This document shows positions 1-64,000 of a stretch of DNA of 64,000 nt, piece by piece. The stretch is from Halobacillus mangrovi. Its GTDB lineage: Bacteria; Bacillota; Bacilli; Bacillales; Halobacillaceae. How positions within the stretch are numbered: position 1 is the first letter of the stretch; each line of letters opens with the position of its first letter. The notes beneath the pieces are model-generated. The model was not told the origin of the DNA, made no database searches, and saw nothing but the letters and a program-made list of their open reading frames with translations. The position numbers and the translations under genes are program-made. Location: assembly GCF_002097535.1 (NCBI RefSeq), contig NZ_CP020772.1, forward strand, positions 2,604,001-2,668,000, in the 5' to 3' direction.

Positions 1-642
1 CTTTTGAAAGCTGTGCCTGAATTATTAGCAGGGGAACCACGTACCCACTTATCCAATCAGAAGATTGATTCCTTCGACCCGTCCATTTCCGCTTTCGTTA
101 TAATGGCAGGTTTGGATAAAAAGTTGAATCACCTCCATCATCATCATGTAATATTCTCGAAGGATTATCAAAAGGAATTCAAAGAATTGAAAGCAGGCCT
201 CTACGCTGAGGAACCGACCATTTATATTGGAACCTCTTCCAAAACAGATCCCGGACTTTCTCCCGAAGGTGACAATTGCTTTATTCTAGTCAATGCGCCC
301 CCTGCAGATAATCAAACCATTGAAGCGGAAGGTTATAAAGAGTTGATATATAATCAATTAGCTGATGCAGGGATACCGCTTAGGCAACACCTTCGTTTTG
401 AATACATGATAGGACCTAAAGATATCGAAAACAAGTTCGGTGCATACAAAGGGTCATTATATGGTCCTTCTGCTAACAATCGTATGCAAGCCTTCATGCG
501 ACCGTTTAATAAATCGCAGGACTTAAATGGCCTCTATTTCTGTGGAGGCAGTACACATCCAGGCGGAGGTTCTCCCATGGTTGTTTTAAGCGGACAAAAT
601 GTAGCGAATGAAATCTTAGGAAGAATCATTCATATTGAATAG
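1..642 (+). CDS. C30 carotenoid oxygenase/desaturase family (CrtP/CrtNb-like), 3' part only
   Basis: The left window edge cuts this gene: the frame is open from base 1, and 213 C-terminal codons are visible. The product belongs to the FAD-dependent CrtI/CrtN phytoene desaturase family. The C-terminal FAD-binding segment reads LYFCGGSTHPGGGSPMVVLS (about 35 residues from the end), which is closest to S. aureus CrtP (4,4'-diaponeurosporene oxygenase, GGSVNPGGGMPMVTLSG) rather than to CrtN. The likely role is oxidation of the terminal methyl groups of a C30 carotene at the membrane. It converges with crtM, and a hairpin at 869-900 separates the two. The family is secure; the oxygenase subtype is inferred from memory of the S. 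aureus sequence. Confidence 0.8.
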   Translation, partial: LLKAVPELLAGEPRTHLSNQKIDSFDPSISAFVIMAGLDKKLNHLHHHHVIFSKDYQKEFKELKAGLYAEEPTIYIGTSSKTDPGLSPEGDNCFILVNAPPADNQTIEAEGYKELIYNQLADAGIPLRQHLRFEYMIGPKDIENKFGAYKGSLYGPSANNRMQAFMRPFNKSQDLNGLYFCGGSTHPGGGSPMVVLSGQNVANEILGRIIHIE

Positions 643-868
643 GTATGAATAGAAACACCAGCGGCTGAGTGAGTCATCAAATGAATGGTCACTAAGTTCG
701 TCACGTCCTGTTCAGCTGTTGAATTGACCCTGGTCCTGATGGCACTCGGCAAGCTTAGCATGGCTGCATAGTGTATGGGTTTTTAACAACAAGATCACGT
801 AGCTGATGACTTTGAGGGGCTAGGCGCTGGAGCTGGCTGTAGCCTCCCACTACTATCAAGACAAAAAA

Positions 869-909
869 AGCAGATTATTGCATCTCGGCAATAATCTGCT
901 TCTTTTTTT
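869..909. terminator. Hairpin terminator between carotenoid genes
   Basis: A 13-bp perfect inverted repeat (869-881 and 888-900) has a 6-base loop, with A-rich sequence before it and a T run at 903-909, so it can act in both directions. The crtM stop codon (875-877) lies inside the left arm. Confidence 0.85.
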
Positions 910-1711
910 GATCTGAGACAAAATTTCTTTGATTAAATACCTGATAGTCATTCTTACGAACAGAATGCAGAATAGCTCGGTACATTTTGGCTGCTCCACC
1001 GACGGGAGCTCGTGAATAGAGAGGGTAATAAGGAATAGTTTTCAGAGAACTGGCGTAATAAGCTTCCGCATCTTCCGCCAGCTCTTCCCATAGCTGTATA
1101 AAGGCAGGAGTGACTTTTTTATTATGAAGCTCATTGTTTGTGTACTCATATTTCTCCATCAGATCGGAAGGAAGATAAACTCTGTCCCGCTCAAGATCTT
1201 CCCCAACATCTCGAAGGATATTTGTGATCTGCATGGCATAGCCGAGTTCGATCGCACCATTTCGTAGAGCTGCCACTTTCCCCGGGGCTATAACAGGCAG
1301 CAGCATCAGCCCAACCGTACTTGCAACGTGGTAACTATAATTCAAAAGGTCCTCTTTTGTAACGACCGGCTCTGGGTATAAATCCATTCGCTGACCCTGA
1401 ATCATATCATAGAAGGGTCTTGGATCCATTGAGAAATGTGTAAACACATCTTCAAGCGCAATCCAAGCAGGGTGAGTGCTTGAAAGCTTTCCTTCCATAA
1501 ACTGGCCAAACTCCTTTGCAAATACCTCCAGTTCTTCCCTGGGGTTCTCCCCTTCATCGACAATATCATCTGCTCTGCGGCAAAAAGCGTAAATAGCCCA
1601 AACGGCTTTTTTCTGTTGTTTAGGTAACATGGCGAAAGCTTTAGAGAAGGTTTTGGAATGTTGTTCTATAATCTTGCGGCAATATTCGTATGCTTGATTT
1701 AAGTCCGTCAT
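875..1711 (-). CDS. crtM: Dehydrosqualene (diapophytoene) synthase CrtM
   Basis: This 278-residue squalene/phytoene synthase family protein would condense two farnesyl diphosphates into the C30 backbone of the carotenoid. The first Asp-rich motif (ADDIVD, residues 47-52) and the second ([12 protein letters not shown], about residues 165-176) bind the Mg-diphosphates, and both are intact. A GTG at 1714 and an ATG at 1711 are both possible starts. The AGGTG ribosome binding site is 7 bases from the ATG, so 1711 is chosen. It follows the desaturase paralogue at 1714-3195 with essentially no gap, so the genes are probably translationally coupled in a crtN-crtN2-crtM operon. C30 rather than C40 specificity is inferred from the neighbouring CrtN-type enzymes. 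Confidence 0.9.
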
Positions 1712-1713
1712 CA

Positions 1714-3195
1714 CTAAACACCTCGCTTGTAATTATGCCTTTCAGCTGAATGATATTGCAAATGATTTGCCAGAAGCTTTGATCCTTGCATAACGATTGG
1801 AACTCCTCCCCCAGGGTGAATAGATGCACCTACCGCATATACATTGTCTATTGGATAGGGCTGCAGCTGTGGGCGAAAAACTCCTGATTGAAAGAGAGTC
1901 GGAGCAATTCCAAAGCTTCCACCTTCAAATAACCCATCTGCTTTGGCATCTTCTGGCGTCCTTACTTTCATCCAGTTGATCTTTCTGCGAAGATCCTTAA
2001 ATCCTCTTTCCTCCATTTGATCAATGACATAATTGATTAGTTTCTCTTTGCCGCTCCAATCCACCTCTTTTCCAACCGGAACGGGAACAAGAGTATAGAG
2101 CACTCCTTTTCCTTTAGGCGCAAGAGAATCATCAAGTAATGATGGATGAAATGTGTAAAAGGATGGATCATCGGGCAGTTGCTTTAAATCAAAAACTTGT
2201 TTCATGTGTTGATCAAAATTGGATGACATAAAAAATTGATGAATAGTCGAGTTCGGATAATTTCTATCCAGCCCCATATAAATGAGCAAACAGCCTGATG
2301 AAGGGGTGTAATTTCTATTTAGCCGCTTATCTACCGGCAGAAGATGGTCCATTGTAGGAAAATCCCCGTTCAGAATTACCTCATCCATTGGTTGACTTAC
2401 TCCATCAACGTTTACTGCACTTGCATGACTACCTTCCAAGCGTATATTTTCAACTTCAGCGTTTGTAAAAATGGACACTCCTCTAGATTTCAGGACATCT
2501 ACGATGATTTCCACCAGGTGAGCATACCCTCCTCTCATATACCAAATTCCATGGTCATGCTCACTATAAGAAACGAGGGAATACATCGCCGGCGACTGCT
2601 GAGGATGACCGCCAATGTAAAGAGTTTGTAGAGTATAAGCTTCTACAAGGGCTTCATCTTTAAAATAGCTCCTCATCATTCTTTTGACATTCTGGTACGC
2701 TTTCAATCTCATCAGCGTGTGCAAGTTTTTCCTCGAGAAAAATCTTCGCTTATCCACAAAGGATTGCTCAAGGAACTGAGCTTTGCCTTGCAAGAAACGG
2801 ACTTTCATATCTGATAAGAAACGATCAAACCCCGCTTCATTTCCAGGAAAGCGTCTTCTTAATTCATCCTTTTGCCGCTCAGGATCGGTGTACTTACAGA
2901 AAGGCTCTCCGTCTTTAAAGTGAATTTTATACAGGGGATCACAAGGAATAAGTGGAATGCTCTTCCTGTCAATTCCTCCTTCCTCAAGGATACTTAAGAG
3001 CATTTCAGGAAGGAGCACAATTGTTGGTCCTTGGTCAACTTTGTAATCTCCATGTCTCTCATAGGTCAAACGGCCTCCAAGATAATCATTCTTTTCAAAA
3101 ATGGAAATGTGGCGGTCGTTATTTTTAGAGAGAAGAAGAGCAGTTACCAACCCACCTATTCCACCTCCAACGATGGCTGTTTGTCTCTGGTTCAT
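1714..3195 (-). CDS. CrtN-type carotenoid desaturase/oxidase paralogue
   Basis: This 493-residue FAD-dependent amine oxidase/phytoene desaturase family protein has an N-terminal dinucleotide-binding motif ([18 protein letters not shown], from residue 7), the conserved [11 protein letters not shown], and a C-terminal [16 protein letters not shown] motif. The C-terminal block resembles dehydrosqualene desaturase CrtN, but the middle differs from the neighbour at 3192-4676. It may therefore carry out a different oxidation step (a CrtNc/CrtNb-like role), which the sequence alone cannot settle. The start overlaps the upstream stop by four bases (ATGA), with AGGAGG upstream. It is the second gene of the crt operon. 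Confidence 0.8.
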
Positions 3196-4676
3196 AAGGT
3201 TTGTACCTCCTCTTCTTTAATCCACCTTGTTGTAATTCTTGCTGACTCAAGGATCGTCGGGAGACCGCTTCCTGGATGAGTCCCGCCCCCAACCAGCCAG
3301 CAATGCTCTAGTTCTTGAAAGCGGTTATGAGGTCTAAAGTACATCATTTGAGAAAGCTGATGCCCTAAGCTGAATGTTGCTCCTTTATGAACAAAGTGAT
3401 CCGTTTCCCACTGTTTGGGTGTCAATACTTTCTCTGCCATGATGTGGCTTCGGATGTCTGAGAACCCGGTCTTCTTCTCCAATTCATCATAGATCAGTTG
3501 TTTGAAGGTTTCTTGTTTTTCATCCCAATCAATGTCTGAATAATTGTTAGGCACAGGTGCTAAAATATAAACTGCAGAGTGACCCTCGGGCGCAAGCGTA
3601 CCATCGGTTACACTGGCATTATGAATGTAAATGGATGGCTCCTCTGAAAGCACTAAATCCTTTGTCATTTCGTTGACATTTTTTCTGTAATCGTCTGCAA
3701 AAAGAATTGTATGATGCGGCATATCATAAAGCTTATCTAAACCGACGTAAATCATAAACGTAGAGCAAGAATATTTCTTTTTCTCCAAATTTCGCTTGGA
3801 GTATTTTTTCAGAACGTTATCCTCAAGCATATGCTGCATCGCATTGGCAAAATCAGCATTCACAATGACTTCATCCGCGTAAAAGTCATCTCCAGAGTCT
3901 AGTTCCAATCCGACGACTTTTTTTCCGTCTAACTTGAATTTTTGAACCCCGTTTCCAAGATGTATACTTCCTCCATGCTCTTTAGTGACTTCTGCCATTG
4001 CTTTGGACAACTGGTTGACTCCACCTCTAGGGTGAAACACGCCATATTCATGCTCCATATAAGACAGGATAGAAAAGGCTCCTGGACATTCCCATGGCGA
4101 CATACCAAGATATTTTGCTTGAAATGTAAAGGCGATTTTCAGTTTTTCATCGTTAAAATACTGTGACAAAACGTCATACACAGACTTACCAAGCGACAGC
4201 TTAGGAAGCGCTTTTAAAGAGCGTTTACTTACATAATCCCTTAATCTATAATGACGGGTCTGCAGCAAAGGAAGAAGCGCTTGCATTTTTTCCCTTGTAT
4301 CCTTCATGAAACGCTGGTAACCCGCCTCATTTCCGGGGAAATGTTCACTTAGCACTTCGAGCATTTTCTCTCTATTTCGATACATGGGAACTCGTTTTCC
4401 ATCAAATTGAAGTTCATACATTGGTGATAATTCGATTAAATCTAAGTAATCGTGGACGTTTCTGCTTGATGCTTGAAAAATTTCTTCAACAATATGAGGC
4501 ATGCTCAAGAATGTGGGTCCTATGTCAAAGGTATAATCACCCAGAGAATAATGCCCGTTTCTACCTCCGACATAATTTTGTTTTTCAAATACATGAACAT
4601 TATACCCTTGAGACGCCAGCATCATAGCGGAAGCCAAACCGCCGGGTCCTGCTCCAACGACTGCGATGGTTTTCAT
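3192..4676 (-). CDS. crtN: Dehydrosqualene desaturase CrtN
   Basis: This 494-residue phytoene desaturase family enzyme would introduce the conjugated double bonds of diaponeurosporene/diapolycopene. It begins MKTIAVVGAGPGGLASAMML (Rossmann FAD site), carries FDIGPTFLSMP near residue 55, and ends with a GGGTHPGSGLP FAD-contact motif. The central blocks (YSCSTFMIYVGLD, PSIYIHNASVTDGTLAPEGH) match S. aureus CrtN better than CrtP. The ATG at 4676 has AAGGTG about 6 bases upstream. A longer reading frame to 4703 would run into the operator and promoter and lacks a ribosome site. It is the first gene of the crt operon, and its stop overlaps the next start by 4 bases. Confidence 0.85.
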   Translation of the reverse strand: MKTIAVVGAGPGGLASAMMLASQGYNVHVFEKQNYVGGRNGHYSLGDYTFDIGPTFLSMPHIVEEIFQASSRNVHDYLDLIELSPMYELQFDGKRVPMYRNREKMLEVLSEHFPGNEAGYQRFMKDTREKMQALLPLLQTRHYRLRDYVSKRSLKALPKLSLGKSVYDVLSQYFNDEKLKIAFTFQAKYLGMSPWECPGAFSILSYMEHEYGVFHPRGGVNQLSKAMAEVTKEHGGSIHLGNGVQKFKLDGKKVVGLELDSGDDFYADEVIVNADFANAMQHMLEDNVLKKYSKRNLEKKKYSCSTFMIYVGLDKLYDMPHHTILFADDYRKNVNEMTKDLVLSEEPSIYIHNASVTDGTLAPEGHSAVYILAPVPNNYSDIDWDEKQETFKQLIYDELEKKTGFSDIRSHIMAEKVLTPKQWETDHFVHKGATFSLGHQLSQMMYFRPHNRFQELEHCWLVGGGTHPGSGLPTILESARITTRWIKEEEVQTL

Positions 4677-4696
4677 GAGCTTCACCTTCTTCCTCT

Positions 4697-4739
4697 TGTA
4701 CAATAGTTATACAATAATTATACACAAACAGTATGTAAA
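4697..4739 (-). promoter_or_regulatory. crt operon promoter with three 11-bp direct repeats (CarH/LitR-type operator)
   Basis: On the + strand, TACA occurs at 4699, 4710 and 4721, exactly 11 bases apart, in units TTGTACAATAG, TTATACAATAA and TTATACACAAA. Tandem 11-bp repeats with a TACA core are the known binding pattern of the B12-dependent MerR-family photoreceptors CarH/LitR, which control carotenoid genes. On the minus strand a plausible -35 (TTTACA, 4734-4739) is 17 bases from a weak -10 (TATTGT, 4711-4716), so the repeats cover the -10 and spacer. The repeats are seen directly; the regulator identity is inferred, and no regulator gene is in the window. Confidence 0.65.
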
Positions 4740-4932
4740 GACCGAATAAAAACTCTCTTCCAATGTGTTTTAGGATTAAATTCCACGTTCTTATGTCCCA
4801 TTCCTTTACCCTTTTGTTATTTTTTATAACCATTCTTAAAAATATGATCCAAGCAGCAGGCATTTTTTCATTTATATCCTTATCATAAAAATGATGTGAT
4901 CGGAAACAATAGGAGCTAAGGAGGCTATGTTC

Positions 4933-5139
4933 ATGTATGCCAATCAAAGAATTTCAGGACCTTACTTTCCTTCTCATGCTGCTTCAGCTCCTGATCATGA
5001 ACAAATGATAAATGAACAGCTTAATCATTGGTGTGAAGAAATTGAGAGGTGTCCACACCCACACAATGAAAAAGTAAACAGCGGGATAAACCAAAGAAGC
5101 AGGATCATTAAGCTTGCTCCTACAACCTTCATGAATTGA
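4933..5139 (+). CDS. Small protein of unknown function (68 aa)
   Basis: I do not recognise this protein. AAGGAGG at 4918-4924 sits 8 bases before the ATG at 4933, a much better spacing than the ATG at 4927. The product is hydrophilic, has no membrane segment, and has a central cluster of His, Cys and Glu (HWCEEIERCPHPHNEK). It is followed by the yjcZ-type gene at 5217 on the same strand with no terminator between them, so they may be co-transcribed. Confidence 0.5.
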   Translation: MYANQRISGPYFPSHAASAPDHEQMINEQLNHWCEEIERCPHPHNEKVNSGINQRSRIIKLAPTTFMN

Positions 5140-5216
5140 CCACCGACTAGGTATCTAACCATACACATCCCTGCTTCTGTGCATAGGCTGAAATGTACAC
5201 AACAGGAGGTGAGCTT

Positions 5217-5357
5217 ATGTACGGAGGCTATCCTTATTATGGAGGACGTCGTTGTAGAAGAGTCGGTGGTTATCGCGGAGGTTACCCTAACAACTTCGCC
5301 TTGATCGTCGTATTGTTCATCCTATTGATCATTGTGGGAGCAGCATTTTATTGCTAG
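5217..5357 (+). CDS. YjcZ-family small sporulation-type membrane protein (46 aa)
   Basis: The ATG follows AACAGGAGGTGAGCTT, an excellent ribosome site. The first half is rich in Gly, Tyr and Arg ([15 protein letters not shown]...). The second half is a single membrane helix ([20 protein letters not shown]), the hallmark of the YjcZ/YtzN-like peptides of Bacillaceae, several of which are made in the forespore or spore coat. A bidirectional hairpin terminator at 5419-5454 ends the transcript. The family call rests on the C-terminal signature; sporulation expression is inferred. Confidence 0.8.
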
Positions 5358-5418
5358 GGACATGAGGATTACCCTCAGTCTGTCTTGATCCTTAAAGAGA
5401 TAAACAAATTACACTCAA

Positions 5419-5454
5419 AAAAAGTACACAGCCGTCGGGAGCTGTGTACTTTTT
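5419..5454. terminator. Bidirectional terminator between yjcZ-like gene and ktrB
   Basis: A 14-bp perfect stem (AAAAAGTACACAGC at 5419-5432 and its complement at 5441-5454) has an 8-base loop. It is flanked by A and T runs on both sides and lies between convergent genes. Confidence 0.85.
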
Positions 5455-5473
5455 GTCGTTTATTCTATTTGAA

Positions 5474-6832
5474 CTAACCAATGATAATTCTTTCTTTTGG
5501 ATAATGGTATTTCCCTTTTTTCTTATCGTTATGGAAGGTAAATAAGAACGTTAAGATTCCTATCCGCCCTAAAAACATCAATAACATCAATACGGTTTTG
5601 CCAAAGGTGGTTAAACCTGAAGTGATGCCTAAAGATAGTCCGACTGTTCCAAAGGCAGAGGTAACTTCAAAGATGATTTCATTCAAAGTGAAGGGTTCAC
5701 TGATCGACAAAGCAATGACGGCCAAAAAACATAGGAATAAAGCCATCAACGTCACGACAACGGCTTTGTTAAGATCTTCATTATGGATTTCCCTGCGAAA
5801 AATCCTGATATGATTTCCTCCACGAGCAAATGTAAGGATAAAAATGACCACCAATGCAAAGGTAGTTGTACGAATACCTCCTCCAACACTACTAGGAGAT
5901 GCACCGATAAACATCAAAGACGACATAAACAGCTGGGTCTGTTCCGTGAATTGGTTAATATCCATCGTAGATAGACCACCACTTCGTGTTGTAATCGATT
6001 GGAACAAAGCATAAAAGAAAATTTCATGCCAGTCCTTATCTGCAAAGAAATTGTTGAATTCAAGCAAAACGATGACGATTGTGCCTAATACTACTAAAGC
6101 AAAGAACGTAATCGTTGTTAATTTAGCGAACAATGAAAATTGAATCGTTTGCAGCTGATTATTGTTAAATAAGTATTGTTTTACTTCAATTAGGACAGGA
6201 AAACCAATGGCTCCTGCAATAATTAAAATCATATTAATGAATTGTACAAAATAATCATCCTTAAACGGAATGAGGGATTGACCTGTTATATCAAAGCCAC
6301 CATTTGTCATGGCGCTAATTGTACCGAAAAAGCCCTGCAAGTAGGCTTCACCCGGATCGTAATATTGTAAAAAATAAGTTCCGAGCGTAAGGAATCCAAC
6401 AAATTCTATCAGTAATACAACGAGTACAATCTCCTGCACCATCCGAACCATACCCTGGTAACGTGTTTGATTCTGGTCCGTCATGATTAAACGGCGTTCT
6501 TTCAACCCTATTTTTTTGCCGAGAACAAGCCAAACTAAAGTGCCCAGCGTCATTACGCCGATACCGCCAAATTGAAGCACTAAAGCAAGAATAAACACGC
6601 CAGCTGTACTGAAGGTATCTGCAGTTGGGACCGTAGTCAGACCCGTAACACTCACGGCACTGACTGCTGTAAATAATACATCGATGAAATCCATATCTAC
6701 ACCTGGTTTATGAGCCACCGGCAATGCAATAAGTATGGATGATATGGTAACCGCAAAAAGGTAGTATACTGCGATTAATTGAAATGGCGATAATTCATTG
6801 AGCCAACGCAGGCTTTTTCTTCTCACCCACAT
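5474..6832 (-). CDS. ktrB: KtrB/TrkH-family K+ uptake channel subunit
   Basis: This 452-residue polytopic membrane protein of the SKT (Trk/Ktr/HKT) superfamily has the four selectivity-filter loops: VSVTGLTTVPTAD, MTNGGFDITG, TTRSGGLSTMD and SAFGTVGLSLG, each with the characteristic filter glycine. It would import K+ (Na+-coupled in Ktr systems) together with a cytosolic KtrA/KtrC RCK subunit, which is not encoded next to it; such orphan KtrB/KtrD genes are common in Bacillus. In a halophile, K+ uptake is part of the osmotic response. The ATG has AAGGAG 8 bases upstream. KtrB versus KtrD cannot be decided from sequence alone. Confidence 0.88.
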   Translation of the reverse strand: MWVRRKSLRWLNELSPFQLIAVYYLFAVTISSILIALPVAHKPGVDMDFIDVLFTAVSAVSVTGLTTVPTADTFSTAGVFILALVLQFGGIGVMTLGTLVWLVLGKKIGLKERRLIMTDQNQTRYQGMVRMVQEIVLVVLLIEFVGFLTLGTYFLQYYDPGEAYLQGFFGTISAMTNGGFDITGQSLIPFKDDYFVQFINMILIIAGAIGFPVLIEVKQYLFNNNQLQTIQFSLFAKLTTITFFALVVLGTIVIVLLEFNNFFADKDWHEIFFYALFQSITTRSGGLSTMDINQFTEQTQLFMSSLMFIGASPSSVGGGIRTTTFALVVIFILTFARGGNHIRIFRREIHNEDLNKAVVVTLMALFLCFLAVIALSISEPFTLNEIIFEVTSAFGTVGLSLGITSGLTTFGKTVLMLLMFLGRIGILTFLFTFHNDKKKGKYHYPKERIIIG

Positions 6833-6974
6833 AGAATATCTCCTTTAATGCTGCTTTTTCTAGTTTATGTGTTCGAACGCCATTTCTTATTATAGCAGGA
6901 TGATTCTCTAATTTCTTTATCCATTTAAAATTCTTTCACCCTTTTTGCGAAACGTTGGCGAAGCGTGTCGAACA

Positions 6975-7403
6975 TCATCTGGAGTTGGACTCTGCCCCTC
7001 GTCGCTTGAATTCTTCTAGAAGCTCATCACCTTGATATCCTTCGTCAAGCAGTTGTTTTAATGTTTTTTCAATGTATTCTTGCTGACGATCAACAATTGT
7101 TCCCATGAATATGATATTGATCCGATTGCCTATCCTATTGAAATCAATAGGCTTGACGAGAAAGGTAGCAGGGCGGTTGCTTTGTGTAGTAATTTTAACC
7201 TGAACCATAATTTCTTCATTATTATCGTACATCATTTGAAAGAACTCATCGTAATATTCATCTACAAAAGCTTCAATCACCCATCGGCCATGGTCGTCTT
7301 CTCGATTGATAATTAATCCATCTTGTAGTTTGATCCGCCTTTGTGTGATGTCATCATTTTTTTCCTCTACAATATCCAAAGAAATTAATTTAAAGGTTTT
7401 CAT
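6975..7403 (-). CDS. YwpF-like protein (142 aa)
   Basis: The product begins MKTFKLISLDIVEEK and carries QDGLIINREDDHGRWVIEAF, which matches B. subtilis YwpF as I remember it. The function is unknown; ywpF sits near the comGA-independent DNA-uptake and mscL region in B. subtilis. The protein is soluble with no signal peptide. The ATG at 7403 has GGAGGT 9 bases upstream; a longer frame to 7523 runs through the moaA terminator and is rejected. The last 30 residues form a charged amphipathic stretch (LLDEGYQGDELLEEFKRR). Confidence 0.7.
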   Translation of the reverse strand: MKTFKLISLDIVEEKNDDITQRRIKLQDGLIINREDDHGRWVIEAFVDEYYDEFFQMMYDNNEEIMVQVKITTQSNRPATFLVKPIDFNRIGNRINIIFMGTIVDRQQEYIEKTLKQLLDEGYQGDELLEEFKRRGAESNSR

Positions 7404-7485
7404 AGGTAACCTACCTCCAAGAGCGAATTGTCTTACTAATATTATAGGGTACGGAACCACTCTGAGCAAAGGGACGTTCGCCTTG

Positions 7486-7517
7486 AAAAAGCCGATTTCG
7501 AGCGGAAATCGGCTTTT
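7486..7517. terminator. Terminator after moaA
   Basis: The arms AAAAAGCCGATTTC (7486-7499) and GAAATCGGCTTTT (7505-7517) form a 13-bp stem with T-rich tails on both strands. It lies directly after the moaA stop (7520) and before ywpF. Confidence 0.85.
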
Positions 7518-7519
7518 GT

Positions 7520-8533
7520 TCATCCTCCTATATAGGACATTTCAATTTTCTTATCCCTCTGGGGTTTCTTTTGAGCCCGTTCAACTGAATATTGATCGTC
7601 TCTTCCAGTCCAAATCTTAATCAAGCGGGAAGTAATTTCCTGATCGGTTTTGCCGCTTCTTATCATTTCACGAATATCGTATCCTTTTGAAGCAAACAAG
7701 CAGGTAAATAACTGACCATCCGCTGACAGCCGTATTCTTGTACAGCTGCTGCAAAAGGCATCGGTTACGGAAGAAATAACTCCGATTTCTGCATCGCTAT
7801 CCTCATACCTATACCTTGAAGCTACCTCACCGTAGTAATTTGCATCAAGTGGAATTAAAGGCATCTCCTCATGGATATCATCAATAATTTTCTTCTTTGA
7901 AACTACTTCACTCATATTCCAACCATTATGGTTACCAACATCCATAAATTCAATAAAACGTAACGTGTCTCCTGTATTTTTGAAGTAGCGTGCCATTGGC
8001 AGAATCTGACTCTCATTCATGCCTTGTTTCACAACCATGTTGATCTTGATTTCAAGACCTGCTTCCCTTGCAGCTTCAATTCCTTTTAATACAGGTTTTG
8101 TTTTTACCCCTCGTCCATTCGTGATTTTAAAAACTTCATCTTCTATGGCATCCAAACTGATGTTTACCCGTTGTAAACCAGCAGCTTTCAACTTTTTCGC
8201 CTGTTTAACTAAAAAGACAGCGTTCGTCGTAACGGCAATATCCTTAATCCCTTCGATTTGGTTCAATCGATAGATCAACTCATCCAAATTCTTTCTCATT
8301 AACGGTTCTCCACCGGTTATCCGGATTTTTTCTACGCCAAATTGAGCAAAAACTTCGACCAGACGGATGATTTCATCAAAGCTTAGCAGTTCGTCTTGAT
8401 GCATAAAACGGTAATCTTCTCCGAATATCTCAGCTGGCATACAGTATGTACATCGAAAATTACATTGATCGATTACTGATATCCTCAAGTCCTTCATAGG
8501 ACGGTCGTATTGATCCAAGACATATTTATTCAT
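7520..8533 (-). CDS. moaA: GTP 3',8-cyclase MoaA (molybdenum cofactor synthesis)
   Basis: This 337-residue radical SAM enzyme carries out the first step of molybdopterin synthesis. It has the N-terminal CNFRCTYC cluster (Cys24, 28, 31) for the SAM-bound 4Fe-4S, the GGEP motif (residues 79-82), and the C-terminal second cluster [21 protein letters not shown] (CxxC plus a distant Cys). It ends in the conserved Gly-Gly dipeptide. AAGGAG precedes the ATG. It lies 26 bases downstream of moeA and probably forms a two-gene operon with it. The likely client in this window is the formate dehydrogenase at 32.7-35.7 kb. Confidence 0.95.
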
Positions 8534-8559
8534 ACCCCGACTCCTTTTCTCTAAGATGA

Positions 8560-9822
8560 TTAGAAGTGCTCCTGTCCATTAGGTCGATCCAGCAATAGAG
8601 CTTCGACTGTTGCTCCTTTTTCAAACCCTCTTGTCCCTGCAGGCAGCATGATAAAAGCATCTGTAAGAGCAAGCGAGGTCACAATAGCGGATTTATCAAT
8701 TCCAGCAGGTTTTACTACTACTTTCCCTTCTTCGTAGTCGATAAATCCTCTGACGAAACGGGTAAATGGATTAGGCTTTTTAAAGTCATTGCCTAAAGTA
8801 GCCTGGATGCGACGATGATAGACCTCCTCCCTTCCTAAATAACTCTGAATGACTGGATATGTAAATAGCTCAAATCCTACGTAACAGGCGGAAGGGTTGC
8901 CGGACAGTCCGAACAGCAGTTTTCCGTCTGCGACAGCTACAGTTGTGACGCTTCCAGGTCTCATCGCTACTTTGTTAAAAAGAACATTTGCTTCTAATTT
9001 CTCATAAATGGCCGGCATGAGGTCAAAATCTCCTACTGACACCCCCCCCGTAGTAATTAACACATCCACTTCAGCCAAAGCGTTATGAACGGCCTCAAAG
9101 CACGTATCAAAATCATCTACAAGCTTGCCATAATAATACGCCTCTCCTCCTGCCCGCTCAATTTGAGAGACAATCATGTAAGCATTCGAGTTCCGGATTT
9201 TTCCGGGAATCAACGGTTCGCTCACTTCAAGCAGTTCTGTTCCTGTAGCAAAAATCCCAATCTTTGGTTTTCTATAAACAGAGACTTCAGAATAACCAAA
9301 TGTGGCCAGTAATGCCATCACCCCAGGATTGACTTTGGTCCCTGCTTTGACTAAACATTGCTCCTGACTTGTTTCCGATCCCTTTGGTATGATGTTTTGA
9401 CCTTTTTCTAATGGCCTCTTTAGAGCCATCCATGATTGTCCATTCATTTCGAAGGTCTGGCAGATTTCAAACATGGCTACACAGTCAGCACCATCTGGAA
9501 TCTCTGCACCAGTCATTATACGAACAGCTTCCCCTTTCTTAAGAGGCTGACTTGCCAGATGACCGGCACCTACGGTTTCAGTCACTACAAATTCTCCAGC
9601 GTTTTCTTTCGATAAGTTGATTGTGTCTTCGGATCTCAGTGCAAAGCCATCATAAGGTGACTTGTCGAATGGAGGTATCGGATGGGTCGCCAAAATATCC
9701 TCCGCTAAAATCCTCTGGTCACTTTCACTTATATCCACTTTATCAATCTTTCCTGTTTTTCTATGCTCCATCACACGCTCAACAGCCTCTTGTACAGGAA
9801 TCGGTTTTCTATGTAAATTCAT
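8560..9822 (-). CDS. moeA: Molybdopterin molybdotransferase MoeA
   Basis: This 420-residue protein inserts molybdate into adenylated molybdopterin. It shows the family landmarks SPYDGFALR near residue 53, [13 protein letters not shown] near 105, [14 protein letters not shown] in the MoaB/Mog-like domain, and [17 protein letters not shown]. The C-terminal domain IV is present, so the gene is full length. It is the first gene of the moeA-moaA unit; AAGGA lies 9 bases before the ATG at 9822. Confidence 0.95.
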
Positions 9823-10010
9823 CTTATTCAGTCCTTCAATTCACTTTTTGTTCTTTCATTGACCATAACGAAGTCGTCTCATTTTTTCAAAGGTTTTGAT
9901 TTCCATACATATCTATCTTATCTCTAAGCAGGTTTCGTTTATATAAATGAAAAAAAGAGCCAGGGAAACGGCTGCATTCTGTGTGCGTACGCCGAGCTTC
10001 ATAAATCAAA

Positions 10011-10037
10011 AACTCCCCGCTTCTTAAGCGGGGAGTT
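10011..10037. terminator. Terminator after YrzI-like genes
   Basis: A GC-rich perfect 10-bp stem (AACTCCCCGC and GCGGGGAGTT) has a 7-base loop. It directly follows the stop codon of the small gene at 10042-10179 on the minus strand. Confidence 0.8.
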
Positions 10038-10041
10038 CTTA

Positions 10042-10179
10042 TTACAATTGCTTATGTTTCATTTTTACTTCATTAATGCGATTACTAATCAAACGGGCGC
10101 GTTCAGCTGAACGATCTCTAGCTTCTGGGTCCATTTTTTCAATGGAAATCGCAAAAATTAAAAAGTTAATTCTCATCAT
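10042..10179 (-). CDS. YrzI-type small protein (45 aa)
   Basis: AGGAGG lies 5 bases before the ATG at 10179 (8 before a second ATG at 10176). The peptide starts with a hydrophobic strand-like segment (MRINFLIFAISIEKM), followed by a charged helix (DPEARDRSAERARLISNRI). This layout fits the Bacillaceae YrzI-type small proteins, which often occur in tandem. A strong terminator follows immediately. The function is unknown; the family call rests on layout and a remembered consensus. Confidence 0.6.
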   Translation of the reverse strand: MMRINFLIFAISIEKMDPEARDRSAERARLISNRINEVKMKHKQL

Positions 10180-10282
10180 TTCTTCCTCCTATGTGGTTGT
10201 CACTAAGCGGAATCCTTCTCCACATTTAACCAATTCATAAATTCAATCCTCAATAGTTCAGCCATCGGTTACACTCCCTTTC

Positions 10283-10420
10283 TTAGATGATATTTTTGGT
10301 TATTGCTTTACGGTCAAGCCATTGATCTTGGGCACTCGGTCGGTAACCGGGGAGCGGTGAGTAATTTTGTTTTTTACGCCGGTTCACACGAACAGTGAAA
10401 ATAAAGAAATGAATCGTCAT
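10283..10420 (-). CDS. YrzI-type small protein (45 aa), tandem paralogue
   Basis: The ATG at 10420 is preceded by TAGGAGGTGGTAAGAT, an excellent ribosome site. The first residues, MTIHFFIFTVRVNRRKK, share the hydrophobic-then-basic pattern of the gene at 10042-10179 and have exactly the same length. The remainder differs (Pro, Tyr, Gln and Asp rich). The pair looks like a diverged tandem duplication. A 20-codon frame with a weak ribosome site (10203-10265) lies between the two and may be a third, decayed member. Confidence 0.6.
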   Translation of the reverse strand: MTIHFFIFTVRVNRRKKQNYSPLPGYRPSAQDQWLDRKAITKNII

Positions 10421-10777
10421 ATCTTACCACCTCCTAGTAATAGTAATTTTATATCAAAAGAGTAAAAATACCCTTTGATCCCATAAGAAAAAGCCACAGG
10501 TGTCCTGTGGCTCTGCTTCAAAGGCGCTCCGATATGAAGGCACAAAAAAGCCACAGGAATACAATATGCATCACCTGCGGCTGTTATGAACCTAATTTTT
10601 AATTATTTAGGGTCTCATTAATAGCGCAGGTCGATTTAGTTGTACAGCTTGAATCCATGTTAAAGTGTTCATCATTGGTTTCGACCTCGCTTTCTGAGAA
10701 ATTTTTCTTTCACTGGAAATTATATAAGAACCTTATCTTAAAGTAAAGCCCAATTTTCAAAAAAGTCATACAAATCT
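10421..10777. other. Intergenic region with repeated hairpins
   Basis: This stretch holds a perfect 9-bp stem, AGCCACAGG/CCTGTGGCT (10492-10512), and a weaker copy starting with the same AAGCCACAGG at about 10546 that pairs imperfectly around 10570. A 22-codon minus-strand frame (10607-10675, beginning MMNTLTWIQAV) has GAGGTCG upstream but no other support. No convincing gene was seen. Confidence 0.5.
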
Positions 10778-11305
10778 TCAGCCTGCCTGACCGTCATAAA
10801 ATTCCTCGATTTTAAGATCCAGCTTATTGAGCCGCTGAATGGCTTCACTTTTATCCATGTTTTTGTAATGATGCATTCCTAATGGCTGTTCGTCCTTTTC
10901 ATCTGCTTTTGCCACCACGTCCTGTAATTTGGTCCGTTTATCATCTAAATCAAATGGCAGATAACTATCTGTATGCAGCAATACGGCTAAGGAAACTTCT
11001 TTTGCTACTAAGCGATCCTCTCCAAGACGAATCAAAAGTTTATGCGCACGTTCCGCTCCTTTAATAGCATGGATATCGTGTTTTCTGTACTCTTCATAAT
11101 CCCATTTTCCATCCCGATACCATTCATAGTGGCCCATGTCATGCAACAGAGCAGACTTCGTTGCAAGATCAGGATCCACTCCTGCCTTTAACGCCATGTC
11201 AAACGCATATCCGCTGACGGTGACCGCGTGATGAATGCCTGATCGTTGTAAATATTTCTGTGTGATTCTGTGCTTAAATACATCGACAAGTGTAACTCGT
11301 TTCAT
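10778..11305 (-). CDS. HD-domain metal-dependent phosphohydrolase
   Basis: This 175-residue protein has the HD superfamily signature: a first His (SGIHHAVTVSGYA), then LLHDMGHYEW, a further His pair (RKHDIHAIKGAERA), and a distant Asp (VAKADEKDE). It probably hydrolyses a nucleotide or phosphate ester in the cytoplasm; the substrate cannot be read from sequence. The ATG at 11305 has GGAGGTG 7 bases upstream, and the longer frame to 11338 lacks a ribosome site. It is divergent from the SDR gene at 11434. Confidence 0.75.
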   Translation of the reverse strand: MKRVTLVDVFKHRITQKYLQRSGIHHAVTVSGYAFDMALKAGVDPDLATKSALLHDMGHYEWYRDGKWDYEEYRKHDIHAIKGAERAHKLLIRLGEDRLVAKEVSLAVLLHTDSYLPFDLDDKRTKLQDVVAKADEKDEQPLGMHHYKNMDKSEAIQRLNKLDLKIEEFYDGQAG

Positions 11306-11433
11306 CCGATCACCTCCAATTTTTATAGATGATACCATCTTCCTATGGACATCACAAGTAATAACAAGCCACCAATCAGGCAGGTTTATGATATGAATAG
11401 GTAAGGTAAAACGAAGGGAGGAGGATTGAGACT

Positions 11434-12183
11434 ATGAACTTTGAAAAAGAAACAGTACTTATCACAGGTGCAAGTAATGGAATTGGACGCGGGCTAGCAT
11501 TATCCTATGCAGAGCAAGGGGCAACAGTGATTATGTGCGATATAGACGAAGAACGTGGACGTCAGTTGGTTGGAGAAATCAGAAAGAATGGGAAAGAGGC
11601 CTTTTTCTTCCCGTGCGATGTTCGATCCCCTGAAAATATAGTAAATGTATTTCAAAAAATAGATGAGCAAATTGGTACCCTAACCATTTTGATTAACAAT
11701 GCGGGGGTCAGCACATTTACTTCTATGTTTGAACTTGAAGTTGAGGATTGGGAAAATGTCATCAATACAAACCTAAGGAGCGCATTCCTTTTTTCAAAAC
11801 ATGCGAGTATTCGCTGGAAAGAGAATAACATCCAAGGGAGAATCGTTAACATGGCTTCCACAAGAGCTTTCATGTCAGAGCCCGACTCTGAAGGGTATGC
11901 AGCAACTAAAGGAGGACTTGTCGCCTTGACTCATGCGATGGCGGCTTCCTTATCCCAGTACGGAATTCGAGTAAATTCAATCAGCCCTGGATGGATACAA
12001 ACGAATAATTACGACCAGCTTCGTAACATGGATCATACTCAACATCTATCAAACAGGGTTGGAAAAGTGGAGGATATTGCAAAAGCCTGTATGTACTTAA
12101 CAGATATGGAAAATGACTTTGTCACAGGAGAAAATATAGTCGTTGATGGAGGCATGACTAGAAAGATGATCTACGAGCATTAA
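11434..12183 (+). CDS. Short-chain dehydrogenase/reductase (SDR)
   Basis: This 249-residue classical SDR has the NAD(P) motif TGASNGIGRG (residues 11-20), NNAG near residue 88, and the catalytic YAATK with an upstream Ser/Thr-rich strand (NMASTRAF). After the Rossmann beta2 strand, MCDIDEER suggests NAD rather than NADP preference. It ends with the typical GENIVVDGGM segment. The substrate is unknown; similar proteins are annotated as glucose dehydrogenase-like or 3-oxoacyl-ACP reductase-like. GGAGGAGG lies about 10 bases before the ATG. It may be co-transcribed with the HPr-like gene that follows. Confidence 0.85.
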   Translation: MNFEKETVLITGASNGIGRGLALSYAEQGATVIMCDIDEERGRQLVGEIRKNGKEAFFFPCDVRSPENIVNVFQKIDEQIGTLTILINNAGVSTFTSMFELEVEDWENVINTNLRSAFLFSKHASIRWKENNIQGRIVNMASTRAFMSEPDSEGYAATKGGLVALTHAMAASLSQYGIRVNSISPGWIQTNNYDQLRNMDHTQHLSNRVGKVEDIAKACMYLTDMENDFVTGENIVVDGGMTRKMIYEH

Positions 12184-12253
12184 GCACAGAAGGTTTAATA
12201 TAAGTTTTGTCAGGGAAGGGATATACCAACAAATAACATCGGAGGTGATGGCA

Positions 12254-12586
12254 GTGGCAGAATTAAATTCATATGAAATTCTCTTGCATCAACCTTTAAA
12301 GACAAACCAAATTATGAAAATGTACAAATGTATCAGTAAACATGGATGTGACATCTACCTGCACCAAGATCACTTAATCGCTGATGGAGGTCACCTACCT
12401 AAGCTCTTATCTTTTTTCTTATTTGTAGACCTTCGCGAACCGATTCTGATGATTGTTGATGGCGATAACGTTGGTGCGGCTTTTGAGGAAATTCATAATT
12501 GCTGGGAAGAAAATATTATCTCTACGACTTGCCGGAGAAAATATTCTGGATCTATGGTGAACAGCAGTACTTCTATCTTAGTATAA
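12254..12586 (+). CDS. HPr-like protein without the phosphorylatable His
   Basis: GGAGGT at 12241-12246 is 7 bases before a GTG at 12254, which is the best start (110 aa). The region from about residue 15 to 85 resembles the HPr fold pattern: an HG-containing strand, a central ADGGHLPKLLSFFLF segment where HPr has its Ser46 loop, and PILMIVDGDNVGAAFEEI, which matches the last strand and helix. No His15 motif is present, so a phosphocarrier role is unlikely and a regulatory or Crh-like role is possible. The family assignment is tentative. Confidence 0.5.
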   Translation: MAELNSYEILLHQPLKTNQIMKMYKCISKHGCDIYLHQDHLIADGGHLPKLLSFFLFVDLREPILMIVDGDNVGAAFEEIHNCWEENIISTTCRRKYSGSMVNSSTSILV

Positions 12587-12648
12587 TACACCTTTAAAGG
12601 ACGACCCACACCAAGAATACTTAGATCAGGTATCGAACGAACTAGAAT

Positions 12649-12691
12649 GAAACCCACTTACTTTTTCATGAGGAGTGGGTTTCTGTTTTTT
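12649..12691 (+). terminator. Terminator after HPr-like gene
   Basis: The arms GAAACCCACT (12649-12658) and AGTGGGTTTC (12674-12683) form a perfect 10-bp stem, followed by a T-rich tail. Confidence 0.8.
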
Positions 12692-12744
12692 CTACATTAA
12701 AGCTATACTATTAGTAAAAGAATTGAAAAAAGGAGAGATTCCAA

Positions 12745-13305
12745 ATGTATGACATAGCGATTATAGGTGCAGGTCCAGCAGGAGCCAGCGCAGGTCTCTT
12801 TGCCGCTAAAGCTGGAAAAAAGACCGTAATGTTTGATAGTGGAAAAAGTATTACAGCAAAAGCATGGGTTGAAAATCACTATGGGGTTGAGCCGATCGAA
12901 GGTCCAAAGCTCCTCGAAACTGGACAAAAGCAAGCAGAAAAGTTCGGCGCAGAGCTAATCAAGACTGAAGTCAAGTCGATCAAGGAAAACGGAGCTATGT
13001 ACTCCATTGAAACCCAACAAGGCACCTATGAAGTCGAACACGTGATTTTTGCAACAGGAATGTCGGTTAAACTAGCAGAAGAGTTCGGACTTGAGGTTAT
13101 CGATGGAATTGAGCCTCGTGTAGCCAAAATCATCAAGGTAGATGAGTATGGTCATACTTCCTTCCCGAAAGTATGGGCAGCAGGAACCGTAGCCGGAGTC
13201 AGTGTTCACACGATTATCACTTCTGGTGATGGGGCCAAAGTTGCTGTAAACGTAATTAGTGAATTAAATGGAAAACGGTATGTCGATCACGACATTATGA
13301 AGTAA
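12745..13305 (+). CDS. Short thioredoxin reductase-like flavoprotein (186 aa)
   Basis: The N-terminus YDIAIIGAGPAGASAGLFAAK is an FAD-binding Rossmann motif, and the C-terminal FPKVWAAGTVAGVSVHTIITSGDGAKVAVNVI is the second FAD contact seen in thioredoxin reductases. The protein is only 186 residues against about 310-330 for TrxB/YumC. It lacks the NADPH domain and the CxxC redox pair, as the middle goes directly from the FAD domain (IFATGM) to the C-terminal part. It may accept electrons from a partner rather than from NADPH. AAGGAG precedes the ATG. A hairpin terminator follows at 13346-13386. Confidence 0.75.
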   Translation: MYDIAIIGAGPAGASAGLFAAKAGKKTVMFDSGKSITAKAWVENHYGVEPIEGPKLLETGQKQAEKFGAELIKTEVKSIKENGAMYSIETQQGTYEVEHVIFATGMSVKLAEEFGLEVIDGIEPRVAKIIKVDEYGHTSFPKVWAAGTVAGVSVHTIITSGDGAKVAVNVISELNGKRYVDHDIMK

Positions 13306-13345
13306 AGACAACTAAAGTTAGATCCTATACCTTAATGAACTAAAG

Positions 13346-13386
13346 AAAGAAAGCTATCCTCACTTTTCCTCTGGATAGCTTTCTTT
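13346..13386. terminator. Bidirectional terminator (flavoprotein and micro-ORF cluster)
   Basis: AAAGAAAGCTATCC (13346-13359) pairs perfectly with 13373-13386. It serves the + strand flavoprotein gene and the minus-strand micro-ORFs, the last of which stops at 13385. Confidence 0.8.
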
Positions 13387-13456
13387 AATCATACTGTTTA
13401 TAAGACGGTAAGGCCAAAGGCTTCAATGAAACGACTTCCCTCCTCTCTTCATTCAT
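13385..13456 (-). CDS. Micro-ORF 3 (23 aa), coupled to micro-ORF 2
   Basis: The ATG at 13456 overlaps the TGA of the preceding micro-ORF as ATGA, suggesting translational coupling. The peptide begins MNEERREVVSLKPLA. The stop sits at the edge of the terminator hairpin. The peptide is not recognised, and expression is unproven. Confidence 0.35.
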   Translation of the reverse strand: MNEERREVVSLKPLALPSYKQYD

Positions 13457-13506
13457 TTCGTACGCCGCTCTTGCACCAGTTTCATAAGTTCAAATTCGTT
13501 TAACAC
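13453..13506 (-). CDS. Micro-ORF 2 (17 aa)
   Basis: A GTG start at 13506 lies 10 bases after GGAGG. The peptide is MLNEFELMKLVQERRTK, with an N-E-F/Y-E opening and a terminal R-R that resemble micro-ORF 1. No family is known to me. Confidence 0.4.
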   Translation of the reverse strand: MLNEFELMKLVQERRTK

Positions 13507-13538
13507 CCTACATTCACCTCCAATAATTAGGATATTTT

Positions 13539-13592
13539 TTAGCGAGGACGTCTTTGTTCAACATCAAGACTTACTTCATATTCGTTCCACAT
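13539..13592 (-). CDS. Micro-ORF 1 (17 aa)
   Basis: The ATG at 13592 is 10 bases after GGTGG. The peptide is MWNEYEVSLDVEQRRPR. A TATAAT (minus strand, 13628-13633) lies about 40 bases upstream and is followed upstream by a perfect inverted repeat, AGACG-N5-CGTCT (13633-13647), so promoter and operator elements are plausible. The shared pattern with micro-ORF 2 suggests a duplicated peptide gene. Expression is unproven. Confidence 0.4.
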   Translation of the reverse strand: MWNEYEVSLDVEQRRPR

Positions 13593-13697
13593 ATTCGCTT
13601 TCACCACCCTTTTCTGATCTTACTTAAATTATAGACGTCGATCGTCTTTTCTATAACAGTCGACCGGGTGATTCTTGCTCGGTCCTTAGACCGAAAA

Positions 13698-13738
13698 AAA
13701 TCCCACCTCCTGACGTAGGAGGTGGGATTTCCTTTTTT
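13698..13738. terminator. Terminator after corA
   Basis: A 14-bp perfect stem (AAATCCCACCTCCT at 13698-13711 with 13717-13730) has a 5-base loop and a flanking A/T run. Confidence 0.85.
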
Positions 13739-13744
13739 ACTTTA

Positions 13745-14692
13745 TCAATCAAACCAACCTTTGTTCTTGAACCAACGGTACATTCCAAAAGCAATGGCAA
13801 TCATAACTACCCAAACGACAAAATAACCATAATCCGTTTTCAATTCCGGCATGTTCTGAAAATTCATACCATAAATACCGACGATAAACGTAAGCGGCAT
13901 AAAAATGACAGAAATAACGGTCAGGATTTGCATTGTTCGATTGGTTTGGTGCGAGTTCAGAGATAAATAGCTGTCACGAATATCCTGAGTCATTTCCCTG
14001 TTCGAAGCTATCATATCTGCTACTTTGATTAAATGATCGTGAATATCCGCGAAATATTCTTTGCGTTCTCGTACACCGTCCAAATGATGAGTATTCAAAA
14101 TCCTATAGAGCAAATCTCTCATAGGATGAACCGTTTGCCTTAATGTAAGCAGTTCACTTCTTCTGTCAAAAAGCTCATCTAACAGCATTTCCATGGATAA
14201 GTTTCGTGTATTATCTTCAATTTCGTTGATGTGATCTTCGATTTTGTACATGATCGGAAAATAATGATCGACAACTTTGTCCAGAATTTGATAAAAGATA
14301 AAAAATTCGTCTACCTCATCCATCGAACTCTTCTTCAAAATCCTCCTCGCTGTCTCCAAGGCAGGTGCTGGATGTTTATGGAACGTAACAATCGAGCATT
14401 TCCCCATAAAAATATCAATTTCTTCTCGTAGAAGCTCAGCTTGGTTGACAGCATGTATAACGAAAAATGTATGGTCGTCATAATAATCAAGTTTCGGACG
14501 CTGAAGATTATGCAGACAATCTTCAATGGCCAGCGGGTGAAAGTTGAAATACGTATCCAGCAGCTTTACTTCATCATCGGCTGGTGACTCAAAATCCACC
14601 CAATACCAATCCCAGTCCATTGCTGTCAGCTGATCAAGAGAAAGCCCTTCTCTCAAGCCTTCTGTTTTTGAATAAGCCGTGACATGTATCAT
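13745..14692 (-). CDS. corA: CorA-family Mg2+/Co2+ transporter
   Basis: This 315-residue protein has a large acidic N-terminal cytoplasmic funnel domain, a long stalk helix (about residues 150-250), and two C-terminal membrane helices. The pore signature YGMNF lies at the end of the first (IFMPLTFIVGIYGMNF). The basic tail YRWFKNKGWFD is typical of the family. It would form a pentameric Mg2+ channel in the cytoplasmic membrane. It is a single-gene unit closed by the hairpin at 13698-13738. CorA versus a ZntB-like exporter is not fully resolved, but GMN with MPEL favours CorA. Confidence 0.9.
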   Translation of the reverse strand: MIHVTAYSKTEGLREGLSLDQLTAMDWDWYWVDFESPADDEVKLLDTYFNFHPLAIEDCLHNLQRPKLDYYDDHTFFVIHAVNQAELLREEIDIFMGKCSIVTFHKHPAPALETARRILKKSSMDEVDEFFIFYQILDKVVDHYFPIMYKIEDHINEIEDNTRNLSMEMLLDELFDRRSELLTLRQTVHPMRDLLYRILNTHHLDGVRERKEYFADIHDHLIKVADMIASNREMTQDIRDSYLSLNSHQTNRTMQILTVISVIFMPLTFIVGIYGMNFQNMPELKTDYGYFVVWVVMIAIAFGMYRWFKNKGWFD

Positions 14693-14804
14693 ACCATCAT
14701 CCTTTTTATGTAACCTTCTTCACGTTATACCCTCTTCAATTAAGAAAAAAACACAAAGATTATGATACCATAAATATACAAGAACAGGTGAAGGAGAAGG
14801 TTCT

Positions 14805-15389
14805 ATGACTAAATTCAGCAACCCTACCGTTTTACAAAATGAAACCTTAAAGCTCCGCTCCATTGAAGAAGAAGATATCCCTGTCTTATATAATCTAATC
14901 TATGGAAGCGGGGAACCCGAATGGAAGAAATGGGATGCTCCCTATTATCCCCTTGAGCCTCACACCCTGGACAGCTACAGAAGTCATGAACATGCCCGGA
15001 AAGAGCGTCTCGCCGATGACGAACCCGATTCCAGACTGTTGATTGAGGTAGATGAGCGTATCATCGGGACTGTCACTTACTATTGGGAGCATAAACCTTC
15101 CCTCTGGCTTGAAGTCGGAATTGGCATCTATGATCCTGCCTATTGGAATGGAGGATATGGTACGCAAGCTTTAACTTTATGGGTCGACCACTTATTTCGA
15201 AATCTTCCTATCGCCAGAGTTGGATTAACAACGTGGTCAAAAAATGAACGAATGATGAAAGTCGGTCAAAAACTGGGCATGAAACTAGAAGGAAGAATGA
15301 GAAAGTGCCGCATTTACGAGGGTGAATATTACGATTCTATACGATATGGAATTTTGAGAGAGGAATGGAATAAACTGCACCACACATAA
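14805..15389 (+). CDS. GNAT acetyltransferase (RimJ/RimL type)
   Basis: This 194-residue protein has the GNAT fold order: an N-terminal LKLRSIEEEDIPVLYNLI, the acetyl-CoA loop region IYDPAYWNGGYGTQAL (residues 107-122), and the C-terminal NERMMKVGQKLGMKLEGRMRKCRIYEGEYYDSIRYGIL. This is the RimJ/RimL subgroup, with members that acetylate protein N-termini, polyamines or antibiotics. The substrate is unknown. GAAGGAGAAGG precedes the ATG. It converges on ppaC across a strong hairpin. Confidence 0.85.
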   Translation: MTKFSNPTVLQNETLKLRSIEEEDIPVLYNLIYGSGEPEWKKWDAPYYPLEPHTLDSYRSHEHARKERLADDEPDSRLLIEVDERIIGTVTYYWEHKPSLWLEVGIGIYDPAYWNGGYGTQALTLWVDHLFRNLPIARVGLTTWSKNERMMKVGQKLGMKLEGRMRKCRIYEGEYYDSIRYGILREEWNKLHHT

Positions 15390-15404
15390 TTATTTTTCCT
15401 TCAA

Positions 15405-15439
15405 AAAAAGCGGTCTCCCACTGTGGGAGACCGCTTTTT
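15405..15439. terminator. Bidirectional terminator between GNAT gene and ppaC
   Basis: A 16-bp perfect stem (15405-15420 with 15424-15439) has a 3-base loop and A/T runs at both ends. Confidence 0.9.
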
Positions 15440-15444
15440 ACTAT

Positions 15445-16371
15445 TTAGGCGAAATGTTGGTTTAATGGTGGAACAATTTGCTTCTTACGAGAAACGACAC
15501 CTTCTAGTACCGCCTGGTTCCCATCAAGTGCTACATCAAACGCTTGAGATACAGCTGCTGCTTGTTCGCCGACAGCAACAACAGTAGAATTGTTTGTAAG
15601 GATATCCGTTACCACTAGCAAGAAGAGGTCAAGACCTTTATCTGAAACGGTCTTTTCCATAGCTGCTTCTAGTTCTGCTTTACGAGTTAGTACGTCATCC
15701 GTATCAACTGTGTTGACTTGTGCAATTTCAACCGTTTTACTTCCCATAGTGAACTCTTTCGCATCACCAGTAATTAGTTCTTCAGCTGTCTTATCACTAA
15801 TATCCGCACCCGCTTTTAACATTTGCAGGCCGTATTCCTCAGCATCGACTCCAGCAATCTCTGCCAGCTCTTTAGCCGCTTCAACGTCTTCATCCGTACA
15901 AGTTGGAGATTTGAATAATAAAGAGTCTGAAATGATCGCAGAAAGCATCAAACCTGCCATCGGTTTAGAAACTTCCTGTCCTTTTTCTTTATAAATCTTA
16001 TTTAAAATTGTTGCTGTACATCCTACAGGCTCCGCACGATAGTAAAGAGGGCCTTTCGTTTCAAAGTTTGCAATTCGGTGGTGATCGATGACTTCTGTTA
16101 CTTGAACATCCTCAATATCATCAACACTTTGCTGGCGTTCGTTGTGGTCGACAAGGATCACTTGTTCCACTTCGTCTGAAACACGCTCAACTAAGCGAGG
16201 AGCTTCCACATTAAACTGATCCAAAGCGTATTGGGTTTCAGCGTTCACCTCTCCTAAACGTACAGGCTCTGTATCCATGCCTAGAGTATTTTTCAGATCT
16301 GAATAAACGAGCGCTGAGCAAATCGTGTCCGTATCTGGGCTTTTGTGACCAAAAATTAATGTCTTACTCAT
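15445..16371 (-). CDS. ppaC: Manganese-dependent inorganic pyrophosphatase
   Basis: This 308-residue DHH-family (class II) pyrophosphatase hydrolyses PPi to phosphate in the cytoplasm. Metal ligands are visible in [13 protein letters not shown] (His8, Asp12, Asp14), LVDHNE (near residue 75) and the DHH triad in [10 protein letters not shown]. The C-terminal substrate clamp contains the conserved [10 protein letters not shown]. The length matches B. subtilis PpaC (309). AAAGGGG lies 8 bases before the ATG. It is a single-gene unit. Confidence 0.95.
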
Positions 16372-16478
16372 TGTTCTACCCCTTTCTTCTATAAGAAATT
16401 ATGTATCTTCTATATGGTTTACAGACACGATTATAATGCATATCCCTTTGTTCGTCCATTCCCGCTTCTAAGAAACAC

Positions 16479-16874
16479 CTACCTCTTATGGAAACTTGTA
16501 ATTAAAATAAAACCCAACACAACCTGTAAGACTCCAGATAAAGAAGAATTTGTCATCATTAAAAGCGGAAAAAGGGGTTCAACTTTAACAATATAGGGTA
16601 CTAGCAAGAAATAAAGCACAGGGAGACCTATGATGGCTAAGCGAATTTTGTCCATTTTCCATGAACCTTCCCGCTTTCTCTGGGCTTTCCAATACCCAAA
16701 ACCTAGAATGAATCCAATGGGAATATAGGCGAATTGGTTAAAAAGGATATAGGGATAGACTTGAAACGTTTGTTTAGCTAGCTCTTGCAAGTTTCGATCG
16801 ATGATTGAGGCTGAGTAGGCATAGAAAAAAATCAGCATCACCTGTCCTAAAGTAAGAAAAATATATTTTTTCAT
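16479..16874 (-). CDS. Hypothetical membrane protein (131 aa)
   Basis: This protein is not recognised. Four hydrophobic segments are visible: residues 3-22, 40-61, 75-95 and about 103-126. A short basic cytoplasmic loop (YWKAQRKREGSWK) lies after the second, and a basic tail follows the last. GAGGTGATGGA precedes the ATG at 16874. No conserved catalytic motif was seen. It is divergent from glnA. Confidence 0.6.
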   Translation of the reverse strand: MKKYIFLTLGQVMLIFFYAYSASIIDRNLQELAKQTFQVYPYILFNQFAYIPIGFILGFGYWKAQRKREGSWKMDKIRLAIIGLPVLYFLLVPYIVKVEPLFPLLMMTNSSLSGVLQVVLGFILITSFHKR

Positions 16875-17006
16875 TCCATCACCTCAAAACATATATACGG
16901 CTATTTCACCCTTGAGATTCATTGATTTAAAGTTTGACAGTTCGACGATAGTAATCTATCATTTTCAAAAAATTTAAAAACACATTTGAGATTTCTCTAC
17001 ACATTG

Positions 17007-17023
17007 TGTTAGAATTCCTTACA
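17007..17023 (+). promoter_or_regulatory. GlnR/TnrA box upstream of glnA
   Basis: The sequence TGTTA-N7-TTACA fits the Bacillus GlnR/TnrA consensus TGTNAN7TNACA perfectly. It ends 75 bases before the glnA ATG. It also overlaps an inverted repeat, AATTCCTTA/TAAGGAATT (about 17013-17032). The site predicts nitrogen-dependent repression of glnA; no glnR is adjacent, unlike in B. subtilis. Confidence 0.75.
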
Positions 17024-17098
17024 TAAGGAATTTTGAGGTACATATCCAGCCATTTATGGATAAATAAACTCACAAAACATTAAAAGAGAGGGTAATGT

Positions 17099-18409
17099 AT
17101 GACTTACACTAAAGAAGCAATTAAACAGGAAGTAAAGGAAAATCGCGTAGAATTTATTTTACTAGAATTCACAGATATGTTAGGTGACACTAAAAATGTA
17201 GAATTACCTGCTGAAGAATTAGACATGATCCTAAATGACGAAGCAATGTTTGATAGTTCCTCCATTTCTGGCTTCTCAGAAATCCAAGAAAGTGATATGT
17301 ATCTTGTCCCAGATTTAGACACATTCTTAATCCTGCCTTCCCTGGTAGATGAAGACCGCAGTGCTCGTTTTATTTGTGACATTTATAAGACAGATGGTAC
17401 ACCATTCGAAGGTGATCCTCGATATATCCTTAAGCGTGCGATGAAGGAAGCAGAGGAAATGGGCTATACTGTGAATGTTGGTCCAGAGCCTGAATTCTTC
17501 CTATTCAAGCTTGATGAAAACGGCTATCCAATTCGTGAAATGAACGACCGTGGCGGATATTTTGATGCCTCCCCGATTGACAAAGGAGACAAAGTACGTC
17601 GTGACATCGTTCGTACATTGAAGAAATTTGGCTTTGAAATGGAAGCTTCCCACCACGAAGTTGCCATGGGACAGCATGAAATCAACTTCCGCTTTGATAA
17701 CATGCTGAAAACGGCTGATAATATTCAAACATTTAAGAGTGTTGTTAAGGATATCGCTACGAACCATTCTTATCACGCTACGTTCATGCCAAAACCATTC
17801 TCAGGTGAAAACGGGTCTGGAATGCACTGCCACCTTTCCCTATTCAAAGATGGAGACAGCGCATTCTACGATGAAGACGCTAAAGATGGCGTATCCAAGA
17901 CTATGAAACAATTCATTGCGGGTATCCTTCACCACGCAGATGGAATTACTGCCATTACAAACCCGAACGTAAACTCATATAAGCGTCTTGTCCCAGGTTA
18001 TGAAGCACCTGTTAGTGTTGCATGGTCTCACTCTAACCGCAGCTGTATGATTCGTGTACCTAATACACGTGGAAAGGGAACGCGCTTTGAAGTCCGTAAC
18101 CCGGATCCTACCGCAAACCCATACTTGACTCTTGCGGTGTTGATTCATGCAGGTCTTGATGGAATTCGTAACGAACTTGATGCAGGGGAAGCTGAAAGCC
18201 GTAACTTATATGAAGTCACGGACGATAGCGTACCTACTCTTCCTACAAACCTTAAAGAAGCGATTCAAGCACTTAAGAAAGACGAATTGCTTATGAATGC
18301 TTTAGGAGATCATACGTCTCAAGCTTATGTAGACGATAAACAGCAAGAATGGACAGAGTATTCCCTACGTGTCAGTTCTTGGGAAATCCACCGTTATATG
18401 AATAAATAA
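17099..18409 (+). CDS. glnA: Glutamine synthetase, type I
   Basis: This 436-residue GSI makes glutamine from glutamate, ammonia and ATP as a cytoplasmic dodecamer. Beta-grasp (residues 1-105) and catalytic domains are present, with metal ligands in GPEPEFFLF and EINFR, the ATP-site GSGMHCHLSLF, the NPNVNSYKRLVPGYEAP flap with its catalytic Glu, and NRSCMIRVP. The length and lack of an adenylylation segment fit the feedback-inhibited GSI-alpha form of Bacillus (about 444 aa). The gene stands alone with a GlnR/TnrA box upstream and a strong hairpin after it. Confidence 0.95.
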   Translation: MTYTKEAIKQEVKENRVEFILLEFTDMLGDTKNVELPAEELDMILNDEAMFDSSSISGFSEIQESDMYLVPDLDTFLILPSLVDEDRSARFICDIYKTDGTPFEGDPRYILKRAMKEAEEMGYTVNVGPEPEFFLFKLDENGYPIREMNDRGGYFDASPIDKGDKVRRDIVRTLKKFGFEMEASHHEVAMGQHEINFRFDNMLKTADNIQTFKSVVKDIATNHSYHATFMPKPFSGENGSGMHCHLSLFKDGDSAFYDEDAKDGVSKTMKQFIAGILHHADGITAITNPNVNSYKRLVPGYEAPVSVAWSHSNRSCMIRVPNTRGKGTRFEVRNPDPTANPYLTLAVLIHAGLDGIRNELDAGEAESRNLYEVTDDSVPTLPTNLKEAIQALKKDELLMNALGDHTSQAYVDDKQQEWTEYSLRVSSWEIHRYMNK

Positions 18410-18420
18410 GAAGCAAAAAA

Positions 18421-18450
18421 AAGCAGGACTCAAAATTTCGAGTCCTGCTT
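18421..18450. terminator. Bidirectional terminator between glnA and rsgA-like gene
   Basis: A perfect 11-bp stem (AAGCAGGACTC at 18421-18431 with GAGTCCTGCTT at 18440-18450) is flanked by A8 and T5. Confidence 0.9.
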
Positions 18451-18458
18451 TTTCTATA

Positions 18459-19499
18459 TTAATTAGAAAATTTGTTTTTGTTTGGTCCATGCAGCATTCG
18501 GTTTGTAATATGTTGTCCATGGCGGTCTTTTAGCTCCAAACGATGCAATTCCCGCTTTAGCTTCTTAAAGCTCTTCAATCTTCCTTCATCAATCTCTCCA
18601 GCTTCTATGGCCTTCTGGACAGCACATCCAGGTTCAGAGGTATGTTTACAATCTCTGAATTTGCAATGAAGACTCAGCCTCTCAATATCCACAAAAGTGG
18701 ACTCCACTCCACGTTCTTCGCCCCACAACTGAAGCTCTCTCATGCCAGGGGTATCAATAATAAAAATGTCATTAGGCATGGAAAACAACTCTCTGTGGGT
18801 TGTCGTATGGCGGCCGCGATCGTCACTTTCTCGTACTTGTTTCGTTTTTTGTACTTCATCGTTCAGTATCCGATTAATCAAGGTAGATTTACCGACACCG
18901 GAGGAACCGATCAAAGAAATCGTTTCTCCAGGCTGCACTTCTGCAAGAAGAAGCTCTACTCCTTCTCCAGTCAGGGTGTTAACAGCGTGAGCCGGTACGC
19001 CTGGGGCACTGAGGTTTACATGTGCAATTTTTTCTTCTACATCCTTACACAAGTCCCGTTTTGTACAAACAACTACCGGCATGGCTCCACTCTCATAAAC
19101 TTGTTGAACATAGCGTTCTAAACGACGTACATTAAACTCCTGTGTAAGTGCTGTAACAATAAAAACCTTATCGATGTTAGAAGCAATCACTTGCTCCTCA
19201 TTACCGGTACCCGCCTGCTTTCTGGACAACAACGTCCGGCGCTGCAATAAACGGTGGATGATTGCTTTTTCTTTATTTTCATATGGTTGAAAGACGACCC
19301 AGTCCCCAACAGCCGGATAGTCTCTGGACTTTACACTTTCATAATGGTAGCGTCCGGACAAATTCGCCGTGTACGTATGGGTGTCGTCTGCAAGGGTGTA
19401 AATTCCGTGAGAGAAGCGTGTCACTCTCGCAACATGTTCCTCCTCTTTTACTTGCTCTTGAAAAAACGAGTGAAAATCTTTACGTTCCAATTGATTCAA
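18459..19499 (-). CDS. rsgA: RsgA-family circularly permuted GTPase
   Basis: This 346-residue protein has an N-terminal OB-fold (residues about 25-95), then the permuted GTPase order G4 (TKRD near 145), G1 (GSSGVGKSTLIN near 199) and G3 (DTPGMREL near 248). A C-terminal Zn finger (CKFRDCKHTSEPGCAV near 278) follows. RsgA checks 30S subunit maturation. Bacillaceae often carry a second RsgA-like gene apart from the prpC-prkC locus, and this isolated copy may be that paralogue. The start is TTG at 19499, 7 bases after AGGGGG. A possible leader peptide (19527-19598) and a GGAGGAC/GTCCTCC inverted repeat (19518-19547) lie upstream. Confidence 0.85.
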   Translation of the reverse strand: MNQLERKDFHSFFQEQVKEEEHVARVTRFSHGIYTLADDTHTYTANLSGRYHYESVKSRDYPAVGDWVVFQPYENKEKAIIHRLLQRRTLLSRKQAGTGNEEQVIASNIDKVFIVTALTQEFNVRRLERYVQQVYESGAMPVVVCTKRDLCKDVEEKIAHVNLSAPGVPAHAVNTLTGEGVELLLAEVQPGETISLIGSSGVGKSTLINRILNDEVQKTKQVRESDDRGRHTTTHRELFSMPNDIFIIDTPGMRELQLWGEERGVESTFVDIERLSLHCKFRDCKHTSEPGCAVQKAIEAGEIDEGRLKSFKKLKRELHRLELKDRHGQHITNRMLHGPNKNKFSN

Positions 19500-19526
19500 T
19501 AAATTTCCCCCTATTTTTGGAGGACG

Positions 19527-19598
19527 TTAAGATTTGATGTGTCCTCCATTAAATGTTTGATGGTTGATGATTGATAGACGCACATGTAAATTTTTCAT
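19527..19598 (-). CDS. Possible 23-aa leader peptide upstream of rsgA-like gene
   Basis: The ATG at 19598 follows AGGAG by about 10 bases. The peptide begins MKNLHVRLSIINHQ. Its last codons and stop lie inside the inverted repeat GGAGGAC/GTCCTCC (19518-19547), whose arms carry SD-like sequence. Translation could therefore affect access to the downstream TTG start. This is speculative: short frames of this size occur by chance. Confidence 0.25.
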   Translation of the reverse strand: MKNLHVRLSIINHQTFNGGHIKS

Positions 19599-19677
19599 TA
19601 AACATCAGCTCCTAACTTTATTGAGTATGTTACTAGTATATCAAAAGTCTTCAAAAAAGGTCCTTATGACATAAAAA

Positions 19678-19706
19678 AATTCACGTTCTCGGAGAAAACG
19701 TGAATT
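19678..19706. terminator. Terminator after ABC-2 exporter genes
   Basis: AATTCACGTT (19678-19687) pairs with 19697-19706. An A run and T run flank it. Confidence 0.75.
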
Positions 19707-19713
19707 CTTTCAA

Positions 19714-20493
19714 TTATCCCCGCGAAACAGCTTTTTTTGCTGAAACCGCTGCAAAGGTAATCGTAATCGCACAGGCAATAACAATTGCAATAACTCCTTG
19801 CATCAAATCCCAGAATATCCAGCCATCAATGAGGGCGGTGCGCATACTTTCAAAAATATAGGTCGTCGGATTAATCGTTGCCGCTACTTTTAACCACTGC
19901 GCTTCAATCAACTCGTATGGAACAAAAGTGGTGCTGAGAAAAATCAGTGGGAAGAAAATAAATGTACCGGCTTGAGCCGCTTGAGCGTTCTTCGTTCTTA
20001 GCGCGACCCCGGCGGAATACCCTGCAAAGGCCAGCCCCCACCCAATGGCAATTAGAAGAACAAATAGAATGCCTCCAAATCCAGTTTTTACTTCCAGTCC
20101 TAACAAAAAGCCGATCCCGATAATTAATAAAGTCTGGATGAAGAGCTGAAGCATTCCGGCAATAATTGGGCCTAGTACTATCGCCAGTCTGGAAGCTGGT
20201 GTCAATAACAACCGGGAGAAAAAACCATTCTCAATATCCTTTACAATCCCTTGCCCAGCTCCACCCGCTCCTCCAATAGCAGCTGAAACGATAGACACAG
20301 GCAGAATAAAGGCAAGATAATTTGCTCCTTCAAAAGTCGGCAGCTGAGAAATCCCACTCAATCCCCCTTCATATACAAGCAGGAAAAAGGCAGAGATCAT
20401 AAGGTTCGGAATAAATGAAAATGGGTTTCGAAGTGTTGTTTTAATATTTCTAACTGTAATCAGCCATGTATCTTTCCAGACATTATTCCCCAA
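19714..20493 (-). CDS. ABC-2 type exporter permease (DrrB-like)
   Basis: This 259-residue membrane protein has six hydrophobic segments (near residues 25, 60, 105, 140, 170 and 235) and the ABC-2 signature region FFPLIFLSTTFVPYELIEAQWLKVAATINPTTYIFESMR (shown here in part only as a landmark near 180-220). It works with the ATPase encoded just upstream; the reading frames overlap by 11 bases. The pair resembles daunorubicin-resistance (DrrAB) exporters, so drug or lipid efflux is possible, but the substrate is unknown. The start is TTG at 20493 after AGGGGGGAG. Confidence 0.85.
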   Translation of the reverse strand: MGNNVWKDTWLITVRNIKTTLRNPFSFIPNLMISAFFLLVYEGGLSGISQLPTFEGANYLAFILPVSIVSAAIGGAGGAGQGIVKDIENGFFSRLLLTPASRLAIVLGPIIAGMLQLFIQTLLIIGIGFLLGLEVKTGFGGILFVLLIAIGWGLAFAGYSAGVALRTKNAQAAQAGTFIFFPLIFLSTTFVPYELIEAQWLKVAATINPTTYIFESMRTALIDGWIFWDLMQGVIAIVIACAITITFAAVSAKKAVSRG

Positions 20494-21451
20494 CAGACTC
20501 CCCCCTTTCTACTTGCTCATTAGTGATCTTAAGAAAGATGTCATCAAGAGTTGGCGATGATAGATTGATGGTTTCGACCTGGATATTCCGCTGATCTAGT
20601 AAGCGGACAATTTCCAGTAATTTTTTCGTTCCATCTTCTACATACACTGTCAGTTTTTTATTTTGCAGGATAACCTCACTTTGACCAAACTGTTCTGTCA
20701 ATAATTGTTCAGCTTTCTGCTCGTCTTCTTCCGAATAGAAGGTCATGGTTACAAGATCATTTCCTATTTGGGCTTTTAACTCTTTAGGGGTTCCAGTTGC
20801 AACAATTTCTCCATTATTTATAATGCTAATCCTGTGAGCAAGCGAGTCTGCCTCCTCTAAATATTGAGTGGTTAAGAATATGGTAGTCTTGTTTTCTTCA
20901 TTCAACCTCCTCAATTCTTTCCATATCGCCATACGGTTAGATGGATCAAGACCTGTTGTCGGTTCATCAAGGAAAAGGATTTTTGGTTCGTTGACAAGAG
21001 TCAGAGCTAGATCCAGTCTCCTTCTCATCCCACCGGAGTAATTCCCTACTCTTCGTTCTGCAGCCTCCACCAGCTGGACGATTTCTAACAATTCGTTGGC
21101 TCTTTTTTTGGCATCGTTTTTCGAGAACCCGAATATACTTGCGTGCAATTCCAGCATTTCCCGACCTGTTAAGTCGGGGTCAACGCCCGTTTCCTGGAGA
21201 GCAACTCCTATATACCTTCTTACTTTTTCTGGTTCTTTGATCACGTCATGGCCAGCTACAGTCGCTTTTCCACCAGTCGCATTGATCAACGTTGTAAGGA
21301 TTTGGACGGTGGTTGACTTCCCAGCGCCGTTAGGACCTAAGAATGCGAAGAATTCTCCTTCATCTACCGTGAAACTGACATCTTTAACAGCTTGAACGTT
21401 TCCTTTTTTAAACGTCTTTGAAAGGTGTTCAACCTTAATCTTCCCGTTCAA
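20483..21451 (-). CDS. ABC transporter ATPase (DrrA-like)
   Basis: This 322-residue ATPase has Walker A GPNGAGKST (about residue 40), the signature NYSGGMRRRLDLALTL, Walker B ILFLDEPTTGLDP, and an H-loop replaced by Gln (FLTTQYLEEAD), as in the DrrA subfamily. A DrrA-type C-terminal regulatory extension (about residues 235-322) is present. AGGAG is 8 bases before a TTG at 21451; a GTG at 21460 is too close to the ribosome site. It forms a two-gene exporter with the downstream permease. Confidence 0.88.
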   Translation of the reverse strand: MNGKIKVEHLSKTFKKGNVQAVKDVSFTVDEGEFFAFLGPNGAGKSTTVQILTTLINATGGKATVAGHDVIKEPEKVRRYIGVALQETGVDPDLTGREMLELHASIFGFSKNDAKKRANELLEIVQLVEAAERRVGNYSGGMRRRLDLALTLVNEPKILFLDEPTTGLDPSNRMAIWKELRRLNEENKTTIFLTTQYLEEADSLAHRISIINNGEIVATGTPKELKAQIGNDLVTMTFYSEEDEQKAEQLLTEQFGQSEVILQNKKLTVYVEDGTKKLLEIVRLLDQRNIQVETINLSSPTLDDIFLKITNEQVERGESVGE

Positions 21452-21834
21452 ACGAATCACTCCTACAATTTATATTCGGCATCAGTGTCAAAAAAATTCC
21501 TATCTTTAACATACCGAACTTTATATCCATTTTCACCTAATAATTTGCCATTTAACACATTTAAGATATAGAACTCCAAACTAAAAGAATACGGAGAGAA
21601 GTTTCGCCCCGTACTCTGTTAAAATTTTCAAGTGTTAGAGAGTTAGCTTCTTTATCCATAATCATTTTCCAAAATTATGTTTTAGAAGTCTGCAATCAGG
21701 GAACCCTTGAGTTTAGCCGCTTTTTCACCGTTCGCAAAACTAGACGTTTTTCGCTCTTGTCCTGGCGACTTTACAAATGGTACCATATCAATATTATTAA
21801 ATGTTCAAAAAAATCTAAAAAGGAGTTGCCAGAC

Positions 21835-22083
21835 ATGCAAAATTTATTTGAGGTCAGTTGGTTTGTGCCAGCTTTGTGGGTAACGTTTGCCGTGTCCGTC
21901 TTCTGGGCTTATCATTCTTTCAAAGCAAAAAGATATGGGATGGTGTTGGTTGCAGGTATGGTTCAGATCATGATCAGTCCTGCCTTTGCGGTCACTATCG
22001 GCCCAGTTATCTTAGCCCTGGGTGTCATCCAATTTTATGTGGGAATTGTAAATACGAAGAAGGGTGAAAGCTATGAGGCTTAA
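21835..22083 (+). CDS. Small membrane protein (82 aa)
   Basis: This protein is not recognised. AAAAAGGAGTTGCCAGAC precedes the ATG at 21835. Two or three hydrophobic segments (residues 8-27, 34-53 and 54-73) are separated by short basic turns (HSFKAKRYG). The tail is charged (NTKKGESYEA). The last codons form the left arm of a hairpin (AAGGGTGAAA 22060-22069 with TTTCACCCTT 22098-22107) that probably terminates this gene and the convergent one. Confidence 0.6.
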   Translation: MQNLFEVSWFVPALWVTFAVSVFWAYHSFKAKRYGMVLVAGMVQIMISPAFAVTIGPVILALGVIQFYVGIVNTKKGESYEA

Positions 22084-22112
22084 GGGTCTTATAGATATTT
22101 CACCCTTTTTTC
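22060..22112. terminator. Terminator overlapping two convergent gene ends
   Basis: A 10-bp perfect stem (22060-22069 and 22098-22107) with a 28-base loop is followed by a T run. It lies across the stops of the genes ending at 22083 and 22089. Confidence 0.55.
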
Positions 22113-22448
22113 TATATACTTACATAAATCACCGAGCGTAGGAAACATTTCAAATTCTCTGTTCATCGGAATTTCCCAGTTGGGGAATGGCTCGATCTCC
22201 CAATACTTCACAAGAGCTGCGTAAGTCGCAATAAACCGGTCTCTGTCTCCATTGTATAGATGTTTTAGGTTGATGTCTGTCGTGAGATGTTCAACTGGAT
22301 TATCATAGGTTGGTTCAATATAATGATGTACGAACTGAACCGTCGACATGTACACCTCGAATATTAATCCACGGTTCCTAAACCGTTTTTCAACGATTTT
22401 CTTCGTTTTGTAATACTGAAAGTCAAACACTTCTGCCAAGTCTCCCAC
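22089..22448 (-). CDS. Hypothetical cytoplasmic protein (about 119 aa)
   Basis: This protein is not recognised. It is aromatic- and charge-rich (FDFQYYKTKKIVEKRFRNRG..., HHYIEPTYDNP, WEIEPFPNWEIP) and soluble. The start is ambiguous: a GTG at 22448 abuts a run of seven G, while a TTG at 22439 has better spacing to GGGGGTGGGAG. The composition looks coding (no rare-codon clusters, regular amphipathic helices). No partner genes suggest a role. Confidence 0.5.
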   Translation of the reverse strand: MGDLAEVFDFQYYKTKKIVEKRFRNRGLIFEVYMSTVQFVHHYIEPTYDNPVEHLTTDINLKHLYNGDRDRFIATYAALVKYWEIEPFPNWEIPMNREFEMFPTLGDLCKYIEKRVKYL

Positions 22449-22767
22449 CCCCCCTGCAAAGTTTTATTATTTAATTATAATTCTTCATCTATCGACAAAA
22501 TCCCTGCTCTCCAGTCAAAAACCTTACCTATTTTGCATTTTTCATCTATTAATGTTCTATTAAAGGAATAACTGAGTTTTGATCGACCGGAACCGAGAAG
22601 ACAAGCTCAAACATTATCCATTTTTGTCTCAATCTGTTACTTTTAAGGATGACAAGGAAAAATTTCTTATGGTTTACCATTGGTGCTTTTAATTTGACGT
22701 GCAAATGCTCATAATTTAGGGAGAGGTCGCAACAGTGCTGTAGGTCTTTTTACCATTTTGGAGGAAC
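22449..22767. other. Intergenic region before the 21-bp array
   Basis: This stretch is AT-rich. No gene with a ribosome site was seen on either strand. A degenerate unit (TTTTACCA at 22748) just before the array may be a decayed extra copy. Confidence 0.5.
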
Positions 22768-22880
22768 TTGCACCAAACCTTGCTGTTCTTGCACCATTTT
22801 AAAAGGAACTTGCACCAATTCAGAGGGACTTTGCACCATTTGAAGCTGTGTTTGCACCAATTAAAGAAAATCTTGCACCA
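22768..22880. repeat. Six-unit tandem array, exact 21-bp period, core TTGCACCA
   Basis: TTGCACCA starts at 22768, 22789, 22810, 22831, 22852 and 22873, exactly 21 bases apart with no slippage. The intervening 13 bases vary freely apart from alternating A/T after the core. Both strands stay open through the array, giving heptad-like peptides (LHxxxxx on +, WCKxxxx on -). This follows from 21 being a multiple of 3. The array ends 40 bases before the nfrA ATG. Confidence 0.9.
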
Positions 22881-22920
22881 TTTCAATAAATTGAATAGTA
22901 AACTTATCAGGAGGAAATTT

Positions 22921-23658
22921 ATGAACAATACGATTGAAACCATATTGAACCACCGCTCGATAAGAAAATTCGAGGATATCCCAGTCACTGATGAACAGCT
23001 GTCCACCGTCCTAACAGCAGCTCAACAAGCTTCAACATCAAGTTATATGATGGCGTACAGCATAATTGGAGTGACTGATCCAGCTAAAAAAACGGAATTA
23101 GCAGAGATCACTGGACAAGCCTATGTAAAAGATAATGGTCATTTGTTAATTTTCTGTGCTGATTTACATCGCCACACACTTAAAGCGAATGAAGAAAATT
23201 ATGAAAACATGAAGCCAAACCTCGAAAATACTGAGCACTTTTTAGTCTCTGCTATTGATGCAGCACTGGCTGCTCAAAATGCGGCGATAGCTGCTGAGTC
23301 TATGGGGCTAGGCATATGTTATATCGGAAGTATTCGAAACCAATTAGAACGGGTGGATAAAATCCTTTCTTTACCCACTCATGTTATCCCTCTATTTGGA
23401 ATGGTGCTTGGTGTACCTGCGCACTCACCAAACCAAAAGCCAAGGCTACCTAAAGAAGCTGTATATTTTGAAAATGAGTATAGGGACCATACGAGTGAAC
23501 TAGAAGCCTTTGATAAAGAGATTACTTCTTATTATCAATCCCGTTCGAGCAACAACCGTGTGGATACTTGGACGGATCAAATGCTCAGACGTTTTACTAA
23601 ACCGATGAGAATGGATGTTACTGACTTAGTGCAAAAGAAAGGGTTCAATAAAAGGTAA
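22921..23658 (+). CDS. nfrA: NADPH-dependent FMN/nitro reductase NfrA
   Basis: This 245-residue oxygen-insensitive nitroreductase of the NfsA/FRP group binds FMN and uses NADPH. The opening MNNTIETILNHRSIRKF (with the FMN-phosphate HRSIR contact), AAQQASTSSYMMAYSIIG, AAESMGLGICYIGSIRN and the C-terminal KGFNKR match B. subtilis NfrA1 closely. CAGGAGG lies 8 bases before the ATG at 22921. An upstream extension through the 21-bp repeats is rejected. It may be co-transcribed with the sirtuin gene 21 bases downstream. Confidence 0.92.
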   Translation: MNNTIETILNHRSIRKFEDIPVTDEQLSTVLTAAQQASTSSYMMAYSIIGVTDPAKKTELAEITGQAYVKDNGHLLIFCADLHRHTLKANEENYENMKPNLENTEHFLVSAIDAALAAQNAAIAAESMGLGICYIGSIRNQLERVDKILSLPTHVIPLFGMVLGVPAHSPNQKPRLPKEAVYFENEYRDHTSELEAFDKEITSYYQSRSSNNRVDTWTDQMLRRFTKPMRMDVTDLVQKKGFNKR

Positions 23659-23679
23659 AGTTAGTTGGAGAGTGATCAC

Positions 23680-24402
23680 ATGTACAAAACACTATCTCTA
23701 CATTTGAGGCATGCAGAAAATGTTGTAGTACTGACTGGAGCTGGGGCGTCTACCGCTAGCGGTATTCCTGATTTCCGCTCAAGTGAAGGGCTTTGGAGTG
23801 AAGATAATTCAAGAGAATATTATATGTCTTCCGACTATTTCTTTCATAATCCAGAAGACTTTTGGAAGAAATATAAAGCGATCTTTCGTTTGAAGTTATT
23901 AAAGAACTACAGACCCAATCCCGTTCATCAGTTTATACATGAACTGGAAAATAGGGAGCGAAACGTTACAGTAATTACTCAAAATGTCGATGGTCTTCAT
24001 CAGCTCGCTAAAAGCAGCAATGTTATCGAGTATCACGGGACGTTAAATCGCTCAAGCTGTCCAAGCTGCGGACGTTCTTTCTCGCTTGATTATGTCATGG
24101 AACATGCCATTCCCCGGTGCGATCAGTGCGGAAAGATATTGAAACCAGATGTTTTATTATTTGGTGACTTAATTACAGCACACGAAGAGTCCGAATCCGC
24201 TATCAAAGAAGCCGACCTACTATTAGTGATGGGAACTTCGCTTTTCGTAACACCTTTCAGTCTATTACCTTATTCTGCTGCAGAAGCTGGCATCACCTCT
24301 GCGATAATAAATAATGAACCGACAGAAAAAGATGGTCTGTTCGATTACGTGATCCATGATGATTTATCTCAGGCTGTAAAACAAATTAAAACCTTCCTCT
24401 AA
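23680..24402 (+). CDS. NAD-dependent protein deacylase (sirtuin)
   Basis: This 240-residue Sir2 family enzyme removes acyl groups from lysines using NAD+. NAD-site motifs GAGASTASGIPDFRS and TQNVDGLHQLA, the catalytic His in EYHGTL, and the Zn finger CPSC...CDQC are all present, as is VMGTSLFVTPFS. The ATG at 23680 has GGAGAG 7 bases upstream. The position after nfrA links it to NAD(P)H-related functions but proves nothing. The subclass (SrtN/CobB) is not resolved. A hairpin follows at about 24437-24477. Confidence 0.92.
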   Translation: MYKTLSLHLRHAENVVVLTGAGASTASGIPDFRSSEGLWSEDNSREYYMSSDYFFHNPEDFWKKYKAIFRLKLLKNYRPNPVHQFIHELENRERNVTVITQNVDGLHQLAKSSNVIEYHGTLNRSSCPSCGRSFSLDYVMEHAIPRCDQCGKILKPDVLLFGDLITAHEESESAIKEADLLLVMGTSLFVTPFSLLPYSAAEAGITSAIINNEPTEKDGLFDYVIHDDLSQAVKQIKTFL

Positions 24403-24436
24403 TATTTTGAGGCTGAGACAAAACGGAATGAAACTC

Positions 24437-24479
24437 AAAAACTCCGAACGATTCGTTGAAATCAGTTCGGAGTTTTTTT
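24437..24479 (+). terminator. Terminator after sirtuin gene
   Basis: AAAAACTCCGAAC and GTTCGGAGTTTTT form a 13-bp stem with a 15-base loop and a T run. Confidence 0.8.
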
Positions 24480-24519
24480 GTCCCAAGAAAGGTATCAATT
24501 ACCACTCTATTAAAAAACA

Positions 24520-24690
24520 TCTCTTTCACGGGCACGGGCACAGCTCCCTTGAAAAGCAAAAAATGACTTCCAGCGGGACCTTCACTCGAGCTGTTCCCGT
24601 AGGAAAATCTGCGTTGATCTTTCAAGAGTTCCAACGTTCGTTTTTAAACACCTTTGCTATACTTATGTCCCGGTCTCCTTTCTAGAATAT
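24520..24690. repeat. Diverged copy of GC-rich Bacillaceae intergenic repeat
   Basis: Segments such as TTTCACGGGCACGGGCACAG, CTTCCAGCGGGACCTTCAC and GCTGTTCCCGTAGGAAAATC follow the pattern of a repeat dispersed in Bacillaceae intergenic regions. Related strings occur at 27490-27610, 27774-27947 and 50655-50750. Open frames across it are incidental. Confidence 0.5.
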
Positions 24691-24751
24691 TGAAACTTCT
24701 GCCCTCGCCGTTTCGTATTTAGGTAAAACGAATTCTCAGGGGGAGATAAAC

Positions 24752-25075
24752 ATTACTAAATGGAAAGTTTCCATCATTACCGTCCTAGTACTTGGTCTAA
24801 TTAACTATGGACTTGCTCTTCTATTGGGCACTCACTTCATTGATCTCAGTTTTATCCTAGGTCTTGCAGCAGCCGTCGCCATCAAGTTCTTTAACTCATC
24901 TGGAGGATACTCAAGTCGAAGCCTTGACTTGCGTGTTCAGTCTCAAACAGGTGGAAAACAGACAACTGTTGAAAAAAAGTTTACAGCTTCAGCTAGTTTT
25001 TATACAGCCATTGCCTATGGTGCAGTGGGGCTTATAGCCATTTTAGTAATATATCGAGATTATTTTATAGGATAG
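24752..25075 (+). CDS. Small membrane protein with probable ATT start (107 aa)
   Basis: The reading frame opens after a TAG at 24683 and contains no ATG or GTG before the conserved-looking first membrane helix. An ATT at 24752 lies 6 bases after GGGGGAG, and the peptide from there (TKWKVSIITVLVLGLINYG) starts with a normal basic N-terminus and membrane helix. The only alternative, TTG at 24824, would delete that helix and has no ribosome site. Further helices lie near residues 33-45 and 83-103. The family is unknown. Confidence 0.6.
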   Translation: MTKWKVSIITVLVLGLINYGLALLLGTHFIDLSFILGLAAAVAIKFFNSSGGYSSRSLDLRVQSQTGGKQTTVEKKFTASASFYTAIAYGAVGLIAILVIYRDYFIG

Positions 25076-25178
25076 ACCCTTAAGCTCTCTATTTCCTAGG
25101 GGGGCTTTTTTCTTGACTACAAGTACAGCCCTCCTCTATAGTACTTACTTAATTAAAGGTAAATGGAGGGAAAAGACC

Positions 25179-26039
25179 TTGGAGGAAAAGTTTTTTAAAA
25201 GTCCGAATACCTATATTGGCCTAGTTAAGATAAAAGTCCAGGATCTCGAAAGATCGATTCAGTTCTACCAGGACGTCATTGGTTTTCAGGTTTTCAAACA
25301 GACTAAACGGAAAGCTCATTTAACAGCAGACGGATCATCCGTACTGCTAACGATTGAACAGCCAGAATTTGTGAAACCACTACAAACATCGGCGACAGGT
25401 CTTTATCATTTCGCATTATTAGTACCTACCCGAAAAGACCTCGCAAAAATTCTCCACCATCTTTCGAAAATTGGCATTCGCTTAGGATCATCCGATCACC
25501 TTGTAAGTGAGGCTCTCTACTTAAGCGATCCAGATGGAAACGGTATTGAAATTTACACAGATCGTGACTCTGAAAAATGGATTTGGAATCAAACCGGAGT
25601 AAAAATGGCCGTGGATCCAATTGACACCAATGATTTACTAAGCGAACTAGAAAACAGAGATTGGCAAGGTTTACCGTCCCATACTAAGATGGGTCATATT
25701 CATTTGCATGTGGCGGAGTTACAAAACTCACAAACTTTTTATGAAGCCCTAGGATTCGAAGTCGTAAGTCGTTTAGGAAATCAAGCTTTATTTATGTCTA
25801 CAGGCGGCTATCACCATCATTTAGGATTGAATACGTGGAAAGGTATTCATGCACCTTCAGCTCCAGAAGATAGTGCTGGATTAAACGCCTTTTCCATTAT
25901 TTTTCCCAATAAAGAAAAGAGAGAGATCGCGGCTCACCAATTGGATTTTCTAGACTACCCCGTTATTAAAGAGCCAGAGTTTTATAGAACAGAAGATCCA
26001 TCTGGCAACAAAGTCCATATGTTAGTAAAGGAAACATAA
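25179..26039 (+). CDS. catE: Catechol-2,3-dioxygenase CatE (VOC family)
   Basis: This 286-residue protein has two glyoxalase/bleomycin-resistance (VOC) modules, each with beta-alpha-beta-beta-beta units: HxE-type ligands in GLYHFALLVP and IHLHVAEL, DPDGNGIEIY, and YHHHLGLNTWKG. These match B. subtilis CatE (285 aa), an extradiol dioxygenase that protects against catechol. The TTG at 25179 has GGAGGG 8 bases upstream and gives the family length; the longer frame to 25113 has no ribosome site. A hairpin at 26041-26069 follows. Confidence 0.88.
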   Translation: MEEKFFKSPNTYIGLVKIKVQDLERSIQFYQDVIGFQVFKQTKRKAHLTADGSSVLLTIEQPEFVKPLQTSATGLYHFALLVPTRKDLAKILHHLSKIGIRLGSSDHLVSEALYLSDPDGNGIEIYTDRDSEKWIWNQTGVKMAVDPIDTNDLLSELENRDWQGLPSHTKMGHIHLHVAELQNSQTFYEALGFEVVSRLGNQALFMSTGGYHHHLGLNTWKGIHAPSAPEDSAGLNAFSIIFPNKEKREIAAHQLDFLDYPVIKEPEFYRTEDPSGNKVHMLVKET

Positions 26040-26040
26040 A

Positions 26041-26072
26041 AAATGTTCTCCCATCTGAGGAGAACATTTTTT
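26041..26072. terminator. Bidirectional terminator between catE and antiporter
   Basis: AAATGTTCTCC (26041-26051) pairs with 26059-26069, with a T run after it; it lies between convergent genes. Confidence 0.85.
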
Positions 26073-26078
26073 AAACGA

Positions 26079-27299
26079 TTAGGATGGTTTTGTTATTCCT
26101 AACTTTTGAATCAAAGGTTTTATCGTCAACCCTTGGACAATGAGTGAGAATAGGACAACGGAGAAAGTGAACAACAAGACTTGTTCTCTGCCTTCGAACT
26201 CCATAGGAAGACTTAAAGCAAGCGCAATAGATAAACTCCCTCTTAAGCCTCCCCAATTTAAAAGAACTCTTTCTCTAGAATTCAACTCTTTGATCCAACC
26301 TGTACTTATATAAAGGGCAATGGTACGGCCGATTAACACAATCAAAATGGCAAGTGCGATATATCCCCAGTTACCGGCGAAGTCAATATTCCGAATTTCA
26401 AGCCCGACCATAAGGAAAATTAAAGAGTTAGCAATGAGCGTAATGACGTCCCAGAACGTATTGATATTCGTCCGCGTCTCGTTCGACATCCCGATTTTCG
26501 CCCCATAATCGCCAAAAACAAACCCTGCCACTACAACAGCAATAACCCCTGAAGTATGGAAATGCTCAGCAATAAAATAACTTCCGAAAAATAATAGCGC
26601 ACTAAAGGCAATCTCAAGTGGATAATCATCAAAAATACGGATAATCTGCGAAAAAATGAATCCCAGCAGCAAACCGATCAGCGCGCCGCCGATCGCAAAC
26701 TTAAGAAAAAGCAAGATACCACTGCCAAGACCCGCCCAGCCCATTTCGATATACGTTAACAAATAGATGCTGGCAATTTTAAAGAGAACCACAGCAATTC
26801 CATCATTGAACAAGGACTCCCCTTCCATAACTGTGGAAAGCTTTTGAGGAACTCCAAGGGATTTGAAAATGGATAGCACACTAATCGGGTCTGTTGCACT
26901 CATTAGTGCAGCGAACGTGAATGCTACGGCGAGCGGCAGATCTAGCAAGTAATAGGCTCCGGCTCCAATACATATGAACGATAGGAATGTCCCCACAAAT
27001 GCCAGCCCGAGCACAGGCTTCTTCTGACTATATAAGTGATGAAAGGGTAATTTTAACGTGGCATCACCTAGTAAAATCGGTAGAAACAAAGAGATGACGG
27101 TCGCCTGAAACACTTCCGATTGAGTTATGTAGAATTCTGCATCTTCAATGATCGGAAAATTCGTCAGACCTAAAATTAAGCCGACGATAACTAGAGCGAT
27201 TGAATAAGGTTCTTTTAAAAGCTTGGCTATTCCGATGACGGTTACTGAAATAGCTAAAAGAATGAGAATTTGAATAAAAGCATCGTGAAATTCGTGCAT
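26079..27299 (-). CDS. CPA1-family Na+(K+)/H+ antiporter
   Basis: This 406-residue protein has about 12 membrane helices. The ion-site motif AALMSATDPISVLSIFKSLG (Thr-Asp-Pro, near residue 130) and NWGGLRGSLSIALALSLP (near 355) are characteristic of NhaP/CPA1 exchangers. It would extrude Na+ (or K+) in exchange for H+ at the cytoplasmic membrane, which is fitting for a halophile. There is no C-terminal regulatory domain. The ATG at 27299 has GGAGGG 5 bases upstream. Confidence 0.9.
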   Translation of the reverse strand: MHEFHDAFIQILILLAISVTVIGIAKLLKEPYSIALVIVGLILGLTNFPIIEDAEFYITQSEVFQATVISLFLPILLGDATLKLPFHHLYSQKKPVLGLAFVGTFLSFICIGAGAYYLLDLPLAVAFTFAALMSATDPISVLSIFKSLGVPQKLSTVMEGESLFNDGIAVVLFKIASIYLLTYIEMGWAGLGSGILLFLKFAIGGALIGLLLGFIFSQIIRIFDDYPLEIAFSALLFFGSYFIAEHFHTSGVIAVVVAGFVFGDYGAKIGMSNETRTNINTFWDVITLIANSLIFLMVGLEIRNIDFAGNWGYIALAILIVLIGRTIALYISTGWIKELNSRERVLLNWGGLRGSLSIALALSLPMEFEGREQVLLFTFSVVLFSLIVQGLTIKPLIQKLGITKPS

Positions 27300-27329
27300 A
27301 ATCTCCCTCCATTTACAACTAGTATCCAT

Positions 27330-27773
27330 ATTGTGTCACATTTTACCTACGTTTAGTATTCAATATGGTTCCCAAAAAAACAATTCAAACAAAAAACGCC
27401 CTCAGCAAGAGCGTTCTTCAACTATTTAGCAGGATTCTGAAAGACTTGATTTCGAGATAGCTTAAGTTAAGAGGTTTTCGTTACGATAAGTAGATGGAGG
27501 AGGTACAGGAAAAGGCTCGCTTCCGTGGGCATGCGTTGAGCCTCCTCGAGCTTTCTCTCTGCGAGGTCTCATATGGCATGCTCATCACACAGAAGTCTCC
27601 CCATTTCTCGGGTCAGCATCATCATATCATCATTTTAGCCAGAAATCGGTGTAACTATCTTCAACTAGTGATATATTAGTTCAATAATGTACTTAACTGA
27701 ACACGCGTGTCTTCAATTCGATATACTTAATGTGCTCTAGTTTGGAATAAGACCCTTCTCATTCCTATTGAGT
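27330..27773. other. Intergenic region with a weak terminator and repeat remnant
   Basis: AACGC...GCGTT around 27395-27415 next to an A run may end transcripts from the acylase gene on the minus strand. A diverged copy of the GC-rich repeat, in the opposite orientation to 50655-50750, covers about 27490-27610 (GCTCGCTTCCGTGGGCATGC, GAGCCTCCTCGAGC). No gene was seen. Confidence 0.5.
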
Positions 27774-27947
27774 GGGTCCGTTCATGACAGAATAGATGGG
27801 TTGGCTGTAAAACGGCTCCTTCTCCCGCGGGAGAAGGAGCTAGGCGAGACCCCACAAGGAGCACAGCGACTGAGGAGGCTTGCCAGTTCCCCCGCAGGAA
27901 AGCGAGTCGTTTTCCTGCCAACCCTATACCTCTCGAGTAACGGACCC
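27774..27947. mobile_element. Foldback (MITE-like) palindromic element
   Basis: Nested perfect inverted repeats span this element: GGGTCCGTT (27774-27782) with 27939-27947; GGGTTGGC (27798-27805) with 27917-27924; AAAACG (27809-27814) with 27908-27913. An inner 12-bp hairpin (GCTCCTTCTCCC, 27815-27826, with 27829-27840) lies within. The interior (CGACTGAGGAGGCTTGCC, GCAGGAAAGCGAG) resembles the copies near 24.6, 27.55 and 50.7 kb. There is no transposase and no open frame with a ribosome site. Mobility is inferred only from the structure. Confidence 0.7.
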
Positions 27948-28010
27948 CAAGAAAATCTCGAAACCAATTTTCAAGATATTAGATAGAACCGAATAATTTT
28001 TAAGCGGCTT

Positions 28011-30401
28011 TTATGAAGCAGGGGACAAGATTAGTGATTGTCCTTCATAATTATCCGTTTTAGTTAAATGGTAATCCCCTTCTACCCAATCATCGAGCTG
28101 GTCGTGGTACCAATTACTTTTCAAATGACCAGATTGACCAGGGCCAACAATATGATAGGCCTCTTTCATATTTTCTAAATCAATAATAAACCTCCATGAT
28201 GCGCCATGATTGACAAGTCCATTCTCTTTGAATCCAGCTGCTCTGACAGTCACTCGACTGCCGCTTACTGGCTGAGGATCTCCAGGATTAAAGAACCTTT
28301 CCAAATAAGAAATACTTGAAAGTGGATGAGTAAATTCAACTTCATGGTATTCTCCCCACTTCCAAGAGGAAGGATCCTCTCCATATTTCTCTGATAGATT
28401 CCTTATTGTCATGGTATATGCTGAGGTTAATGCGTTTTCTATTCCGCCAGCTTCTTCGATCCATTTTGATTCTTCTCCATTACGAACTTTTCTCAATAGT
28501 TCATCAGTCGTTTGACCGGCCCCGTGAAAAAGATCCATCATTTCAGCTGGAAGCTCATCTTCATAGAGTACCTTCTGGAGATTCAGCATCCACCGATGAA
28601 AAATCAGCGGTTGTGGTAAATCACGTTCATCTTCTCTATTCCACTCCTCCATCAAGGCGAGTCCATCCTTTTCAATACCAGCCAATTCGGATCGATTAAT
28701 CCTTTCTAACATTAAAGGAACAAACTCTTCGGCCTGCAGATTCTTCACGTCCATTTGCATATCCATTACTGTTTCTTCATCCAGTTGATCGTTCGCTTCT
28801 ATCATTTGCGAGATTCGTTCATAACGATAAGGCTGGGCCCAGTTGTGACTGATATGATAGGGGTAGTTCTCATCAGTCACTTTGTTGTTGGCTGTTGCAA
28901 CATAGCCTATTTCGGGATTCACTGTTTTCGGTAATTCCTCAAAAGGAATATAGCCTTGCCATAAATTTTCATCTTCCCATCCTTTCATTGGAAGCAAAGC
29001 ATCATCAGGATTTTCATATATTGGAATTCGACCATTGGCTTTATAGGCGATCGTTCCATCTTTACTTGCAAATACAAAGTTTTGCGCAGGAGCCAGAAAC
29101 TTTTCTAACCCTTTCTCAAATTCATTCCAATTAGCTGCTTTATTAATATCCAGAACGGCTTCCAGCTCTGTTGTGGCGTCAAGAGCTGTCCAGCGAAGCG
29201 ATAAAACGGTGTCTTTTCCGCTTTGTTCTGCGAATTCGCTAATCACTGGCCCGTGCCTTGTTTCCACCACTTCATAGGCGATCGTTTCCCCTTCTTTTAC
29301 TTGAATCGGTTCATCAAATACTTGGGCTTTTTCCCATTCTTCTTCAAAAAGAAATTGATGAGGGTTTTCTGGGTTCCTTTTCTCTAAATAAAGCTGCTGT
29401 ACATCCGGTCCTACGTTGGTGACTCCCCATGCTACGTGATCGTTGTGACCAAGTATAATGCCGGGTATGCCTGCAAATATCACCCCAGAAACATTATATT
29501 CTGGTGAACGGAGATGCATTTGATACCAAATTGAAGGGGTAGCAAGACCAAGATGCGGATCATCAGCAAGCATAGGAGCCCCTGAAGCAGTTCGATCCCC
29601 GCTAACCACCCAATTGTTGCTCCCATTGAATTCATGTGGCAACGTAACTTCTTCAAAGCTTGCCGCTACATTGACGATCTCTGATTCATCCAAAATGGTC
29701 GGGGCACCTTTTGGATAGTCAGGAAAAAGTTCATAGGCTTTCTCTTCCGGATATTGGGAAACCAAATAATAATTGAACGCCTGTCTCTCCCAATGACCAC
29801 CCAAGTCAAAGGCCATGTATTTCCCTATAGTTAAAGAGTCAATAGGCGTCCATGGCTCAGGTGATATCCCCATAAGAGCAAATTCCGGTGGAAGACGCTT
29901 TTCTTCTTTTGCTTCTTCCATATACGCATTCACCCCATCTGCATAGGCTTGTAAAATAGTTACGGCATCTTGTGAGTACACTTCCAAAGACTTCTCTGCA
30001 GCTCTCCTTAAACCTAAGGTTCGAAAGTACTTGTCCTGATTTACAGTCGCCTCACCCACCACTTCACTCAATGTTCCCGAAGCCTGTCTTCTTGCAAGTT
30101 CCATTTGGAATAATCGATCCTGTGCCTGTACATAACCCTGGGCCCTAAACAAGTCCAGAGAATTCTCAGCTTGTATATGAGGCACTCCGTCGTCATCCCT
30201 TATCACCTCTACAGGTTTTTGCAGTCCTTCAAGCTGTACTTCTCCCTCTAGCTCAGGCAGACTGCGATTTATGTAAACGTTTACAAAAATAACAACACTA
30301 ACGACCAGCAAACTAATGATTCCGAGCGTGACTAACGTCCATTTTTTCCACCTTCGCTTTTTTGGCTGTTCAGCATTTACCGTTCTTTTCGCTGTTTCCA
30401 T
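28011..30401 (-). CDS. Penicillin acylase-family Ntn hydrolase, membrane-anchored or secreted
   Basis: This 796-residue precursor has a basic N-terminus (KKRRWKK) and a membrane segment (about residues 20-42), with no lipobox, so it is anchored or secreted. The family motif NGSNNWVVSG places the autoprocessing nucleophile at Ser261, with an alpha chain before it and a beta chain of about 535 residues after. DDGVPHIQAEN and AQDRLFQMELARRQASG are typical N-terminal blocks. Members cleave beta-lactams or acyl-homoserine lactones; the substrate here is unknown. The ATG at 30401 follows GGAGGGAAGGAT; the longer frame to 30476 lacks a ribosome site. It is a single-gene unit. Confidence 0.9.
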   Translation of the reverse strand: METAKRTVNAEQPKKRRWKKWTLVTLGIISLLVVSVVIFVNVYINRSLPELEGEVQLEGLQKPVEVIRDDDGVPHIQAENSLDLFRAQGYVQAQDRLFQMELARRQASGTLSEVVGEATVNQDKYFRTLGLRRAAEKSLEVYSQDAVTILQAYADGVNAYMEEAKEEKRLPPEFALMGISPEPWTPIDSLTIGKYMAFDLGGHWERQAFNYYLVSQYPEEKAYELFPDYPKGAPTILDESEIVNVAASFEEVTLPHEFNGSNNWVVSGDRTASGAPMLADDPHLGLATPSIWYQMHLRSPEYNVSGVIFAGIPGIILGHNDHVAWGVTNVGPDVQQLYLEKRNPENPHQFLFEEEWEKAQVFDEPIQVKEGETIAYEVVETRHGPVISEFAEQSGKDTVLSLRWTALDATTELEAVLDINKAANWNEFEKGLEKFLAPAQNFVFASKDGTIAYKANGRIPIYENPDDALLPMKGWEDENLWQGYIPFEELPKTVNPEIGYVATANNKVTDENYPYHISHNWAQPYRYERISQMIEANDQLDEETVMDMQMDVKNLQAEEFVPLMLERINRSELAGIEKDGLALMEEWNREDERDLPQPLIFHRWMLNLQKVLYEDELPAEMMDLFHGAGQTTDELLRKVRNGEESKWIEEAGGIENALTSAYTMTIRNLSEKYGEDPSSWKWGEYHEVEFTHPLSSISYLERFFNPGDPQPVSGSRVTVRAAGFKENGLVNHGASWRFIIDLENMKEAYHIVGPGQSGHLKSNWYHDQLDDWVEGDYHLTKTDNYEGQSLILSPAS

Positions 30402-30546
30402 ATCCTTCCCTCCACCCGCATAGTTAAGCTCATTATATCTTAAATATTCTGAAAGTAATATAAGAACGGTGGTCAATGTCGACCATCGAAACGATTAATT
30501 CAAGCAAAACACGGGTACATACATTCAGAACGCTTTGGAGGTGTTT

Positions 30547-31554
30547 ATGATGGAAATGATCAATATTAGCAATACGAAATTACAGGCGAGCCGCATCGGT
30601 CTAGGTACATGGGCAATCGGCGGCTGGATGTGGGGCGGTACGGATGAAGACCAGTCTATCCGTACGATCCATTCAGCGCTGGATCGAGGCATTAATTTTA
30701 TCGATACGGCACCCGCTTACGGCTTCGGCGGCTCTGAGGAGATCATTGGAAAAGCGATTCAACAGAAGGGGAATAGAGAAGAACTTTTGTTAGCTACCAA
30801 AGCAGGCATTGATTGGAACGATGATTCTGTATTCCGTAACGCCAGCAAGGAACGAATTCACAAGGAAGTGGAAGACTCACTGAAACGCCTGCAAACCGAC
30901 TACATTGACGTGTACCAGGTTCACTGGCCTGATCCTGTAACACCGATTTACGATACGGCCGAAGCACTCCACTATTTATATAAACAAGGCAAGATTAGAG
31001 CAATCGGTGTCAGTAATTTCAGTCCCGAGCAAATGGATACGTTTAGAGAAGCAGCTCCCATTCATACCTTGCAACCGCCCTACAATTTATTCGAACGGGA
31101 AATTGAAGATAAAACCTTGCCGTACACGCAGGAACATGACATTACCACAGTATCTTACGGCTCTTTATGCCGAGGAATGTTATCCGGTAAAATGTCCTCA
31201 GACAGAGAGTTTGAAGGCGACGATCTGAGAAACAATGATCCTAAATTCCAACAGCCAAGGTTCAAACAATATTTGAACGCCGTTCACGAGCTAGATCAGT
31301 TAGCCCAGAACCGTTATGGTAAACGTGTACTGCATCTTGCATTAAGATGGGTTCTCGACCAGCCTGGATCAGGCATTGCTCTCATGGGTGGACGTCGTCC
31401 AGGACAGTTAGATCCATTGGAAGAGATTGAAGACTTTAAAATCGATGAAGAGACGATGCACGACATTGATGAGATCTTGTTAAAACACATACAGGATCCA
31501 GTAGGTCCAGAATTTATGGCTCCGCCTGATCGACAGGAACTTGGGTTAAAATAA
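30547..31554 (+). CDS. Aldo/keto reductase
   Basis: This 335-residue AKR has the catalytic tetrad in FIDTAPAYGFGGSEE (Asp, Tyr), LLATKAG (Lys) and VYQVHWPD (His), and a TIM-barrel C-terminus with the NADP-binding GIALMGGRRPGQLDP. It is closest in pattern to the YqkF/YdbC-like group of Bacillus (WMWGGTDE insertion). The substrate is unknown. GGAGGTGTTT precedes the ATG at 30547; a second ATG follows directly. It is terminated by the hairpin at 31562-31586. Confidence 0.88.
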   Translation: MMEMINISNTKLQASRIGLGTWAIGGWMWGGTDEDQSIRTIHSALDRGINFIDTAPAYGFGGSEEIIGKAIQQKGNREELLLATKAGIDWNDDSVFRNASKERIHKEVEDSLKRLQTDYIDVYQVHWPDPVTPIYDTAEALHYLYKQGKIRAIGVSNFSPEQMDTFREAAPIHTLQPPYNLFEREIEDKTLPYTQEHDITTVSYGSLCRGMLSGKMSSDREFEGDDLRNNDPKFQQPRFKQYLNAVHELDQLAQNRYGKRVLHLALRWVLDQPGSGIALMGGRRPGQLDPLEEIEDFKIDEETMHDIDEILLKHIQDPVGPEFMAPPDRQELGLK

Positions 31555-31561
31555 TCATCGT

Positions 31562-31586
31562 AGCCGGACTTCTAGTCCGGCTTTTT
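31562..31586 (+). terminator. Terminator after aldo/keto reductase gene
   Basis: AGCCGGACT-TCT-AGTCCGGCT is followed by T5. Confidence 0.85.
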
Positions 31587-31657
31587 GATTTTAGGAAACC
31601 TTTATGAGAGAGTATTCGTACAAACAGTAGAAAGAGAAAAATTCAGGAGGTCCGCTT

Positions 31658-32134
31658 ATGGATATTATCATTTGGGTGATGATCATCGCCTGTTTTATTG
31701 CTAGCTTTGCCAGTGTTATTTTTCCGATTATTCCAGCACCGCTAGTCCTTTGGATCGGTTTTCTTGCATACTTTTTCTTCCTTGAAGGAGACCCGCTGTC
31801 TGCGTTTTTCTGGATTGGTATGATTATATTGACCGTTATCCTAATTGTTTCCGACATTATTGCGAATAGCTACTTCGTCAAAAGGTATGGAGGAAGTAAA
31901 TGGGGAGAACGGATGGCTGCTGTGGGGGTCATTGTCGGTTCTTTCATTATTCCGCCACTTGGTATTTTAATTATTCCATTTATACTTGTGATCGCAACAG
32001 AGCTGGTGCAAAAGCGATCTTCAAATGAGGCTTTTAAAGCCGCGATTGGCTCTTTGTTTGGCTTCTTGAGTGGAACATTGGCCAAGATTATTATTCAGAT
32101 CATCATGATCGTATGGTTCTTTTTAGAAATTTAA
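31658..32134 (+). CDS. DUF456 family membrane protein
   Basis: This 158-residue protein has four to five hydrophobic segments with the DUF456 pattern: an N-terminal FPIIPAPLVLWIGFLAYFF, a central YGGSKWGERMAAVGVIVGSF (glycine-zipper-like), and PPLGILIIPFILVIATEL. The function is unknown. AGGAGGTCCGCTT precedes the ATG. It converges on yjgD over a strong bidirectional hairpin. Confidence 0.8.
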   Translation: MDIIIWVMIIACFIASFASVIFPIIPAPLVLWIGFLAYFFFLEGDPLSAFFWIGMIILTVILIVSDIIANSYFVKRYGGSKWGERMAAVGVIVGSFIIPPLGILIIPFILVIATELVQKRSSNEAFKAAIGSLFGFLSGTLAKIIIQIIMIVWFFLEI

Positions 32135-32167
32135 TGAAGTAACTTACCAAAGAAAATACTCAATAAG

Positions 32168-32198
32168 AAAAGCTCAGAGCCATAAACTCTGAGCTTTT
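32168..32198. terminator. Bidirectional terminator between DUF456 gene and fdh operon
   Basis: AAAAGCTCAGAG (32168-32179) pairs with 32187-32198; the loop is 7 bases and the flanks are A/T-rich. Confidence 0.85.
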
Positions 32199-32246
32199 TC
32201 TATGTGGACCTATAAACTCTACTATCCATCATCTTGGAGTTTTTTC

Positions 32247-32714
32247 TTATTTCTGTCCCATTCCTCTTAGGAATTGAAGAAGCATTGTAATGCTGCGATT
32301 GATCTCGGGATCTTTCAATGCCTTTGCTAAATCAAAGATGCTCGTTTTCTGTTCAGGGCCATCAGCATTCATGGCTTCAAGTCCCTGGTTCAACCTATTG
32401 GACAAATCTCTCAATGCTTTCACATCGATTTCACCAAGTAAGAAAATGAGCTCAGGAAGATTTTCAAGTAAAGGAGTGTATCGATCCTTGCTGATTTCCT
32501 GGACAACATTTTCAAGTGCTTCTTTTTTCGTTTTCGTAAATGCGCTAGCGGTATCCAGGGTTCCTCCTTCATTTAACGCCTGAAGTAGATTGATCCCTTT
32601 TAAGATCGCTTCCTTATTGTCGGCAACCGCTTCCCGAACTTCAGCGGTGTCACTTTCCACCTGTTCCTCACGGGTTTTTTCATATTTTTTGATTTTAGTT
32701 ATTGATTTCGCCAT
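32247..32714 (-). CDS. DUF1641 protein, formate dehydrogenase partner (YjgD-like)
   Basis: This 155-residue soluble protein is mostly helical, with LEAMNADGPEQKTSIFDLAKALKDPEINRSITMLLQFLRGMGQ (in part) as the DUF1641 C-terminal core near residues 105-150. Its ATG overlaps the stop of the formate dehydrogenase gene by one base, as yjgC-yjgD pair in B. subtilis. The role in the complex is not established; assembly or electron-transfer partner functions are inferred from the constant pairing. Confidence 0.85.
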   Translation of the reverse strand: MAKSITKIKKYEKTREEQVESDTAEVREAVADNKEAILKGINLLQALNEGGTLDTASAFTKTKKEALENVVQEISKDRYTPLLENLPELIFLLGEIDVKALRDLSNRLNQGLEAMNADGPEQKTSIFDLAKALKDPEINRSITMLLQFLRGMGQK

Positions 32715-35659
32715 TACTGATCCACCTTATTTCCAGGGAATTCGTAATCATCGCGTTCCCATTTTTTCTCAACCTGGACACTGATTTGTGGTACAGGGTT
32801 CCCTCTTCTATGATTATTCGGCGGAATTGGTGATTTTCCTTTCTTTTTCAGTACTTTCATTTTTACAGCAATTTCTTTATACGCAGGTGTGTCGGTATCT
32901 TTATCAACACGGTTGTCTGTCAAGTAGTTGATGGCCGTTTTTCCTCGGCCACTTAAAGGTAAGAATAGCTCTTTCCCTTTAACCCGATCCGTGATCGTTA
33001 CAATTCCTGTTGCTTCGCCGGCTTCTGAAATCAGCTTCACTTCTGCTCCTTCCTGGATGCCGCGTTCTTTCGAAAGTTCCTCCGATACCTCGATGAAAGC
33101 CTGAGGTGTCTTCCTGACAATTCCTTCAATGCGATACGTCATATTGCCCTCGTGGAAGTGCTCAAGGAGCCTGCCGTTATTTACATGTAAGTCGTATTCT
33201 TCATTCGTATCATATTTCAACTCAAACGTAAGCGGATATAGCTTCGCTTTTTTATCTTCAAAAGGAAAACCTTCTGTGAACAACAACGGAGAATCTGTTC
33301 CATCTTCAGCAACTGGCCACTGCAACGACTTATAACCTTCCAGGAGCTCATAATTGACTCCAGCGAATAGTTTAGCAAGACTTGCAGATTCCTGCATAAT
33401 TTCAGATGGATGCTGATAATTCCAGTCGTATCCCATCTCTTTAGCGATCATCTGGATGATCATCCAGTCAGGGTACGTACCTTCTAACGGTTCAAAAGAC
33501 TGATAGAGTCGCTGAATTCTACGTTCGGTATTGGTAAACGTCCCTTCTTTTTCAAGACTTGGGGATGCCGGAAGAACAACATCTGCATATTCAGCCGTCT
33601 CCGTCAGGAACAAGTCCTGAACAACAAAGAAATCGAGTTTCTCAAGAGCGGCGGTCACATAGTTGATATTCGCATCGACGATCCCGGTGTCCTCGCCCAT
33701 GACGTACATGGAAGAAAGCTCTCCATCATGGATGGCCTTAATCATTTCGTGGTTGTCCATCCCGATTTTTTTCGGCAATTCGACGCCCCACGCTTTTTCG
33801 TAACGGGCTCTGACCTCTTCATCATCGACCTTTTCATACCCGGGGAAAAAGTTCGGCATACTTCCGAAATCACTGCAGCCTTGAACGTTGTTATGGCCAC
33901 GAAGCGGATAGGCCCCCGTTCCTGGCTTTCCGTAATTGCCTGTAATCAACAATAGATTCGAAATGGCTGTACTCGTATCACTGCCTCGCATGTGCTGAGT
34001 CACACCCATCGCCCAACAAACCGCGACGCTTTCTGCCGAACTGATCTCTTTAGCTAGTGCCTTTAACTCGTCGATTGAAATTCCTGTCATCTCTGAAGCA
34101 TACTCTAGTGTGAACGGTTCAAGACTTTCTCGATATTCATCAAAGCCATTGACCCATTCGTTAAGGAAACTCTTATTCTCCCAACCTTGATCGAGAATGT
34201 ATTTTGTAACTGCAGATAGCCAGACGAGGTCGGTGCCGGATTTCGGCTGATAGAAACGATCGGCTCGCTTCGCCATTTCATGTTTTCGAAGATCGAAGAC
34301 AAATAGTTTCTGATCAAACAGTTTTTGAGAACGCTTGATTCTTGAAGCAAGCACAGGATGAGATTCCGCTGTATTCGAACCGATCGTGATGACAAGTTTT
34401 GCACTGGCAATGTCATCGATGGAACCAGAGTCGCCTCCATATCCAACCGTTCTAAACAAACCTTTTGTGGCTGGTGCCTGACAGTAACGGGAACAGTTAT
34501 CAACGTTATTGGTTCCGATCACCTGGCGGGAAAGCTTTTGCATGACATAAGACTCTTCATTCGTTGCTTTTGATGATCCAATGAACGCAAGATGGTCAGC
34601 ACCTTTTTCTGCTTTGATCTCATTAAAGCGCTGAGCAACGTAGGAAATGGCTTCATCCCATTCCACCTCTTCGAAATAATCGCCACGGCGGATCAAAGGC
34701 TTCTGAAGGCGATCTTCACTATTGACGTAATCCCATCCGAATTTTCCTTTTACACAAGTAGAAATGCCATTGGCAGGTGATTGTGGGTGAGGTTCGACTT
34801 TCAGCACTTTCCGATCCTTCGTCCAAACATCAAAGGAGCAGCCAACTCCACAATACGTGCACACCGTTTTCGTTTTTTGGATACGCTCTTCCCGCATGGC
34901 TGCTTCTGTGTCGGAGACAGCGAAAAGCGGTCCATAGCCTGTTTCTACCTTTTTCGTCATCTCGATCATAGAACGTAAAATTCCTGGTTTTTGATCCGTT
35001 AAAAATCCCGCTTCGTGTTCCATCCCTTTTTCCATCATTGCGTTACATGGACAAACTGTCGAGCACTGTCCGCAATTCACGCAAGAAGACTGGTCTATCG
35101 GAACATCGTTATCCCAAATGACACGCGGCTCTTGACGTTCCCAATCAATCGTAAGTGTTTCATTTACCTGGACGTCCTGACAGACTTCAACACATCGTCC
35201 GCATAAGATACATTGATCAGGATCATACCGGTAAAAGGATCCAGAATCATCTATGTTATAGGAGGTTGGTTGGAACGGACGAGATTGATGCTCCAAACCG
35301 AAGTCCGCCATCGTATTATGAATTTCACACGAGCCATTATTATAATCACAAACCGTACAATACAGTTCATGCTTTTCCAGAATTCGGTCCAATGCTTCTT
35401 TCTGAGCTTTATGTACGTGAGGAAGCTGTGTTTGAACCCGCATTCCCGGCTCCACTTTCATACCGCAAGCTCGTTGAAGTTTTCCATTTACCTGAACCAA
35501 ACATGTATCACAAGTTTCAATTGGTCCTAACGATTCGTTGTAGCAGATTTGGGGAACATTTTCCCCTGTGGTATTGATGAGGTCCAATAAGTTTTGATTA
35601 GGATCCGCTAAATATTCATTCCCGTTTACCGTAACGACGGTGTGCTCTCTTTCTAACAA
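32714..35659 (-). CDS. Molybdenum-dependent formate dehydrogenase, YjgC/YrhE type
   Basis: This 981-residue cytoplasmic Mo-bisPGD oxidoreductase has an N-terminal 2Fe-2S ferredoxin-like domain ([15 protein letters not shown]), a His/Cys cluster ([15 protein letters not shown]), and two 4Fe-4S motifs ([11 protein letters not shown] and [13 protein letters not shown]). The catalytic part opens with [13 protein letters not shown]. The Mo ligand is a Cys in CSRYCQAPA rather than selenocysteine. The C-terminal molybdopterin-binding domain is complete. The length matches B. subtilis YjgC/YrhE (about 980-985). The start is TTG at 35659 after GGGGAG. It lies between fdhD and the DUF1641 gene. Confidence 0.92.
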
Positions 35660-35674
35660 ATTAATCTCCCCTTT

Positions 35675-36478
35675 TTACTCAGAAGTGTTGAACGAGTGAA
35701 GATCGATGCGTTCTGGATGTGTGTACACATTCATCCTATCTCCTCGAACAAAGCCAACAGCTGTAATATTCAAATCATCGGCAAGCTGCAGTGCCAAGTC
35801 CGTAGGTGCAGATTTCGATAATAAGCATCCAATCCCCATTTTGGATACTTTTAATAAAACTTCAGATGAAATACGACCGCTGAAGATGATCACTTTATCT
35901 TTCAACCTTACACGGTTCTTAATGGTGTAGCCGTAAAGCTTATCTAGAGCGTTGTGTCTCCCGATATCAGCAAATTGAACTTCGATGCCATCTTTGGTTC
36001 CGAGGGCCGCTTGATGTACCCCGCCGGTTCGCTGAAACATCCGGGCGCCTTCCTGAAAGTTATCCATCAATTTGGTACACTGGTCCGGCTTTATTGTAAA
36101 GTGCCCCATCACTGTCTTTGCTGTGCTCGCATCATTTTGAAAATAGAAGGCTCTGCTCTTTCCACAGCATGAGCCGATCCACCTTTTTTGCTGGGCAGCT
36201 AAGTCCGGAATTTTTCTTCCTGTTTCAACGTAAGCAAAACCGGTGTCCTCATCGACTGAAAAACCAAGTAAGTCCTTCCCAGTTCGAATAACTCCTTCAG
36301 CAGCCAGATAGCCAATCACCAACTCTTCCAGATTCGTCGGTGAACAAACCATGGTGGCGAACTCTTCCCCATTGATGATCAAGGTCAACGGAAATTCTTC
36401 AGCAACTTCGTCCTTGACTGGGGTTGCTGTGTGTTTGTTTATTCTGATCATGTCCCAAGTTACTGTTCCTTTTTCCAT
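35675..36478 (-). CDS. fdhD: Formate dehydrogenase sulfurtransferase FdhD
   Basis: This 267-residue protein transfers sulfur to the bis-MGD cofactor of formate dehydrogenase. The reactive Cys pair is in GSCCGKSR (near residue 115). The conserved GGVHQAAL, DIGRHNALDKLYGY, FSGRISSEVLLKV and GFVRGDRMNVYTHPERI are present. AGGAGGTCTT precedes the ATG. It is the first gene of fdhD-yjgC-yjgD, 15 bases from the dehydrogenase gene. Confidence 0.95.
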   Translation of the reverse strand: MEKGTVTWDMIRINKHTATPVKDEVAEEFPLTLIINGEEFATMVCSPTNLEELVIGYLAAEGVIRTGKDLLGFSVDEDTGFAYVETGRKIPDLAAQQKRWIGSCCGKSRAFYFQNDASTAKTVMGHFTIKPDQCTKLMDNFQEGARMFQRTGGVHQAALGTKDGIEVQFADIGRHNALDKLYGYTIKNRVRLKDKVIIFSGRISSEVLLKVSKMGIGCLLSKSAPTDLALQLADDLNITAVGFVRGDRMNVYTHPERIDLHSFNTSE

Positions 36479-36664
36479 AAGACCTCCTGTTAAAATGGAT
36501 AATATAAATTATTTTCCTCTTTTTGAAAAAATCAAACATTTGAAGGCAAAAAAGCGCCTGTTATTCAAGTCGAATCACAGACGCCTACCGTTACATTAAT
36601 AAATACTCTATTCCTCTCTAAACTCCTCTTCCATTTGCTTATCATTGATGATAATCAGATTGAA

Positions 36665-37573
36665 CTACTTTTTCTCAAGGTCATTCATCACTTCAGCAAA
36701 ATTCCCACTCTTCTCTTCCAGGAATTCTTTTGCTTTTTCTGCATCTGCATTTAGCAGGACCATAAGTATAGCAACACGGGCATCACCTTGTGCCTGTTCA
36801 CTATAGCGGAGAGCCTCCGCTTCACTCACTCCAGTTATTTCTTGAATGATCGAAAGAGTGCGTTTACGAAGTTTTTTATTGGATGCCTGGACATTAATCA
36901 TCAAATTGTTATACACCTTACCAAGCTTGATCATTGACGCAGATGAAATCATGTTAAGTACCATCTTTTGAGCAGTGCCTGCTTTCAATCTTGTAGACCC
37001 GGTGATGACTTCCGCTCCTACTGGCAATTCAATAGGCAAATCAACTACCTTAGAGAGTTCGGCATTGTGGTTACAGCTAATACCTGCTGTCGGTACACCT
37101 AACTTTTTAGCCGCATCAATAACCCCAAGCACATATGGGGTCCTGCCGCTTGATGCAATGCCTATCACCATATCATTCAGGCTCACATGCTTTCCAACAT
37201 CAGCGACCCCTGCCTCTTCGCTATCCTCTGCTCCTTCAATCGCATAGCGGAGGGCATGGTCCCCTCCAGCAATAATGCCATTTACTAAATCCTCCGGCAC
37301 GCCAAAAGTCGGCGGACATTCTGATGCATCAAGCACACCCAACCGCCCACTCGTCCCAGCTCCAAAGTAAAACAGCTTTCCTCCATTCTTTACAACTTCT
37401 ACAGCCTGATCGATGACTTTTTCAATTTGAGGAAGCGCACGTTTGACGACTGCGGGCACCACATGATCCTCTTCATTCATCAGCTCGATAATTTCAAGTG
37501 TAGAAAAGTTGTGCAGGCGTTCCGATTTCTTATTGCTCATTTCCGTATTTAATCGATCGTTGACGTCTGTCAT
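36665..37573 (-). CDS. murQ: N-acetylmuramic acid 6-phosphate etherase MurQ
   Basis: This 302-residue SIS-domain lyase converts MurNAc-6P to GlcNAc-6P and lactate. FGAGTSGRLGVLDASECPPTFG (near residue 70, given as a landmark in two parts FGAGTSGRLG and ASECPPTFG) and GIASSGRTPYVLG are the family motifs, with the catalytic Glu in ASE. The C-terminal helical domain (ITGVSEAEALRYSEQAQGD) is present. GGAGGTACAAAT precedes the ATG. It is the last gene of the importer unit, 13 bases after the kinase gene. Confidence 0.95.
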   Translation of the reverse strand: MTDVNDRLNTEMSNKKSERLHNFSTLEIIELMNEEDHVVPAVVKRALPQIEKVIDQAVEVVKNGGKLFYFGAGTSGRLGVLDASECPPTFGVPEDLVNGIIAGGDHALRYAIEGAEDSEEAGVADVGKHVSLNDMVIGIASSGRTPYVLGVIDAAKKLGVPTAGISCNHNAELSKVVDLPIELPVGAEVITGSTRLKAGTAQKMVLNMISSASMIKLGKVYNNLMINVQASNKKLRKRTLSIIQEITGVSEAEALRYSEQAQGDARVAILMVLLNADAEKAKEFLEEKSGNFAEVMNDLEKK

Positions 37574-37586
37574 ATTTGTACCTCCA

Positions 37587-38573
37587 TTAGATGATGGTGC
37601 CGCAAATCGACTGATAGGACGACTTTGCTTTTCCTTTTACTTCTTCTGTAATTGAAATCCCAGCGGTTATCAAGGCACAGATACAAGCCCCTGCTGCTGG
37701 AGAAATATCCGGATTACATAACTTTTGTCTAATTTCCCGTTGTTCCATTTGTTTTTTAAATGAAATCCTAAAAAACTCGGATTGAAACAACCCTCCGCAG
37801 AGGACTAAGAACTCATTCTTCTTTTCAATGATTTTAACGAATCCTAATAGATCGTCTATAGATTTATAAATAAGAGTTAGAGCAGCCGGATTCTGCTGTT
37901 CTGCAAGAATGATCACAGTTCGTGCCAGAGAAGCAATTTTTAAGCGAGGGTAAGGATTTTCATAAATTTTAGTAATGACCTCAGGTATGGTTGTCAAATC
38001 CAAGTCAGAAAGCATCTTAGCAATAAACGCTTCATCTTTTTTTTCTCTTCCGTCGTGCATAGCTGAGATTAGCTTCAAGGCTCCTCTTCCGATATCATAG
38101 CCGCTTCCTTCATCTCCAAACAGATACCCCCAGCCGCCAACTCGCTTAAGGTTTTTTTCTTCTTGGGTAACAGAATAAGCAATTGATCCTGTTCCTGCGA
38201 TTAAAACATTGCCATGTAGAGAATATGTTCCGCTTGCCAATGCTCCATAGGCATCATTACGTACATCCATTCGTCCCTTGAAGTCCGGAAGCACCTCATA
38301 CATCCACTTTTTCCAACGTAAACGATCTTCTTCTCGATCTCCGCCTGCCGTTGAAACGTAGATTCCCTTCAAGCTATCGATTGGAAGGGTTTTGGTTAAC
38401 TGCATAAATATCTTGTGGATGGCAGATCGTACGTCTTGTTCGCTTCGTGATTTTAAATTCGTCGATTCAGTTAACATTCGTTGGATGATCATACCTTCAT
38501 GATCACAAAGCAGCGCCTCTGTTTTTGAACCACCGCCGTCAACTCCAACATAATAACTTTTACTTGATTGCAC
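37587..38573 (-). CDS. BadF/BadG-type amino-sugar kinase (MurK-like)
   Basis: This 328-residue ASKHA-fold kinase has phosphate motif 1 YVGVDGGGSKTEALLCD (residue 8), STAGGDREED, VLIAGTGSIAYSV (ATP), GGWGYLFGDEGSGYDIGRGAL, and a C-terminal VLCGGLFQSE. Family members phosphorylate GlcNAc or, like clostridial MurK, both MurNAc and GlcNAc. The placement directly before murQ makes MurNAc kinase the best inference: it would make the MurQ substrate from sugar imported unphosphorylated. The start is GTG at 38573, overlapping the permease gene by 14 bases. Confidence 0.85.
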   Translation of the reverse strand: MQSSKSYYVGVDGGGSKTEALLCDHEGMIIQRMLTESTNLKSRSEQDVRSAIHKIFMQLTKTLPIDSLKGIYVSTAGGDREEDRLRWKKWMYEVLPDFKGRMDVRNDAYGALASGTYSLHGNVLIAGTGSIAYSVTQEEKNLKRVGGWGYLFGDEGSGYDIGRGALKLISAMHDGREKKDEAFIAKMLSDLDLTTIPEVITKIYENPYPRLKIASLARTVIILAEQQNPAALTLIYKSIDDLLGFVKIIEKKNEFLVLCGGLFQSEFFRISFKKQMEQREIRQKLCNPDISPAAGACICALITAGISITEEVKGKAKSSYQSICGTII

Positions 38574-39384
38574 CTTGGGTCAGTCCCTCCATAAATTGCT
38601 TGGAAGCGACAAAGAAGAGAACCATCATTGGAAGCGAAGCCAGAGTCAAACCAGCAAACAAAGCTCCCCAGTCAGCCGAATATTCTCCGAATAAGGACAA
38701 CATCCCCACTGGAATCGTCTTCTTTAAGTCATCGGTAATAAATATTAACGGGAAGAAAAAGTCATTCCACGATTGAATGAATTGAATGATCATCACTGTC
38801 CCCAGCGCAGGCCTCATGAGTGGCAAAACGACATTCCAGAGAATCCGTAAGTTTCCAGCCCCATCCATTCGAGCGGCTTCCTCAAGTTCTCTCGGCATCG
38901 TTCTGAAAAAACCAGTCAAGATGAGGATGGATAACGGGATCCCTGTGGCTACATACATAAAAATCAAGGACCACAACGAGTTTAATAGGTTCAAGTCTTT
39001 CATTAATATAAACAGGGGTACGATACCCAGCTTGATCGGCAGCATCATTCCCATTAAGAAGAAAAAGAAAATCATGTTGTTCCATACAAACGTAAACCTT
39101 GCGATATAAAAAGCTGCAAGAGAAGACGTGACTAGAATGAGCATCACAGAAACGACACTCACAATCACACTGTTTGTAAAGTAAGTCATGAACGGAACCA
39201 TTTCCAGCAAGTTTCGGTATGTATCAAGGGAGAACGACTGTGGAAATGCCAGCGGACTTGTAAAGATTTCTGCACTCGTTTTGAACGAGGATAAAATCAT
39301 TAATAGAATGGGATAGATGCTGACAGAGGCAACAAAAAAGGCAAAGGCATAATAAAACGGTTTTGACCAGATGGTGTGATTCAT
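38560..39384 (-). CDS. Carbohydrate ABC importer permease (MalG-type)
   Basis: This 274-residue inner membrane permease has six predicted helices and the EAA loop EEAARMDGAGNLRILWNVVLPLMRP (near residue 165; landmark EEAARMDGAG). The C-terminus QFMEGLTQGAIK is typical of MalG/UgpE subunits. It pairs with the MalF-type subunit encoded 10 bases upstream. No ATPase gene is present, as usual for CUT1 importers that share MsmX. The substrate is probably MurNAc or a muropeptide, by context. Confidence 0.9.
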   Translation of the reverse strand: MNHTIWSKPFYYAFAFFVASVSIYPILLMILSSFKTSAEIFTSPLAFPQSFSLDTYRNLLEMVPFMTYFTNSVIVSVVSVMLILVTSSLAAFYIARFTFVWNNMIFFFFLMGMMLPIKLGIVPLFILMKDLNLLNSLWSLIFMYVATGIPLSILILTGFFRTMPRELEEAARMDGAGNLRILWNVVLPLMRPALGTVMIIQFIQSWNDFFFPLIFITDDLKKTIPVGMLSLFGEYSADWGALFAGLTLASLPMMVLFFVASKQFMEGLTQGAIK

Positions 39385-39394
39385 TCTATCCCTC

Positions 39395-40381
39395 CTACAT
39401 ATCGACTTGTTTTTTCTGCATGTACTTTAAATAAAGGGCCGTAAAGAAAGCAATAAACAGGAATAACACAACAGCAAGTGCGGATCCGAGACCAACAGCT
39501 GTAGTCGCACCACCTGTCGAACCGCCAAAGGCAAGACGATAGAAATAAACGGCCAGTGTGTCGGTGGAATGGTAAGGTTCTCCTTGCGATCCCTGCATGG
39601 CGTAGACGAGTTCAAAGGCTTCAAACGACTGAATAAACGTGAGTACAGTCATAATCATGATGGATGGCACCATCAAAGGAATGATGATTCTCGTAATCAT
39701 TGAAAAACTGTTTGCCCCATCCAGTCTTCCTGCTTCAAGTAGCTCTTGAGGAATGGACTGAAAGCCTGCCAGGAAGATTAATACACCGAATCCGAGCCCG
39801 TACCAGCAGTTTACGAGAATAATAGCGATCAAGGCGGTATCCGGATCACCGAGCCAAGCTTTTTGCAAAGACTCTAATCCCAGCCTCTCAAGAATTACGT
39901 TTAGCGCTCCGTAGTTCGGGTTAAGAATCAGCTTCCATAGGAATCCGACGACTATGACAGACAGTAACCTTGGCAGAAAGTAAGCAATTTTTAAGAATTC
40001 TGATCCGCGGACCTTTTTGTAAATCACATAGGCTAGTAGAAAAGCAAGGCCATTCTGAAAAACCATCTGCAGTGCGAAATAGAGGATATTGTGACCGAAC
40101 GCATTCCAAAATAAATCGGAAAAAGGCTGAAGTGTAAAGAGATCTTTGAAATTTTTCAAACCGACGAACTCTCCGCGAACGATGCCTTTCCAATCAAAGA
40201 AACTGTAGGTGAGTGCAGCAAACAGCGGGTAAACAATGAACAATCCGTAAATGAGTAAGGCGGGAATAGGGAAAAGGTGAATCGTCCACCTTTTCCAGTT
40301 CCTTTGCTTTTTTGTTTTGCTTACCGTTCTCGTCGATGCTTTCTTATTCTCCGCCCCTTGTGTTCTATTGTAGTGGCTCAT
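39395..40381 (-). CDS. Carbohydrate ABC importer permease (MalF-type)
   Basis: This permease of about 328 residues has a basic cytoplasmic N-terminus, six helices, and the EAA loop ELLEAGRLDGANSFSMITRI (near residue 205). The start is uncertain: ATG at 40381 or GTG at 40396. Both overlap the 3' end of the solute-binding protein gene, suggesting coupling, and neither has a strong ribosome site. It is part of the importer unit. Confidence 0.88.
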   Translation of the reverse strand: MSHYNRTQGAENKKASTRTVSKTKKQRNWKRWTIHLFPIPALLIYGLFIVYPLFAALTYSFFDWKGIVRGEFVGLKNFKDLFTLQPFSDLFWNAFGHNILYFALQMVFQNGLAFLLAYVIYKKVRGSEFLKIAYFLPRLLSVIVVGFLWKLILNPNYGALNVILERLGLESLQKAWLGDPDTALIAIILVNCWYGLGFGVLIFLAGFQSIPQELLEAGRLDGANSFSMITRIIIPLMVPSIMIMTVLTFIQSFEAFELVYAMQGSQGEPYHSTDTLAVYFYRLAFGGSTGGATTAVGLGSALAVVLFLFIAFFTALYLKYMQKKQVDM

Positions 40382-41645
40382 ACCAGGACGCTGCACTTTC
40401 TTGTATTGCTTTTGCTACTTCTTCCGGTGTACGCTCACCTAAGTACATACCCTGCAATTCTGTTTCAAGTGTTGCTTTAGTCGTAGGGTTACCACCTGAA
40501 AAATGAACGAGCATCATGTATGGCGTAGACATTTCCTCTACGGCTTTACTAAGGTCGTTAACGAGCTGATCATCAGATTCAATTCCCGGAATGGCACTAA
40601 TCATTTTAAATTCTTCAGTGAAAAGTTTTCCAAATTCCTCCGTTGTCATGAATTGAACGAATTTTTTCGCTGCCTCTTTGTGTTCTGAATTCGCATTTAC
40701 AGCGTAGGATCCATCCACCCATGTCGTAATCGTTGGATCTTTGCCGACAGCTGAAGGCATCGGGAAGAAACCTAGCTCAAGATCAGGGTTCATTTCACGC
40801 AACACCTCAATTTCCCAGCTTCCTAGCGGGAACATGGCAGCGTCACCTGTGAAGAACATCGTACGAATATCTTCCATGCCTAACCCTTCATAGTTTTCAG
40901 GGAAGTACTTTTTGAGCTCATCCATCGCATCAATAGAGGTTTGAAATTCTTCACTCGTAAAATCTGTTTCTCCAGCAGTAATTTTATCAACGAATTCATT
41001 ACCGCCGTAATGAGCTGGGCCTATGATTCCGTGTGATAAGGACAGAAGCCAGCCTTCTTTTGATCCAAGAGAGATCGGGGTGTACCCTCCTTTTTTCAAC
41101 GTTTCATTTAAAGAAATGAATTCTTCCCAAGTTTTCGGTTCTTCCAGACTGAGTTCATCGAAGATTTTTTTGTTATAAAACATTTGCGTTGTACTGATGT
41201 TTAAGGGAACGCCGTATTGTTTTCCATCCGATCCTTTAGAGGCGGCCAAGGTATCTTCTGCGAACTTATCAAGACCTTCTAGATCATCTAATGGCTCAAG
41301 ATAACCAGCATCGGCAAGCTCGATGCCTGGAGCATAAGGACGAAGGTGAATAATATCCGGACCTTCCCCACTCTTAAGAGCTGTATTTAAGATCGTGTTA
41401 TATTCGGTGTTCTTAGAAGGTTCAAACTCAACGTTAATATCTGGGTTTTCTTCTTGAAATTTATCGATTACTTCTTGGTAACTTGCTTTATCTTCCGTTC
41501 TCCAGCTGCCAATTGTTAACGTAACACTGTCTTCACCCGAATCTGAATCACCCGATGCATCCCCACCGCTTTCGGAGCTACATCCAGACAAAATGAGAAT
41601 AAATGCTAAAAACCCAATAAAAGTAAACGCTTTCATTTTTTTCAT
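40365..41645 (-). CDS. Carbohydrate ABC importer solute-binding lipoprotein
   Basis: This 426-residue family 1 binding protein has a signal peptide and lipobox ILILSGC (lipidated Cys22), followed by a Gly/Ser/Asp linker, so it is tethered outside the membrane. Conserved segments include LTIGSWRTEDKASYQEVIDK, PDIIHLRPYAPG and TTWVDGSYAVNANS. The ligand is not readable, but the gene lies between an AmiE-like hydrolase and the MurK/MurQ genes, so a murein sugar is likely. AAGGGGGATCATGTT precedes the ATG. Confidence 0.9.
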   Translation of the reverse strand: MKKMKAFTFIGFLAFILILSGCSSESGGDASGDSDSGEDSVTLTIGSWRTEDKASYQEVIDKFQEENPDINVEFEPSKNTEYNTILNTALKSGEGPDIIHLRPYAPGIELADAGYLEPLDDLEGLDKFAEDTLAASKGSDGKQYGVPLNISTTQMFYNKKIFDELSLEEPKTWEEFISLNETLKKGGYTPISLGSKEGWLLSLSHGIIGPAHYGGNEFVDKITAGETDFTSEEFQTSIDAMDELKKYFPENYEGLGMEDIRTMFFTGDAAMFPLGSWEIEVLREMNPDLELGFFPMPSAVGKDPTITTWVDGSYAVNANSEHKEAAKKFVQFMTTEEFGKLFTEEFKMISAIPGIESDDQLVNDLSKAVEEMSTPYMMLVHFSGGNPTTKATLETELQGMYLGERTPEEVAKAIQESAASWYEPLQ

Positions 41646-41658
41646 AACATGATCCCCC

Positions 41659-42669
41659 TTAATTAATTAAAGATGAATGAATCAGTGAATGCAGATGAGG
41701 CCGAATACGACTCATTTGGTGCTTCCTTCCGTAATGCACGATATTCGTTAATAAAGCGACGACAAGCTCTTCCTTTGGGTCCACCCAAAGACTGGTTCCT
41801 GTAAATCCTGTGTGGCCAAAACTTCCCTCTGACCACCTCCTTCCACATGAAAGCTCCTTGCCTTGACCGCTCCACACTTCAAACCCCAGCCCTCGATTTT
41901 GAATCACGTGTGTGGTTGCCTGCTGCATTCTCTCAGCTCGGATAACTTGTTGTGCAGTAGGATAGAGAAAGTAAATACCTAATTTAGCGACATCCGAAGC
42001 TGTTCCAAACACCCCTGCGCTTCCGCTTCTTCCTTTAAGAAGATGAGCCTTTTCATCATGTACTTCTCCTTGTATGTAATGATTTTTATACCATTCTGTA
42101 GAAGCTGTCAGATCGGGTTCTTGTGGGTTAAAAGAGGTATTCGTCATCTGTAAAGGATTAAAAAGATACGTTTTTGTAAATTGGTCTAGTGTTAGGCCGC
42201 TGATCCTTTCTATGATTTTCCCTAGCAGAATCATTCCCAGGTCACTGTAGAGGACCTGTTTTCCTGGAGAATGAAGCAAATCCAGTTGGGTGATTTCATA
42301 TAAAATATCTCTACTTTCCTCTCGTTTGACCATTTGAAGATCAGCGGGAAGGCCTGTTGTATGGGTAAGCGCGTGTTTAATTCGGACTTCGGGATGGCTG
42401 AACTCTGGGATGTAGGTTTGAATGGAGTGATCCAATTCCAGACGGCTGTGATCCAGCAGCCATAGGATGGATGGAAGTGTAGCCACTACTTTTGTAAGCG
42501 AGGCCAAGTCAAAGATGGTGTTCGTTGTAATCAGCTGTTCTCTTTGCTTACGATCGGTAAATCCCCCGTATGCTTTGTGAAAAACCGTCCTGCCTTTATG
42601 CTGGATATGGAGAACTGCACCTGGAATCTCTTTACGATCAACTGATTCAGCTAAATATTGGTCAAACAT
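41659..42669 (-). CDS. Cytoplasmic serine hydrolase, class C beta-lactamase/AmiE-like
   Basis: This 336-residue protein has the penicillin-recognizing fold with nucleophile motif DLASLTKVV (SxxK), YSDLG (Tyr of YxN/S), and a GHTGFTGTSLW block replacing KTG. It resembles B. subtilis AmiE/YbbE (N-acetylmuramyl-L-alanine amidase) but has no signal peptide (MFDQYLAESVDRKEIPG), unlike the paralogue at 47115-48797. It would act on imported MurNAc-peptides inside the cell; this is inferred. The ATG overlaps the murR stop by 8 bases, and the gene precedes the importer. Confidence 0.8.
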   Translation of the reverse strand: MFDQYLAESVDRKEIPGAVLHIQHKGRTVFHKAYGGFTDRKQREQLITTNTIFDLASLTKVVATLPSILWLLDHSRLELDHSIQTYIPEFSHPEVRIKHALTHTTGLPADLQMVKREESRDILYEITQLDLLHSPGKQVLYSDLGMILLGKIIERISGLTLDQFTKTYLFNPLQMTNTSFNPQEPDLTASTEWYKNHYIQGEVHDEKAHLLKGRSGSAGVFGTASDVAKLGIYFLYPTAQQVIRAERMQQATTHVIQNRGLGFEVWSGQGKELSCGRRWSEGSFGHTGFTGTSLWVDPKEELVVALLTNIVHYGRKHQMSRIRPHLHSLIHSSLIN

Positions 42670-43516
42670 GTTTTTTCACATCAACAGCTTTGCGGGTTCT
42701 CTCAAGGGCTGCCACGCTTTCTTCATAATTTCTACTCGTCATGCCAACATACAAAATATCTATCACGTTGAGCTGGGAGATTCGCGAACTCATCGCACCG
42801 CTTCGAATGCTCTTTTCTAATGAGCTTGTGTATAGCTTGATATCAGCGAGTTCTGAAACTGGATTTGATCCGTATTTCGTTAAGGTTATGACTTTAGCTC
42901 CGTTATCCTTAGCTACCTTCAAAGATTGAATGATATCTATGGTTTGACCTGAATAAGAAATGCCAAAAACGACATCTGACTCTCCGAGGTTTGCACTGAT
43001 CGTCCCTTGCGTATCATAGTCGACAGCGGCTTCACACCAGCGATTGATCCTTGATAGCTTTTGTTTAAAATCCTGGGCGATTAACCCCGAGGCACCGATT
43101 CCGTAGAGGGCAATTTTCCTTGCCTCCTGGAGGGCACTGATCGCTTTCTCTACTTCTTCTTTAGATAGAACTGAAATGGTGTCATGAATAGACTGGATAT
43201 TGTTGTTTGAAACATTGGATATGAAAGAGTCTACAGACCCATCAATTGAAATCTCCTGGTAGGACTGATTGAAAGACGAAGATTGTGATGCCAAATCCCC
43301 GGCAATCCTTAGCTTCAACTCCTGAAAGCCTTTGTAATTGAGGGTGCGGGCTAAACGGATAATTGTCGCTTCACTCACTTCTGCCCGCTGCGAAAGCTTC
43401 TGGATGGACAAGTTGATTACTTCTTCTGGAAAATTAATTATGTATTCGGCTGCTTTACGTTCGGACGGCTTCAGTGAGGTAACTGCCTCTTGAATACTGA
43501 TCAATCCCCCGTTCAT
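42662..43516 (-). CDS. murR: MurR/RpiR-family regulator
   Basis: This 284-residue protein has an N-terminal HTH_6 domain (SERKAAEYII...SIQKLSQRAEVSEATIIRLARTL, landmarks residues 15-60) and a C-terminal SIS domain (IALYGIGASGLIAQDFKQKL, near 135), which binds a sugar phosphate such as MurNAc-6P. It heads the importer unit and probably autoregulates. In B. subtilis murR is also in the murein recycling operon. AAAGGAGGCAGCTC precedes the ATG. Repeated AAGTTTTATT sequences lie in its promoter. Confidence 0.88.
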   Translation of the reverse strand: MNGGLISIQEAVTSLKPSERKAAEYIINFPEEVINLSIQKLSQRAEVSEATIIRLARTLNYKGFQELKLRIAGDLASQSSSFNQSYQEISIDGSVDSFISNVSNNNIQSIHDTISVLSKEEVEKAISALQEARKIALYGIGASGLIAQDFKQKLSRINRWCEAAVDYDTQGTISANLGESDVVFGISYSGQTIDIIQSLKVAKDNGAKVITLTKYGSNPVSELADIKLYTSSLEKSIRSGAMSSRISQLNVIDILYVGMTSRNYEESVAALERTRKAVDVKKHV

Positions 43517-43560
43517 GAGCTGCCTCCTTTCTCATTTGCTTCAGTTTATTCTAGTTTACC

Positions 43561-43602
43561 AAGTTTTATTTAATAATCAAGTGAATATTCTGAAGTTTTA
43601 TT
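43561..43602 (-). promoter_or_regulatory. Candidate MurR operators in the murR promoter
   Basis: AAGTTTTATT occurs at 43561-43570 and identically at 43593-43602, 32 bases (three helical turns) apart, in the murR leader. AGTTTTATT appears again at 49013-49021, upstream of the amiE-nagZ-namZ unit. The sequence is AT-rich, so chance is possible. Confidence 0.35.
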
Positions 43603-43616
43603 ACATTCTTAAAAAT

Positions 43617-43647
43617 ACCACCCGCATTCGCTTGCGGGTGGTCTGTT
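43617..43647 (-). terminator. Terminator after namZ
   Basis: ACCACCCGCA (43617-43626) pairs with TGCGGGTGGT (43633-43642). On the minus strand the tail is T-rich. It separates the secreted-enzyme operon from the murR promoter. Confidence 0.85.
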
Positions 43648-43648
43648 T

Positions 43649-44929
43649 TTAGTATAGGAGGTAGTTCTCTCTCACTTCTTTAAATTCAATTAAGTCTTCC
43701 TGCCATTTGGCTTTCATTTCTTCCACACTGCTTCCTTCTTCAATTGCTTCACGGATCCATCCGTTTCCAACTAATAGATCAAAGAATGACACACCTTCAC
43801 TATTTTCAGCACGGAACTCAAAATCTTCAGGATACAGGTCATGAATGGTTTTTACTAGGCTTACGCCTGTAGTGACTGGCTGAAAAGCTTCTTTATCTGT
43901 CACATGGATCTGTACCCCATGAGATAATTCACCAGCATGCTTAGAAAAAGATGGTGTGAACGATGCTGCTCTGAAATCAACGCCTGGAAGTTCCAATTCA
44001 TTAAGAGCGGAAGCAAGCTCAGTTGAATCAATGTAGGGCGCGCCAATCAGCTCAAACGGTTTTGTTGTTCCCCGTCCTTCCGATACATTCGTTCCTTCAA
44101 TTAATGCCGCCCCAGGGTAGACAAGTGCAGTATCCAGCGTCGGCATATTAGGAGATGGAAGTACCCACTCTAATGGTGTCTCATCATAATACATATCCCG
44201 CTTCCAATGATCCATTTCTACCACAGTCAAGTCAGCTCCAATACCGAATTCCTTGTTGAACAACTTGGCAAGCTCACCCACAGTCATGCCATGACGAAGA
44301 GGGATTTCATACTTTCCTACAAATGAAGAGTATTCATCGTTAAGTACTGGACCTTCAACTGCTTCACCGCTCAGTGGATTCGGACGGTCGAGTACGATAA
44401 ATTCAATATTTTTTTCCTGCGCGGCTTCCATTGCATATGCCATCGTGTAAATGTAGGTGTAGAATCTTGTCCCTACATCCTGGATGTCAAACAAAAGAAC
44501 ATCAATACCCTCTAGCATTTCAGGGGTTGGTTTTCTTGTTGATCCGTATAGACTGTACACAGGCAGTCCTGTAGCTTCATCGATGTAATACTCTACATAC
44601 TCTCCTGCCTGAGCACTGCCGCGAACACCGTGTTCCGGTCCATAAAGTGCGGTTAAATTAACATCAGGGTCGTTATGAAGAATATCCACGATGCTGTTAA
44701 GCTCCTGATCCACACCAGTAGGGTTGGTGATCAGTCCGACATTCTTATCTTCAATCAGCTCCTTCTCATCTTCCAGTAAAACCTCTACCCCAAGCTCAAA
44801 GTTCTTATGCTTTTGCTTGTCATTCCCATACCCATGACCCTTTCCTTTCCCGTTATTGTCGGCGAGCACAACAGATAGAGATGACAACACGAGCAGCAAC
44901 GCCAAGAAGATAATCGACCATTTTTTCAA
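43649..44929 (-). CDS. namZ: Secreted exo-beta-N-acetylmuramidase NamZ (DUF1343)
   Basis: This 426-residue exported enzyme (signal peptide MKKWSIIFLALLLVLSSLS..., cleavage near ALA/DNN) of the DUF1343/GH171 family, typified by B. subtilis YbbC/NamZ, releases MurNAc from the non-reducing ends of peptidoglycan chains. Conserved blocks are VGLITNPTGVD, LYGPEHGVRG (catalytic Glu region), DIQDVGTRFYTYIYTM, and VLDRPNPL. It is the third gene of the amiE-nagZ-namZ operon, 63 bases after nagZ. Confidence 0.9.
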   Translation of the reverse strand: MKKWSIIFLALLLVLSSLSVVLADNNGKGKGHGYGNDKQKHKNFELGVEVLLEDEKELIEDKNVGLITNPTGVDQELNSIVDILHNDPDVNLTALYGPEHGVRGSAQAGEYVEYYIDEATGLPVYSLYGSTRKPTPEMLEGIDVLLFDIQDVGTRFYTYIYTMAYAMEAAQEKNIEFIVLDRPNPLSGEAVEGPVLNDEYSSFVGKYEIPLRHGMTVGELAKLFNKEFGIGADLTVVEMDHWKRDMYYDETPLEWVLPSPNMPTLDTALVYPGAALIEGTNVSEGRGTTKPFELIGAPYIDSTELASALNELELPGVDFRAASFTPSFSKHAGELSHGVQIHVTDKEAFQPVTTGVSLVKTIHDLYPEDFEFRAENSEGVSFFDLLVGNGWIREAIEEGSSVEEMKAKWQEDLIEFKEVRENYLLY

Positions 44930-44992
44930 GACAACATTCCTCCTCTAATTTTATACAAGCAGGCAGAGAATTGATCCCTGCCTTTTATTGAA

Positions 44993-47089
44993 CTAGTACG
45001 TTAACCCGTGACCGAATGGGTATAGGATCCCATTTTCTTCCCCTGGAATCGTTACTGGCAGTTTTCCTGCAGGTTCATTTTCTCCAAATATAGCAGCAGC
45101 CGTTGCCTCAAAACTAGCGGTTCTGAAACCATATTGAGCAAGATAAGCATCCACTTCAGGGTAAGCCATGATATCATATGGATTTCGGATTCCTACACCG
45201 ATCACTGGTGCATTTTGAGTCATTAGGTGATTCACCATTTTCATTTGAGGGTGTTCTGGAGATCTTGTCCCCACACTGTATGTGTAAGTGCCAACGATGA
45301 TTTTATCAGCTGATTCGACGAGTGTTTCCTGTTCTTCAGTAAAGTCATAGTCTGAACCCACATCTACCACCGTCGTATTCGCATGCTGTTCTTTAACAGC
45401 CTCTCCAAGGGAATCAACAAAACTATTTCCGATGACAACTACATGCTCATCGCTTTCCGCTTCTAAAGGCAGAACTTGATCATTTTTCACTAAGGTAATA
45501 GATTTTTCCGCTGCTTCTTTTTCTATGGCTTTATGTTCATCTGATCCTACGGTTTCAACAGCACCTTGGATTTTATCTTCGATTTCTTCTAGATTCTCAG
45601 ACTTAATGATGCCTCGGTTTACTTTCAGAGTTAAGATACGGTCTACAGAAGCTTCAATTCGTTTCTCTGAAATCTCCCCAGATTCCACTGCGTCAAGAAG
45701 TCCCCCGGCCACTTCTTCAAGGCCGACTGGCATCAATACGATATCAGTTCCCGCTTTTACGGCACGAACGGCTGCGTCAACGGCTCCAAAATGTTCAGCA
45801 ATCGCGTTCATATTCATCGCATCTGTAATAATCACACCTTCATGGCCCATCTCTTCTCGCATCAGTCCTGTCAATACCTTATGGGAGAGGGTGGCTGGAA
45901 GAGAAATTTTCGTTCCGTCTTTTTTAGAAATCACTTTCGTATCATCAATTTTCGGGAAGGTGACATGAGCGGTCATCACCGCATCGATTCCAGCTTCCAT
46001 AGCTTCCTGGAATGGATACAGTTCAACCTCTTTCAAACGTTCTTTATCGTATGGGACTTCTGGGAGGCCAAGGTGTGAATCTACGGCTGTATCCCCATGG
46101 CCAGGGAAGTGCTTAGCCGTGGCAGCTACTCCTGTTTCTTGGAGACCTTTCGTATAAGCCACACCAAGATCTGCCACTAGCTGTGGGTCTTCACCAAATG
46201 AACGCACACCGATGACAGGATTGTCTGGGTTATTGTTAACATCCAAAACTGGAGCCAGGTTCATATTAATTCCAAGAGAAGAAAGTTCCTCTCCAATGGC
46301 ATGGCCGACATCATAGCTGATTTCTTCAGACCGGGTCGCTCCAAGCGCCATGTTTCCTGGCATGTCGGTTCCGGATTGAAGACGTGTGACTATTCCGCCT
46401 TCCTGATCAATCGTCATCAACAATCCAAATTTCTCTGAAGCTTCTTTATAGGCTGAAACCAATTTTGCTGTCTGCTCTGTTGTAACAACATTCTCTCTAA
46501 AGAGAATGACTCCGCCTAAATGGTACTTCTGGATTTGTTCTTCAATTTCAGGAAGCATTTCTGTCACATTCTCGCCATCCCACTTACGGAAATCCGGCAT
46601 AAGCATCTGACCGACTTTTTCTTCCAGTGTCATACCTTCGATGGCCTTTTGGATAATGTCGTAACGAGCTCCTTTCTGCTTACCAAGTGACGGTTCGGCT
46701 TTTTTCACAGAAGATTTATTTACTTTGTAATCCAGAGCAATTCTGTCCGAATGCACACCATCTGAAACACTAATAAACGTGCGTCCTCTATGCTCCAAAA
46801 TCGTTACATTCCCTTCATCATCTACAGTAGCCACATTTTTGTTTGACGATTTCCAAGTCAGGTCGTCCTCCGTCTTCATAAAATGCCCATCATCATAAAT
46901 GTGCAAAGCGTTCAGCGATACTTGATTTCCTTCAATTTGTGTATCAGCTTCTGGCACATTTTGCATGAGTACCAAGTCTGAGACTTCACTTTCGTCAGCA
47001 CTAGCGCCTTTCGGTGTCAAAAGCGCCTGAGAAAAACTCATGACAATCACTAGAAGTGCGATCGTAAACTTTTTACTTGTTACTCCCAA
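44993..47089 (-). CDS. nagZ: Secreted beta-N-acetylglucosaminidase NagZ (GH3)
   Basis: This 698-residue exported enzyme has a signal peptide (about residues 1-31, ends GASADE), a bacterial Ig-like segment (WKSSNKNVATVDDEGNVTIL, residues about 62-115), and a GH3 catalytic domain with AKHFPGHGDTAVDSH (catalytic His/Asp dyad) and GVIITDAMNMNAI (nucleophile Asp). A C-terminal alpha/beta domain (from about 500) follows, as in the two-domain B. subtilis NagZ. It removes terminal GlcNAc from muropeptides outside the cell. The Ig-like insert near the N-terminus makes it longer than B. subtilis NagZ (642). The start is TTG at 47089 after AGGAGGGG. Confidence 0.92.
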   Translation of the reverse strand: MGVTSKKFTIALLVIVMSFSQALLTPKGASADESEVSDLVLMQNVPEADTQIEGNQVSLNALHIYDDGHFMKTEDDLTWKSSNKNVATVDDEGNVTILEHRGRTFISVSDGVHSDRIALDYKVNKSSVKKAEPSLGKQKGARYDIIQKAIEGMTLEEKVGQMLMPDFRKWDGENVTEMLPEIEEQIQKYHLGGVILFRENVVTTEQTAKLVSAYKEASEKFGLLMTIDQEGGIVTRLQSGTDMPGNMALGATRSEEISYDVGHAIGEELSSLGINMNLAPVLDVNNNPDNPVIGVRSFGEDPQLVADLGVAYTKGLQETGVAATAKHFPGHGDTAVDSHLGLPEVPYDKERLKEVELYPFQEAMEAGIDAVMTAHVTFPKIDDTKVISKKDGTKISLPATLSHKVLTGLMREEMGHEGVIITDAMNMNAIAEHFGAVDAAVRAVKAGTDIVLMPVGLEEVAGGLLDAVESGEISEKRIEASVDRILTLKVNRGIIKSENLEEIEDKIQGAVETVGSDEHKAIEKEAAEKSITLVKNDQVLPLEAESDEHVVVIGNSFVDSLGEAVKEQHANTTVVDVGSDYDFTEEQETLVESADKIIVGTYTYSVGTRSPEHPQMKMVNHLMTQNAPVIGVGIRNPYDIMAYPEVDAYLAQYGFRTASFEATAAAIFGENEPAGKLPVTIPGEENGILYPFGHGLTY

Positions 47090-47114
47090 CTTTACCCCTC
47101 CTTATAATTACTTC

Positions 47115-48797
47115 CTAATAAGAACGTTCAACCCAATCGTTACTTGTAAAGGTAAGACTAGAGCCATTTAATTTAACATCATCCACATACCATCCTCGAT
47201 TGTTGACAGAACCATCCGTCTGATAGGTGAACCGGACAAACTTCGCTTCAGCAGGAAGTTCAACTTGCATCACTTCCCATTCCTCGCTGCTTCCCGTGAC
47301 CATTACAGCTTCTGTCCACTCTTCCCCGTCATTCGAATATTCAACGGTTCCTGTGTCATAGCCGTCTTCAATCTTGTACCATGTCTCAAAAGAAAGCGTG
47401 GATTTCTCTTCAAGGTTTAGTTCGGCTATAAGTTGATTTGTTTCATTTGATCCGTATCCTGCAAACCACGCTTCTCCTTTTTTATCCATCTCTACAGGAA
47501 TCGCATCGGCCACTTTTCTGGCAAACTCTCTTCTAGTTGGAGACGTTGAAACCGTGTTTCTACTAGGATGAACACGGTTTGTCAGAAGAATCGCAATGGT
47601 TTGGTTAGTCGGACTCACTACGATTGATGTCCCTGTATAACCTGTATGACCAAGGGTTGTGCTCTCTGATAGAGCATCCATAAACCAACCTTGCTGAAGC
47701 TCCCACCCAAGCCCATGATCGTCACCAGGGAACTGAGGAATCCGATTTTCAGTTAAAAGTTGAATTGTCTCTTGTTCAAGGATGCGTGTCCCTCCATATT
47801 TACCATCCATTAAAAACATGTGAGCGAACTTGGCTAAATCTGACGCTGTAGAGAATACACCGGCGTGACCGGCTACTCCACCAAGGGACCAGGCGCTTTC
47901 ATCATGAACTTCACCCCAGACTAGTCCACGGTTTGTCCATGGCTGATATTCTGTTGCTGCGATACGGTCCTTTAAACGGGCTGGTGGATTATACATCGTA
48001 TCGTCCATTCCGAGTGGTTCTGTAATCTCTTTTTTGACAAATTCATCAAGGCCCATTCCGGACAGACGCTCGATTAAAGCTCCAAGTGTAATCATGTTGA
48101 GATCGCTGTATGTATACTCAGAACCAGGTTCATCTTGGAGAGGATATTGAAATACGTATTGTAGCCGATCTTCGCGGGTACCTTCTATGGTGTAAAGAGG
48201 AATCCATGGTTTAAAACCAGAGGTATGTGTCATTAATTGTTCAATGGTAACGCTTTCTTTTCCGTTTGCAGCGAATTCTGGAATGTATTTGGCAACCGGA
48301 TCATCCAGTTCAAATTTTCCCTGTTCGTATAATTTCATTGCTGCGGTAGTGGTAAACAATTTACTAATGGAAGCAAGATCAAAAATCGTATCTTCGCTCA
48401 TTGGAATAGGATCATCCACTTTTGTGAACTCATCATCTTTGTATTGGACGGCATATCCATAAGCTTCCTCTTTTACGATATGTCCTCTTCTGGCTACGAA
48501 AGCGACGGCTCCTGGCATCACCTGTTCCTGAATAGCTGATTTTAAGACGTTATCGATTTCGTTGAGGGGGGCTTCTCGCATGCCGGCACCTCTAATAGAG
48601 CCCTGATGAAGGACTGGAGAGGTTGGCCCCGGCTGGTCCCATGTAAAGACAGGGTGCCCTTTGTCACTAGACTGGTTTAAATTTTGCTTTCCTTCTTTTT
48701 CAATCGTAGGTCCTTCACTTGCTAAACTGGTTCCTGGTACAAGCAATGTGGTTCCGAGTACAGTCACTAACGCAACAGACACCGTTTTTCGACTCAT
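47115..48797 (-). CDS. Secreted AmiE-like serine hydrolase with C-terminal jelly-roll domain
   Basis: This 560-residue protein has a signal peptide (ends SLASEG, about residue 27) and a class C beta-lactamase fold domain (residues about 75-400) with DLASISKLF (SxxK), YSDLN and GHTGYTGTS. This matches B. subtilis AmiE/YbbE, an N-acetylmuramyl-L-alanine amidase acting on muropeptides. About 120 extra C-terminal residues (TLSFETWYKIEDGYDTGTVE...FVRFTYQTDG...GWYVDDVKL, landmarks) look like a MAM/immune-inhibitor-type jelly roll, absent from B. subtilis AmiE (441 aa). It is the first gene of amiE-nagZ-namZ. AAGGAGGACGCAT precedes the ATG. Confidence 0.82.
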   Translation of the reverse strand: MSRKTVSVALVTVLGTTLLVPGTSLASEGPTIEKEGKQNLNQSSDKGHPVFTWDQPGPTSPVLHQGSIRGAGMREAPLNEIDNVLKSAIQEQVMPGAVAFVARRGHIVKEEAYGYAVQYKDDEFTKVDDPIPMSEDTIFDLASISKLFTTTAAMKLYEQGKFELDDPVAKYIPEFAANGKESVTIEQLMTHTSGFKPWIPLYTIEGTREDRLQYVFQYPLQDEPGSEYTYSDLNMITLGALIERLSGMGLDEFVKKEITEPLGMDDTMYNPPARLKDRIAATEYQPWTNRGLVWGEVHDESAWSLGGVAGHAGVFSTASDLAKFAHMFLMDGKYGGTRILEQETIQLLTENRIPQFPGDDHGLGWELQQGWFMDALSESTTLGHTGYTGTSIVVSPTNQTIAILLTNRVHPSRNTVSTSPTRREFARKVADAIPVEMDKKGEAWFAGYGSNETNQLIAELNLEEKSTLSFETWYKIEDGYDTGTVEYSNDGEEWTEAVMVTGSSEEWEVMQVELPAEAKFVRFTYQTDGSVNNRGWYVDDVKLNGSSLTFTSNDWVERSY

Positions 48798-49046
48798 ATG
48801 CGTCCTCCTTTTTTCTTATCAGGTGTCGCAACTAAAGCCTCCTTTCTTTGCCACTATATTGAACTTCTGTTTCAAGCATAAACCGAGCCTTTATAGTCGT
48901 CTATACCACTTTTGTCACAGTTGGAAAAAAAGTCTTCTGTTTCCAAGACTATCCACCTAAGTCATTTGAATGATTTTGAAATATTATGACATTTAGTTAT
49001 GTTTATTTATGTAGTTTTATTTCAGAATTTCAGTTAAATGCAACGC
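48798..49046 (-). promoter_or_regulatory. Upstream region of amiE-nagZ-namZ
   Basis: This 250-base leader is AT-rich. AGTTTTATT (49013-49021), also found in the murR promoter, lies near its far end, followed by TTCAGAATTTCAG. No clear -35/-10 pair was assigned, and no gene was seen. Confidence 0.3.
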
Positions 49047-49091
49047 AGAGAAATGAGATTCCGCAGTGCCTTTGCTGAATCTCATTTCTCT
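49047..49091. terminator. Terminator after the MFS gene
   Basis: A 15-bp perfect stem (49047-49061 with 49077-49091) has a 15-base loop. Confidence 0.8.
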
Positions 49092-49097
49092 ATCTGC

Positions 49098-50292
49098 CTA
49101 ACCAACACTCTTATTTTTTCGGTAAATTAATTGAATCACACAATATAGAAGTAAGAAAATTAACGCTCCACACAAACCGATGGAACCTCCTATCCATCCT
49201 GTTTTATGGGCTGGCATGTTCTCTAAGACAACCCCCGTCCCAAACATAACTAATCCGATTTGGATATTCATAATTGCTTCAATTACGCCGAAGACTCGGC
49301 CTTGTTTCCCATTCGGGATTTGCTGCATGATCAGGGTATCCACACTCGCCCCTCCGACCCCTCCGATGAAAGAAATACTGATAAATAAAAGAGATAAGAT
49401 GAGAAAGTTAGCAGCTTGACTTGCAGCCATCTGAAGACTGCTTTCAACAATTAATGCAGCTATTCCAATGAAGAGGAAGTTCTTTTTTAGTCGTCCTGTT
49501 ACAAGAAAACTTAAAATAAGGCCAGTTCCTAATGATCCATACAGCAAACCGACTCCAAGTTCATCCAACTTGAATGTTTCAGCCCCGTATATACTAATGA
49601 GAACATTAAACACCCCATCCATAGTCGCTGTGACGAGTTGAAGAATGACTGCCACTATAACAAAAGTACCAATCCCCTTTAAAAAGCTGCTCGTAGCTTC
49701 ATTACTTTCACCACAAGTTTGCGAGCGTTTCTTAACAGACAGATTTCTAACAAGGATCGCAGCAGCTAAAAAGGAACACGCATTAAGCACAAAGGCGAAT
49801 TCATTACCAAATAGAAAAGCGACGCCCCCCCCCGGTAATGGAACCTCCAATAAGCACGATTCCTAGAATCAGCTGCTCCATCCCATTCACTTTCATCAAA
49901 ATGGACTCTTCTGCCATTGCTGCAATCGTACTTTTTCTAACTGGCAAATAAAAGGCTTCCCCACATGACAGGGCGATAACTCCTGCAAATACAATCCATA
50001 AATCCTCTTTCGACTGAACAAATAAAAAACTTAAGGCAAAGGGAATACGTAAGAGATCCGTGGCTATCAGCAAATACTTTTTGTTGAGTCGATCTGCGAG
50101 TTTTCCACCCAAGGGAGAAAGCAGTAGAAACGGAAGAATCCGAATTCCGAGTACAGCTCCAACCGCTAGTCCTGAACCTGTGATGTGGAGTACGAGTGTT
50201 AGTACAGCGACTTGGCTGAACCGGTCTCCGATCCCATTGACAATTCCGGAGTAAAATAAATAACGATATGGGTGATGCTTTAATACACTCAT
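49098..50292 (-). pseudogene. MFS transporter interrupted by a frameshift at a G9 run
   Basis: Two overlapping minus-strand frames (49804-50292 and 49098-49850) together encode one 12-helix major facilitator (about 397 residues). The first half begins MSVLKHHPYRYLFYSGIVNG and has the LGGKLADRLNKKY loop typical of MFS. The break lies at nine consecutive G (C9 at 49825-49833 on +). Eight G would give a continuous GSITGGGVAFLFGNEF. This may be phase variation, a real mutation or a sequencing error. GGGGAGGTAATC precedes the ATG. It is probably a drug or metabolite exporter regulated by the ArsR protein upstream. Confidence 0.85.
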
Positions 50293-50307
50293 GATTACCT
50301 CCCCTAT

Positions 50308-50330
50308 AATTAGATATGCATCTAATTAGT
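50308..50330. promoter_or_regulatory. Probable operator upstream of MFS gene
   Basis: AATTAGAT-ATGC-ATCTAATT (50308-50327) is a palindrome just upstream of the MFS start. The half ATCTAATTAG recurs in the regulator's own promoter (51426-51437, ATCTAATTAGAT). Confidence 0.55.
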
Positions 50331-50805
50331 TTTTCAAAAAAATTTGCTGAGTTGTATTTGACTTACAATCTCTACTCAAATTAAGCCTCCTACTCTTGTA
50401 GGATTGAATTCGAGTTATTTACGTGAAGTATGGGGAATGGAAAACGATTGAAACTGCAGCTAAATTGATTGATTCTAAGCTTAATATTGGGTGGTACATT
50501 CCGGTTTGCTTTCAAAACGACCTTTTCTGGAATGAAGTTTGGCACACCTTGGTCCTGGTGGAAATCCAGCAATCCTACTGGTTTCCTTGTAATAAATAGC
50601 AATTTCAAACGAGCAAGGTTTCGAGAACTTCATAAGGTAACGGACATTGGGGAAGGGGGGAGACTCTTTTGAGATCATAGTCCAGGATGAGGCAAGGCGC
50701 CTGAGGAAGCTCACCGTAAGCCCAGGGTAAGCGAGTCCTTCCCAACGCTTTCAAACTTCACAAACATCTCGAAATCGAGTGTTTTTAAGAGCTTGCAGAT
50801 AGGTG
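50331..50805. other. Intergenic region with a diverged GC-rich repeat
   Basis: Positions about 50655-50750 (GGCGCCTGAGGAAGCTCACC, AGGGTAAGCGAGTCC) resemble the core of the foldback element at 27.8 kb in the same orientation. The rest is unremarkable. Several open frames of 60-77 codons here lack ribosome sites and overlap the repeat, so no gene is called. Confidence 0.5.
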
Positions 50806-51396
50806 TTACCTTCTTACGACGACTGGCCACAGTTCTTGCGGATTCAGTTCGTAAATATTGTTTTCTCTGTACATGAACGAGTGCATGATCCACTCTCTGC
50901 GGATTGTGGCAAAATCATCGAAGAACGTTTTAATATATTCGTTAACTTCTTTTTCTTCATACGTCTTACCTTGGTCAAAGCCCTGGACAAAATAAGATAG
51001 AATAACAATTTTCTTCTTTTGTTGACTCGGTATCGACTTCAGTTTCCCATCTTTTGAGATAAAGCTGTTCAACACTTTAGTCTGTTCTTTATCTGTCACT
51101 TGAAGCTCATTTTTATTCATGGCTTCTTCATCTCCAATCCTTAGAATTGCTGTGGTCATAAATTCGAGCTTACGCTCATCCAAATGAAAGTAAATCGTGT
51201 TTCTATCGCGGCGGGAATAGACCATACCTGTATCCCTCAACTTTTTCAGATGATGAGTAATCGTCGGAGGTCTCAAGCCGAGTTTCCCTGCAATCGCCTG
51301 TCCGTGCAAGGGTCCATGTCTTAATAAAGCTATAATTCTTAGTCTTGTAGGATCCCCAACCGCTTTGTGAAAAGCAACCATTTTATCTAATTGCAT
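50806..51396 (-). CDS. ArsR-family winged-helix regulator with DUF2087 domain
   Basis: In this 196-residue protein, residues 1-80 form an ArsR HTH (LRIIALLRHGPLHGQAIAGK, LGLRPPTITHHLKKLRDTGM, and the wing SRRDRNTIYFHL). The C-terminal part (about 110-195, with LSYFVQGFDQGKTYEEKEVN and RREWIMHSFMYRENNIYELN) matches the DUF2087 domain that often follows such HTHs. No metal-binding Cys pair was seen. It probably represses itself and the MFS gene through ATCTAATTAGAT-like sites. Confidence 0.85.
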   Translation of the reverse strand: MQLDKMVAFHKAVGDPTRLRIIALLRHGPLHGQAIAGKLGLRPPTITHHLKKLRDTGMVYSRRDRNTIYFHLDERKLEFMTTAILRIGDEEAMNKNELQVTDKEQTKVLNSFISKDGKLKSIPSQQKKKIVILSYFVQGFDQGKTYEEKEVNEYIKTFFDDFATIRREWIMHSFMYRENNIYELNPQELWPVVVRR

Positions 51397-51425
51397 TATC
51401 GGCCCTTCTTTCTATTTTTATAATC

Positions 51426-51437
51426 ATCTAATTAGAT
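51426..51437. promoter_or_regulatory. Probable autoregulatory operator of the ArsR-type gene
   Basis: A perfect 12-bp palindrome, ATCTAATTAGAT, lies 30 bases upstream of the regulator's ATG. Eleven bases of it recur with one change at the MFS promoter (50320-50330). Confidence 0.55.
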
Positions 51438-51480
51438 ATTAATCGAATCTTATAGAACTGTCAATTTGATTCATAAGAAA

Positions 51481-51504
51481 AGCACAGCTCCTCTCAGCTG
51501 TGCT
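51481..51504 (-). terminator. Terminator after DUF1028 gene
   Basis: AGCACAGCT (51481-51489) pairs with AGCTGTGCT (51496-51504). The minus-strand tail is T-rich. Confidence 0.75.
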
Positions 51505-51525
51505 AGAAAAATTCCTCAATTAACG

Positions 51526-52395
51526 TTAAACATGCGTTTTCATAAATTCATAAACTTTCATGTCTATATATCCTCTTTCCTGCTCCCTGGCCTCGAAATT
51601 CTCCGTGTGAAGATAAGCTGTAAGCCCTTGATGAAACTCGTCATCTGATACTTCCTGAGACGTTAGATACTCTAATCGGACCAGCCAATCTCGAAGGTCC
51701 TCCTCAAGCTTCCCTTCGATTTTCTCGATGTCATATGGCTCTGTTTCACCAAAGTAGAGCTGTTGCAGCTGATAAATTCTGTCTAATTCTTCAATCGGTT
51801 CAGGGTGATCGTCTACACGTAAGTCAACAAACACATCGCTTAAACCACCATATCCCCCATTTTTTTTAACGACATAAATGGCTGCCGATTGCTTTCCTCG
51901 ACTGTCGCCACCCGCATTTTGAGCCGCTTTTAACCCAGCAATTAATCGATCGGCTAATGGTCCTTCGGTATTTTCGAAAGCATCACCCATGTGAGTGACT
52001 GTTTCTCTATTAACGAGGATGTTTCCCTGGGCAGCATAGTTTTTTCCTGTTACGTCGCCAGCCCAGTCATAACATTCTTCTCCTGTGAATGTCGCTGCAT
52101 TCCCTTTAGCATCAATGACACCAACTTGTCTATGCAAAAAGTCTTCGTCATTCGATGTTAGGGTTTGAATCACTTCATCTGGACAGCTCCCCTCTTCGAG
52201 CAGTCGCAAGCCTTCAGGGCCATACGCCGGGTTGGCGAACGCTTGTGTTGCAACAGCTCCTACCCCCGCTTTTGCCCAAGGGACGACAGAGCCTACGCCT
52301 AAAAATTTCGATTGGACAGCGACCCCAACCTCTCCTGTTGCCGGGTCACATCCCACTATAGAAAATGTTGCAATAATCGGCTGATTGTTATTCAA
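51526..52395 (-). CDS. DUF1028 family protein
   Basis: This 289-residue protein has an Ntn-hydrolase-like DUF1028 domain over residues 1-200 (IIATFSIVGCDPATGEVGVAV, QAFANPAYGPEGLRLLEEG, and YAAQGNILV). The C-terminal 75 residues (LDRIYQLQQLYFGETEP...) look like the peptidoglycan-binding-like extension seen in some members. The biochemical function is unknown. TTG at 52395 has GGAGG 8 bases upstream; ATG at 52401 is too close to it. It is divergent from the stress gene at 52534. Confidence 0.8.
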   Translation of the reverse strand: MNNNQPIIATFSIVGCDPATGEVGVAVQSKFLGVGSVVPWAKAGVGAVATQAFANPAYGPEGLRLLEEGSCPDEVIQTLTSNDEDFLHRQVGVIDAKGNAATFTGEECYDWAGDVTGKNYAAQGNILVNRETVTHMGDAFENTEGPLADRLIAGLKAAQNAGGDSRGKQSAAIYVVKKNGGYGGLSDVFVDLRVDDHPEPIEELDRIYQLQQLYFGETEPYDIEKIEGKLEEDLRDWLVRLEYLTSQEVSDDEFHQGLTAYLHTENFEAREQERGYIDMKVYEFMKTHV

Positions 52396-52469
52396 TTCCA
52401 TCCCCTCCAATAGTAGTTCCATTCGACTTTTTCCAGCAAAATCCTTCTTATCTTTAGGAGCATCTGGAT

Positions 52470-52494
52470 GTTTTTTGGCAAAAAAATCGGGTAT
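52470..52494 (+). promoter_or_regulatory. SigB-type promoter of the yflT-like gene
   Basis: GTTTTT-N13-GGGTAT fits the Bacillus SigB consensus GTTTAA-N12-14-GGGTAT (-10 perfect, -35 four of six). It is 39 bases upstream of the ATG of a general stress protein, which is typically SigB-controlled. Confidence 0.65.
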
Positions 52495-52533
52495 TTAATC
52501 AAATGTACCTTACAATAAAAGGAGAGGATAGAG

Positions 52534-52881
52534 ATGAAACCAATACTACGTGAATACACAAATGATGAGAAGCTGATGCAAGACGTCACATCTCTCAAAA
52601 ATCAAGGAATTGATAATAAGGACATTTATATTTTGTCTCACGATGATGATCGTACAGATCGAATCGCGAACAACGTGAACGCGAACACCATCGGATTATC
52701 TGAGCAAGACTTCAAAAATGTCATTTCTAATATCTTCAGTAAACAAGGGGATGAGCTGAGAACGAAGCTAAAAGAAATCGGTTTTTCTCAACAAGAAGCA
52801 GAAGAGTATGAAGAGGACATGGATGAAGGAAAAGTTCTATTGATCGTTACCGATACACAAAAAGCACAAGAGATTCTATAA
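52534..52881 (+). CDS. YflT/general stress protein 17M-like
   Basis: This 115-residue protein matches the YflT domain: an N-terminal beta-alpha unit (LREYTNDEKLMQDVTSLK...KDIYILSHDDDRTDRIA), then a helix and GKVLLIVTD near the end. In B. subtilis these are SigB-dependent stress proteins, and a SigB-like promoter lies upstream. The function is unknown, probably in salt or general stress. AAAGGAGAGGATAGAG precedes the ATG. Confidence 0.82.
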   Translation: MKPILREYTNDEKLMQDVTSLKNQGIDNKDIYILSHDDDRTDRIANNVNANTIGLSEQDFKNVISNIFSKQGDELRTKLKEIGFSQQEAEEYEEDMDEGKVLLIVTDTQKAQEIL

Positions 52882-52890
52882 AAATTAGGA

Positions 52891-52919
52891 AAGACCGCTC
52901 TAAATGAGCGGTCTTTTTT
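52891..52919 (+). terminator. Terminator after yflT-like gene
   Basis: AAGACCGCTC (52891-52900) pairs with 52906-52915, followed by T4-6. Confidence 0.85.
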
Positions 52920-52932
52920 GAGAATGCGATGA

Positions 52933-53024
52933 TTCGCTGATATATCCTGTTTCTTCGCTGATATATATCAGCTTTCGTTGAAAAATATCAGCCTTTGCTG
53001 ATAAGAAATATATTTTCGTTGATA
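52933..53024. repeat. Five-unit tandem array, 20-21-bp period, core TTCGCTGATA
   Basis: Cores start at 52933, 52954, 52974, 52994 and 53015 (TTCGCTGATA, TTCGCTGATA, TTCGTTGAAA, TTTGCTGATA, TTCGTTGATA), with spacings 21, 20, 20 and 21. The array fills the gap between the yflT terminator and the stop of the lipoprotein gene. The core is unrelated to the TTGCACCA array at 22.8 kb, but the period is the same. Confidence 0.8.
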
Positions 53025-53030
53025 AAAGGG

Positions 53031-53849
53031 TTATTCAATCTCGAATTCTACGGCCAATGGTTTAGTAATATCAGTGTTAGCCGCCTCTAATTCTTTCACC
53101 ACTCTATATTTTCCTTTATTTAAGTCGTACCTTTCTAAGTCTATATCCTGAGTAAAGGTTTTTCCGGGGTCAACCCAGTAACCAATGTCTTCAAAGGCTC
53201 TATTCCCAGACGCATTTTCCCAAGAGCCTTCTTGATATTTTTCTATCCGATACAGTACACCAAAGCTCAATTGGGTAGGACCCCAATTCTCTATTTTTAC
53301 ATTGATCGTACTATCAGGCTCAACTACTTCATTTTCTGTGTACATTCGTGCGTTAAATTCTTCTGGAGGTACATAGAATAGGGCTACATCTGTATCTAAC
53401 ACTTCATTGTTCTCACCAAGTGCCTCTTGGCTGTACGTGTAAAACATACCTGTTTCCTCAGGAAGTTGAACCGACAGCTTTTCCCCATTAGTATAAATTT
53501 TCTCTTTAATCATTTCAATTTTCTCTAAGTCTCGATTACGTTTAATAAGCTGTACACGAACCTTCTGCTTAGGAAATGACTCGTTTGTACCTACACTCTC
53601 TCCAGGCTTCACCATGTGTAATGTAGTCGTTAAATAGATCCCTTTAAAGAACTTCTTCGTATAAGGTCCATAACCCGTTTTTTCATTAATCTTTTCTGTG
53701 GTCCAATCTTGCTGGTCAGGTATGCTCATCTCAGAGTTAGGGCTGCCGATTTGACTAGGAATTTCATTGGATTGAGCATCACTTTTTGTGAAGGAACTGC
53801 AGCCAGCGGTGACCATTAGTAAGATAAACAATAAAGAAATTCTTTTCAT
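53031..53849 (-). CDS. Lipoprotein with immunoglobulin-like domain (272 aa)
   Basis: The signal peptide with lipobox MVTAGC (Cys17) makes this a membrane-anchored extracellular protein. The C-terminal half (about 170-270: VEPDSTINVKIENWGPTQL, FGVLYRIEKYQEGSWENAS, DPGKTFTQDIDL, and KGKYRVVKEL) has the pattern of the Ig-like domain common in Bacillaceae lipoproteins. The N-terminal half is not recognised. It is a single-gene unit; GAGGGGCTGAAC precedes the ATG. The 21-bp repeat array follows its stop. Confidence 0.65.
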   Translation of the reverse strand: MKRISLLFILLMVTAGCSSFTKSDAQSNEIPSQIGSPNSEMSIPDQQDWTTEKINEKTGYGPYTKKFFKGIYLTTTLHMVKPGESVGTNESFPKQKVRVQLIKRNRDLEKIEMIKEKIYTNGEKLSVQLPEETGMFYTYSQEALGENNEVLDTDVALFYVPPEEFNARMYTENEVVEPDSTINVKIENWGPTQLSFGVLYRIEKYQEGSWENASGNRAFEDIGYWVDPGKTFTQDIDLERYDLNKGKYRVVKELEAANTDITKPLAVEFEIE

Positions 53850-54022
53850 GTTCAGCCCCTCATTTCACACATCCGTTTCCTCTATTATTTCAAAGGAGGA
53901 AAAAATAAACAATGCTATAGTCCTGTAAATAGAATAAAAACCCTTTAGTGTTTATTAGCGAGGATAGGAATAGATCAGCGAATACCCATTTATAAAGTCA
54001 CATGCTAATATAGATCCTCAAA

Positions 54023-54055
54023 AAAAAGACGCCTCCCTTTAGAAGACGTCTTTTT
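54023..54055. terminator. Terminator after the alpha-glucoside operon
   Basis: AAAAAGACG (54023-54031) pairs with CGTCTTTTT (54047-54055). It lies 8 bases from the permease stop. Confidence 0.75.
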
Positions 54056-54062
54056 GATACAT

Positions 54063-54884
54063 TTATTTGATAGAACCTTTCATCACACCACTGATAATCC
54101 ACTTCTGAGCAATGACGTACACAAGAATCATAGGAGCAAGAGCCATCAAGTAGGAAGCAAAGGCCAGGTTGTAGTTCGTGCTGAATTCGGTTTGAAAAAT
54201 ATATTGAACGAGCGGAAGCGTCGCAAAGTCAGGATCGCTCAGAATAACAAGCGGAAGCATGAAATCATTCCACGCCCACAAGCATGTTAGAATTCCTACT
54301 GTTGCGTTCATAGGCGTCAATAAAGGGAAAATGACTTTCCAAAACACCTTCCACGTACTCGCACCGTCCATAATAGCTGCCTCCTCCAGTTCCTTAGGAA
54401 TGGATTTGATGTAGCCGACGTAAATAAATACGTTAAAAGCAAGACCATAAACGACATATAGAAGAACCAGTCCTATCGGGTTGTCGATGTTCCAGATCGC
54501 TGTCTGCTTAACGATTGGAAGCATGATAATAGGAAACGGTACAAACATCGCACTAACAAAATAGTAGAATAGGAATTTGTAAAATCGTTTGTGCATATTT
54601 CGCGCAATCGCATAAGCAACAAGCGAATTTGAAAGCAATGTAAACAGAACAACAAACACAGTGACAAGCGTACTGTTTAACAGAGCCCCAAAGAAATCCG
54701 TAACTTGAACAGCATCGACGAAGTTCTGGAATCGCCACTCATCAGGTAGAGAAAGTAAGGATCCTGACATTTCTTCAGGTGTTTTTAGTGCGATCGTAAT
54801 CGTCAAGTACAGCGGAAGTAAGACGAGCACAGTACCTCCAATTAAAAGAGCTGTAACGAGCCAGTTCTTCTTTCCTTTTTCCAT
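54063..54884 (-). CDS. Sugar ABC importer permease (MalG-type), alpha-glucoside system
   Basis: This 273-residue permease has six helices, the EAA loop ELEEAAIMDGASTWKVFWKV (near residue 170), and the C-terminal WIISGVMKGSIK. Its ATG overlaps the upstream permease stop by one base (TAATG). It forms the importer with the two genes upstream; the ATPase is missing, so a shared MsmX-type ATPase is assumed. Confidence 0.9.
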   Translation of the reverse strand: MEKGKKNWLVTALLIGGTVLVLLPLYLTITIALKTPEEMSGSLLSLPDEWRFQNFVDAVQVTDFFGALLNSTLVTVFVVLFTLLSNSLVAYAIARNMHKRFYKFLFYYFVSAMFVPFPIIMLPIVKQTAIWNIDNPIGLVLLYVVYGLAFNVFIYVGYIKSIPKELEEAAIMDGASTWKVFWKVIFPLLTPMNATVGILTCLWAWNDFMLPLVILSDPDFATLPLVQYIFQTEFSTNYNLAFASYLMALAPMILVYVIAQKWIISGVMKGSIK

Positions 54885-55747
54885 TACATCTCCACCTCCC
54901 TCTTCTGTAGTACGCGAATTTGAAAGATTGAAATGACGACAATGATGATAAAGTAAATGACGGCATTAGCAGATTGATAGGCGAACTCCCCGCCCTCAAA
55001 TCCTCCCTTATAGATTAAAAGAGAAATAGATTCCGTTGCTTGCCCAGGACCACCATTCGTGAGTGCTACAATTTGGTCAAAAGCCATAAGGAAGTTTTTC
55101 ATGGCCAAAACCATGTTGATCGTGAAAAATGGTGCAATCAAAGGGAAGGTGATCTTCAAAAACTTCTTCCAAGCGTTTGCTCCGTCCATTTCTGCTGCCT
55201 CATACACATCATCCTGGATCGTTTGAAGGCCTGCTAAATAAAGAATGGTATTGAAAGCTGTCGCCTGCCATACCGTCATAATGACAATTCCAAGCCATGC
55301 CGTATCTGGATCGCCGAGAATATTCTTGGCAAGAGCATCAATTCCAAGCGCACCCATAATTTCGGGAAGGAAGTGAGTAAAGATGAAATTGAAGATAAAT
55401 CCGACAATGAGAATACTTAAGATATTCGGCAGAAAATAGATGGCTCTCAGTGTTTTTCTGAACTTGATTTTCGCATTTAACCCGAGTGCCACAGCCAAAC
55501 TGAATATGTTTACTAGAATCGTAGATACGACCGCAAACTTAAATGTAAACCAGTAGGAACTTAACGCACGGCCATCCTGGAAGACGTTCAAGTAATTGCT
55601 GAATCCTACAAAATCCCACTCACCGTACCCGCGCCAGTTGGTAAAACTATAAAATATTCCCTGCAGCACAGGATAAGTGTGAAAAATAAAGAATATAATG
55701 ACGGCTGGCATCGCCATCAGCAGAAAAGCACGCTGACGATTTTTCAT
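54884..55747 (-). CDS. Sugar ABC importer permease (MalF-type), alpha-glucoside system
   Basis: This 287-residue permease has six helices and the EAA loop DVYEAAEMDGANAWKKFLKI (near residue 190). The ATG at 55747 has GGGAGGAAGCGAC upstream; a longer frame to 55786 overlaps the solute-binding protein gene and lacks a ribosome site. Confidence 0.9.
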   Translation of the reverse strand: MKNRQRAFLLMAMPAVIIFFIFHTYPVLQGIFYSFTNWRGYGEWDFVGFSNYLNVFQDGRALSSYWFTFKFAVVSTILVNIFSLAVALGLNAKIKFRKTLRAIYFLPNILSILIVGFIFNFIFTHFLPEIMGALGIDALAKNILGDPDTAWLGIVIMTVWQATAFNTILYLAGLQTIQDDVYEAAEMDGANAWKKFLKITFPLIAPFFTINMVLAMKNFLMAFDQIVALTNGGPGQATESISLLIYKGGFEGGEFAYQSANAVIYFIIIVVISIFQIRVLQKREVEM

Positions 55748-55761
55748 GTCGCTTCCTCCCT

Positions 55762-56997
55762 TTAACGTTTTTGGACTTTCTCCCATTCACGGTCCATTTT
55801 TTTCAAAAAGGCATCTGAATTCTTCTCGATCAAGAAGGCTTGAATAAGGTTCGGTGCCTGCATACCACTCGGATAGTAGTGATCTGGGAAGCTTGTAATC
55901 TCGTCGTTTGCGATTTTTTCTTGCAAACCACTAAGCATCTCGTCTTCTTGCTTTACACCTTTCAAAGCAGAGAAGGCATACTGTTCTTCAATGTACTGTT
56001 TTGCATTTTCTTCTTTCATCATAAATTCAATGAATTGACGCGCTTCTTTTGGATGTTCTGAATCCTTCAAGGCCGTAAGCATTACATCTACTCCTGAAAC
56101 GAGCTCATTCTTCGCCGGATCGTTTGTGACAGGCATAGCAAACGTGCCAAGTTCTATCTCCGGATTTACTTTTTTCAACTCAGGAATTGCCCAGTTTCCC
56201 TGGAAATAAAAGAGCGACTCTCCGTTCGCGAAAGCATTATTGCCATCGTTATAGCCATATTGAAAATTATCATTCAGACCATATTCCAAAAGCGTCAGCA
56301 TTTTATCTGTCACTTCCGGATAGTCTTCCGTAAAACTTGCTTCCCCGTTGTTTTTCTTCCTGGCGAAGTTATCCGGCTGCAATACCCCAGCTACAGCATT
56401 CCAAGGAATCATCCCTGTCCACGCATCCTTCAGCGTGAAGTAGATCGGTGTGACTCCTTCTTCTTCAGCTATCTCTAACGCAGCGATAAATTCATCCCAT
56501 GTTTTGGGAACCTCTAGGCCAAGGTCATTCATCAACTGTTTGTTATAAATGACGGCATTAGCATTTGTCGCATAAGGGAGACCGTAAGTTCCATCGTGGT
56601 TTCCTGGTACCAGGTCATTGATCATATCAACGTAACTCGGCTGAATTTCTTCAAGCATCTCCGTCCCGGAATAATCCCTCAACATACCGGCATCAGCCAG
56701 TTCTCCATAAAGCGAACTTCCTGCAATCGATAGGATATCAGGCATGTCTTCCTTTACTAGTCTTGTCCGGAGGACCGTTTCTGCAGATGGTGGTGCGTAA
56801 AGTTCTACATCAATGTTCGAGTGCTCTTCTTCAAACTCATTGATGAGTTTGTTGTACGTCTCGATGCTTTCCGCTTTATTTGAAAACAGCTCAAGCTTTA
56901 CTTTTCCGTCTGAAGAGGCATTCTCCTCACCACATCCAGCAAGCAGTAAACTTATGAACAAACAACCTGTCAATAGTTGAACGGCTCGGTTCATCAT
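55762..56997 (-). CDS. Sugar ABC importer solute-binding lipoprotein
   Basis: This 411-residue binding protein has lipobox LLLAGC (Cys near 22) followed by an acidic linker. KLELFSNKAESIETYNKLIN and the YGLPYATNANAVIYNKQL segment are typical of family 1 sugar-binding proteins. A LacI-type operator (57014-57025) lies 17 bases upstream, overlapping the malL stop codon. The ligand is probably an alpha-glucoside (isomaltose or maltose-type), judged from the neighbouring glucosidase. Confidence 0.9.
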   Translation of the reverse strand: MMNRAVQLLTGCLFISLLLAGCGEENASSDGKVKLELFSNKAESIETYNKLINEFEEEHSNIDVELYAPPSAETVLRTRLVKEDMPDILSIAGSSLYGELADAGMLRDYSGTEMLEEIQPSYVDMINDLVPGNHDGTYGLPYATNANAVIYNKQLMNDLGLEVPKTWDEFIAALEIAEEEGVTPIYFTLKDAWTGMIPWNAVAGVLQPDNFARKKNNGEASFTEDYPEVTDKMLTLLEYGLNDNFQYGYNDGNNAFANGESLFYFQGNWAIPELKKVNPEIELGTFAMPVTNDPAKNELVSGVDVMLTALKDSEHPKEARQFIEFMMKEENAKQYIEEQYAFSALKGVKQEDEMLSGLQEKIANDEITSFPDHYYPSGMQAPNLIQAFLIEKNSDAFLKKMDREWEKVQKR

Positions 56998-57013
56998 CTT
57001 CCACTCCTTTTGA

Positions 57014-57025
57014 GTAAGCGTTTAC
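57014..57025. promoter_or_regulatory. LacI-family operator before the solute-binding protein gene
   Basis: GTAAGCGTTTAC, identical to the sites at 58778-58789 and 59839-59850. It overlaps the malL stop codon. Confidence 0.75.
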
Positions 57026-58752
57026 GTAAACGGTAAAACTGGGGTACTAGATTCCTGCCCTCCATTCTTTCTTAATGAAAAAACAGTTGCTTCATATGGC
57101 TCAAGTGTCATTCTAGCAAGGCTTGATGGATCTTTAATTGTTCCTTCGCGGTTCGTCAGTATGACTTCCCCGCCCTCTTGATGAATATCACCAAGGTGCA
57201 CTTCCTGTTCATCACCCGTAAAATTACAAAGAACGAGCAAGACTTCATTTCCGTACGTTCGTGTGTATGCAAAAACTTCTTCACTATCCTCCAGAAGCAG
57301 ATCAAACCTTCCGTATACCACTGTTTCTTTCGATTTACGAAGCTGAATTAACTTTTGATAGTAATGGAAAACAGAATCTGGATCCGCTAAAGCTTCTTCA
57401 GCATTGATCGATTTGTAGTTAGGGTTTACTCCAAGCCAAGGTGTGCCTGTCGTAAATCCGCCATTTTCTTCTGCCGACCATTGCATCGGCGTTCTTGCGT
57501 TGTCCCTTCCTTTATGATGGATGCGTTCCATCACTTCTTCGATGGAATCTCCAAAGTCGTTCACCCGCTCTTCATACATGTTTAGAGACTCAAGGTCTTC
57601 ATATCGATCAATCGTTTCAAAGGCCACATTCGTCATTCCAAGTTCTTCACCTTGATAAATGTAAGGCGTTCCTTTCATCATGTGAAGACATGTCCCAAGC
57701 ATCTTTGCTGATTTCTTCCTGTATGCCTTATCGTTACCGAACCGGGAGACGACTCGGGGCTGATCATGGTTGTTCCAATACAAGCTGTTCCAGCCTTCCT
57801 CTTCCAGTTCATACTGCCATTTGGAGAGAATTCGTTTTAAATCTGCCAACTTCCATCCATTCAGCGACCATTTCCCCAGTTCTCCGCCATCGACATCCAT
57901 GTGTTCAAAATGAAAGACCATTTGAAGTTCCTTACGTCGTTCTGCTGTGTAAAGTTTACCTTCTTCGGGTGTGACCCCAGGCATTTCACCAACGGTCATG
58001 ACGTCATAGTTAGATAATACTTCTCTGTTCATCTCATGTAAGTAGTCGTGAACTCGCGGACCGTTCATAAAATAAGGGCTGCCATCTCCGTACTTTTTCC
58101 CTTCATGAACGACTCCGTCTGGATACTCAGGATCCTTGGATATGAAATTGATGACATCCATTCGGAAACCGTCAATTCCCTTATCGAGCCACCATTTCAT
58201 CATGTCATATACATCTTTACGGACATTTTGATTCTCCCAGTTAAGATCAGGCTGTTTTTTTGAGAAGATATGTAAAAAGTACTCCTCTGTTGCTTCATCA
58301 TATTGCCAGGTTGAACCACTGAAAGCAGATTCCCAGTTAGTTGGAGGCTGACCGTTTTTACCTTCTTTCCAAATGTAATAATCTCTTTTTGGATTATCTT
58401 TTGATGATTTTGACTCCACAAACCATGCATGCTCATCTGACGTATGATTAACGACTAAGTCCATCACAATTTTAAGGTTGCGCTGATGAGCTTCATTTAG
58501 TAATTGATCGAAGTCTTCCATCGTACCAAACTCATCCATAATGGCTTGGTAATCTCGGATGTCATAGCCATTATCGTCATTTGGTGAATCATATACTGGA
58601 GACAGCCAAATGACATCAATGCCAAGCTCAGCTAAATAGTCCAGTTTTTCAATAATTCCTGGAATATCTCCGATCCCATCACCATTACTGTCGTTAAAAC
58701 TCCTTGGGTAAATTTGATAAACCACACTTTCTTTCCACCATTGTTTCGTCAT
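57022..58752 (-). CDS. malL: Oligo-1,6-glucosidase/alpha-glucosidase (GH13)
   Basis: This 576-residue cytoplasmic GH13 enzyme has VIWLSPVYDSPNDDNGYDI, the region-I motif DLVVNHTSDEHAWF, the nucleophile Asp in GFRMDVINFISK, the acid/base Glu in TVGEMPGV, and the stabilising Asp in NNHDQPRV. The MPGV sequence with QPDLNWEN matches oligo-1,6-glucosidase and MalL of Bacillus. It hydrolyses imported isomaltose/maltose-type sugars to glucose. AAGGGGGAATAGCGA precedes the ATG; a GTAAGCGTTTAC operator lies 26 bases upstream. Confidence 0.92.
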   Translation of the reverse strand: MTKQWWKESVVYQIYPRSFNDSNGDGIGDIPGIIEKLDYLAELGIDVIWLSPVYDSPNDDNGYDIRDYQAIMDEFGTMEDFDQLLNEAHQRNLKIVMDLVVNHTSDEHAWFVESKSSKDNPKRDYYIWKEGKNGQPPTNWESAFSGSTWQYDEATEEYFLHIFSKKQPDLNWENQNVRKDVYDMMKWWLDKGIDGFRMDVINFISKDPEYPDGVVHEGKKYGDGSPYFMNGPRVHDYLHEMNREVLSNYDVMTVGEMPGVTPEEGKLYTAERRKELQMVFHFEHMDVDGGELGKWSLNGWKLADLKRILSKWQYELEEEGWNSLYWNNHDQPRVVSRFGNDKAYRKKSAKMLGTCLHMMKGTPYIYQGEELGMTNVAFETIDRYEDLESLNMYEERVNDFGDSIEEVMERIHHKGRDNARTPMQWSAEENGGFTTGTPWLGVNPNYKSINAEEALADPDSVFHYYQKLIQLRKSKETVVYGRFDLLLEDSEEVFAYTRTYGNEVLLVLCNFTGDEQEVHLGDIHQEGGEVILTNREGTIKDPSSLARMTLEPYEATVFSLRKNGGQESSTPVLPFT

Positions 58753-58777
58753 TCGCTATTCCCCCTTTAAAATTAAC

Positions 58778-58789
58778 GTAAGCGTTTAC
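58778..58789. promoter_or_regulatory. LacI-family operator before malL
   Basis: GTAAGCGTTTAC within the longer palindrome ACGTAAGCGTTTACGT. It is one of three identical copies in the alpha-glucoside region. Confidence 0.75.
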
Positions 58790-58806
58790 GTAATTACCTA
58801 AAAAAA

Positions 58807-59811
58807 TTAGTTTATTTTTTTTACTGAGTCTCTTTCCACTAGCTCATGGGAGAGAATCGATGACTCAGTATTTTTCTCTTGCTTCATCGCAAGAACCATT
58901 TCAATGGCTTTTTCTCCCATTCGTTGAAATGGCTGGGCAACCGTTGTTAACGGCGGGATGGACATTTCCGCATGCTTTAAATTATCATATCCAATAATGG
59001 ACACGTCCTCTGGGATCTGAATATCCATCTTATAAGCGGCGGCAATTGCTCCTATTGCGATCTCATCACTTGCAGCAAAAACAGCTGTAATTTCAGGATG
59101 ACGTTCCATGAGCTTTGGAAAGTTTTCCACGCCATTTTCATACGTGAATGACGTTGATGTTTCCACGAGCGAATCTGAATAAGGGAGTCCTGCTTCCAAC
59201 AGTGCGCGTTTAAACCCTTCAATTCTTCCCATTCCCGCCATAAGTTCGGTAGGGTTGCCTGAGATCATGCCAATATGTTTATGGCCGGAATCGATCAAAT
59301 ATCGAGTTGCTGTATACGCAGCATGAGAGTCATCCACTTTTACATAGGGAAGCGGATATTTATAAGACTGGGTCAACACTAATGCTACAGGAACACCCAT
59401 CCGCTGAAAGGCTTTGTAGTAATCTTCTGTTACCTCTTCACTTACAAACACAAGCCCGTCTACACGTTTTTCACTGAGTAATTGAATGTATCGAAGCGTC
59501 TTCTCTGGATCAGCAGCTGTATTACAAACAATGACGCTGTATCCTTGCTCATGCGCACGCGCTTCAATACCGTGGAGAACTTCTGCTGACAACATTCCAG
59601 AAACGCTCGGAAATAAAACGCCGATCGTTCCCGTATTACGATTGACAAGCCCTCTTGCGATAGCATTGGGTTGATATCCAAGCTCCTCAATTGCCTCCAA
59701 AACCTTAATGCGTGTCTTTTCTGAGAAACCAGGCTGATTATTAAGAACCCTGGAAACCGTTGCAATGGAGACATTCGCTGCTTTTGCTACATCTTGAATG
59801 GTTGGATTCAT
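58807..59811 (-). CDS. LacI/GalR-family repressor of the alpha-glucoside genes
   Basis: This 334-residue protein has the HTH TIQDVAKAANVSIATVSRVL (residues 3-22), the hinge helix region NAIARGLVNR, and a periplasmic-binding-protein-like effector domain (TIGVLFPSVSGML, SIIGYDNLKHAEMSIPPLTTV). It probably represses itself, malL and the importer through three GTAAGCGTTTAC sites, with release by an imported sugar. The ATG at 59811 has AAGGTG 6 bases upstream. Confidence 0.9.
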   Translation of the reverse strand: MNPTIQDVAKAANVSIATVSRVLNNQPGFSEKTRIKVLEAIEELGYQPNAIARGLVNRNTGTIGVLFPSVSGMLSAEVLHGIEARAHEQGYSVIVCNTAADPEKTLRYIQLLSEKRVDGLVFVSEEVTEDYYKAFQRMGVPVALVLTQSYKYPLPYVKVDDSHAAYTATRYLIDSGHKHIGMISGNPTELMAGMGRIEGFKRALLEAGLPYSDSLVETSTSFTYENGVENFPKLMERHPEITAVFAASDEIAIGAIAAAYKMDIQIPEDVSIIGYDNLKHAEMSIPPLTTVAQPFQRMGEKAIEMVLAMKQEKNTESSILSHELVERDSVKKIN

Positions 59812-59838
59812 GGCCAGCACCTTACTTTCTACATTTAC

Positions 59839-59850
59839 GTAAGCGTTTAC
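59839..59850. promoter_or_regulatory. LacI-family operator before the repressor gene
   Basis: GTAAGCGTTTAC, 27 bases upstream of the repressor ATG. It implies autoregulation. Confidence 0.75.
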
Positions 59851-60020
59851 TAAAATTATATGTCTTACTATACGTTTTCCTTGATTTTACGTCAAGAACA
59901 TTCTGATATTTTCCTACTTATATCACAAAGCAAGCGATAGAATTCTTGTATAATTCTTTAACTAAAAGGCAATATCATCTGTTATAATATGTCAAAACAT
60001 TCAATAAACAGGAGGTTACT

Positions 60021-61241
60021 ATGGAAAACTCTTTGATTAAGCCTGATGACATTTGGTTATTATGGGCTTTCCTAGCTGGATGGGCAGCCGTAAGTATTTA
60101 TTTAGAACAACATTACAAATGGGCATCAAAAGTATCCGGTGCAATTATCGCCTTAGTCGGGGCTATGATACTTGCCAACCTACAAGTCATTCCTCTGCAG
60201 TCACCTGCTTATGACACAGTATGGAACTATGTGGTCCCATTAGCCATTCCGCTTCTATTATTTAAGGCGAATATTAAAAAAATCTGGAACGAAAGCGGTC
60301 GGCTTCTATTTATTTTCTTCATCAGTGCTGCGGGTACTGTTGCTGGGTCTATTATCGCTTTTTCACTTCTAAAAGACTACATCCCAGGACTAGATAAGGT
60401 TGGGGCTATGATGACAGGCTCTTACATTGGAGGCGGTGTAAATTTTGCCGCATTATCTACAAAATTTGAAGCTCCTGGTGAACTTGTGTCTTCAACGGTT
60501 GTCGCTGACAACTTAATGATGGCTTTGTATTTCTTTGTACTCATGGCTTTACCTGCGATCAATTTCTTCACAAAAAATTTTAAGACTCCTTACATAGATG
60601 AAAGAAAGAGTTCAAGTAATGATGAAGCTGGTACAGAAGCCGCTTCCTATTGGGGAAGAAAAGAAATGTCCTTACAGGATATTGGTCTCGCTGTCGGGAC
60701 GGCATTTGTGCTTGTTGCCGTTTCCTTTCAATTGGCAGGATGGCTGGACGGTGTTATCCCTTCCGGGGACGAAGTGAACTTTTTCTTTAATGCCTTAAAT
60801 GGGATATTCGGGGATAACTACTTGATGCTAACCACTCTTACCATGCTAGCTGTAACTTTTTTCCCAAAGTACTTTGAAAGTGTCCGCGGGTCTCAAGAGA
60901 TCGGTACCTATTTGATTTATATTTTCTTTGTGGTGATTGGAGTGCCCGCTTCGGTTGTGTTGATTTTTCAAAACGCACCCTTACTACTAGTTTTTGTGTT
61001 TATCATTGTCTCCAGTAATATGATTGTTTCCTTTGTTTTAGGAAAAGTATTTAAATTCAGTTTAGAGGAAGTTATTGTCGCCTCTAATGCCAATGTAGGC
61101 GGACCTACAACGGCAGCAGCAATGGCGATTGCTAAAGGCTGGACGAGACTAGTTGTTCCTATCCTTTTGGTCGGCACATTAGGCTATATTGTCGGAAATT
61201 ATATTGGAACAGGAATCGGCGTATGGTTTAGTCGATTTTAG
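60021..61241 (+). CDS. DUF819 family membrane protein
   Basis: This 406-residue protein has about 10-11 membrane helices. The family pattern includes a GSYIGGGVNFAALS loop in the first half and the pseudo-symmetric ASNANVGGPTTAAAMAIAKGW in the second, consistent with a carrier with inverted repeats. It resembles B. subtilis YjcL. The substrate is unknown. CAGGAGGTTACT precedes the ATG. A hairpin at 61261-61298 ends the transcript. Confidence 0.85.
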   Translation: MENSLIKPDDIWLLWAFLAGWAAVSIYLEQHYKWASKVSGAIIALVGAMILANLQVIPLQSPAYDTVWNYVVPLAIPLLLFKANIKKIWNESGRLLFIFFISAAGTVAGSIIAFSLLKDYIPGLDKVGAMMTGSYIGGGVNFAALSTKFEAPGELVSSTVVADNLMMALYFFVLMALPAINFFTKNFKTPYIDERKSSSNDEAGTEAASYWGRKEMSLQDIGLAVGTAFVLVAVSFQLAGWLDGVIPSGDEVNFFFNALNGIFGDNYLMLTTLTMLAVTFFPKYFESVRGSQEIGTYLIYIFFVVIGVPASVVLIFQNAPLLLVFVFIIVSSNMIVSFVLGKVFKFSLEEVIVASNANVGGPTTAAAMAIAKGWTRLVVPILLVGTLGYIVGNYIGTGIGVWFSRF

Positions 61242-61260
61242 TCTTTTAATAATTGCAACA

Positions 61261-61304
61261 AAAGCCCGGAACCTTATTCAGACTTAAGGGACCGGGCTCT
61301 CTTA
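61261..61304. terminator. Terminator after DUF819 gene
   Basis: AGCCCGG (61263-61269) pairs with CCGGGCT (61292-61298), with a long loop containing a secondary CCTTA/TAAGG stem. A T-rich tail follows. Confidence 0.65.
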
Positions 61305-61329
61305 TTTTCATATCACCGTTTTAAATTAG

Positions 61330-61458
61330 TTAACTTTCATCCTCTTCTTCCTTTTTCCTGTCTTCTTCAAACGTACCCCAGTCGTAGCCTGATTTCCCCC
61401 AGTAGTAAAGAAACATCGTAGGTGCAGCGATCAATAATATTCCTACAATCAAGTTCAT
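61330..61458 (-). CDS. Small membrane protein with acidic tail (42 aa)
   Basis: The peptide MNLIVGILLIAAPTMFLYYW forms one membrane helix, followed by GKSGYDWGTFEED and a highly charged RKKEEEDES tail. AAGGAG lies upstream, but about 15 bases from this ATG, with a three-codon frame (ATG AAG ATA TGA) between them. The product looks real by composition; the function is unknown, perhaps a small membrane-complex subunit. Confidence 0.5.
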   Translation of the reverse strand: MNLIVGILLIAAPTMFLYYWGKSGYDWGTFEEDRKKEEEDES

Positions 61459-61600
61459 ATCTTCATGATCACTCCTTCCTCATCTTTATCGTATCTTTCT
61501 CAACAATTCAAACTTGAATCTTACGTTTTCCGCAAAATTGTTTAAATTATTTACTAGGTGGAATTGTTTAGAAAAAATTGCATGAAAAGATGTACCTAAG

Positions 61601-62731
61601 GTGAAAGCTACTGAAAAATACTTTACTAGCACATACGAACAATCAAGAGAAACGTTTCGAAATCTTATAAATTCCATTAAAGAAAAATGGCCGAAAGCTG
61701 AATTATATACAAAAAGCATTGGTAGGGAAGCGGACAATACAATCGATGTCATTTATTCAGAAGGTGGTTCCTCAAATGATCAGGTTCTCTTCTTCACTAC
61801 CGGAGAACACGGAATTGAAGGGTACACGGGCGCAACAGTCACCCATCTTTTTGTAGAAGAATATTTAGAAAAAGTCAATTCAGAAACCACGGGTATTTGC
61901 CTTGTACATGCCATTAACCCCTGGGGCATGAGGAATTTCCGACGTGTTACTGAAAATAATGTGGATCTCAACCGGAATTATATATTTGAACCGGATTCCG
62001 TTCCTGAAGATGTAAACGAAAACTACGCAAAAGAATGTCAGATTTTCCAGCCAAACGAAAAAGTAAAAGATGTAACCAAGGAGAAAACTGAGCTATATGA
62101 GCAATTGAGTAAGGGAATGATGAGAGAAGGTTTTAGTGGTATTAAAAAAGCTAAAAGTATGGGTCAGTTCGAATTTGAAAAAGGCGTGTATTATGGCGGT
62201 TCAGAAGAGGAAGAGTCCGCCCAGTACATGAAAACGTGGCAGAGAAAACTGCTTGCCGAATATCCTAGAGTCATCCACATGGATGGGCATACGGCTCTAG
62301 GTCCTACCAATGAAGTGACTATGGTCGTGTCAGAACATGATGAACGTGAGGAAGAGGAGATGAAAGAACAATACAGCATGGAGAATATCGAAAAATTCAC
62401 GCCTAAAAAGGTAAAAGGCGACTCTACGAACTATTTTCATAAACTTAATAAGGAAGAATATCCGGATACGTACCTTTTCTCAGCTTTGTTTGAGTTTGGT
62501 ACTTTCGGTACAAGCAGAAAAGCGGAACTTAGAGAATTCACCACCATCATTTTGGAAAACCAGCTATACTGGGAAGGTGCCGAAAAGGAAGAGGATAGAC
62601 AGTGGATTTTAGAAGAATTTCAAAACATGTTCTACCCTGATGAGGAAGAATGGAGAGAAGCCGTATTGAAGGAAGCACGCCTGGGCATAGAATCTGTTCT
62701 TACTCAAGAAGGAATTTTAGTTACAGCATAA
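61601..62731 (+). CDS. DUF2817 (M14-like carboxypeptidase family) protein
   Basis: This 376-residue protein has Zn-site-like blocks GEHGIEGYTGA (His, Glu), INPWGMRNFRRVTENNVDLN (substrate-binding Arg region) and HMDGHTALGP (His), in the order of M14 metallopeptidases; a signal peptide is absent. The substrate is unknown. The GTG start at 61601 has only a weak ribosome site (CTAAGG), so the start is uncertain, but no better in-frame start lies upstream. Confidence 0.75.
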   Translation: MKATEKYFTSTYEQSRETFRNLINSIKEKWPKAELYTKSIGREADNTIDVIYSEGGSSNDQVLFFTTGEHGIEGYTGATVTHLFVEEYLEKVNSETTGICLVHAINPWGMRNFRRVTENNVDLNRNYIFEPDSVPEDVNENYAKECQIFQPNEKVKDVTKEKTELYEQLSKGMMREGFSGIKKAKSMGQFEFEKGVYYGGSEEEESAQYMKTWQRKLLAEYPRVIHMDGHTALGPTNEVTMVVSEHDEREEEEMKEQYSMENIEKFTPKKVKGDSTNYFHKLNKEEYPDTYLFSALFEFGTFGTSRKAELREFTTIILENQLYWEGAEKEEDRQWILEEFQNMFYPDEEEWREAVLKEARLGIESVLTQEGILVTA

Positions 62732-62806
62732 ACAGCAGATGTTTATGTTTACTGTAGACGGATGATTGTAGCCTTAGTGGCCAAACTAAGTCTAGAGGTG
62801 ATAATA

Positions 62807-63016
62807 ATGGAAGAACAACCAAAGAAAAAGTTTGAAATCCCGACGGAAGGTAATCAAAACGGGGAGATCGGGATGCAGAATTCTGTAAACTCAAATCAGC
62901 CTTTTGAATTTGAGAATAGCTTTTCAGGAGATTCTGTTAATGAGCATAAGAAATTAGAAGCCTTCAATGAGGATCAGGCAAAAAAGGAAATTGATCAGAT
63001 CTTCAATAATTCATAA
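62807..63016 (+). CDS. Small acidic hypothetical protein (69 aa)
   Basis: This protein is not recognised. TCTAGAGGTGATAATA precedes the ATG at 62807. The protein is hydrophilic, rich in Asn, Glu and Lys, probably disordered, and ends in an amphipathic segment (EDQAKKEIDQIFNNS). It may be co-transcribed with the DUF2817 gene 75 bases upstream. A bidirectional hairpin follows. Confidence 0.6.
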   Translation: MEEQPKKKFEIPTEGNQNGEIGMQNSVNSNQPFEFENSFSGDSVNEHKKLEAFNEDQAKKEIDQIFNNS

Positions 63017-63029
63017 GTAGATGTAGAAA

Positions 63030-63075
63030 ACTAAAAAACTCCGCTAGGTCTTATACCCTGCGAAGTTTTTTTAGT
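63030..63075. terminator. Bidirectional terminator before the CYP102 gene end
   Basis: ACTAAAAAACTCCGC (63030-63044) pairs with GCGAAGTTTTTTTAGT (63060-63075) with one mismatch and one bulged base. Confidence 0.75.
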
Positions 63076-63087
63076 TTACTACTGTTT

Positions 63088-64000
63088 TTAAACACCAGCC
63101 CAAACATCTTTAGCGAACCGACCTTCTTTTTCAAGGTTATCTAACCATTCCACAGCATCCTCATAGGAGGTTTGCTGAATATCCTGGTATCCTTTGATCA
63201 AAGTCTCGGTTACTTGTGGGGCCATTTTACTTCCATCGCCACAAATGTACAAAAATCCTCCGTTGTTTAAAAGATCTACAAGCCGTGAGGAATCTTGCTC
63301 CATCAAATGCTGGACGTACGTTTTCTTACAACTCTCATGACGTGAGAAAGCGGTGTGCAGCGTGATTAGCCCTTCTCGCTCTGCTTTCTTCAACTCTTTC
63401 TCATACAAAAAGTCCTGTTCTGGATGACGGCACCCGAAGTATAAGTGGGCATCACCTAACGTTTGCCCCTGCTCTTTTAGAACGCGGCGTGTTTGGATAA
63501 AGCCTCGAAATGGTGCGATTCCTGTTCCTGGTCCCACTAAGACCAGTGGTGCCGCCGAATCTTCAGGGAGCTGGAAGTTGGACTGCGGTGTTCGGATGAA
63601 ACAAGCCACTTTACTGGCTACTTGCCGGCAAGCCAAATAGTTGGATGCGATGCCAAGGAACTCGCCTTTTCCGCTCCATGCAGGTCCGCGAACCACGCTT
63701 ACAGTCACACTCACTTTGTCCTGTTGTACTCGTGGCGAACTGGATATAGAATAATAGCGAGGTTTTAATGCTGGTAATAATGCTAAGAAACGCTCAAAAT
63801 CCAATTCACAAGAAGCATATTCTTCTAGAATCTCAAGCATCGTTTTCCGTTTTTCTAGCACCTCTTGCTTGTACTTATTATCTTCCAGCCACTGTTCCAG
63901 TTCTTTTTTATGCGGTGGACAAGGGTTGCTTGCAGCTAACTCGCGGAGCTGCCTCCTTGTTGCAGGTTCTTGTAGTTCTACATAAGACATAAGCAGTTCC
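63088..64000 (-). CDS. CYP102-type P450/NADPH reductase fusion, C-terminal reductase part
   Basis: The right window edge cuts this gene; the frame is open to base 64000. The visible 300-odd residues are a ferredoxin-NADP reductase-type domain: FAD-binding PRYYSISSSPRV, NADP-binding VGPGTGIAPFRGFIQ and YFGCRHPEQDFLY, FYICGDGS-type YICGDGSKMAP, and the terminal KDVWAGV. AYVELQ-type SYVELQEPATRRQLRELA and CPPHKKELEQWL match P450 BM3 (CYP102A1) of B. megaterium better than CysJ, so the upstream part should encode an FMN domain and a fatty-acid hydroxylase P450. This is inferred because the heme part is outside the window. Confidence 0.85.
   Translation of the reverse strand, partial: ELLMSYVELQEPATRRQLRELAASNPCPPHKKELEQWLEDNKYKQEVLEKRKTMLEILEEYASCELDFERFLALLPALKPRYYSISSSPRVQQDKVSVTVSVVRGPAWSGKGEFLGIASNYLACRQVASKVACFIRTPQSNFQLPEDSAAPLVLVGPGTGIAPFRGFIQTRRVLKEQGQTLGDAHLYFGCRHPEQDFLYEKELKKAEREGLITLHTAFSRHESCKKTYVQHLMEQDSSRLVDLLNNGGFLYICGDGSKMAPQVTETLIKGYQDIQQTSYEDAVEWLDNLEKEGRFAKDVWAGV

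Follow-up and report, generated by a model that had tools for sequence, protein, structure and literature searches.

How would a bacterium that carries the genes of murein-sugar recycling take up N-acetylmuramic acid (MurNAc) when MurP, the phosphotransferase system (PTS) around which Gram-positive peptidoglycan recycling has so far been described, is missing? This question is raised by a locus of Halobacillus mangrovi, at 36665-48797 of the analysed stretch of 64,000 nucleotides (the window), in which ten genes, every one on the - strand, form two operons. The upstream operon reads AmiEs, NagZ and NamZ (5' to 3') and the downstream operon MurR, AmiEc, SBP, PermF, PermG, MurK-like kinase and MurQ, with a terminator-like hairpin between NamZ and MurR. 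The features are the following:

49010..49023, - strand: MurR-box-like site GAAATAAAACTACA, 212 bp upstream of amiEs-nagZ-namZ
47115..48797, - strand: AmiEs, 560 aa, secreted AmiE-like serine hydrolase with a MAM-like domain at the C-terminus (N-terminus hydrophobic and signal-like by hydropathy; SISK and YSD motifs)
44993..47089, - strand: NagZ, secreted GH3 beta-N-acetylglucosaminidase, 698 aa (Pfam, hydropathy, YbbD match)
43649..44929, - strand: NamZ, secreted exo-beta-N-acetylmuramidase, 426 aa (NamZ_N and NamZ_C in Pfam, hydropathy)
43617..43642, - strand: terminator-like hairpin 3' of namZ, 10 pairs, 7 of them G-C (consensus match only)
43591..43604, - strand: MurR-box-like site GTAATAAAACTTCA, 74 bp upstream of murR
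42662..43516, - strand: MurR, RpiR-family regulator (HTH_6 and SIS), 284 aa (Pfam/NCBIfam)
41659..42669, - strand: AmiEc, signal-less AmiE-like serine hydrolase with SLTK and YSD, 336 aa (Pfam, hydropathy)
40365..41645, - strand: SBP, CUT1 solute-binding lipoprotein, 426 aa (SBP_bac_1)
39395..40396, - strand: PermF, MalF-type permease, 333 aa (BPD_transp_1)
38560..39384, - strand: PermG, MalG-type permease, 274 aa (BPD_transp_1)
37587..38573, - strand: MurK-like kinase, 328 aa from a GTG start, BadF/NAGK group (BcrAD_BadFG)
36665..37573, - strand: MurQ, MurNAc-6-phosphate etherase, 302 aa (TIGR00274)

Gene content and importer

The ten genes and the families named for them in the earlier note were recovered at these coordinates with Pfam and NCBIfam. 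MurQ scores 378 bits against the TIGR00274 equivalog cut-off of 302, and NamZ scores 315 bits for NamZ_N and 205 bits for NamZ_C. The best solved match of NagZ is YbbD (3bmx; 3.8e-145, residues 148-697), that is, the B. subtilis type with a C-terminal domain, and its score for NCBIfam PRK05337 (202.7) is slightly below the cut-off of 207. The downstream genes are tightly packed: the start of AmiEc overlaps the end of murR by 8 nt, the GTG start of the kinase overlaps the end of PermG by 14 nt, and murQ begins 13 bp past the kinase, in line with the direct kinase-murQ coupling previously proposed. Terminator-like sites such as the one 3' of namZ number 16 in the region versus 10.0 in shuffles.

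The name AmiE holds for two beta-lactamase-family proteins, as a family-level label only. For this pair only the beta-lactamase/PBP4B family was recognised, below its cut-off, with SxxK and YSD present, and the NCBIfam and PDB matches of AmiEc reach the serine-hydrolase family level only.

The SBP_bac_1 lipoprotein and the MalF-type and MalG-type permeases are those expected of a CUT1 importer, and no ATPase gene was found at the locus. The whole genome holds one OB_MalK match (3066677-3066835; NF008653, 511 versus a cut-off of 432 bits), and this MalK/MsmX-type ATPase probably partners PermF-PermG. The earlier note was silent on both the signal-less AmiE-like protein and the ATPase gene absent from the locus.

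MurK-like kinase and absence of MurP

No MurP-type EIIBC was found in the single-contig host genome, and not merely none at the locus; the absence of MurP claimed from the locus is thus borne out genome-wide, and the murP homologue elsewhere that had been envisaged as counter-evidence did not emerge. The best scores of the nine PTS_EIIC (PF02378) proteins of this genome are all to other transporters, some of these proteins falling below the cut-off of their best model. When the five Glc-type EIIC proteins were compared with 14 murQ-linked PTS proteins, two matched at 27-32% over the full length and three in short pieces. A murQ-linked MurP query gave no match in the host genome at 1e-60, and the same query recovers MurP from the genomes of two relatives, L014 and L015 (58%). 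The NCBIfam MurP cut-off is 516, and two murQ-linked Bacillota MurPs themselves score just 322 and 325; this score misses true MurPs, and the absence therefore rests on pairwise comparison and genome search. Matches of 32-37% identity in six ABC-type genomes and of 36-37% in 11 genomes of the host genus were not taken as MurP, and none of them adjoins murQ.

The MurK-like kinase scores 113.2 bits for the BadF/BcrAD domain (cut-off 31.5). Among solved structures, it is closest to Clostridium acetobutylicum MurK, which acts on MurNAc and GlcNAc (8zo3), both by sequence (1.2e-29) and by fold (3.2e-24, TM 0.83/0.88, model pLDDT 94.2, 28% identity in the alignment), and it falls below the NF046058 model of NagK_SO3507-type GlcNAc kinases (75.8 versus a cut-off of 370 bits). 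The catalytic Asp107 is conserved throughout an alignment of 24 kinases. According to PMC10465942, the absence of a bulky Glu or His facing the lactyl group decides whether there is room for it; in the Halobacillus kinase, Gly-Gly-Trp-Gly precedes GDEGS at this site, with no bulky Glu/His, the equivalence being set by motif spacing and not by superposition. The Thr before the catalytic Asp of Tannerella MurK is Asn in the Halobacillus kinase, as is also stated for homologous sugar kinases (PMC10465942). From these sequence features, the substrate of the kinase is predicted to be MurNAc.

murQ loci and the MurR-box-like palindrome

The comparison of Bacillaceae loci proposed in the earlier note shows the arrangement to be widespread. 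The ABC type of the Halobacillus mangrovi locus (type A) adjoins murQ in 28/80 named murQ loci and spans Bacillaceae, Fictibacillaceae, Guptibacillaceae and Paenibacillaceae. Type B denotes a second ABC type that diverges from it. Across all 43 murQ loci of the host GTDB family, CUT1 genes are present in 35 and murP in 3. These loci comprise 6 of type A, 21 of type B with the kinase, 7 of type B with the kinase split off, one with another CUT1 set, one Opp-type, four with murR, kinase and murQ without ABC, and three with murP (one in pieces), types A and B jointly accounting for 34/43. The replacement of MurP by ABC importer and kinase, as originally read, applies to the host and not throughout: in L014 and L015, murP-mupG-murQ immediately precedes the ABC-kinase-murQ operon.

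MurQ sequences group by import context (type A, type B, PTS). In a tree of 100 chosen rows, 7 of which were lost to a frame filter, 6 changes suffice to explain the four context labels, versus a shuffled mean of 49.2; the label "kinase without ABC" for L074 and L121 disregards an adjoining divergent CUT1 set. Two independent origins of ABC-murQ coupling were considered and not retained, since an 84-row data set, from which nine long or odd rows had been excluded, did not reject a single clade of types A and B.

In half of the type A loci (14/28), the ABC-murQ operon lacks a kinase, and a BadF kinase is encoded in 14/14 of those genomes. Full-length BadF frames of about 285-400 aa occur in 28/28 type A genomes versus 10/22 PTS-type genomes (Fisher, 5e-06, or 7e-04 when only the 14 kinase-less loci are counted). 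Kinship and the many Paenibacillus paralogues confound this contrast, which thus serves as a consistency check only; L032 was left out of this count because no ABC stands beside its murQ. In the split type B, the kinase lies divergently beside a murR elsewhere in 7/7 genomes, with the palindrome before it in 6/7.

MurR, with HTH_6 and SIS within the murQ operon, scores 119.8 for NF012026 (HTH-type regulator MurR; cut-off 408 bits), and other MurR/RpiR models are below cut-off too. A MurR-box-like palindrome stands before both operons of the locus. In 105 loci outside the derivation set, 50/105 matches with at most one mismatch fall in the 300 bp upstream of mur-type genes, as do 5/13 perfect matches, and 100 shuffled control patterns give 1.8 such matches (sd 1.6, largest 10). 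The host genome contains five exact matches, two at the locus and three with no mur gene near, versus two for a reversed control pattern. MurR is predicted to repress both operons via this palindrome.

Proposed salvage route, cargo and known systems

Gene content, family assignments, the absence of MurP, conserved linkage and the shared palindrome point to PTS-independent murein-sugar salvage by CUT1 import, then the kinase, then MurQ, to which we assign a probability of roughly 0.7. Secreted AmiEs, NagZ and NamZ would break down murein fragments extracellularly, and the lipoprotein SBP would capture MurNAc, possibly some of it peptide-bearing. PermF-PermG, powered by the MsmX/MalK-type ATPase of the genome, would import it unphosphorylated; AmiEc could remove residual peptide in the cytosol, and the kinase would use ATP to form MurNAc-6-phosphate. 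MurQ would act next, followed downstream by NagA, whose gene adjoins that of the GlcNAc PTS (NagP). MurR would hold both operons repressed via the palindrome near GAAATNNAATTTC, and a rise in MurNAc-6-phosphate would presumably lift this repression. The earlier proposal of unphosphorylated entry, kinase and MurQ stands as the best reading with comparative support, with three amendments: the arrangement is not a local oddity, it does not always replace MurP, and MurNAc-peptide is a serious alternative cargo.

This last possibility follows from the cytosolic AmiE paralogue in the operon and the murP-mupG-murQ tandem in two relatives. MurNAc-peptide (e.g. MurNAc-L-Ala, a muramyl dipeptide or a muramyl tripeptide) would be the main cargo, trimmed inside by AmiEc before the kinase and MurQ act, and free MurNAc secondary; it overlaps with the salvage route above, and we consider it a credible minority view. 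AmiEc lies beside SBP in 21/28 type A loci, with a signal sequence in 0/21 of these frames (rough hydropathy test, largest 1.9), whereas AmiEs of Halobacillus mangrovi and of L022, L026, L028, L029 and L164 carries one (L021 and L127 not judged). In S. aureus, murP-mupG-murQ is described as serving MurNAc and MurNAc-GlcNAc (PMC6262408); with these genes already present in L014 and L015, a second importer would make sense for another cargo. Furthermore, the related human NagK is stated to phosphorylate muramyl dipeptide (PMC10465942). However, AmiEc is absent from 7/28 type A loci and was not found in the host family's type B loci, which share the same kinase-MurQ logic, and its amidase role is putative. 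Moreover, CUT1 binding proteins mostly take sugars. A broader scheme, in which one MurR palindrome governs a Bacillales regulon of two strongly divergent CUT1 kinds and a MurK-like kinase, with type A importing MurNAc-peptides, a cargo that no CUT1 importer is known to us to carry, and able to run beside MurP, is tentative and somewhat doubtful.

It is unlikely that the cargo is a disaccharide (MurNAc-GlcNAc, GlcNAc-MurNAc, chitobiose) or GlcNAc, with the kinase mainly a GlcNAc kinase and MurQ handling the muramic part only. The closest solved SBP folds (model pLDDT 85.1) are, by a small margin, chitin-oligosaccharide binders, also among the best by profile, and C. acetobutylicum MurK slightly prefers GlcNAc according to PMC5790795. 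RafE, AcbH and XylA follow, all within about 1.5 Z, and we therefore claim no ligand from structure; SBP residues R49, K78 and R102, near-invariant in 23 aligned proteins, are only candidates for carboxylate binding. Against a disaccharide or GlcNAc cargo, the signal-like N-termini of NagZ and NamZ place exo-cleavage outside the cell, MupG had no match in the host genome (a search without positive control), a GlcNAc PTS protein scores above its cut-off there, and the importer shares its operon with MurQ and MurR.

A CUT1 cassette for an unrelated sugar, placed here by chance, would agree with RafE among the structural neighbours and with JGI automatic names (raffinose/stachyose/melibiose) on part of the SBP group; it is very improbable given the murQ linkage in four families and in most host-family loci, and the palindrome common to both operons and enriched before related mur genes. 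MurNAc-6-phosphate as cargo, e.g. from teichoic-acid linkage sites, an idea prompted by the kinase-less type A and seven split type B loci, where no kinase would be needed, is hardly credible with kinases found elsewhere in all of these genomes and one in the Halobacillus mangrovi operon itself.

Salvage through the CUT1 importer, kinase and MurQ can be compared with known systems. The B. subtilis operon, murQ-murR-murP-amiE-nagZ-namZ, likewise has MurQ, MurR, an AmiE-type hydrolase and both NagZ and NamZ as secreted enzymes, the presumed end product being GlcNAc-6-phosphate in both; unlike it, the Halobacillus locus lacks MurP and has an ABC importer, a kinase and a signal-less AmiE paralogue. 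YejBEF-YepA of Agrobacterium is a peptide-type ABC transporter. B. subtilis MurNAc recycling has been demonstrated (PMC5061867), and YejBEF-YepA is described as a Gram-negative muropeptide importer (PMC9790009), sharing ABC import of peptidoglycan fragments with our proposal, in which a CUT1 importer is coupled to a kinase and MurQ. The MurT-MurK-MurQ operon of Tannerella forsythia (PMC5790795, PMC10465942) similarly combines PTS-independent uptake, a MurNAc kinase and MurQ; its MurT, named both a sodium symporter and an MFS protein in these papers, is a single secondary transporter of which none was found in the Halobacillus operon, and the Tannerella kinase is only distantly related to that of Halobacillus (2.9e-05). 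In S. aureus mupG-murQ-murP-murR (PMC6262408), MurR and MurQ are shared, but import is described as PTS-based with MupG.

No description of a CUT1 MurNAc importer was found in a search of open-licence literature, and a 2026 review cites MurP and AmpG as instances of transporters dedicated to MurNAc (PMC13209645). If the proposed route is true, many MurP-less Bacillaceae and Paenibacillaceae would not be recycling-deficient and would instead rely on ATP-driven uptake and an intracellular kinase. Uptake would be separated from phosphorylation, which could allow cargo larger than MurNAc. The SBP and the kinase would become named proteins for direct tests, and the automatic sugar names on part of the SBP group would be corrected.

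Gene content and the proposed route

The earlier note's ten genes of the locus were borne out by Pfam and NCBIfam profile scores, from which the family assignments were made, and all lie on the minus strand. Judged by sequence, they form two transcription units, amiEs-nagZ-namZ and murR-amiEc-SBP-permF-permG-kinase-murQ, in which AmiEs and AmiEc are AmiE-like paralogues, SBP, PermF and PermG are the CUT1 solute-binding protein and permeases, and the kinase is a MurK-like protein of the BadF type. Neighbouring genes of the second unit overlap or are separated by at most 13 bp, and the first ends in a hairpin:

43642-43617, minus strand: terminator-like hairpin ending the amiEs-nagZ-namZ unit

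By a rough hydropathy test, the N-termini of AmiEs, NagZ and NamZ are hydrophobic and resemble signal sequences, that of the SBP is lipobox-like, and no signal-like N-terminus was seen in AmiEc. The closest named relatives of the SBP are from Halobacillus mangrovi (97%) and Halobacillus sp. BBL2006 (92%), on which basis the host was assigned to Halobacillus. At 49098-50292 (minus strand), two overlapping frames make up an apparent single MFS-type transporter (family assigned by eye), possibly a frameshifted gene.

We infer all biochemical steps of the pathway from family membership. Outside the cell, AmiEs, NagZ and NamZ would release MurNAc, which SBP-PermF-PermG would take up, powered by a stand-alone ATPase; in the cytosol, AmiEc would act where peptide remains, followed by the kinase, MurQ and NagA. 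No ATPase gene lies within the locus, and the genome encodes one OB_MalK ATPase, at 3.07 Mb. The earlier claim that MurP is missing holds genome-wide: the single-contig genome encodes nine PTS_EIIC proteins, which score best with other models, some below the cut-off (glucose-type, two; GlcNAc; trehalose; sucrose; fructose; mannitol, two; mannosylglycerate-type), and a MurP query found no match at 1e-60, while finding MurP at 58% in the genomes of two relatives, L014 and L015. The trehalose- and sucrose-type proteins are 27-32% identical to 14 murQ-linked MurPs, which share about 40-98% among themselves in the pairs printed. MupG had no match in the genome, in a search run without a positive control.

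Kinase specificity and importer cargo

The predicted model of the kinase (37587..38573, minus strand) has a mean pLDDT of 94.2. According to passages of one study (PMC10465942), MurNAc acceptance is put down to small residues where other kinases have Glu or His, and human NagK, likewise without a clash, phosphorylates muramyl dipeptide. By motif spacing, the window's kinase has Gly-Gly-Trp-Gly at the Glu/His position and Asn preceding the catalytic Asp107, as in the MurNAc/GlcNAc kinase MurK of Clostridium acetobutylicum (8zo3), and dual MurNAc/GlcNAc activity is the natural expectation; Tannerella MurK and K1058 are remoter matches. Compared with three other loci (L011, L012, L013), the kinase is only 56-59% identical, whereas its neighbours are more so (SBP, 85%; PermG, 92-93%; MurR, 88-89%), as if it had changed more quickly or been exchanged.

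The presence of AmiEc in the importer operon, and of murP together with the ABC cassette in L014 and L015, favours MurNAc-peptide as at least part of the cargo, a reading whose probability overlaps with that of import of unphosphorylated, possibly peptide-bearing MurNAc followed by kinase and MurQ.

Importer types beside murQ

Named genomes were scanned with MurQ, and the best 80 of 569 confirmed loci were taken. The window's ABC cassette adjoins murQ (type A) in 28 of these 80, with SBP identities of 48-86% for those aligned. The kinase lies between permG and murQ in 14/28 and is absent there in 14/28; AmiEc occurs in 21/28 (13/14 with the kinase, 8/14 without). All 14 genomes of the kinase-less loci carry a BadF kinase elsewhere, a candidate for the pathway; in the eleven fetched (L111-L121), its settings varied (near murQ/nagZ/amiE genes, near a nagB-like gene, divergent from murR, or alone).

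A PTS match lies within 31 of the best 80 loci, among them L014 and L015 with both PTS and ABC. The gene order in L014 is murP, mupG (MupG_N and MupG_C above cut-off), murQ (49%), murR, amiEc, SBP, permF, permG, kinase, murQ (73%). The earlier proposal of an ABC importer in MurP's place thus fits the window's genome, which has no MurP, but not L014 and L015, which own both. In these two (L014:430-10900, L015:422-10891), murP, mupG and one murQ directly precede the ABC-kinase-murQ operon, and a single MurR-box-like site lies upstream of murP; these are two predicted import routes in tandem. In L164:1370-11336 (genome G001), one run holds AnmK, a beta-lactamase-family gene without an evident signal, an SBP_bac_5 protein and its permeases, murQ, a pair of ATPase genes and mupG; this would be a further importer type, next to the type A that the genome carries as well. 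In a Spirochaetia MAG, outside Bacillota (L074:6492-11823), a CUT1 cassette sharing 36-41% identity with that of the window is divergent from murQ-kinase.

Loci were also compared across the host's GTDB family group (44 genomes). MurQ was found at 1e-40 in 39 genomes (43 genes, all surroundings read), with CUT1 genes alongside murQ in 35/43.

Surroundings of murQ in the host family (43 loci)
Type A: 6
Type B, kinase-murQ-SBPb-permF-permG-murR: 21
Type B lacking the kinase (split): 7
A different CUT1 set, accompanied by kinase and namZ: 1
Opp-type ABC: 1
murR, kinase and murQ without ABC: 4
murP, one of them in pieces: 3

Type B, with identities to type A of 24% (SBP), 30% (PermF), 37% (PermG), 31% (kinase), 38% (MurR) and 47% (MurQ), is a divergent putative version of the importer. 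Each of the seven split type B genomes retains one strong BadF kinase, divergent from a MurR gene at another site. Among 22 genomes of the host genus, type B occurs in 17, type A in the window's genome alone, and four gave no MurQ match. Of the 44 genomes, 2 encode a complete MurP with 49% identity or more, and 1 a fragmentary one. Beside murQ in L144 (G034), murP is in pieces, and no BadF match above cut-off was found in that genome; in L136 (G015), SBPb is broken into two frames. Eleven host-genus genomes (G002, G004, G005, G008-G010, G012-G015, G021) encode, away from murQ, a PTS protein that shares 36-37% identity with MurP.

Of the 93 sequences in a MurQ tree, 29 belong to type A loci, 24 to type B, 29 to PTS loci and 11 to loci that have the kinase but no co-directional ABC; 7/100 chosen rows had been lost to a frame filter. 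A branch (98) separates type B from all other rows; type A requires 2 changes, PTS 3 and kinase without co-directional ABC 6. Jointly, the four context labels require 6 changes, against a shuffled mean of 49.2, a contrast inflated by related rows. A single clade of types A and B could not be rejected once nine long or odd rows had been removed (p-AU 0.436).

A palindrome upstream of mur genes

By inspection of the regions upstream of murR in type A loci, we derived GWAAYAAARYTWCA; the core of this putative operator, which MurR would bind, is the palindrome GAAATNNAATTTC. A narrower pattern, GWAAYAAAACTWCA, has two perfect matches in the window, one 74 bp upstream of murR and the other 212 bp upstream of amiEs. 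Allowing one mismatch gives three matches, of which the additional one falls within another gene (expected number 0.37; three reached by 1/100 shuffles). In 105 loci outside the derivation set, 50/105 matches with at most one mismatch fall in the 300 bp upstream of a mur-type gene (perfect ones, 5/13), compared with a mean of 1.8 and a maximum of 10 for 100 shuffled patterns.

MurR-box-like sites with at most one mismatch
Type A: 25/28 loci; in L014 and L015 before murP; L017, L019 and L033 missed
Type B: 10/21 loci, before the kinase
Split type B: 7/7 before murQ, 6/7 before the split kinase
PTS-only: 12/29 loci

According to passages of PMC5790795, Tannerella takes up MurNAc independently of a PTS, through MurT, followed by MurK and MurQ. 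That order of steps is thus already known there, whereas the importer here is of the ABC type. New are an importer of the ABC type and a second, divergent version of it, a cytosolic AmiE, and an operator common to Bacillales loci; searches of an open-licence library gave no paper whose title, abstract beginning or consulted passages describe such a system.

PTS-type loci, too, have MurR-box-like palindromes with 0-1 mismatch, ahead of murQ in L042, L045, L055 and L056 and ahead of murP in L085, and the box may therefore be general in Bacillota.
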